In this document: positions 1-33,836 of the stretch, in pieces | Layout: the number at the start of each line of letters is the position of its first letter | How positions within the stretch are numbered: the first letter of the stretch is position 1 | Source: Gammaproteobacteria bacterium | GTDB lineage: Bacteria > Pseudomonadota > Gammaproteobacteria > Steroidobacterales > PWYM01 | Assembly (NCBI GenBank): GCA_003567855.1 | Contig: PWYM01000232.1 | Coordinates: 1 to 33,836 of the forward strand | DNA length: 33,836 nt | Direction of reading: 5' to 3' | Position numbers and translations under genes: made by a program | Notes under the pieces: model-generated | Database searches by the model: none | What the model saw: only the letters and a program-made list of their open reading frames with translations | Told to the model about the DNA's origin: nothing

Positions 1-827
1 GAGTCGCGCAGCCCGGCGGTGTCGACGACGTTGACCGGCACGCCATCGAGGACCAGCGCCTCGCGCAGCACGTCGCGCGTCGTGCCCGCGATGTCGGTGA
101 CGATCGCGGCGTCGCTGCCGGCGAGGCGGTTCAGCACGCTGGACTTGCCGGCGTTGGGCGGTCCGGCGATGACGAGCGTCAGCCCGTCATGCAGGCGCCT
201 GCCATGCTCGGTGCGCGAGGTCAGCGCGGCGAAGTCGGCGCGCAGTTTCACCAGCCGCGCCTCGAGCGCGTCATCGGCCAGAAAATCCACGTCCTCGTCG
301 GGAAAGTCCAGCGCCGCCTCGACGTAAACCCGGAGGTCGGTCAGCGCATCGACGAGCGCGGTGACGCGTGCCGACAGTTCGCCCTGCAGCGAGCGTACCG
401 CCGCGCGTGAAGCTTCGCGGCTGCGGCTTTCGATCAGGTCGGCGATCGCCTCGGCCTGCGCGAGATCGAGCCGGCCGTTGAGGAAGGCGCGCAGCGAGAA
501 CTCGCCGGGACCTGCGGGCCGGGCACCGAGCGTGGCGAGCCGCTCGAGCAGCTGCTCGACCGCGACCGGGCCGCCGTGGCCGTGCAGTTCGACGACAGCC
601 TCGCCGGTGAACGAATCAGGCGCCGGAAAATAGACGACGAGGCCCTCGTCGATGACCTCGCCTTCGGCGTCCCTGAAGCGACGGAAGCGCGCCTCGCGCG
701 GTGCCGGTAGCGAACCCGACAGCGCCTCGCAGCAGCGCGGTGCATCCGGTCCGGAGACGCGAATCACCGCGATGCCGCCCCGGCCCGGCGGCGTCGCCAG
801 TGCCGCGATCGTATCGGGGGTGTACAT
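1..827 (-). CDS. mnmE: tRNA modification GTPase MnmE (TrmE), partial
   Basis: MnmE is a dimeric GTPase that, with MnmG, installs the carboxymethylaminomethyl group on U34 of certain tRNAs. The visible part is the N-terminal 275 residues; the rest lies beyond the left edge. It opens with MYTPDTIAALATPPGRGG, the usual formate-tetrahydrofolate-binding N-terminal domain, with GEFSLRAFLNGRLDL further in. The G domain begins near residue 222 with the P-loop GPPNAGKSS, then GTTRD (G2) and DTAGLRD (G3). The C-terminal C(I/L)GK motif cannot be seen. The ATG at 827 gives the expected family start. It lies 29 bases after yidC, the standard rpmH-rnpA-yidC-mnmE order, so it is probably cotranscribed with yidC. 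Confidence 0.97.
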   Translation of the reverse strand, partial: MYTPDTIAALATPPGRGGIAVIRVSGPDAPRCCEALSGSLPAPREARFRRFRDAEGEVIDEGLVVYFPAPDSFTGEAVVELHGHGGPVAVEQLLERLATLGARPAGPGEFSLRAFLNGRLDLAQAEAIADLIESRSREASRAAVRSLQGELSARVTALVDALTDLRVYVEAALDFPDEDVDFLADDALEARLVKLRADFAALTSRTEHGRRLHDGLTLVIAGPPNAGKSSVLNRLAGSDAAIVTDIAGTTRDVLREALVLDGVPVNVVDTAGLRD

Positions 828-856
828 GCGCGGTGCCCCCTCGCGTGGTGTCGCGC

Positions 857-2542
857 TCAGGCCTTCTCGCGTTCGATCACGGTATTGATCCGCCACTGCT
901 GCAGCACCGACGCGACGGTGTTCGTGAGCCAGTACAGCACCAGTCCCGACGGGAAGAACGCGAAGAACACCGTGAACACGATCGGCAGGATCTGCATGAT
1001 CCGCGCCTGAATCGGGTCGGGCGGCGCCGGGTTCAACCGCGTCTGGAACCACATCGCCGCACCCATCAGCAGCGGCAGGATGAACAGCGGATCACGCGAC
1101 GACAGGTCGTTCAGCCACAGCATGAACGGCGCCTGGCGCATTTCCACGCTCTCCAACAGCACCCAGTAGAACGCGAAGAAGAACGGCATCTGGATCAGGA
1201 TCGGCAGACAGCCGGCCGCCGGGTTGACCTTCTCGCGCTTGTAGAGATCCATCATCGCGCGCGAAAGCTGCTGGCGGTCGTCCTTGTAGCGCTCCTGCAG
1301 CGCCTTCAGGCGCGGCTGCAGCTTGCGCATCTTGGCCATCGACCTGCCGCTCATCGCGGTCAGCTTCCAGAACACGAGCTTGATCAGCAGCGTGACGATG
1401 ATGATCGACCAGCCCCAGTTGCCGACGACCGAGTGCACCTTGTCGAGCATCCAGAACAGCGGCTGGGCGAGCAGCGTCAGCACGCCGTAGTCGACGGTGA
1501 GCTCGAGACGGTCGCCGGTCTCGCGCAGCTGGCTCTGCAGCTTGGGACCGACGAACAGCTCATGGGTGAAACGTTCGCTGCTGCCGGGTGCAATCCGCGT
1601 GACCGGTCCGACCGCCGACAGCAGGTACATGCCGTCGCGGGCACTGGCGGTGTAGCGCACGTCCTCGCCCGGCGGCGGTACCGCGGCGGCGAGGAAGTGA
1701 TGCTGGATGCCGGCGAGCCAGCCGCCGGGCAGCGTCTGGCGCACCGGCGAGTCGGCAAGGTCGCCGACGTTGAGCTTGTCGTAGGAACTGCCGTCGTAGA
1801 GCACCGGCCCGGAGAACGAATACGAGTCGACCGAGAACAGCGAGCGTGACGGCGGCAGATGGCGGCGCTGGAGCTGTACGTAGCTCGCGCCCGACCATGG
1901 TTCGGCACCTTCGTTGACGAGCGTCTTGTCCAGCGTGACGCCGTACCAGCCGCGGCGGAAGGTGTAGCGCTTGGTCGACTCGAGGCCGTCCTCGGCGTCG
2001 ACCCAGCGCAGTTCGACGACGAGCTCGTCGGCGCCGTCGGCGAGGCGGAACTCGTCGCGGTCGGCCGAGAAACGGGCGAGATGGTTGGGCTCCGCCCCGT
2101 CGCCGACGCGGCGCAGGCCCGACTGGAATACGAAGCGGTCTTCTCGCCGGGGGCTCAGCAGGCGGACCGGCTGGTCCGGGGTGTCCTTGGATTGCGGGTA
2201 CTTCGGCAGGGTCGCGCCCACCAGGTCGCCGCCGTCGAGGGCGATCTCGACGTCGAGCACGTCGGTGACGACGCGGATCGTGTCGCGCAGGGTTTCCGGC
2301 TCGGCGGGGAGGCCGGTGTCGTCTACATCGAGATCGGGCAGTGCGTCGGGGTCGAGTTCCGGCAGATCGGGGTCGGCCGGCGGGGTCGCCGGTTCAGGCT
2401 GTTCACGCACGTCTTCGGCGGGCTGCTCGGCGACGGTGGGCTCGGGCTGCGGGGTCGTGCCGTAGTCCTCGACCCACGTGCGCCACGTGATCCAGAGGAT
2501 GATCGCAAGGCCGATCCACAGAAAGAGCCGCTGGTTATCCAT
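857..2542 (-). CDS. yidC: Membrane protein insertase YidC (Oxa1 family)
   Basis: YidC inserts and folds inner-membrane proteins, alone or with SecYEG. The 561-residue protein has the Gram-negative long form. An N-terminal membrane anchor ([17 protein letters not shown]) is followed by an acidic, proline-rich linker to about residue 75, then a large periplasmic domain to about residue 340. The conserved C-terminal insertase core follows, with WGWSIIIVTLLIKLVFW, the cytoplasmic coiled hairpin (MAKMRKLQPRLKALQERYKDD) and PAAGCLPILIQMPFFFAFYW. Its ATG lies inside the end of rnpA, an 8-base overlap, so the two are probably translationally coupled. The small gene yidD, usually found between rnpA and yidC, is absent. 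Confidence 0.98.
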   Translation of the reverse strand: MDNQRLFLWIGLAIILWITWRTWVEDYGTTPQPEPTVAEQPAEDVREQPEPATPPADPDLPELDPDALPDLDVDDTGLPAEPETLRDTIRVVTDVLDVEIALDGGDLVGATLPKYPQSKDTPDQPVRLLSPRREDRFVFQSGLRRVGDGAEPNHLARFSADRDEFRLADGADELVVELRWVDAEDGLESTKRYTFRRGWYGVTLDKTLVNEGAEPWSGASYVQLQRRHLPPSRSLFSVDSYSFSGPVLYDGSSYDKLNVGDLADSPVRQTLPGGWLAGIQHHFLAAAVPPPGEDVRYTASARDGMYLLSAVGPVTRIAPGSSERFTHELFVGPKLQSQLRETGDRLELTVDYGVLTLLAQPLFWMLDKVHSVVGNWGWSIIIVTLLIKLVFWKLTAMSGRSMAKMRKLQPRLKALQERYKDDRQQLSRAMMDLYKREKVNPAAGCLPILIQMPFFFAFYWVLLESVEMRQAPFMLWLNDLSSRDPLFILPLLMGAAMWFQTRLNPAPPDPIQARIMQILPIVFTVFFAFFPSGLVLYWLTNTVASVLQQWRINTVIEREKA

Positions 2543-2933
2543 CGCGTCGTTCGTCCTGGTCGCTGAAGCGTCGTCTGATCTGGCGCCAGTGCCTGTCGAG
2601 GCTCGTGCGCAGCATGGCGCGGTCCGCGACCGTCGCCTTGGGTTTTGCGATCACCACGATGTCGACCGCCGGCAGTTCCGGCGCGAGCCGGAAAGAGTCC
2701 CGAACCACCCGCTTGATGCGGTTGCGGTCAACCGCGCGCCGCGCATGACGCCGCGAGACCGCAAGCCCGAGGCGCGCGTGGGGGGCGTCCGCGCCGGGCC
2801 GGACGAGCAGCGTGAAGCAGGCATCGGAGAACCTGCGGGGCTGGTCGAAGACGCGGCTGAAGTCGCGCTTGCGAACCAGGCGCCGGACCCGGCCGAAATC
2901 CTGGCCGGCACCCGGTGTCCCCGTGGTGCTCAG
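2535..2933 (-). CDS. rnpA: Ribonuclease P protein component, non-canonical start
   Basis: RnpA is the protein subunit of RNase P, which removes 5' leaders from pre-tRNAs. The frame encodes [17 protein letters not shown] (N-terminal family motif), [19 protein letters not shown] and [11 protein letters not shown] (the conserved RNR region), and ends eight bases inside yidC. The frame contains no ATG, GTG or TTG upstream of the FGRVRRL core. The nearest stop in this frame is inside rpmH. I place the start at CTG 2933-2931, which overlaps the rpmH stop codon as CTGA and gives 132 residues. This resembles a stop-start coupled junction but is inferred. Identity as rnpA is secure; the start is not. 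Confidence 0.85.
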
Positions 2934-3064
2934 GGCGCGAGGCGTTTGCGGCCCTTGGCGCGGCGGCGGTTCAGCACCTGCCGGCCGGCGCGCGTGGCCA
3001 TGCGGGCGCGAAACCCGTGAGTACGCTTACGGCGCAGGTTACCGGGCTGGAATGTGCGTTTCAT
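2930..3064 (-). CDS. rpmH: 50S ribosomal protein L34
   Basis: This 44-residue, very basic protein of the large ribosomal subunit begins [20 protein letters not shown] and ends [12 protein letters not shown], the standard L34 sequence and length. It is the first gene of the leftward operon beside the origin, behind a recognisable promoter at 3133-3161. Its stop codon overlaps the proposed CTG start of rnpA. Confidence 0.98.
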
Positions 3065-3132
3065 GACAGATCATCCCTGTGAGAGGAACAGCCCGCGAAA
3101 CAGTGACATGGGCCGACTTTTGACAGCCGGCA

Positions 3133-3161
3133 AGCCTACGGCCGCGGCGCGCTGCTGTCAA
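3133..3161 (-). promoter_or_regulatory. Sigma70-type promoter of rpmH-rnpA-yidC-mnmE
   Basis: On the minus strand there is a perfect -35 hexamer TTGACA (3161-3156), a 17-base spacer, and a -10 hexamer TAGGCT (3138-3133). This places transcription start near 3126, about 60 bases before rpmH. Match and spacing are good for a GC-rich genome; the activity is inferred. Confidence 0.65.
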
Positions 3162-3182
3162 CCTGGCCGTACCCTGGGGGCC

Positions 3183-3191
3183 TGTGGATAA
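3183..3191 (-). promoter_or_regulatory. Consensus DnaA box upstream of dnaA
   Basis: TGTGGATAA on the plus strand is the exact reverse complement of the high-affinity DnaA box TTATCCACA. It lies 65 bases before dnaA and just upstream of a TATAGA sequence at 3206-3211 that could be a dnaA -10 element, so it may serve dnaA autoregulation as well as origin binding. It is the only perfect box I found near the origin. Confidence 0.7.
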
Positions 3192-3255
3192 CCTTGTCGC
3201 GGGGGTATAGACTTGGGCGCCCTCTGGCGCCGGTGACGGTCGACGGCTGAGCTGA

Positions 3256-4602
3256 ATGATGCACGAACAGGTGGCGGCGGACTCGTTGTGGAGCCGCTGC
3301 GTGGCACAACTCGAGGCGGAACTACCGGAGCAGCAGGTCAACACCTGGATCCGGCCCCTGCAGGCGGTCGAGGACGACGACACATTGCGGCTGCTCGCGC
3401 CGAACCGTTTCGTCGTCGAGTGGGTCGAGCGCAACCTGCTCGCGCGCATCGGCGAGGTCGTGTCGCAGATCGCGGTGCTGCCGCCGAACGTCGTCGTCGA
3501 GGTGGGCACCCGCGGGGGCGCGGTAGCGCCGCCGGCGCTTGAGCGGGGCGCCCCGCCGCGGCGCCGGCTCGCGGCAAGCATGGGCAGCCGGCTCAACCCG
3601 GCCTTCACGTTCGCGAACTTCGTCGAGGGCAAGAGCAACCAGCTCGCGCGGGCCGCGGCGAGCCAGGTCGCCGAGAATCCCGGGCGGGCGTACAACCCGC
3701 TGTTCATCTACGGGGGTGTCGGCCTCGGCAAGACCCACCTGATGCACAGCGTCGGCAATGCGATCCTCGCGCGCGACCCCGACGCCGAGGTCGCCTACGT
3801 GCATTCGGAACGCTTCGTCGGTGACATGGTGAAGGGCCTGCAGCACAACCGCATCAGCGAGTTCAAGCGCGCCTACCGGTCACTCGACGTGCTGATGATC
3901 GACGACATCCAGTTCTTCGCCGGCAAGGACCGGTCCCAGGAAGAGTTCTTCCACACGTTCAACGCGTTGCTCGAAGGGCAGCGGCAGATCATCCTGACCT
4001 GCGACCGCTACCCCAAGGAAGTCGACGGCCTGGAGGAGCGGCTGAAGTCGCGTTTCGGCTGGGGGCTGACCGTTGCGATCGAACCGCCCGAACTCGAGAC
4101 GAGTGTCGCGATCCTCAAGTCCAAGGCGATGGTCGAGGGCCATGACGTCCCCGACGAGGTCGCGTTCTTCATCGCCAAGCGCATCCGCTCCAACGTGCGC
4201 GAGCTCGAGGGGGCGCTGCGCCGGGTGATGGCGAACTCGCGCTTCACCGGGCGTCCGATTACGCTCGACTTCGCGCGCGAGGCGCTTAAGGACCTGCTCG
4301 CCCTGCAGGAGCGGCTGGTCACGATCGAAAACATCCAGAAAACGGTCGCGGAGTACTACAAGATCCGAGTCGCAGACCTGCATTCCAAGCGTCGCAGCCG
4401 CTCGATCACGCGGCCGCGGCAGATCGCGATGGCGCTGTCGAAGGAACTGACGAGCCATTCGCTGCCGGAAATCGGCGATGCGTTCGGCGGGCGCGATCAC
4501 ACGACCGTGCTGCATGCCTGTCGCAAGGTGAAGGAACTCAGGGAGATCGAGAACCGTATCGGTGAGGATTACCAGAACCTGTTGAGAACCCTGACGGGAT
4601 GA
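3256..4602 (+). CDS. dnaA: Chromosomal replication initiator protein DnaA
   Basis: DnaA binds DnaA boxes at oriC, opens the duplex and loads the helicase. The 448-residue protein has all four domains. Domain I opens at [22 protein letters not shown] short linker runs through residues 85-115. The AAA+ domain has Walker [10 protein letters not shown] near residue 153, Walker [10 protein letters not shown] near 213 and sensor motifs ([10 protein letters not shown]). The C-terminal DNA-binding domain carries the signature [15 protein letters not shown]. Two in-frame ATGs (3256 and 3259) are adjacent; either may start it. It is followed by the oriC-like spacer and dnaN in the same direction. Confidence 0.98.
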
Positions 4603-4813
4603 CGTGTACAACCTGTGGACAAAAAAGCAGGGTGATTCTGTGCACAGGCTGTCCACCGGCGGTGGACTGTCCGTACGCAGGGCGGAGGCCGCGAAAATGG
4701 GATATAACTATATGAAAAAAAAAGGAAAGTGAGAGTTTTCCCCAGTGATCGGCCGGCCTAATAACAACAGTAGTCTTTATGTATTCAAGAAACTTTAATA
4801 ACCGGGTGACCAG
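4603..4813. other. Probable oriC: AT-rich dnaA-dnaN spacer
   Basis: This 211-base spacer contrasts sharply with its GC-rich surroundings. Its left half contains DnaA-box-like sites: TGTGGACAA at 4614-4622 (one mismatch from consensus on the minus strand) and a weaker CGTGTACAA at 4603-4611. It also has the palindrome CTGTGCACAG at 4638-4647. The right half, about 4694-4800, is strikingly AT-rich, with ATATAACTATATG and a run of nine A at 4715-4723, and looks like a DNA unwinding element. The position between divergently oriented origin gene clusters supports an origin. Exact borders are not determinable by eye, and the perfect box upstream of dnaA may also belong to it. Confidence 0.6.
4651..4667. 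repeat. Inverted repeat in the oriC region
   Basis: GTCCACC and GGTGGAC form a perfect 7-base inverted repeat separated by GGC. The left arm resembles the core of a DnaA box (GTCCAC). It could be a weak paired DnaA site, another protein site, or a short hairpin after dnaA; no T-run follows it. Confidence 0.5.
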
Positions 4814-5911
4814 ATGAAGTTCAGTGCACCGAGGGAGACGATCCTCAAGCCCCTGCAGGCGGTGATCGGCGTGGTAGAGCGTCGGCAGACCATGCCGATT
4901 CTTGCGAACGTGCTGCTGCAGGTGGGTGATGGCCGGCTGCGGATCACCGCGACGGACCTCGAGGTGGAACTCGTCGCGGGCGTCGATCTCGAAGTCGAGC
5001 AGGAGGGCGAGATCACGGTGCCGGGTCGGAAGCTGCTGGAGATCTGCAGGGCGCTGCCGGAGGGTGCGACGGTGAAGGTGGAACTCGCCGGCGACCGGTT
5101 GACGGTGCGATCCGGGCGGAGCCGGTTCACGCTGTCGACGCTGCCGGCGGCGGATTTTCCGCTGGTCGAGTCGGTGGGTGCTGCGGAGCGGATCAGGCTC
5201 GCGCAGGCGGCGATGCGCCGGCTGGTCGAGCGCACGCATTTTTCGATGGCACAGCAGGACGTGCGCTACTACCTCAACGGCATGCTGCTCGAGACGCGCG
5301 ACGGGCTGCTGCGCGCGGTCGCGACGGATGGCCACAGGCTGGCGATGTGCGAAACCGCCCTGGCCGATGGCAGCGGTCCGGACCGACAGGTCATCGTGCC
5401 GCGGAAGGGTGTGCTCGAGCTGCAGCGTTTACTGGACGGGGACAGCGAAATGGAGGTCGCGATCGGTCGCAGTCACGTCCAGGTGGACCTCGGGGACATT
5501 CGCTTCACGTCAAAGCTGATCGACGGCCGGTTTCCGGAGTATTCGCGCGTAATTCCGGGTGAGACGGACAATATCGTCAAGGCCGATCGCGAACTGTTGC
5601 GTCGAGCGTTGCAGCGCACCGCAATCCTGTCGAATGAGAAATACCGGGGCATCCGGCTGACGCTTAGCGAAGGGCTGCTGACGATCCAGGCGCACAACCC
5701 CGAGCAGGAAGAGGCCGAAGAGCAGGTCGAGGTCGAGTACGGCGGCGATGCGCTGGAGATCGGCTTCAACGTGACGTACCTGCTCGACGCGCTCGGCGTG
5801 ATCGACGAGGACAGCGTCGAGGTCGGACTGGTGGATGCGAATTCTAGCTGCCTGATCCGGGCACCTGAGTCGGATGATTCCAGGTTCGTGGTCATGCCGA
5901 TGCGCCTGTGA
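4814..5911 (+). CDS. dnaN: DNA polymerase III beta sliding clamp
   Basis: DnaN forms the ring-shaped dimer that tethers replicative polymerase to DNA and recruits other repair and replication proteins. The 365-residue length and the start MKFSAPRETILKPLQAVIGVV match the family. Three clamp domains are evident, with NVLLQVGDGRLRITATDLEVE in the first and the C-terminal hydrophobic end RFVVMPMRL typical of the protein-binding cleft region. It follows the origin spacer and precedes recF with only three bases between stop and the first GTG, so dnaN and recF are probably one transcript. Confidence 0.98.
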   Translation: MKFSAPRETILKPLQAVIGVVERRQTMPILANVLLQVGDGRLRITATDLEVELVAGVDLEVEQEGEITVPGRKLLEICRALPEGATVKVELAGDRLTVRSGRSRFTLSTLPAADFPLVESVGAAERIRLAQAAMRRLVERTHFSMAQQDVRYYLNGMLLETRDGLLRAVATDGHRLAMCETALADGSGPDRQVIVPRKGVLELQRLLDGDSEMEVAIGRSHVQVDLGDIRFTSKLIDGRFPEYSRVIPGETDNIVKADRELLRRALQRTAILSNEKYRGIRLTLSEGLLTIQAHNPEQEEAEEQVEVEYGGDALEIGFNVTYLLDALGVIDEDSVEVGLVDANSSCLIRAPESDDSRFVVMPMRL

Positions 5912-5914
5912 CGA

Positions 5915-6985
5915 GTGGTGCTGGCGCAGCTCGGGATTGCTGATTTCCGCTGTATCCGCTCGGTCGCGCTGCCGCTGCACCCGCGGCTGAATCTCATCAC
6001 CGGACCGAATGCCTCGGGCAAGACATCGTTGCTCGAGGCGTTTTTCTTTCTGGGGCGCGGGCGGTCATTTCGGACGGCCCAGGCTTCGACGCTTGTTCGT
6101 GAGGGCGCGCAGGTGCTTCGCGTCACCGGTGTGACGGGCGGGGCGAGTGGGGCAGAACACCGGCTTGGGGTGGAGTACGGGCGGGGGGGGTTCCAGGTCC
6201 GTATCGACGGGGCGCGTCAGGACAGGCTGGCGTCGCTGGCGGAGCGGCTGTCGGTGGCGGTGATCGATCCGACGGTGCATGAACTCGTGGCCGGGGGGCC
6301 GGAAGGGCGACGGCGTTTCCTGGACTGGGGCGCGTTCCACGTGGAACACCGGTTCCTCGAGGCCTGGCGCCGCTATCAGCGGGCGCTGCGGCAGCGGAAT
6401 GCTTCTTTGCGATCCGGTGCGCATGCGTCGGAGGTGGAGACGTGGACCGGACAGGTCGCCGACGCCGGCGACGCGGTGGATACGGCGCGGCGACGCTACG
6501 CCGACGCGCTCGGCAAACGTGTGGCGGCCAGCGGCCGGCAGCTGCTCGGCGCGGAGATTACCTGCAGTTACCGCTCGGGGTGGGCACAGGACCTCTCGCT
6601 CAAGGCCGCATTAGCCCGCGACCTGGAGCGGGATCGCGCAACAGGTACGACACGTTCGGGTCCGCACCGGGCCGACCTTTCGATTCGAATGGATGCGCAG
6701 GCGGCGAAGGACCGTGTGAGCCGGGGGCAGGGGAAACTCGTCGGGGCGGCACTGATGCTTGCACAGGTCGCGCTGCAGGCCGAGTGCACCGGCAGCGCGG
6801 GTGTCGTCCTGCTCGACGATCCGGCCTCGGAGCTCGACGATAGTTTTCTGCGGCTGCTGCTCGTCGAGGTGATGGCGCTGCCGGCGCAGCTCGTGATGAC
6901 CGGACTCGACAGTGCGGGACTGCCGGTCGATCGTGAGCATTCAAGGTTTCACGTGGAACAGGGCGAAATTCGCCAGTCGGAATGA
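5915..6985 (+). CDS. recF: DNA replication and repair protein RecF
   Basis: RecF is an ABC-type ATPase that binds gapped DNA and, with RecOR, helps load RecA. The 356-residue protein has Walker A GPNASGKTS near residue 30, the ABC-like signature VSRGQGKLVGAAL near residue 268, and Walker B VVLLDDPASELDD, in the usual order and length. The start is GTG at 5915 or the adjacent GTG at 5918. Two parS-like palindromes lie inside the coding region, both read as the peptide FHVE (FHVEH and, near the C-terminus, FHVEQ). It sits between dnaN and gyrB as expected. Confidence 0.96.
   Translation: MVLAQLGIADFRCIRSVALPLHPRLNLITGPNASGKTSLLEAFFFLGRGRSFRTAQASTLVREGAQVLRVTGVTGGASGAEHRLGVEYGRGGFQVRIDGARQDRLASLAERLSVAVIDPTVHELVAGGPEGRRRFLDWGAFHVEHRFLEAWRRYQRALRQRNASLRSGAHASEVETWTGQVADAGDAVDTARRRYADALGKRVAASGRQLLGAEITCSYRSGWAQDLSLKAALARDLERDRATGTTRSGPHRADLSIRMDAQAAKDRVSRGQGKLVGAALMLAQVALQAECTGSAGVVLLDDPASELDDSFLRLLLVEVMALPAQLVMTGLDSAGLPVDREHSRFHVEQGEIRQSE
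6333..6348. promoter_or_regulatory. parS-like ParB binding site 1 (inside recF)
   Basis: CGTTCCACGTGGAACA contains the perfect 14-base palindrome GTTCCACGTGGAAC and matches the ParB site pattern nGTTnCACGTGnAACn at every fixed position. It is about 1.6 kb from the oriC candidate, the usual neighbourhood for parS. No parAB genes are inside the window. They would be expected beyond the left edge downstream of mnmE. Confidence 0.72.
6945..6960. promoter_or_regulatory. parS-like ParB binding site 2 (end of recF)
   Basis: GGTTTCACGTGGAACA also fits nGTTnCACGTGnAACn at all fixed positions. Its central palindrome GTTTCACGTGGAAC has one imperfect pair. It lies about 600 bases after site 1, near the 3' end of recF and just before the gyrB promoter. 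Confidence 0.7.
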
Positions 6986-6991
6986 CGACGG

Positions 6992-9462
<2,471 letters not shown>

Positions 9463-9484
9463 CCCGCTGCCTGCGGGGCCGTGC

Positions 9485-10282
9485 CTACGAGCGGCGCTGC
9501 TTGTGGCCCCGGTCGCCGGTCTTCGCCGCGCTGTTGTTGCGTGCCGGCGGCTGCGCCTTCGGCAGGCCGGTCAGTTCCGCCACGCGGTCTTCGATCCAGT
9601 CCTGCACCTCGGCGTTGATCTCGCGCAACTCACGGCCCTCGGTCGCCACCGGCGGGCCGATCACCATCCGCACCGACCCCGGCCGCTTCAGCCAGCCGCG
9701 TCGGGGCCAGCACTGCGCGGCATTATGGGCCACCGGCACGATCGCCCGGCCGGTCTCGCGCGCCAGCAGCGCCCCGCTGATGCCGTAGCGCCGCGTCTGT
9801 CCGAGCGCCGTGCGCGTGCCCTCCGGAAACACCATCACCCAGTAGCCCTGCGCCAGCCGCCGACGGCCCTGCGCGACCACCTGGTCGACAGCGCTGCGAC
9901 CGCCGCGGCGGTTGATCGCGATCGGACGCAACAGTGCAAGCGCCCACCCGAATATCGGAATCCACATCAGCTCGCGTTTCAGCACCCAGCACTGGCGCGG
10001 AAACACGACCAGCTCGGCGAGCGTCTCGAACGCCGAGCTGTGCTTGAGCATCACCACCGTGTTGGTCGCCGGGATGTTCTCGCGCCCCTCGACCTCGAAG
10101 CGTATTCCGCACAGCACGCGCGCGAGCCCGAGCACGGTCTGCGACCAGAGGCGCGCTATACGGTAACCGGCTGAGCGATGAAAAGGCCCCGCGACGAGCA
10201 GTGCGAGCGCGAAGGGGATCCACGAAAACAGCACCCACCCCGTGAACAGCAGCGAGCCGAGCCACTGCCTGAGCGGTGTCAC
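9485..10282 (-). CDS. 1-acyl-sn-glycerol-3-phosphate acyltransferase family protein
   Basis: Members transfer an acyl group to lysophosphatidic acid or a related lysophospholipid at the inner membrane. The 265-residue protein has an N-terminal hydrophobic segment (LLFTGWVLFSWIPFALALLVAG), then KHSSAFETL where the family HX4D box normally lies, here in an HX4E form. Motif III is FPEGTRTA, and a later motif reads VPVAHNAAQCWPRRG. The C-terminus is basic. The start is GTG at 10282, overlapping the glyS stop as GTGA, so it is probably translated by coupling as the third gene of glyQ-glyS. PlsC activity is likely but the precise substrate is inferred. Confidence 0.85.
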   Translation of the reverse strand: MTPLRQWLGSLLFTGWVLFSWIPFALALLVAGPFHRSAGYRIARLWSQTVLGLARVLCGIRFEVEGRENIPATNTVVMLKHSSAFETLAELVVFPRQCWVLKRELMWIPIFGWALALLRPIAINRRGGRSAVDQVVAQGRRRLAQGYWVMVFPEGTRTALGQTRRYGISGALLARETGRAIVPVAHNAAQCWPRRGWLKRPGSVRMVIGPPVATEGRELREINAEVQDWIEDRVAELTGLPKAQPPARNNSAAKTGDRGHKQRRS

Positions 10283-12380
10283 TGGCGCGTGTCCTGGGCG
10301 CCGGCGAGCCGCGACAGGTCCGCCACGCCCAGGTACAGCGCCCGCAGCGCCGCAAGCGTCGCCAGCCGGTTGCGCCGCAGCGCCGGCGCGTCGGCCATCA
10401 CCATCACCGCGTCGAAGTACGCGTCGATCTCCGGGCGCAGTCCGGCAAGCACCGTCATCGCGCTGCGGTAGTCGCCGGCCCCGAGTGCCGGCATCACCTG
10501 CGAGCGCGCCGCTTCGAGCGCACCATGCAGCACACCTTCCTCGGCCGCGTCGAACAGAGCGGTGTCGATGTCCGCGGCGTTGCCCGCGTCGACCTCCGCC
10601 TTGCGCAGCAGGTTCGCAATCCGGCGGTTCGCCGCGATAAGCGCTTCGGCTTCCGGCCGGTCGAGGAATTCCACGAGCGCAAGCAGACGGCGGTGGATGT
10701 CGAGCGGCGAGCGCGGTGCGACCGCGAGCACTGCCGCAAGACGGTCGGGACTGATCCGCGGGTCGCCCACTTCGTCGCGGTAGTACGCGGCGAGCCGGTC
10801 AAACAGGTAGCCGCGGATCTCGTCGGCGACGCCGCCGGCACCGGCCACCGGCTGCGCCGCAACCGCCGCATCGATCTCGCCGACTACGTCCAGCGCGAGC
10901 TCGCCCTCGATCAGGATGCGCACCACGCCGAGCGCCGCGCGTCGCAGGCCGAACGGATCGCGGTTCCCGCTAGGCCGCTGCCCGATCGCGAAAATCCCGG
11001 CCAGCGTATCGAGGCGTTCGGCAATCGCGAGCGCCTGGCCGACCCCGGTCGCGGGCAGCGCGTCGCCGGCGTGGCGCGGCAGGTAATGCTCGGCGATTGC
11101 CACCGCGACCGGCTCCGCTTCACCGTCGCTGAGCGCGTAGTCGCGGCCCATCTCTCCCTGCAGCTCGGGAAATTCGCCGACCATGTCGGTGAGCAGGTCG
11201 CACTTCGCGAGCAGCGCCGCGCGCTCAGCATGCGCGGTGTCCACGCCGAGCGCCGCTGCGATCCGCACCGCCGACGCGGCGATCCTGCGGCTGCGGTCGC
11301 CGATCGAACCGAGTTCGCGCTGGAACACGACGCGGTCGAGTTCCTCCACGCGCGACGCAAGGCTGCGGCAACGGTCCTGGTCGTGGAAGAAAACCGCGTC
11401 GGCGAGCCGTGGCCGCACCACGCGCTCGTTGCCGGCGACGATGCGCTCGGGCGTCGGGCTGTCGATATTGGCCACCGCGACGAACGCACCGAGCAGCGTG
11501 CCTTCGGCGTCGCGCAGCGGAAAATAGCGCTGGTGCGCCTGCAGCGTCGCCACCAGCACGCCGGGCGGCAGCGCGAGAAATCGCGCGTCGAGCCGACCGA
11601 GAAGCGGCACCGGCCACTCGACCAGCGCGGTGACCTCGTCGATCAGTGCGTCATCGGCGACGAGCGTGCCGCCGGCCCCGGTCGCGAGCGCACGGCTGCC
11701 TTCGAGCAGCCGCGCTCGCCGGAGGTCGAAATCGGCGATTACGCGCCCGTCACGTTCCAGGCGGCCCTCGTAGTCGCCGGGGCCGTCGAGTTCGATTTCC
11801 GCCGCGCCCATGAAGCGGTGACCGCGCGTCGTCCGCCCGGATGCGTGACCGAACAGTGTCGCGGGGACGACGTCGCTGCCGTGCAGCATCACCAGCCAGT
11901 GCACCGGACGCACGAACTCGACCGCGTGCGCGCCCCATCGCATCCGCCTCGGAATCGGCAGCGCATCGAGCGCTGCCGCGACGAGCTCCGGCAGCAGCTC
12001 GGCCGCGCGCCGGCCGCGCTCGGTGGCCGAGTGACTCAGCCACTCGCCCTTGTCGGTTCGCTCGCGCGCAAGTGCGTCGACACCCACGCCGCAACTCTCG
12101 GCAAACTTCAGCGCTGCCTTCGTCGCTGCACCGTCGGCGTCGAACGCGATCTTCACCGGCGGTCCGCGCCGCGTGACGACCTGTTCGGGTTGGCCGTCGG
12201 CGAGCGCCCGGACACGCACCGCCAGTCGCCGTGGCGTTGCGAATGCCTCGACCGCGCCGTGTTCCAGCCGGGCCTCTTCCAGCCCGGCGGCCAGGCGCTG
12301 CGCAAACGCGTCGCGCAGGCGCCGCAGCGCGCGTGGCGGCAGCTCCTCGGTGCCGATCTCGACGAGAAAGTCGGCGCCGC

Positions 12381-12384
<4 letters not shown>
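10279..12384 (-). CDS. glyS: Glycyl-tRNA synthetase beta subunit
   Basis: GlyS is the large beta subunit of the alpha2beta2 glycyl-tRNA synthetase, needed for tRNA recognition and aminoacylation. The 701-residue length and the start [20 protein letters not shown] are typical. Other family landmarks are [36 protein letters not shown] and the C-terminal anticodon-binding-like domain. Its ATG overlaps the glyQ stop by four bases (ATGA), and its stop overlaps the acyltransferase start. It is cotranscribed with glyQ. Confidence 0.97.
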
Positions 12385-13310
<926 letters not shown>

Positions 13311-13435
13311 CGATTCAAGTGCTTCCGTACGGGTGACCGGATCTGGCGGGATAAACTCGCAACTTCCGCAAACTGGCGCCGAAAAGCCGCCTTCTTGCCG
13401 CCGCCCTGCCGGCCCCCGGCGGCGCGGGACGCGAC

Positions 13436-13464
13436 AGTATACCCGCTGGCCCCGGGGCTGTGCA
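13436..13464 (-). promoter_or_regulatory. Putative sigma70 promoter of glyQ
   Basis: On the minus strand the -35-like TGCACA (four of six matches), a 17-base spacer and the -10 TATACT (five of six) are correctly spaced. Transcription would start near 13429 and give a leader of about 120 bases. Moderate support, by pattern only. Confidence 0.5.
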
Positions 13465-13521
13465 GGGTGCGCCCCCGATGCGGCACGGGCGCTGTGCAAT
13501 GGTCGTGCAACCGGCTCCAGA

Positions 13522-13538
13522 TGCACAATAATAGTGCA
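13522..13538. promoter_or_regulatory. NtrC (GlnG) enhancer site 1
   Basis: TGCACAATAATAGTGCA has the TGCAC-N7-GTGCA dyad of NtrC sites, with the dyad extended one base pair on each side. Its centre lies about 120 bases before the predicted sigma54 transcription start of glnA, a usual enhancer distance. Confidence 0.75.
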
Positions 13539-13553
13539 TCAAGTCTGGTGGTT

Positions 13554-13570
13554 TGCACTGCAAGGGTGCA
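13554..13570. promoter_or_regulatory. NtrC (GlnG) enhancer site 2
   Basis: TGCACTGCAAGGGTGCA matches the NtrC consensus TGCACC-N5-GGTGCA at all but one fixed position. It is centred 32 bases from site 1, three helical turns, which suits cooperative binding of two NtrC dimers on one face of the DNA. Confidence 0.78.
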
Positions 13571-13622
13571 CACTGAACCGAAACGGTGCGCGCCGTGCCC
13601 GTACAAACAGCCACTTGGCGGT

Positions 13623-13639
13623 TTGGCACGATTGCTGCA
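13623..13639 (+). promoter_or_regulatory. Sigma54 promoter of glnA
   Basis: TTGGCACGATTGCTGCA fits the RpoN consensus TTGGCACG-N4-TTGCW with one mismatch. The invariant GG (13625-13626) and GC (13637-13638) have the required spacing. The predicted start is near 13650, about 100 bases before glnA. With the two NtrC sites upstream this is a glnAp2-type nitrogen-regulated promoter. Confidence 0.82.
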
Positions 13640-13749
13640 GAAGCGAGGGGGTGACATTGCGCTCCCGGCGCGATCGCAACCATCCCGAGGCGGCCGGACG
13701 GGCCAGGCGCCCGCGGCCGGGGAAAGACAACACCACTGGAGGATCATCC

Positions 13750-15159
13750 ATGACCCCCGCTGAACTGCTCAGCTTCCTGAAAGACAAGGAAGTCAGGTTC
13801 GTAGACCTGCGCTTTACAGACACCAAGGGCAAGGAGCAGCACGTCACGTTGCCGGCCCATCAGATCGACGACGATCTTTTCGAGGACGGGAAGCCCTTCG
13901 ACGGCTCCTCGATTGCCGGCTGGAAGGCGATCAACGAGTCCGACATGCTCTTGATGCCGGACCCCGAATCGCTGGTGCTCGACGTTTTCAGCGAGGAGAC
14001 CACGGCGAACCTGCGCTGCGACGTGTACGAGCCGAGCACGATGCAGGGCTACGAGCGTGACCCGCGCTCCTGCGCCAAGCGTGCCGAGGCCTTCCTGAAG
14101 TCCACCGGTATCGCCGATGCGGCCTACTTCGGGCCCGAGAACGAGTTCTTCATCTTCGACGACATCCGCTGGGGTTCCAACATCAGCGGGTCGTTCTACA
14201 AGGTCGACTCATCGGAAGCCGGATGGAACTCCGAGAAGGTTTTCGAAGACGGCAACATGGGCCATCGGCCCACGGTCAAGGGCGGCTACTTCCCGGTCCC
14301 GCCGGTGGACTCGCTGCATGACGTGCGTTCGGCGATGTGCCTCGCGCTCGAGGAAATGGGCCTCATGACCGAGGTCCACCACCACGAGGTTGCGACCGCT
14401 GGCCAGTGCGAGATCGGTGTGGCGTTCAACTCGCTGACCCGCAAGGCAGACGAGGTCCAGATCCTGAAGTACGTCGTGCAGAACGTCGCGCACGCTTACG
14501 GCAAGACCGCGACCTTCATGCCCAAGCCGCTGGTCGGCGACAACGGCAACGGCATGCACGTGCACATGTCGCTTGCGAAGGGGGGCAAGAACCTTTTCAC
14601 CGGCGACGGCTACGGCGGGCTCTCGGAGACGGCGCTGTACTACATCGGCGGCGTCATCAAGCATGCACGCGCGATCAACGCGTTCACCAACGCGTCGACG
14701 AACAGCTACAAGCGGCTGGTGCCGGGCTTCGAGGCACCGGTCATCCTCGCGTACTCGGCGCGCAACCGCTCGGCGTCGATCCGTGTCCCCTACATCGCCA
14801 ACCCGAAGGCGCGGCGCATCGAGGTGCGGTTCCCGGATTCGACGGCGAATCCTTACTACGCGTTCACCGCCCTGCTGATGGCCGGGCTGGACGGCATCCG
14901 AAACAAGATCCATCCGGGCGACGCGATGGACAAGGACCTCTACGACCTGCCGCCCGAGGAGGAGAAGAACCTCGAGACGGTGTGTTTCGACCTCGAGGAG
15001 GCGCTGGCCGCTCTCGACGAGGACCGCGACTTCCTCAAGCAGGGCGACGTGATGACCGACGAACTCATCGATGGTTACATCGAGCTGAAGTCGGCCGATG
15101 TGCAGCGCCTGCGCATGACGACGCATCCGGTCGAGTTCGACCTGTACTACAGCCTGTGA
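13750..15159 (+). CDS. glnA: Glutamine synthetase, type I
   Basis: GlnA makes glutamine from glutamate, ammonia and ATP and is the main ammonia-assimilation enzyme. The 469-residue length is that of the dodecameric, adenylylation-regulated GSI-beta form. Landmarks are [19 protein letters not shown], the metal-binding [44 protein letters not shown], and [12 protein letters not shown], which contains the tyrosine equivalent to the adenylylated one in E. coli. The chosen ATG follows a TGGAGG ribosome-binding site; the frame is open upstream but that extension is non-coding leader. It is driven by the NtrC/sigma54 promoter and followed by a strong hairpin. Confidence 0.98.
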
Positions 15160-15167
15160 TCCGGGCT

Positions 15168-15200
15168 CCGTGCCGGGGGGCGACAGGCCGCCCGGCACGG
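15168..15200 (+). terminator. GC-rich hairpin after glnA
   Basis: CCGTGCCGGG (15168-15177) and CCCGGCACGG (15191-15200) form a perfect 10-base stem with further pairing inside the loop. No U-run follows, so it may be a partial terminator, a processing or stability element, or an attenuator separating glnA from the DUF4124-ntrBC genes, as happens between glnA and glnL in enterobacteria. Confidence 0.6.
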
Positions 15201-15224
15201 CCGGCCCCGGAATGCGACGGGTGC

Positions 15225-15253
15225 TTGTTGGCAGGGCGGGCTGGCGCTAGAGT
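15225..15253 (+). promoter_or_regulatory. Possible promoter of the DUF4124 gene
   Basis: TTGTTG, a 17-base spacer and TAGAGT (15248-15253) form a weak sigma70-like pair. The start would fall near 15260, the ATG itself, so the message could be nearly leaderless. Low confidence; read-through from glnA is the alternative. Confidence 0.35.
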
Positions 15254-15259
15254 CATCCA

Positions 15260-15844
15260 ATGCGATGCCATGCCACAGTCCTGTCCGCAGCGCTCGTCGC
15301 GCTGCTCGCGCTCGGCCTGCAGGCCGCGTCGGCCGGTGATCGCGTCTGGCGCTGGGTCGACGACGACGGCGTCGTCCACTATTCCGACCGGCCGCGCCCG
15401 GGCGCCGACGAGATCGAGCTGCGCACCCGTCCACCGGCCCGCGATGCGGACGAGGCCCCACGCGAGATGCCCGACGTGGCACGCCAGGTGCGTCCCGCCG
15501 AGCGCGACGACGACGGCAACGACGCGCAGGGCTACGAGCGCCTCGAGGTCGCGCAGCCGGGCGAGGAAGAAGTGCTTTGGAACATCGGCGGCAATCTGAA
15601 CGTGCAACTGAGCCTGAGCCCGTCCCTGCGCTCGGGTCATCGCGTGCGCGTGTACTACGACGGCGAGCGTCTCGAGGAACTGCCCGGCACGTCGCTGTCG
15701 TTCCAGCTCACCGAGGTGTGGCGCGGCGAGCATACGCTGAGCGCCGAGGTCGTCGACCGCGAGGGCAACGTGCTGATCGAAAGCCCGACCCGCACCTTCT
15801 ACGTGCAGCAGACCTCGATCCAGAACCCCCAGCGCCGGCGCTGA
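15260..15844 (+). CDS. DUF4124 domain-containing secreted protein
   Basis: Function unknown. The 194-residue protein has a clear signal peptide (MRCHATVLSAALVALLALGL, probable cleavage after QAASA) and then a DUF4124-type segment, RVWRWVDDDGVVHYSDRPRPGA, found in many proteobacterial periplasmic proteins. The middle, about residues 55-95, is charged and probably disordered. The C-terminal 90 residues look like a beta-sandwich-type domain (VQLSLSPSLRSGHRVRVYYDG, TEVWRGEHTLSAEVVDREGN). It lies between glnA and ntrB, a placement I recall from other gammaproteobacteria. A role in nitrogen control is not shown. Confidence 0.85.
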   Translation: MRCHATVLSAALVALLALGLQAASAGDRVWRWVDDDGVVHYSDRPRPGADEIELRTRPPARDADEAPREMPDVARQVRPAERDDDGNDAQGYERLEVAQPGEEEVLWNIGGNLNVQLSLSPSLRSGHRVRVYYDGERLEELPGTSLSFQLTEVWRGEHTLSAEVVDREGNVLIESPTRTFYVQQTSIQNPQRRR

Positions 15845-15872
15845 ACCGCGTCCCGGTCGCGGCGGCGCGCTG

Positions 15873-16938
15873 ATGGCGGCCGCGATGCCCGCGCTCCCGA
15901 CCGACCTGCTGCTCGACGGCCTGTCGACCAGCGTGCTGCTGGCAGGCCCGGACGGACGTCTGCGCTACCTCAACGCGGCCGCCGAGGACCTCCTCGGCAT
16001 CAGTGCGGCGCGCAGCATCGGCCAGCCGCTCGCGGACTGGCTCGGCGTCGACAGTCCGGTCGCCGAGCTGATCCTGCGCTGCGGCGCCCAGGCCCGCGCC
16101 TATACCCGGCGGGAAGTCCCGCTGGACGTCCCCGCCGGGCGGCGCGTGGTCGACTGCCAGGTCACGTGGAGCGGGCGCGACGACGATCCGGCCGTGATCA
16201 TCGAGCTCCACGATGCCGAACCCCGAGTCCGCGTGCGTCGCGACTCGCAGCTCGCCGCGCAGCGCGACGTCAACCGCCGGATGATCCGCCAGCTCGCACA
16301 CGAGGTGCGCAATCCGCTCGGTGGCCTGCGCGGCGCCGCGCAGCTGCTCGACCGCGCGCTGCCGGACCCGGCACTCGCCGAGTACACCCAGGTCATCATT
16401 GCCGAGGCCGACCGCCTGCGCGATCTCGTCGATCAGCTGCTCGGGCCGGGGCATGCGATCCGGCGCACGCAGTGCAATGTTCACGAACTGCTCCAGCATG
16501 TGCACCGGCTGCTCGTCGCCGAGGCGCCGCCCGGCGTGCGCCTGGAACGCGATTACGACCCGAGCCTGCCCGCGCTGTCGCTCGACCGCGGCCGGATGAT
16601 CCAGGCGTTTCTCAACCTCGCGCAGAACGCGCTGCAGGCGGTCGGCGACAGCGGCCGCATCGTGCTGCGCACGCGCGCGCGAAGCAACGTCACGCTCGGC
16701 GGCATCCGCCATCGTCTGATCGCGAGCATCGAGTTCGAGGACGACGGTCCCGGCATCGCCGAAGAAATGCAGGAGACGATCTTCTACCCGCTGGTCAGCG
16801 GCCGCGACGGCGGCACCGGGCTCGGCCTGCCGCTCGCGCAGGAACTCGTCAACGGCCACGGCGGGCTCGTCGAGTTCGACAGCCGTCCCGGCCGCACCGT
16901 GTTCCGCGTCGGCCTGCCAATGCAGGAGGGGGCCGCAC

Positions 16939-16946
<8 letters not shown>
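15873..16946 (+). CDS. glnL: Nitrogen regulation sensor kinase NtrB (GlnL)
   Basis: NtrB phosphorylates NtrC under nitrogen limitation and, bound by PII, promotes its dephosphorylation. The 357-residue cytoplasmic protein has an N-terminal PAS domain (LLAGPDGRLRYLNAAAEDLLG), the H-box QLAHEVRNPLGGLRGAAQLL with the phosphorylated histidine near residue 143, the N-box AFLNLAQNALQAVGD, and ATP-lid motifs DDGPGI and GGTGLGLPLAQELV. There is no membrane segment, as expected. It overlaps glnG by eight bases and is surely cotranscribed with it. Confidence 0.96.
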
Positions 16947-18333
<1,387 letters not shown>

Positions 18334-18357
18334 GCGCCCGGTCGGGCCGCGCTCACG

Positions 18358-19305
18358 TCAGCCCGGCAGCGACAGACTGCCGGAAAGCGCGCCCACAGAC
18401 GCCAGGCCGTGGCGTTCGAGGTACTCGGCGATGCCGGCATTGACGCCACGGCAACCGAGCGGATCGTAGAACAGCGACGTGCCCATGCCGACCGCGGTCG
18501 CGCCGGCGATCAGGAACTCGAGCGCGTCGGCGGCACTGTGGATCCCGCCCTGGCCGATGATCGGCACACCATGGGCGCGCGCGACCTGGTGCACCTCGTG
18601 GACCTTGAGCAGCGCGATCGGCTTGATCGCGGGCCCCGACAGCCCGCCCTGGATGTTGCCGATCACCGGGCGGCGGGTCTCGACGTCGATCGCCATGCCG
18701 GTGATCGTGTTGATCACCGCGAACGCGTCGGTGCCGGCGTCTATGCACCGGCGCGCGTTCTCCCGGATGTCGGTCTGGTTCGGCGAGAGCTTGGTGATCA
18801 GCGGCTTCGACGTCACCGCGCGGCAGGCCTCGACGACGCGCGCCGACATCTCCGGATAGTTGCCGAACTGCACCCCGCCTTCCTTGACGTTGGGGCAAGA
18901 GATGTTGATCTCCATCGCGTCTATCGGCGAGTCGTCGAAGCGGCGCGTGACCTCGACGTAGTCGTCTATGGATGACCCGCAGACGTTTGCGAAAAAGCGC
19001 GTCTCGGTGAAATCGAGCGACGGGAGGATGCGCTCGACGACATGGGCGACGCCCGGGTTCTGCAGCCCGATCGCGTTGAGCATCCCGGCCGGCGTCTCCC
19101 AGACGCGGTGCGGCGGATTGCCGAGCCGGGGCTCGGCGGTGGTGCCCTTGAGTACGATCGCGCCCACGTCGCGGTTGGAGAAGCCCGCGACGCGCGTGTA
19201 TTCCTCGCCGAAGCCCACGCACCCCGACAGCAGCACGATCGGCGAATTCAGCCGCAGACCGCAGAAGTCGACGGCAAGTGACGGGGTTGCGGCGGTGGCG
19301 CTCAA
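18358..19305 (-). CDS. Dihydroorotate dehydrogenase, class 1B type
   Basis: Oxidises dihydroorotate to orotate in pyrimidine synthesis, using FMN. NISCPNVKEGG carries the catalytic cysteine of class 1 enzymes (class 2 has serine), and NTITGMAID and GGLSGPAIKPIALL are typical of the class 1B catalytic subunit. AVGMGTSLFYDP is the phosphate-binding end of the barrel. I prefer TTG at 19305 (315 residues). It aligns with family starts, and the only ATG (19365) would lie on a TAGAAT sequence that looks like this gene's own -10 element. The ATG would add 20 atypical residues. Class 1B enzymes normally pair with an iron-sulfur flavoprotein, PyrK; none is encoded here. It converges with glnG and diverges from trmL. 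Confidence 0.85.
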   Translation of the reverse strand: MSATAATPSLAVDFCGLRLNSPIVLLSGCVGFGEEYTRVAGFSNRDVGAIVLKGTTAEPRLGNPPHRVWETPAGMLNAIGLQNPGVAHVVERILPSLDFTETRFFANVCGSSIDDYVEVTRRFDDSPIDAMEINISCPNVKEGGVQFGNYPEMSARVVEACRAVTSKPLITKLSPNQTDIRENARRCIDAGTDAFAVINTITGMAIDVETRRPVIGNIQGGLSGPAIKPIALLKVHEVHQVARAHGVPIIGQGGIHSAADALEFLIAGATAVGMGTSLFYDPLGCRGVNAGIAEYLERHGLASVGALSGSLSLPG

Positions 19306-19419
19306 GTTCCAACGGACTCCGTGCAGGCCCGCGCCGGCAACAAGCGGCGCGCGGACCCGGCGCATTCTAGCCGAAGCGTGGCGTGCGGGGCCCGCCGGCC
19401 GGGAGTAGGCTTGGCCCCC

Positions 19420-19884
19420 GTGTTAGACGTGATCCTCCATCAGCCCGAAATTCCGCCCAACACCGGCAACGTGATCAGGCTGTGCGCCAATACCGGCTGC
19501 GGGCTGCACCTGGTCGAACCGCTGGGCTTCGAGCTCGACGCGCCGCGGCTTCGCCGCGCCGGACTCGACTACCGCGAGTTCGCCCGGGTCCGGGTACATG
19601 CCGATCTCGCCGCGTGCCTGCACGCGCTCGGCGGCCCCCGGCTGTTCGCGTTCTCGAGTCGCGCGACCGTGCCTCACACCGCCGTGACCTGGCGCGAAGG
19701 CGACGCGCTGCTGTTCGGCGCAGAGACCCGGGGGCTGTCGCAGGACGTTCTCGCCGGTGTTCCGCCCGACCAGCGGGTGCGCATTCCGATGCGACCGGGC
19801 AACCGCAGCCTGAACCTGTCGAACGCGGTCGCCGTCGCGGTCTACGAGGCGTGGCGCCAGGCCGGCTTTGCCGGCGGCGCCTGA
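19420..19884 (+). CDS. trmL: tRNA (cytidine/uridine-34 2'-O) methyltransferase TrmL
   Basis: TrmL methylates the ribose of nucleotide 34 in two tRNA-Leu isoacceptors using S-adenosylmethionine. The protein of 154 residues begins VLDVILHQPEIPPNTGNVIR and includes CANTGCGLHLVEPLGFELD, RLRRAGLDYREF, LLFGAETRGLSQ and the SPOUT knot motif IPMRPGNRSLNLSNAVAVAVYE, all standard. GTG at 19420 aligns exactly with the E. coli start. TTG at 19411, five bases after GGGAG, is an alternative adding three residues. It is divergent from the dihydroorotate dehydrogenase and converges with gpsA. Confidence 0.94.
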   Translation: MLDVILHQPEIPPNTGNVIRLCANTGCGLHLVEPLGFELDAPRLRRAGLDYREFARVRVHADLAACLHALGGPRLFAFSSRATVPHTAVTWREGDALLFGAETRGLSQDVLAGVPPDQRVRIPMRPGNRSLNLSNAVAVAVYEAWRQAGFAGGA

Positions 19885-19891
19885 CCCGCCA

Positions 19892-20923
19892 TCACGCGCC
19901 CTCGACGCGCTCGCCGTCTTCGGATTTCAGGCTGCGCGTCATCAGCGTGACGACCGCCTCGCGCGGATCCAGGCCATCGTGGAGCACGTGATGGATCTGC
20001 TCGGCGATGGGCATGTCCACGTGGTGTGCGCTGGCGACGTCGTGGACCGCACGCGCCGCGGCCACGCCCTCGACGACCTGGCCGATGCGCCGCTGTACCG
20101 AGCCTGCGTCTTCGCCGGCCGCCAGCGCAAGTCCGAAGCGTCGGTTGCGCGACTGGTCGTCGGTGCAGGTGAGCACGAGGTCGCCGATGCCGGCGAGCCC
20201 CATGAACGTGTCGCGGTGCGCACCCAGCGCTTCACCGAGCCGCGTCATCTCGAGCAGCCCGCGCGTGATCATCGCCACGCGGGTGTTCGCGCCGAAGCCC
20301 AGCCCGTCGGAAATGCCGGCGCCGATCGCGAGCACGTTCTTGACCGCACCGCCGACCTCGACGCCGACGATGTCGTCGGAGGTGTAGGCGCGGAAGGTCT
20401 CGCTGGAGATCGCCTGCGCCAGGCGCGCGGCGAATGCGGTGTCGCGTGACGCGACGACCATTGCCGTCGGCAGGCCGCGGCCGACCTCGTGCGCGAACGT
20501 GGGCCCCGACAGTACCGCGCCGGGCAGCGCGGCCCCGAACACGCTCGCGACGACCTGGTGCGGCAGCAGGCCGCTGCGCTGCTCGAAGCCCTTCGTCGCC
20601 CAGGCCAGCCGCGTCGGCGGCACCGGCAGTGCCGCCAGTTCACCGAGCAGCGCGCGCAGCGCATGGCTCGGCACCGAGATCACGATGTCGGCGTCGTCGC
20701 CTGCGGCCGCCGCGAGCGACGCGGTGACCTTCAGCGTGTCGGGGAACGCCGCGTCCGGCAGGTAGCGGGTATTGCAGCGTTCGCGCGCGAGGGTCGCGAG
20801 CGCTTCCGGATCGCGGCCCCAGAGCCGCACCTCGTGCCCCGCCCGCGCAAACTGGATCGCGAGCGCGGTCCCCCATGAGCCCGCGCCGAGGACCGCTACG
20901 GGCGTGTCGTGCGCGGCGCTGAT
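19892..20923 (-). CDS. gpsA: Glycerol-3-phosphate dehydrogenase [NAD(P)+], non-canonical start
   Basis: GpsA reduces dihydroxyacetone phosphate to sn-glycerol-3-phosphate for phospholipid synthesis. Landmarks are the nucleotide-binding VLGAGSWGTALAIQFA, ATKGFE, VLSGPTFAHEVGRGLPTA, GGAVKNVLAIGAGISDGLGFG and GLAGIGDLVLTCTD. The only ATG in frame (20830) would delete the NAD-binding loop. Between the upstream in-frame stop and the loop there is no ATG, GTG or TTG. ATC at 20923-20921 sits eight bases after GAGG, would give MISAAHDTPVAVLGAGSWG and a normal 343 residues, and is my preferred start. A sequence error is possible. It is last in the yibN-grxC-secB-gpsA run. Confidence 0.85.
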   Translation of the reverse strand: MSAAHDTPVAVLGAGSWGTALAIQFARAGHEVRLWGRDPEALATLARERCNTRYLPDAAFPDTLKVTASLAAAAGDDADIVISVPSHALRALLGELAALPVPPTRLAWATKGFEQRSGLLPHQVVASVFGAALPGAVLSGPTFAHEVGRGLPTAMVVASRDTAFAARLAQAISSETFRAYTSDDIVGVEVGGAVKNVLAIGAGISDGLGFGANTRVAMITRGLLEMTRLGEALGAHRDTFMGLAGIGDLVLTCTDDQSRNRRFGLALAAGEDAGSVQRRIGQVVEGVAAARAVHDVASAHHVDMPIAEQIHHVLHDGLDPREAVVTLMTRSLKSEDGERVEGA

Positions 20924-20933
20924 CGGGCCGGCC

Positions 20934-21488
20934 TCAGTGCGTGCTGCTGCCGGTCACGCCGGCGGTGGCTTCCTGCGCGGCCGGCGTCGAGCCCTCTGCC
21001 TGCTGCTCTGCCTGCGACTGCATGTACACCGCATCGAAGTTGATCGGCTGCAGCAGCAGCTGCGGGAAACCGCCGCGCGAGACGAGCTCCGACACGGCCT
21101 CGCGCGCGTACGGGTACAGCACGCCGGGACAGTAGCTGCCGAGCAACGGGCGCATCTGCTCCTCTTCGTAACCGCTGACCTGGAAGATGCCCGCCTGCTG
21201 GATCTCGACGAGAAACAGGCTGCGCTCCTCGGCACCCTTGGCGTCGACGGTGATCGTCAGCACGACTTCCCACGCATCCTCGCCGACCTGGCGCGAGGCG
21301 CTCTTCAGGTTGAACTGGATCTGCGGTTCACCGACCTGGCCGCTGAACACCTGCGGACTGTTCGGTGATTCGAAGGACAGGTCCTTGAGATAGATTTTCT
21401 GCAGCACGAGCTGGCGCTGTGCCTGGTCCGCGGGCTCGCCGCCCGGTGCGACTGCACCCTGGCCGTCGGAATTCTGTTCGTCGCTCAT
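20934..21488 (-). CDS. secB: Protein-export chaperone SecB
   Basis: SecB keeps preproteins unfolded and delivers them to SecA. The 184-residue protein has the family core LVLQKIYLKDLSFESPNSPQ, VVLTITVDAK, LFLVEIQQAGIF, and CPGVLYPYAREAVSELVSRGGFPQL followed by LLQPINFDAVYMQ. It is somewhat longer than E. coli SecB (155) because of an N-terminal polar stretch of about 20 residues and a low-complexity, Ala/Gln-rich C-terminal tail. It lies between grxC and gpsA, the conserved gammaproteobacterial order. Confidence 0.97.
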   Translation of the reverse strand: MSDEQNSDGQGAVAPGGEPADQAQRQLVLQKIYLKDLSFESPNSPQVFSGQVGEPQIQFNLKSASRQVGEDAWEVVLTITVDAKGAEERSLFLVEIQQAGIFQVSGYEEEQMRPLLGSYCPGVLYPYAREAVSELVSRGGFPQLLLQPINFDAVYMQSQAEQQAEGSTPAAQEATAGVTGSSTH

Positions 21489-21527
21489 CTGGGGTTCCTG
21501 TCGGTTATTGATCTGGGGAGAGCTGGA

Positions 21528-21818
21528 TCACGGTGTCCGATTGGCGGCCAGCGCATCGAGCCCGCCGCGCGTGTCGAGCGCGTGCAGTTCGTCGCAGCCG
21601 CCGACGTGCGTGTCACCGATGAAGACCTGCGGCACCGAGGTGCGTCCCGCCGCCCGCGACTCCATCTCGTCGCGCAGTGCCGGCTGGAGATCGACGCGAT
21701 GCTCTGTGTAGGCGATGCCGCGCTGGTCGAGCAGGTGCTTCGCGCGGATGCAGAACGGGCACCAGCCCGTGGTGTAGAGCACCACCTCGGTGCCCGCGTT
21801 GTCGGCGCGCGCGCTCAC
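21528..21818 (-). CDS. grxC: Glutaredoxin 3
   Basis: GrxC reduces disulfides and mixed disulfides with glutathione. The 96-residue protein has the active site TTGWCPFCIRAKHLL, the cis-proline loop TSVPQVFIGDTHVGGCDEL, and the usual thioredoxin-fold length. The start is GTG at 21818, which overlaps the stop of the rhodanese-like gene as GTGA. The short N-terminal SARADNAG precedes the first beta strand. Coupled expression with yibN is likely. Confidence 0.94.
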   Translation of the reverse strand: MSARADNAGTEVVLYTTGWCPFCIRAKHLLDQRGIAYTEHRVDLQPALRDEMESRAAGRTSVPQVFIGDTHVGGCDELHALDTRGGLDALAANRTP

Positions 21819-22576
21819 GCGTCGGCCTTGTGCTGCGCGCGATCCGGGGCCGCATCCGGCGCGTTGGCCGCATCCGGCGCGTCGGTTGTGTCCGGCGCGT
21901 CGGGTGCTGCGTCCGAAGCACGGGGTGTATCGGGCGCGTCCGGGGTCTCGGCCCGGTCTTCCGGCGCCGGCGCGCCGTCGGCGGCGGCCGGTGCTGCAGC
22001 GCCGCCGGACCCGGAGGCTGCCGCGGCGCCGGGCGTTGCGGTGCCCGATCCGCCGCCGGCACGGCCCTTGCGACCGCCACCACGCCCCTTGCGGCCTTTC
22101 TGGTCCTTCTGGCCCTTGGCCGCCGCCCTGTCGCGCCCGCCCTGCCCCTCGCTGCCGTCGCGCACCAGCGGCAGGTTCTCCTGGCGCCAGGCATTGAGTC
22201 CGCCGCGCAGGCTGAAGACCTGTTCGAAGCCTGCCTTGCGCAGATGCTCGGCGGCCCGTGCCGACGTCGCACCGTTGTCGCAGACGACGAGCACGGTCTT
22301 CTTGCGCAGCTTCGCGAGCGGCTCGTGGTTGCGCTCGAGCGCCTGGAACGCCACATTGCGCGCGTTGATGATGTGGCCCTGCGCGAATTTCTCCGCCTCG
22401 CGTACGTCCACGACCGCAGCGCCGCGGTTGATCAGGCGCACGCCGTCCTGCGTCGCGACGCTGGTCGAGCCCTGGTTCTTGCGGCGGACCTCGTGGAAGA
22501 TCACGAGCCCGATCATGATCGCGAGCGCGGTGACCAGAAACGGGTGATTGCCGGCAAATTCGAACAGGCGTTCCAT
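21815..22576 (-). CDS. yibN: Membrane-anchored rhodanese-like protein (YibN type)
   Basis: The family is a single-pass inner-membrane protein with a cytoplasmic rhodanese domain; physiological sulfur substrate unknown. The protein has MERLFEFAGNHPF, a membrane helix (LVTALAIMIGLVIFHEV), then a rhodanese domain (AAVVDVREAEKFAQGHIINA) with the active-loop cysteine in VVCDNGATSARAA. Unusually, the last about 110 residues are low complexity: a basic Gly/Lys/Arg patch followed by Ala/Pro/Asp repeats built on APD units. ATG at 22576 aligns with E. coli YibN. TTG at 22594 is too close to the predicted transcription start. It heads yibN-grxC-secB-gpsA. Confidence 0.88.
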   Translation of the reverse strand: MERLFEFAGNHPFLVTALAIMIGLVIFHEVRRKNQGSTSVATQDGVRLINRGAAVVDVREAEKFAQGHIINARNVAFQALERNHEPLAKLRKKTVLVVCDNGATSARAAEHLRKAGFEQVFSLRGGLNAWRQENLPLVRDGSEGQGGRDRAAAKGQKDQKGRKGRGGGRKGRAGGGSGTATPGAAAASGSGGAAAPAAADGAPAPEDRAETPDAPDTPRASDAAPDAPDTTDAPDAANAPDAAPDRAQHKADA

Positions 22577-22593
22577 CACGCACACCGGTGACA

Positions 22594-23820
22594 ATGGTAA
22601 TTCTCCATTATAGCAGTGCGCCGTCCCCCGGCGCTCCGGTCCGCCGCGCGCGAGGCGCTGCGCCGTGGCGCGTCACCGTGCTGCTCGCCGGCGTCGCCGC
22701 GGCTACGCTCGGGTGGGCGCCCGGCGCCGTCACGCCGCTCTACGCGCAGTCGGCCGAGCAGAGCGAGGCGGAGCTCGAGGCGCTTCGGGGCCGCATCGCC
22801 GAGCTGCAGCGCGACATCGACCGTCGCACGCGCCGGCGCGACCGCGCCGCCGCCGACCTGCAGGCCGCCGAAGTCGAGGCCGCGCGCGCGACTACGGCGC
22901 TCGCCGCACGCCGCGACGAACTCGCTGCGGCGCGCCGGCAGGCGGACGTCCTCGAGGGCGCGCGCCAGGCCGCGCTCGCTGACGCGACCCGGGCCCGGGA
23001 ACTGCTTGCCGAGCAGCTGCGTCTGACCTACTACACCGGCAGCCAGGCGCGGCTGCGGCTGCTGCTCAACCAGGAGCGCCCTTCGGATCTCGGACGCATG
23101 CTCACCTACCACGACTACCTGAACCGCTACCGTGGAGAGCGGCTCGCGGAGCTCGCCGCGGCGCTTGAAGAGGTCACTGCGCTGACCGAGCGCGCACGCG
23201 CCAGCCGCGAGCGCCTCGCCGCACTCGAGGCCCGCCAGGCCGAGGAGGTCGCCGAGCTGCAGGCCGCGCGCCGGTCCAGGGCCGAGGCCGTATCCAAACT
23301 CGACGCCGAACTCGACGCCGCCGGTGGCGAGCTGGCCCGCCTCGAGCGCGAGGAGCAGGAACTGTCAGAACTCGTGGCCCGCCTGCGCGCCGAGCTCGAA
23401 GGCTTCGGCGCGGCGCCCGAGACCGCTTTCGCGGAGCTGCGCGGCCAGCTCGGCTGGCCGGTCGACGCCCCGGTACGCCATCGTTTCGGCGAGCGCCGCG
23501 GCGGCGACCTGCGCTGGAACGGCCTGCTGCTCGAGGCCGACCGTGGGGCGCCGGTGCGTGCGGTGCACCACGGGCGGGTCGTCTACGCCGACTGGCTCCC
23601 CGGCATGGGCCTGCTCGCGGTGATCGATCACGGTGACGGCTACATGAGCCTGTATGGCCACCACGAGGACCTGCGCGTCGCGGTCGGCCAGTGGGTTGAT
23701 CCCGGCAGCGTACTCGGCCATGTCGGCGACACGGGCGGACGCAACCGCGCGGGCCTGTATTTCGAAATCCGCAAGGACGGCCGGCCGGTGAACCCCGGCC
23801 CCTGGCTGCGCGGGCGATGA
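22594..23820 (+). CDS. envC: Murein hydrolase activator EnvC (LytM/M23 domain)
   Basis: EnvC is a periplasmic coiled-coil protein that FtsEX uses to activate the amidases AmiA and AmiB during cell separation. The 408-residue protein has a hydrophobic signal region (VTVLLAGVAAATLGWAPGAV, probable cleavage after LYAQSA), a long heptad-rich coiled coil from about residue 60 to 265, and a C-terminal LytM domain (RHRFGERRGGDLRWNGLLLE, VIDHGDGYMSLYGHHEDL, NRAGLYFEIRKDGRPVNPGPWL). The LYFEIR form in place of LHFE shows loss of a zinc ligand, as in E. coli EnvC, so it is an activator and not a hydrolase. ATG at 22594 is the best start but is uncertain; GTG at 22678 is an alternative. Confidence 0.9.
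   Translation: MVILHYSSAPSPGAPVRRARGAAPWRVTVLLAGVAAATLGWAPGAVTPLYAQSAEQSEAELEALRGRIAELQRDIDRRTRRRDRAAADLQAAEVEAARATTALAARRDELAAARRQADVLEGARQAALADATRARELLAEQLRLTYYTGSQARLRLLLNQERPSDLGRMLTYHDYLNRYRGERLAELAAALEEVTALTERARASRERLAALEARQAEEVAELQAARRSRAEAVSKLDAELDAAGGELARLEREEQELSELVARLRAELEGFGAAPETAFAELRGQLGWPVDAPVRHRFGERRGGDLRWNGLLLEADRGAPVRAVHHGRVVYADWLPGMGLLAVIDHGDGYMSLYGHHEDLRVAVGQWVDPGSVLGHVGDTGGRNRAGLYFEIRKDGRPVNPGPWLRGR
22607..22615 (-). promoter_or_regulatory. Extended -10 promoter of yibN-grxC-secB-gpsA
   Basis: On the minus strand TGCTATAAT (22615-22607) is a perfect extended -10, identical to that before gyrB. Transcription would start near 22600, about 24 bases before the yibN ATG. The element lies within the 5' end of the assigned envC reading frame. 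Confidence 0.65.
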
Positions 23821-23880
23821 CCGCGCCACGAAGCGCGACGCGGGCCGTGCGCCGTGACGCTTCGCGGCTACGGATCGCTG

Positions 23881-23889
23881 TGCTATGTT
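23881..23889 (+). promoter_or_regulatory. Possible extended -10 promoter of ctpA
   Basis: TGCTATGTT has the TGn extension and four of six -10 matches, 27 bases before the ctpA ATG. A 7-base inverted repeat, CGAAGCG (23829-23835) and CGCTTCG (23858-23864), lies just upstream in the same 96-base spacer after envC. Weak, pattern-based call. Confidence 0.35.
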
Positions 23890-23916
23890 GATCGGCCGGA
23901 CGGCACGGAGCGCTGC

Positions 23917-25170
23917 ATGTCACTGAAAACACGGGGTCTGCTGGTACTGGTAGTCGGCACCGCGCTGGGCCTGACGCTGTCGCTCGGCAGCGGCGTGCTG
24001 GCCGAGCGCGACGCCCGATCGCTGCTGCCCGGCACCGCCAGTGCGGGCCTCAGCAGCGCCGACGCACGCCTGCTCGGCGAGGTGCTCGAGCGCGTGCGCC
24101 GCGATTACGTCGAGGACGTCGACGACGCCACGCTGATCGAGAGCGCGATACGCGGCATGCTCGGCGAGCTCGACCCGCACTCGCAGTACCTCGACGAGAA
24201 GCAGTTCGAGGAGATCCGCATCTCCACGACCGGCAACTACACCGGCGTCGGCATCGAGGTCACGCTCGAGGACGGCCGCGTCACCGTCGTCAGCCCCATG
24301 GACGGCTCCCCGGCGCAGAAGGCGGGCATCCGCCCGGGCGACGTGCTGCTCACTGTCGACGGCGCGGGGGTCGACGAACACAACCTCGCCGAAACCGTAA
24401 AACGCATGCGCGGGCGGCCGGGCACCGACGTGCGCCTCGGCGTCGGCCGTGAAGATGCCGCCGAGCCGCTCGAGTTCAACCTCACGCGCAGTCGCATCGC
24501 GGTGCGCAGCGTGCGCTTCGAGTATCTGGACGAAGGGCTCGGCTACCTGCGCCTCACGCACTTCAGTGACACCACCGCGCGTGATCTCAAGCGCGCGGTG
24601 TCGACGCTGCACCGGCTTGCCGACGGCCGGTTGCGCGGCGTGGTGCTGGACCTGCGCAACAACCCCGGCGGCGTGCTCGACGCCGCCGTCGACGTCGCCG
24701 ACGCGTTCCTCGACGAGGGCATCATCGTGACCGGTGACGGGCGCCTGCGCGACGCGCGCTTCGAGCGCCGTGCGCGCCCCGGCGACATCCTCAACGGGGC
24801 AGAGCTCATCGTGCTGGTCAACGAGGGCTCGGCGTCGGCCTCGGAGATCGTCGCCGGTGCGCTGCAGGATCACCAGCGCGCAACGCTGGTCGGCGCCCAC
24901 ACCTACGGCAAGGGTTCAGTGCAGACGGTGATGCCGCTGTCCGACGGCCGCGCGGTAAAGCTCACGACCGCGCTGTATTACACGCCGTCGGGCAAGTCCA
25001 TTCATGAATCGGGCATCCGCCCGCACGTCGAGGTCCTGTCCGGGGAGGACGCCAACGGCGAGCGACGCGCCATGCGGCTCGGCCCCGCGCACCTCGACGA
25101 GGACCCGCAACTGCGTGAGGCGCTGGTCTGGCTGCGCAGCTCCCGCGTCATGCACAGCCGCGCGCCCTGA
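23917..25170 (+). CDS. Carboxyl-terminal processing protease CtpA (S41 family)
   Basis: S41 proteases cut periplasmic or envelope proteins near the C-terminus; in Pseudomonas CtpA controls cell-wall hydrolases. The 417-residue protein has an N-terminal signal/anchor (LLVLVVGTALGLTLSLGSGVL), a helical segment with DPHSQYL, a PDZ domain around residues 85-170 (GVGIEVTLEDGRVTVVSPM, AGIRPGDVLLTVDG), and the protease domain with LDLRNNPGGVLDAAV. The catalytic Ser and Lys are in EGSASASEI and TYGKGSVQT. ATG at 23917 follows GGAG by six bases; the frame is open 63 bases further upstream but without signal-peptide character. It lies between envC and yibQ. Confidence 0.93.
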   Translation: MSLKTRGLLVLVVGTALGLTLSLGSGVLAERDARSLLPGTASAGLSSADARLLGEVLERVRRDYVEDVDDATLIESAIRGMLGELDPHSQYLDEKQFEEIRISTTGNYTGVGIEVTLEDGRVTVVSPMDGSPAQKAGIRPGDVLLTVDGAGVDEHNLAETVKRMRGRPGTDVRLGVGREDAAEPLEFNLTRSRIAVRSVRFEYLDEGLGYLRLTHFSDTTARDLKRAVSTLHRLADGRLRGVVLDLRNNPGGVLDAAVDVADAFLDEGIIVTGDGRLRDARFERRARPGDILNGAELIVLVNEGSASASEIVAGALQDHQRATLVGAHTYGKGSVQTVMPLSDGRAVKLTTALYYTPSGKSIHESGIRPHVEVLSGEDANGERRAMRLGPAHLDEDPQLREALVWLRSSRVMHSRAP

Positions 25171-25184
25171 AGCGGCCCGACGCG

Positions 25185-25997
25185 GTGATCTGCCGCCGGC
25201 CGGACGCTGCGGCGGCGGCCCGTCGCCGGGTCGCTGCGCTCGCCGCGCTTGCGATCGCGCTTTTTGCCACAAGCGCCGGCGCCACGCCGCGCATTGCGAT
25301 CATCATCGACGACCTCGGCTACCAGCGCGTGGCCGGCGAGCGCGCAATCGCGCTGTCCGGTGACGTCGCGTTCGCGATCCTGCCGGAGACCCCGCACGCC
25401 CGCCACCTCGCCGCCCGCGCGCGCGCCGCCGGCCGCGAGGTGCTGCTGCACCTGCCGATGGCGGCCGAGGACCCGGACGTGCCGATGGATCCGGGTGGCA
25501 TCGGCCCGTCACCGGACCGCGCGTCGCTCGAAGAGGCGCTGCGCCGCGGCCTCGCCGCGGTGCCCTACGCCGTCGGCATCAACAACCACATGGGCAGCGG
25601 CCTGACGCGCGAGTCCGAACCGATGGCGTGGCTGATGGAGGAGCTGCGCCGGCTCGGCTGGCTGTATTTCGTCGACAGCCGCACGACGCCGCTCAGCGTC
25701 GCCGCAGACAGTGCCCGTGCCGCGGGCGTGCCGGTGCTGTCGCGCGACGTGTTCCTCGATGCCGACCCCGCGCCCGAAGCCGTCGAACGTGAATTCCGGC
25801 GCCTGGTCGCGCTTGCGCACCGCGACGGCCAGGCCGTCGCCATTGGCCACCCGTACCCCGATACACTGGCGCTGCTCGAGAAGGAGCTGCCCCGTCTCGC
25901 CGAGGCCCACGGCGTGACGCTGGTCGCCCCCGGGCAGCTTGTGCACCGCGGACTTCCGGAGGACAACGCATCATGGCCCGCGTACTCGTCCCGCTAG
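25185..25997 (+). CDS. yibQ: Divergent polysaccharide deacetylase family protein (YibQ)
   Basis: The family resembles polysaccharide deacetylases; substrate not established, and its link with envC suggests peptidoglycan. The 270-residue protein starts at GTG 25185 and has a signal peptide (VAALAALAIALFATSAGA), then RIAIIIDDLGY, VAFAILPETPHA, EVLLHLPMAAED, AVGINNHMGSGLT, WLYFVDSRTTPLS and AVAIGHPYPDTL. The paired acidic residues, the NHMGS segment and the GHP histidine correspond to metal-site positions. It follows ctpA by 14 bases and its end overlaps the DJ-1 gene by 25 bases. Confidence 0.92.
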   Translation: MICRRPDAAAAARRRVAALAALAIALFATSAGATPRIAIIIDDLGYQRVAGERAIALSGDVAFAILPETPHARHLAARARAAGREVLLHLPMAAEDPDVPMDPGGIGPSPDRASLEEALRRGLAAVPYAVGINNHMGSGLTRESEPMAWLMEELRRLGWLYFVDSRTTPLSVAADSARAAGVPVLSRDVFLDADPAPEAVEREFRRLVALAHRDGQAVAIGHPYPDTLALLEKELPRLAEAHGVTLVAPGQLVHRGLPEDNASWPAYSSR

Positions 25998-26539
25998 CCC
26001 CCGGCTTCGAGGAAATCGAGGCCGTCACCGTCATCGACCTGCTGCGCCGCGCGCGGATCGAGGTCGTCGTCGCCGCACTCGACGCCCGCGAGGTCGAGGG
26101 CTCGCGGGGCGTGACGGTCGTCGCCGACGCGCTGCTCGAAGACGTGCTCGACCAGCGTTTCGATCTCGTCGCGCTGCCCGGCGGACGGCAGGGCGCCGAG
26201 CACCTGTGCGCCGACGCGCGCGTCGCGAAGCTCGTCAACGGCGTCCTCGGCGCGGGCGGCCGCGCCGCGGCGATCTGCGCCGCGCCATCGGTACTCGCGG
26301 CGGCCGGCGTGCTCGAGGGCCGCCGCGCGACGAGCTTCCCCGGTTTTCTGGACGACTCCGGGGTGTCCGCGCTCGAGCAGCGCAGCGAACCGGTCGTCGT
26401 CGACGGCCCGATCGTGACCTCGCGCGGGCCGGGCACCGCGATGGATTTCGCCCTCGAGCTCATCGTGCAGCTCGCCGGCGAGTCGGTCGCCCGCGAAGTC
26501 GAGGGGCCGCTGCAGCGGCCCGACCCGCGATTCTCTTGA
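25973..26539 (+). CDS. DJ-1/PfpI family protein (YajL-like)
   Basis: DJ-1 relatives are small cytoplasmic proteins linked to oxidative or carbonyl stress; the exact reaction is debated. The 188-residue protein begins MARVLVPLAPGFEEIEAVTVI, with the conserved glutamate in GFEEIE, LVALPGGRQGAEHL, the nucleophile cysteine in AAICAAPSVLAAAGVL, and the C-terminal ITSRGPGTAMDF-like strand (VTSRGPGTAMDFAL). All key residues are present. Its ATG lies inside yibQ and its end touches the next reading frame, so it is embedded in the envC-ctpA-yibQ transcript. Confidence 0.93.
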   Translation: MARVLVPLAPGFEEIEAVTVIDLLRRARIEVVVAALDAREVEGSRGVTVVADALLEDVLDQRFDLVALPGGRQGAEHLCADARVAKLVNGVLGAGGRAAAICAAPSVLAAAGVLEGRRATSFPGFLDDSGVSALEQRSEPVVVDGPIVTSRGPGTAMDFALELIVQLAGESVAREVEGPLQRPDPRFS

Positions 26540-26580
26540 ACCGCGAGCCAGACCGCGACAGCGACGCCGCCGTCCCGTCC

Positions 26581-27678
26581 ATGCAGGGACGTCGCGCAAC
26601 GGACGCCGATCCCGCGGTCGTCGGGCACCCGCCGCCGACCGCCGGCCGTATCGAAAGCGAGGCGCTCGCCGGCGCCGGCCGCAGCGTTCTCGCCGTCCAG
26701 GTGCTGCTGCTGGTGCTCGTACTCGCCCAACTGCTGGTCGTCGAACCCGGCCACCTGCGCGAGACGACGCTGCAGGTCGCGCTTGGCGCCTACGCGCTGT
26801 TTCTCGTCGCGGTTGCCGTCGGCCGCGTGCCGGGCCTGCGACCCCGCCTGCCGCTGGCCGCCGATACGGTGGCCATGGTCGGCTTCATCACCGCCGTGTT
26901 GTGGCACCTGCCCGAGCCGGGGCCGCTCACCGGCCTTTACCTGCTGCCTATCGTCGCCGGCGGCTTCGTGCTTGGACGCGGCGTGCTGGTGCTTGCGACG
27001 CTGCTCGCGACCGGCTGCTGGTTCGCACTCGCGCTGGTCGACGGTGCCGAGGCGCTGTCGCGGGGCTTTATCGCACGCGCGCTGGCCGAGCTCGTGCCGC
27101 TCTGGCTCGTCGCGACGCTCACCGGGCTGCTGCTCGGCCACCTGCGCGAGGCGCGGCGGCGCATCCGGGCCCTTTCCGACCAGGACCCCCTCACTGGCCT
27201 GCTGAACGCGCGCGCGTTCCGCGCCGCGCTCGCGCGCGAGCATGAAGGCGCGCAGCGCTATCAGCGTCGCTACGCGTTGCTCATCGTCGACATAGACCGC
27301 ATGTCGGCACTCAACGAGGCGCTGGGTGCGGCGGCCGGTAACGAGGCGATCACGCTCGTGGCCGATGCGCTGCGCCGGGTCGTGCGCGGCACCGACGTGC
27401 TTGCCCGCGTCGGTGGTGACAGCTTCGCGGTGTTCCTTGCAGAGACCGATCGCGCCGTCGCCTCGAAGGTCGCGCAGCGCATCCGCAACCTCGTCTACAT
27501 GTCGACACTGCAGGTCGGCGCGCGCATGCAGCGCGTACAGGTGAGTGTGGGGCTCGCCGCGTTCCCCGTTGATGGCGACGATGCGACGCTGTTGCTGTCG
27601 CTCGCGGAAAAGGCGATGCGCGAAGACGGACGGCTGCGCACGCCGCCGCCGGGCGGGGTGCGCATACGCAAGCGCTAG
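26581..27678 (+). CDS. Membrane protein with degenerate GGDEF domain
   Basis: GGDEF domains make cyclic di-GMP; this one is probably inactive. The 365-residue protein has about six hydrophobic segments from residue 35 to 190 (such as VLAVQVLLLVLVLAQLLVV and VPLWLVATLTGLLLGHL), then a C-terminal domain starting at DQDPLTGLLNARAF. The signature reads GGDSF, losing the glutamate needed for catalysis, and the substrate-contact segment is also altered (NEALGAAAGNEA). The inhibitory-site RxxD five residues upstream (RGTD) is kept, so it might still bind cyclic di-GMP. ATG at 26581 is used; TTG at 26536, overlapping the DJ-1 stop, is an alternative. It converges with the DUF1838-like gene, sharing bases CTAG. 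Confidence 0.85.
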   Translation: MQGRRATDADPAVVGHPPPTAGRIESEALAGAGRSVLAVQVLLLVLVLAQLLVVEPGHLRETTLQVALGAYALFLVAVAVGRVPGLRPRLPLAADTVAMVGFITAVLWHLPEPGPLTGLYLLPIVAGGFVLGRGVLVLATLLATGCWFALALVDGAEALSRGFIARALAELVPLWLVATLTGLLLGHLREARRRIRALSDQDPLTGLLNARAFRAALAREHEGAQRYQRRYALLIVDIDRMSALNEALGAAAGNEAITLVADALRRVVRGTDVLARVGGDSFAVFLAETDRAVASKVAQRIRNLVYMSTLQVGARMQRVQVSVGLAAFPVDGDDATLLLSLAEKAMREDGRLRTPPPGGVRIRKR

Positions 27679-28487
27679 AAGCCCGTCGGCGGCGTCTCCT
27701 CGGCCTGCAGCTCGCGTATTTCCTCGAGGTCCTCGGGCGGTGCGCGCCACAGCGGTGCGTCGTTTTCCAGGTAGTCGCGCATCGCTTCCGGGAGCGCGTC
27801 ATAGCTGTCGACGCGCCACGACACCAGGTGGATGATCGCGTGGCCCTCGCCGGCGAACGGCGGAAGGTCGCCATAGCGCACCCAGCTCAGCTGGTTGGGG
27901 TAGGCGAGCCCGGTGTCGTCGGGGTGGATGAAGAAGTCGTAGTTCTCGAAGGCCTGGTAGCGCCGGTTGTTGCCGATGGGGAAGTCGAGAAACAGCGGCG
28001 CGGTGTACACGCGCGTGCGACCGATCCGTCGCAGCTGGATGTTGTCGATGGGCCCGAAGCGCTGCAGCATCGGCCCGCTGCCCTGTTCCACCCACGTGAG
28101 CAGGCGCCCTTCATCGAGCGCATACGTGATGAGCTGGTACGGATACGCGATCGGCGTGACCTCGCGACCGCGGTACTCGCGCAATACCTCGCCGCTGTCG
28201 ATGTCACGGTAGAAAAACACCTTGCGGCTGAGCTGCTTCACGCGCACCTCGTCTTCCGGGTCGCGCACGTGGCGCGCGGTGTCGATTCCTTCCATCAGGA
28301 ACAGCGCCTCGCCATCCGGATACGAGTACACCGTCCCGGTCGTGTACCAGTACACCGGCTCACCGTCCCCGGTACGCATCGCCACGAAATCCTCGAAACT
28401 CTCGCGATCAAACGCCTCCGACGCCACCACCCTGCCTCCCGGCAGGGCCAGCAGCACAGCAGAAACGAGCAGCGCAGTCAGTCTCAT
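27675..28487 (-). CDS. Secreted protein, probable DUF1838 family
   Basis: No function is known. The 270-residue protein has a signal peptide (MRLTALLVSAVLLALPGG, probable cleavage near VVASEA) and a single globular domain rich in aromatic residues (EPVYWYTTGTVYSYPDGEAL, VKQLSRKVFFYRDIDSGEVL, WRVDSYDALPEAM). The layout resembles DUF1838 proteins, but I recall this only loosely and the usual NPWTG motif is not seen (YRGREVTPI is in its place). ATG at 28487 follows a strong TGGAGG ribosome-binding site; an upstream in-frame extension is not credible. It stands alone on this strand between two plus-strand groups. Confidence 0.7.
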   Translation of the reverse strand: MRLTALLVSAVLLALPGGRVVASEAFDRESFEDFVAMRTGDGEPVYWYTTGTVYSYPDGEALFLMEGIDTARHVRDPEDEVRVKQLSRKVFFYRDIDSGEVLREYRGREVTPIAYPYQLITYALDEGRLLTWVEQGSGPMLQRFGPIDNIQLRRIGRTRVYTAPLFLDFPIGNNRRYQAFENYDFFIHPDDTGLAYPNQLSWVRYGDLPPFAGEGHAIIHLVSWRVDSYDALPEAMRDYLENDAPLWRAPPEDLEEIRELQAEETPPTGF

Positions 28488-28627
28488 GGCACATCCTCCA
28501 GACTCGGGAAGTCTCCGAATTTTATCGACCCCGCCGAAGTTGTAACGACCACGCCACGGATGACCACCGGCACGAAGGGTGCCGTGCGGGGGTTCGTCGC
28601 CCGGCCCACCGCACCGGCAGACGCCGT

Positions 28628-28636
28628 TGGTAGAAT
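28628..28636 (+). promoter_or_regulatory. Extended -10 promoter of the membrane protein-DUF2905-DUF72 genes
   Basis: TGGTAGAAT combines the TGn extension with a five-of-six -10 hexamer, 30 bases before the next ATG, which also has an AAGGGA ribosome-binding site. Transcription would start near 28643. Confidence 0.55.
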
Positions 28637-28666
28637 CCCGGCGTCGCACCGCGGTCCATAAGGGAT

Positions 28667-29353
28667 ATGTCGCTCAGATCACTCCCCCTGCTGATTTTCC
28701 TGATCCCGGCCATCGCCGCGAATCTCGCCTGGTGGCTGTCGACCCACCTCGGGCTCGTGCCCGCGTGCAACGTCTACCTCGAGGGCTGCATCAGCATCAG
28801 CGCGGCGGGTCGCTACGAGCCGGTCCTGTTCATGTTCAGGGGCGCGATCATTCCGCTGGCCGTGCTCACCGTGCTGTTCTGGCGGCTCGCGTGCGTATGG
28901 CTGCAGGCGCTCGGTGAAACCTCGCGCACCCGACTCGTGATGATCGAGCTCATCGGCCTCGTCGCCGGGGTGTTCCTGGTGCTCTACGCGCTGTTTCTCG
29001 GCACCGAGGGTGATGCCTACCGCCTGCTTCGCCGCTACGGCGTGACGGTGTTCTTCGCGTTCACGTATCTCGCGCAGCTACTCGTCACCGGTGCGATCTG
29101 GGCGCGGATGCGCGCCGGCGAGCGCTGGCTGCCGCGGTGGCTTGCGAACGCGCTGCTCGGGGTCTGCGTCGCGATGCTGATCGGCGGGCTCGCGAGCCTG
29201 CCGGCGGCGGAATGGGCGATGGACCGTTCGGCGATGAACAACATCATCGAATGGAACCTGTCGGGCGTGATGATGAGCTGGTTCATCCTGATGTGGATCG
29301 CGTGGCGGCGCACGGGCTTCCGTGCCGACTTCAGCGCCCGGGCCAGCGGATGA
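28667..29353 (+). CDS. Multi-pass membrane protein of unknown function
   Basis: I do not recognise this gene with certainty. The 228-residue protein has about six hydrophobic segments (LPLLIFLIPAIAANLAWWL, AIIPLAVLTVLFWRLACVW, LIGLVAGVFLVLYALFLG, GVTVFFAFTYLAQLLVTGAI, WLANALLGVCVAMLIGGLA, GVMMSWFILMWIAWR). A loop after the first has two cysteines (PACNVYLEGCISISAAGRYEP), and IEWNLS precedes the last helix. The layout is loosely like the eukaryotic Frag1/DRAM/Sfk1 fold, a weak analogy only. Its stop overlaps the start of the DUF2905 gene (ATGA), so the two are coupled. Confidence 0.8.
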   Translation: MSLRSLPLLIFLIPAIAANLAWWLSTHLGLVPACNVYLEGCISISAAGRYEPVLFMFRGAIIPLAVLTVLFWRLACVWLQALGETSRTRLVMIELIGLVAGVFLVLYALFLGTEGDAYRLLRRYGVTVFFAFTYLAQLLVTGAIWARMRAGERWLPRWLANALLGVCVAMLIGGLASLPAAEWAMDRSAMNNIIEWNLSGVMMSWFILMWIAWRRTGFRADFSARASG

Positions 29354-29568
29354 ACGGCATCGCGAAACTGCTGATCGCCGCCGGCGCCGCGCTGGTACTG
29401 GTCGGCGTCGCGCTCGCGTGGGCGCCGTGGCTGTTCAGCTGGTTCGGGCGCCTGCCCGGCGACATCCGTATCCAGCGCTCTGGCGGCAGCTTCTACTTCC
29501 CGATCACGTCGATGCTGCTCGTCAGCGTCGTGCTCTCGGTCGTCATCAATCTCTGGCTGCGCCGGTGA
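29350..29568 (+). CDS. DUF2905 small membrane protein
   Basis: This 72-residue protein has two membrane helices (LLIAAGAALVLVGVALAW and ITSMLLVSVVLSVVINLWL) joined by FGRLPGDIRIQRSGGSFYFP, the hallmark segment of DUF2905. Function unknown. It overlaps the preceding membrane protein gene by four bases and the following DUF72 gene by four (GTGA), so all three are probably one coupled transcript. Confidence 0.92.
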   Translation: MNGIAKLLIAAGAALVLVGVALAWAPWLFSWFGRLPGDIRIQRSGGSFYFPITSMLLVSVVLSVVINLWLRR

Positions 29569-30560
29569 CGCGCCCGCTCGACGGACAGCTCGGCCTGTTC
29601 GGTGATCCGGCCCCGGCGGCCCCGGGCGTGACCCCGGCCGGCGTGGCCGAGCCGCTGGTCGACGTCGCCGGGCGCCTGCCGCCGGGTTTCCGGCTCGGCA
29701 CGTCGAGCTGGTCGTTCCCCGGCTGGCGCGGCCACGTTTGGGCCGGTGAGTATCCGGAAACCGTGCTCGCGCGTGCCGGGCTCGCCGCATATGCTGCACA
29801 CCCGCTGCTGCGTACCGTCGGCCTGGACCGCAGCTATTACGCCGCGCTCAGCGCCGTGCAGTACCGCGCCTATGCCGAGCAGGTGCCCGCCGATTTCCGC
29901 TTTGTCGTGAAGGCGCCCGCGGACCTCACGCAGGCGCGGCTGCGCCAGCCCTCGCCGGTGACCGGCCGGCGTGACAACCGGTGGTTCCTCGATCCGGCGT
30001 GGTGTGCGCGCGAGGTCGTCGAGCCCCTGCTCGAGGGCCTGGGCCCGCGACTTGGCGTATTGCTGCTGCAGTTCCCGCCGATGCCGCCGCGCTGGTTCGC
30101 CGACCCGCAGCCGTTCGCCGACCGGCTCGCCGCGCTGCTGTGCAGCCTGCCCCCGGCGCTGCCGCGCGCGGTGGAACTGCGCAACCCCGAGTTGCTGTGC
30201 GAGGCGGTCTACGAGGCCCTGGAGCTGTCCGGCACCGGGTACTGCTACACGGTGCACCCGGCGACGCTGGACGTCGCCGCCCAGCACGCGCGGCTGCCGG
30301 CCTCGCTCGCGACCGAGGGGCCGCTGCTGGTGCGCTGGAACCTGCACCCGGGGATGCGCTACGAGCAGGCCAAAAGCCGGTTCAGGCCGTTCACGCACCT
30401 GCAGGCCGAGGACCGCGCGAACCGCCCGGCAATCGCGGCGCTATGCCGGCGTGCGCTCGCCGAGGGGCGTGCGACCTACGTTATTGCGAACAACAAGGCC
30501 GAGGGGTGTGCGCCGGAAACGCTGTTCCGGCTCGCGGCGGAGGTGGCACCGGCGCGCTGA
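29565..30560 (+). CDS. DUF72 domain-containing protein (YecE-like)
   Basis: DUF72 proteins adopt a TIM-barrel fold; their biochemical role is unknown. The 331-residue protein has LGTSSWSFPGWRGHVWAGEY, the active-site-like start of the family, then VGLDRSYYAALSAVQYRAYAEQVP, FRFVVKAPADLT, VLLLQFPPMPP, RAVELRNPELL and AEGRATYVIANNKAEGCAP, where the family usually has a Y-x-NN-x-x-G-x-A end motif. It starts at GTG 29565 overlapping the DUF2905 stop. The N-terminal 40 residues, about, are proline/glycine rich and precede the conserved domain. Confidence 0.9.
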   Translation: MTRPLDGQLGLFGDPAPAAPGVTPAGVAEPLVDVAGRLPPGFRLGTSSWSFPGWRGHVWAGEYPETVLARAGLAAYAAHPLLRTVGLDRSYYAALSAVQYRAYAEQVPADFRFVVKAPADLTQARLRQPSPVTGRRDNRWFLDPAWCAREVVEPLLEGLGPRLGVLLLQFPPMPPRWFADPQPFADRLAALLCSLPPALPRAVELRNPELLCEAVYEALELSGTGYCYTVHPATLDVAAQHARLPASLATEGPLLVRWNLHPGMRYEQAKSRFRPFTHLQAEDRANRPAIAALCRRALAEGRATYVIANNKAEGCAPETLFRLAAEVAPAR

Positions 30561-30569
30561 CGGCCGTCG

Positions 30570-31139
30570 TCAGGGCAGCACGGCTACCACCGCCTCGCGA
30601 ATGCGCTCGCCCCACCACGGGCCGCGGATCCGCGCGCGTTCCTCGGTGGACAGCTGGTCATAGCCCTCGGGATCGGGCATGCGGTTCTCGTAGAGGTTGA
30701 AGCGGATCACGCCGTCGCCATCGACGACGAAAATGCCCGGCAGCACCCACGCCTGGTAGCGCTCGTGGATGGACTCGCCGTCGAGCAGCAGGTGGAAGGC
30801 GTCGTGGCCCTGCCGGTCGAGGTAGTCCTGCGGCGCCTCGCGCCCGCGCTCGTCCTCGCGGAAGTTGATCGCGATCACGCGCACGTCGTCGCCGAACTCG
30901 TCGACGATCGCCTGCAGTTCCGGCTTGACCTCGTTGCAGAACGCGCACCAGGTCGCCCAGAAGTAATAGATGTCGACGCCGTCGCGCCGCTCGGGCAGCG
31001 ACATCGTCGAGCCGTCGGGCGCCTCGAGCGTAAACGCGGGCGCGTCGCGCCCCTCCATGCCCCAACCTGCGCTGCCGGCGAAGACCAGCAGCAGTGCAGC
31101 GGCAAACGCCCGGGTCAGGTTGCGTCGTATGTCGGCCAT
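30570..31139 (-). CDS. TlpA/ResA-like thiol-disulfide protein
   Basis: Probable periplasmic thioredoxin-fold protein that reduces cysteines in exported proteins or cytochromes. The 189-residue protein has a signal peptide (LTRAFAAALLLVFAGSAGWG), AFTLEAPDGSTMSLPE, the redox centre YYFWATWCAFCNEVKPEL (CxxC) near residue 68, INFREDERG, and the cis-proline segment AWVLPGIFVVDGDGVIRF. The C-terminal 35 residues form an extra helical tail (YDQLSTEERARIRGPWWGER). The arginine-poor signal lacks a twin-arginine motif, so Sec export is more likely. It follows bdhA by six bases. Confidence 0.88.
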   Translation of the reverse strand: MADIRRNLTRAFAAALLLVFAGSAGWGMEGRDAPAFTLEAPDGSTMSLPERRDGVDIYYFWATWCAFCNEVKPELQAIVDEFGDDVRVIAINFREDERGREAPQDYLDRQGHDAFHLLLDGESIHERYQAWVLPGIFVVDGDGVIRFNLYENRMPDPEGYDQLSTEERARIRGPWWGERIREAVVAVLP

Positions 31140-31145
31140 CGCGTG

Positions 31146-31928
31146 TTACTCCATGTACCAGCCGTGGCTGACGACGAGCGACTGGCCGGTCAGCGCGTTG
31201 GTCGGGAAGCCGGCGAGAAACACCGCCGTGCGCGCGACGTCGTCCAGCGTCGTGAACTCGCCATCGACGGTGTCCTTGAGCATCACGTTGGCGATGACGT
31301 CCTCCTCGGAGATGCCGAGTTCCCGCGCCTGCTCGGGGATCTGGCGGTCGACCAGCGGCGTGCGCACGAAGCCGGGACAGATCACGTTCGAGCGGATGCC
31401 GTCGGCCGCACCCTCCTTGGCGATGACGCGGGCGAGTCCGAGCAGGCCGTGCTTGGCCGCGACGTACGGCGCCTTCAGCGGCGACGCGAGCTTGGAGTGC
31501 ACCGACCCCATCAGGATCACCGCGCCGCCGCGGCCCTGCGCGCGCATCGCGCGCATCGCCGCGCGGCTGGTCAGGAAGGCGCCGTCGAGGTGGATGCGCA
31601 CGATACGCTGCCAGTCCTCGTAGGCAAGCTCGGTGACGGCGGCGATATGCTGCACCCCGGCATTGCTGACCAGCACGTCGAGGCCGCCAAGCTTCTCGAC
31701 GGTGGCCGCGACGCCGGCGTCGACCAGCGCGGGGTCGGTGACGTCCATGTGGACCGCGATCGCGCGCGCGCCGGCCGCCTCGATCTCCGCGACGGTGCGC
31801 GCGGCGGCGTCATCGGCGATGTCGGCGACCGCGACCGCGGCGCCCTCGCGCGCCAACGCCAGCGCGATGTCGCGGCCAATGCCGCCGGCGGCGCCGGTCA
31901 CGAGCGCGACCTTGCTGCTGAGTATCAT
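31146..31928 (-). CDS. 3-hydroxybutyrate dehydrogenase (SDR family)
   Basis: Interconverts (R)-3-hydroxybutyrate and acetoacetate with NAD, as in use of polyhydroxybutyrate. The 260-residue protein has the Rossmann motif [28 protein letters not shown], the catalytic serine in [18 protein letters not shown] with the Tyr-Lys pair, and [15 protein letters not shown], a feature of this SDR subgroup. The ending SHGWYME also fits it. ATG at 31928 lies eight bases after GGAG. Another SDR substrate cannot be excluded. It lies 13 bases after tatC and may be cotranscribed with it. Confidence 0.88.
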
Positions 31929-31941
31929 CGTGGGCACTCCG

Positions 31942-32751
31942 TCATGGTCGTTCGGAACCGTCGTCGGCTGGCGCCTCATCCTCGCGTGGCCGCAGCAACT
32001 TCGACATGATGATGCCGACCTCGAACAGCAGGTATACCGGCACCGCGAGCAGCGTCTGGGAAATCACGTCGGGCGGCGTCAGCACCATGCCTAGTACGAA
32101 ACAGCCGAGAAACACGTACGCCCGATAGCGCGTCAGCGCCTCCGGCGTGGTGAACCCGGTCCAGACCAGGATCACCGTCGCGATCGGCACCTCGAAGGCC
32201 AGCCCGAATGCGAGAAACAGCGTCAGGACGAAGTCGAGGTACATGCCGATGTCGGTCGCCACGGTGACGCCGCTCGGCGCGACCGCCGTGAAGAACGCGA
32301 ACATCAGCGGAAAAACCACGAAATACGCGAACGCGATTCCAGCGTAGAACAGGACGATGCTCGACAGCAGGAGCGGTACCGCCATGCGCCGCTCGCGCCG
32401 GTACAGGCCGGGCGCGACGAATGCCCACACCTGGTAGAGCACCACCGGCATCGCGAGGAACAGCGCGACGAAGAAGGCGAGCTTGAACGGTGTCAGGAAC
32501 GGCGACGCGACGCCGATCGCGACCATGCTCGTGCCTTCCGGGAGCTGGCGCATCAGCGGTGTCGCCACCAGCGTGAACAGCCGCTCGGCGAACGGCACCA
32601 GGCAGACGAACACCACCAGTACCGCGAGCACGGCGCGCAGCAGCCGGTCGCGCAGCTCGACGAGGTGGGAGATCAGCGTGCCCTCGGCGAGCGTTTCCTC
32701 CTCGTCGCCGGAATCGGGCGCCGCGCGCCGACGGCCTTTGCCGAACAGCAC
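31942..32751 (-). CDS. tatC: Sec-independent protein translocase subunit TatC
   Basis: TatC forms, with TatB, the receptor for twin-arginine signal peptides. The 269-residue protein has an N-terminal charged extension, then the family landmark [15 protein letters not shown], with the glutamate that binds the signal, and six membrane helices ([60 protein letters not shown], and others). [12 protein letters not shown] and [21 protein letters not shown] are conserved. Start GTG at 32751, five bases after tatB. Confidence 0.97.
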
Positions 32752-32756
32752 TGCGC

Positions 32757-33176
32757 TCAGCCCTCCCGGTCGCGCGGCATCCCGTCAGCCGGGCGCTGGT
32801 CCGCGGTCGAGGGCTCCGGGTCAGCGGCGGGCTCAGGTTCAGCGGGCCCCGCCTCGGCCGCGCGTTCGGATTGCTCAGGGGAGGGGGCCGTGTCGCGCGC
32901 CTCGGTCGGGCCCGCGGCGCTCTCCGCGCCGGATGCGCTGCTGGCCGCTGCGCGGTCTGCGCTCGCGTTCTGCCCGGACGCGGACGGCTGGCGGCGCTGC
33001 TGGTCGCCGAGGTCGATCTCGCGTTCGATCTGCCAGCGCAGCTGAGAGGCCGTGCGCCGTGCCGCCGAGAGCCAGCGCCCGAGCTGGCGTGCGGCACGCG
33101 GCAGCCGCTCGGGCCCGAGCACGAGCAGCCCGATCACCGCCATCACCAGCAGCTCCCAGAAGCCCACGTCGAACAT
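32757..33176 (-). CDS. tatB: Sec-independent protein translocase subunit TatB
   Basis: TatB works with TatC in recognising Tat substrates. The protein of 139 residues begins [20 protein letters not shown] with the [15 protein letters not shown] motif that ends the membrane helix and begins the amphipathic helix. The last 75 residues are a low-complexity Glu/Ala/Pro/Ser tail, common in TatB. ATG at 33176 matches family starts; the TTG just upstream is ignored. The start is four bases below the tatA stop. Confidence 0.96.
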
Positions 33177-33179
33177 CAA

Positions 33180-33482
33180 TCAGCGATGCATCGCATCGCG
33201 GTCCTTGTCCTTCTGGAGTTCCTCGTCGAAATCGGCGTCGACGCGCGTCTGCTTGCCGGCGTCGCCCTGCTCGCCCGAGGCGCCGGGCAGCTTGCCCCCG
33301 GAGGCGCGGGTGTCGTCATCGCCGTCGTCGTCGCGGGAGTCGCCCGACATCGCCGAACGGAAGCTGCGCACGGCGCTGCCGAGGTCGCCACCCATCGAGC
33401 GCAGTTTCTTGGTGCCGAATATCAGCACCACGATCAGCAACACGATCAGCAGCTGCCAAAGGCTGATGCCACTAATTCCCAT
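33180..33482 (-). CDS. tatA: Sec-independent protein translocase subunit TatA
   Basis: TatA oligomerises to form the passage for folded proteins. The 100-residue protein begins [20 protein letters not shown], with [20 protein letters not shown], the amphipathic helix. The remaining 55 residues are a very acidic, hydrophilic tail, somewhat longer than in E. coli TatA. GGAG sits six bases before the ATG. A possible -10, TATCAT, lies at 33524-33519 on this strand. It heads tatABC-bdhA-tlpA-like. Confidence 0.96.
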
Positions 33483-33548
33483 CGGGTTCTCCAGCGGAGG
33501 AAATGTACGGGGACAACGATGATACCTGAGCGCCGCACCCGGCGATGC

Positions 33549-33836
33549 TCAGCCCGGTGCCGGGGGCACCTGCAGCCAGAAGGTCACGGGGCCGTCGTTG
33601 CACAGCGAGACCTGCATGTGGGCGCCGAAGCGCCCGCATTCGACCGCCTCGTGGCGGCGGCGCACCGCGGCGACGAAGGCCTCGAACAGCGCCCTGCCGG
33701 CCTCCGGCGGCGCCGCGGGCGTGAAGCTCGGCCGGTTTCCGCGGCCGGTGTCGGCGGCGAGCGTGAACTGGGGCACGAGCAGTATCGCGCCGCCGACAGC
33801 CCGGACGTCGAGGTTCATGCGGCCCTCGGCATCGGC
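33549..33836 (-). CDS. dtd: D-aminoacyl-tRNA deacylase (Dtd), partial
   Basis: Dtd removes D-amino acids and mischarged glycine from tRNA. Only the C-terminal 95 residues are inside the window; the start is beyond the right edge. Visible are [36 protein letters not shown] (with the Gly-cisPro-like [12 protein letters not shown] motif) and [17 protein letters not shown], all typical. The family motif SQFTL reads PQFTL. It ends 66 bases from tatA and points the same way. Confidence 0.94.

Follow-up and report, generated by a model that had tools for sequence, protein, structure and literature searches.

The gpsA frame and its proposed start codon

The gene gpsA makes the glycerol-3-phosphate backbone of phospholipids, and the copy found in the window (by which we mean the whole 33,836-nucleotide stretch of DNA that was analysed) raises a simple question: where could translation begin if its frame holds no ATG, GTG or TTG ahead of the NAD-binding loop? 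This absence, first pointed out in a sequence-only reading, is confirmed when the frame is read directly from the TGA at 20956-20954 onward, as none of ATG, GTG, TTG, CTG, ATT or ATA occurs between that stop and the Rossmann motif VLGAGSWG. The features on which the argument turns are the following.

20934..21488, minus strand: secB, upstream of gpsA (NCBIfam NF004393 and TIGR00809, both above cut-off)
20954..20956, minus strand: in-frame TGA 5' of gpsA, bounding the open frame
20936-20934, minus strand: TGA stop codon of secB, read from the sequence
20932..20935, minus strand: Shine-Dalgarno-like GAGG, 8 nt ahead of ATC and overlapping the secB stop
20921..20923, minus strand: proposed start codon ATC, which, of the near-cognate codons from the in-frame stop to the NAD-binding loop, is the only one to have a Shine-Dalgarno
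19892..20923, minus strand: gpsA, NAD(P)H-dependent glycerol-3-phosphate dehydrogenase, as read from ATC 20923 (343 codons plus stop)
20870..20887, minus strand: GAGSWG nucleotide-binding loop, lost with a start at GTG 20830
20828..20830, minus strand: GTG, the first canonical codon of the gpsA frame, from the frame reading

The gene is identified as gpsA by NCBIfam NF000940 (E 1.1e-135, above cut-off); Pfam PF01210 and PF07479 both match the protein, the former from residue 8 of the 342-aa query, and the GxGxxG loop is present. Translation from ATC 20923 would give 343 codons as against 339 in E. coli gpsA (annotated coordinates), and the codon does lie 8 nt after GAGG with 10 bases between it and the secB TGA; the placement and the family-length product that had been put forward for it both hold up. 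Two further near-cognate codons, ACG 20905 and ATC 20857, either lack a Shine-Dalgarno or lie past the motif. Folding of the RNA of this secB-gpsA junction gave nothing beyond shuffled sequences (z 0.70), and no promoter or terminator matches were found in 20700-21700. ATC 20923 is quite probably the gpsA start, and we put at roughly 0.78 the probability that the gene is intact and functional and is initiated on a near-cognate AUC.

The codon at 20830 had been described as ATG; it is GTG, but the accompanying remark that a start there would remove the nucleotide-binding motif is correct. The availability of this in-frame canonical codon might suggest that gpsA is decaying, or that it is translated from GTG 20830 only, as a truncated protein. 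We regard this as extremely improbable, as the GTG start deletes the NAD-binding loop of a gene whose body is intact, conserved and under purifying selection, with third codon positions varying most, and which is the sole good gpsA match in its own genome (two other hits match only in part, at 25 and 35% identity).

Recurrence within the order

Relatives were collected in a first search (59 genomes searched, 56 matched) and in an order-wide search (396 genomes, 363 matched at E 1e-60), and junctions were read at 153 loci from 152 genomes, one genome being represented twice. One part consists of 53 loci (L003-L032 and L136-L158) from the first search, chosen when no start had yet been read and covering 53 of its 56 matched genomes. 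The other 100 were chosen after family f6 had been seen to be rich in cases: 23 best matches of the order-wide search, 57 hand-picked loci with f6 favoured, and 20 more, mostly from f6 but also from f12 and f15. At 24 loci the motif-based finder gave no secB stop, and canonical codons were then sought within 25 codons. Some of the named relatives (UBA1844) we take to be Woeseiaceae.

A usable canonical gpsA start is missing in 43 of the 152 same-order genomes, a count that is not an unbiased fraction because f6 was favoured in the sampling, so that family-wise counts are more informative. In the set taken before starts were read, 13 of 53 are noncanonical, the window included. Among the 43 genomes, 35 have no canonical codon at all, six have one only deep in secB and two allow only a very short form. 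By locus, the 153 divide into 109 canonical, 35 with none, seven with a canonical codon only deep inside secB (these are six genomes, L172 and L216 belonging to one) and two with only the very short form. Loci with none make up 25 of 46 in f6, three of three in f9, three of 11 in f5, two of four in f3, the single locus of f2, one of five in f1 (the window itself) and none of 48 in f10. Among the noncanonical genomes are G064, which is closed in a single contig, and G089, assembled in six contigs.

For a view from outside the order, a class-wide draw (85 of 94 matched) supplied 68 loci (28 + 40) from 83 matched genomes outside it, three of which were unparsed; here a canonical codon was sought at most 30 codons before the glycine loop, a criterion slightly unlike that used within the order. 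A canonical start was found in 64 of the 65 parsed loci and not in one. Comparison of 35/152 with 1/65 gives a Fisher p of 1.7e-5, uncorrected for relatedness and for the oversampling of f6, and the absence of a canonical gpsA start in the order is more than chance. A set of 80 named loci yielded 79 that could be parsed, of which 77 are canonical and two have none (L034 and L036, both f6 members already counted). The single outside case, L374 (genome G485, from another order), carries, behind a G-rich stretch, an ATT that precedes the first Gly of the loop by 10 codons.

Changes on the tree and the window's own genus

On a quick tree of 152 gpsA bodies (LG+G4, N-terminal part excluded), the canonical/noncanonical label changes 16 times, of which at least nine changes are forced by the starred branches; the count does not give their direction. 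The noncanonical state is conserved by lineage in the order and clustered on the tree, but in the window's own genus it is found in one of five genomes. There, comparison of the junction in close relatives, which the sequence-only reading had recommended, goes against it locally, as the four same-genus genomes have GTG or ATG, whereas the order-wide recurrence speaks for it; within the genus, then, the evidence for the state comes from a single draft genome. In three of these relatives (G001, G003 and G004) the sequence is GTG AGC GCC where the window has ATC AGC GCC, a match made by eye, as the window has one codon more ahead of the motif and the MAFFT alignment does not place the two codons in a shared column. 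The stretch from start to Rossmann motif evolves fast and carries no codon-position signal (97, 87 and 110 differences at the three positions over 27 close pairs), so that its coding status lacks independent support.

Neighbouring genes and infC

The start codons of other genes were examined on 20-kb stretches from 20 genomes chosen because their gpsA is noncanonical, together with the window, covering 18 conserved families and 288 ORFs. Whereas gpsA is without a canonical start on all 21 stretches, by choice of the genomes, only 10 of 267 ORFs in the other 17 families were flagged, seven because an ATG lies just past the anchor and three because they are fragments. These counts show that loss of the canonical start is specific to gpsA among neighbouring genes.

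The textbook IF3-autoregulated gene, infC, offers a useful standard. In 20 genomes of the order its start reads ATC in 18, ATT in one and ATA in one, with a GGAGG-type Shine-Dalgarno in most; as some of these frames also contain a nearby canonical codon (TTG or GTG), the infC start, too, is read by comparison. In the window's own genome (L275, G000:C293) infC appears to begin on ATC, 8 nt after GGAGG, a spacing equal to that of gpsA. The use of AUC at infC as well as at gpsA could be taken as a sign of a changed initiator tRNA in the lineage, or of a start code that is relaxed throughout. We give this almost no credence: other conserved genes on the same stretches start canonically, G064, G089 and G012 carry a tRNA-Met with a CAT anticodon (30 tRNA loci typed in five genomes), and infC elsewhere is described with an ATT or ATC start (PMC5472188). 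General relaxation of start codons we reject on the evidence of the control genes.

The same observations bear on the idea that the start codon was misread or misassembled in this particular draft, the true codon being ATG or GTG. The window does come from a draft of 302 contigs that is 87.6% complete, and the GTG or ATG of its congeners is what such an error might have obscured. Yet the absence recurs in the 43 genomes, a closed one among them, and is scarcely met outside the order or in neighbouring genes; moreover, two substitutions are required to turn GTG into ATC, and the ATC stands at infC-like spacing. An error in the window is therefore improbable, and as a general cause we reject assembly error in view of the recurrence and of the closed genome. 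The earlier suggestion of a very rare start codon is strongly supported by the repeated absence of a canonical start at gpsA in the order, by the normal starts of the genes beside it and by the AUC at equal spacing at infC in the same genome. What could not be seen from one stretch of DNA was the recurrence in a lineage, which takes the matter beyond the quirk of a single gene.

Anatomy of the secB-gpsA junction

In E. coli the two genes meet at TGATG, with stop and start overlapping by 1 nt. The noncanonical loci of the order offer ATA, ATC, ATT or CTG, rarely GTT, and the codon typically overlaps the secB stop. Family f6, with mostly -1 or -4 overlaps, has junctions that read TGATA, TGATC, TAATA or TAATC, often with GGAG 8 nt away, and others that read CTGA, with CTG overlapping the stop; the f3 junction is TGATT and that of f5 is ATTAG, and in f9 and the window an ATC lies a few bases past the secB stop. 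Where CAC as the final SecB codon precedes a TGA stop, CTG and ATN adjoin and either could serve; where the stop is TAA, ATN is the only possible start of the pair. A Shine-Dalgarno match of at least 4 bases at 5 to 9 nt is present in 24 of the 41 noncanonical loci scored, and some noncanonical loci are thus without one.

Several junctions have features of their own. At L030 and L227 there is neither a canonical nor an AUH/CUG codon, just GTT followed by AGC or AAC, and it may be that at some junctions reinitiation is set by position rather than by the identity of the start codon, with even GUU accepted. Tandem secB stops (TGA TAA or TAA TAA) are found in f6 at L019, L148, L180, L191, L226 and L232, and in these genomes the gpsA ATA begins with the final base of the first stop and is completed by the two bases that open the next one. 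Some f6 genomes also carry an additional gpsA copy that has diverged, with 38-40% identity to that of the window (L236, L237, G009 and G055); L236 and L237 were left out of parsing.

The frame of gpsA relative to the secB stop is constant in f6, at 29 of 30 noncanonical and 11 of 15 canonical loci and over several spacings, and the same frame occurs at 32 of 85 canonical loci of other families. As this is nearly always the -1 frame, one might imagine that SecB and GpsA are fused by frameshifting or stop slippage and that no start codon is needed. This seems very unlikely, since a -4 or -1 overlap of stop and start demands exactly that frame, which accounts for the locking in f6, and no slippery run was seen by eye at the listed f6 junctions. 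Furthermore, gpsA is in frame with secB behind a TAA in f9 and in the third frame in the window, and a single shift cannot serve three frame relations; on this ground we reject the fusion.

With separate initiation of gpsA retained, the frame locking in f6 makes the proposed coupling to secB plausible there, and in the window, where the genes are 10 nt apart, it is something that we infer. A T follows the secB stop at 21 of 30 noncanonical but 4 of 15 canonical f6 loci (p 0.01, relatedness not removed), and at those 21 noncanonical loci the overlap codon is ATA in 12, ATC in eight, GTT in one and ATG in none. The f6 ATN takes its first base from the secB stop, and a T after the stop could be preferred for termination in its own right.

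How gpsA might be translated

In the mechanism that we propose, translation of GpsA would begin at AUC 20923, with the initiator tRNA mispairing at the third base of the codon. The 30S complex would be held in place by the Shine-Dalgarno GAGG and, in addition, by ribosomes that have just finished secB 10 nt upstream. Across the order, a junction like the TGATG of E. coli would have lost its canonical start repeatedly, with AUA, AUC, AUU or CUG kept in its place. IF3 is described as excluding weak third-base pairs (PMC10158994), and in E. coli an excess of IF3 lowers re-initiation, the likely reason given being a lacking Shine-Dalgarno (PMC2268962). As IF3 rejects near-cognate codons, and as infC begins on AUC in the same genomes by comparison, synthesis of GpsA should be low and should depend inversely on IF3. 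By this analogy gpsA genes on near-cognate codons are probably held low by IF3, and the low level of GpsA suggested by the sequence-only reading fits the published behaviour of IF3 at non-canonical starts. We infer AUC as the in vivo start, the coupling to secB, the effect of IF3 and the low level of GpsA.

Tentatively, one might go further and suppose that loss of the canonical start has repeatedly put the order's gpsA under IF3 control, and that selection has kept a weak AUH/CUG start overlapping the secB stop; we see this as possible but doubtful. If it were true, the supply of membrane lipid would be tied to two things, the condition of the initiation machinery and the translation of the secretory chaperone. 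At a practical level, gene finders limited to ATG, GTG and TTG will truncate or miss gpsA in the affected genomes.

Comparison with known systems

Near-cognate starts are documented in very few bacterial genes, and gpsA stands out sharply as a metabolic gene whose start, within a single order, has changed from canonical to non-canonical or back at least nine times. For 36 triplets of closely related genomes it was reported that, out of 61,358 ancestral AUG starts, two had switched to CUG and one to AUU, a count built on annotation, which could hide such starts (PMC5622118). Our literature search on gpsA start codons, secB and Woeseia starts found no paper on gpsA starts.

The rare well-characterised non-canonical start is that of infC, ATT in E. 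coli and ATC in Streptomyces (PMC5472188). It shares with gpsA the near-cognate start, an equal Shine-Dalgarno spacing and the discrimination to be expected from IF3, and the window's own genome has an infC that would start on ATC. However, infC encodes IF3 itself and so closes a feedback loop, whereas gpsA is a metabolic gene behind secB whose start codon varies among relatives. Closer in one respect is Streptomyces sigR, which has a GTC start and is repressed by IF3 (PMC5472188): like gpsA, it is a gene other than infC with a lineage-conserved non-canonical start that annotation overlooked. It differs in that IF3 repression is demonstrated for sigR and, for gpsA, would follow from the type of codon. 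Moreover, sigR conserves GTC itself, in contrast to the AUA, AUC, AUU, CUG and perhaps GUU of gpsA, which has undergone many separate changes and lies at a coupling junction with the gene upstream.

The junction itself has its counterpart in gene pairs known for termination-reinitiation, with stop/start overlaps such as ATGA and TGATG (PMC6728339; reviewed in PMC12548453). The f6 secB-gpsA pairs resemble these in their -1 or -4 overlap and in having the Shine-Dalgarno inside the upstream gene, but the codon on the start side of the overlap is none of ATG, GTG and TTG, and in the window 10 nt separate the two genes. The order's gpsA offers a natural setting in which to study how IF3 discriminates among start codons, how ribosomes reinitiate on non-AUG codons and why GpsA might need a weak start. 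Set beside infC, sigR and the overlapping pairs, gpsA presents a near-cognate and presumably IF3-discriminated initiation that recurs at the coupling junction of an ordinary metabolic gene.
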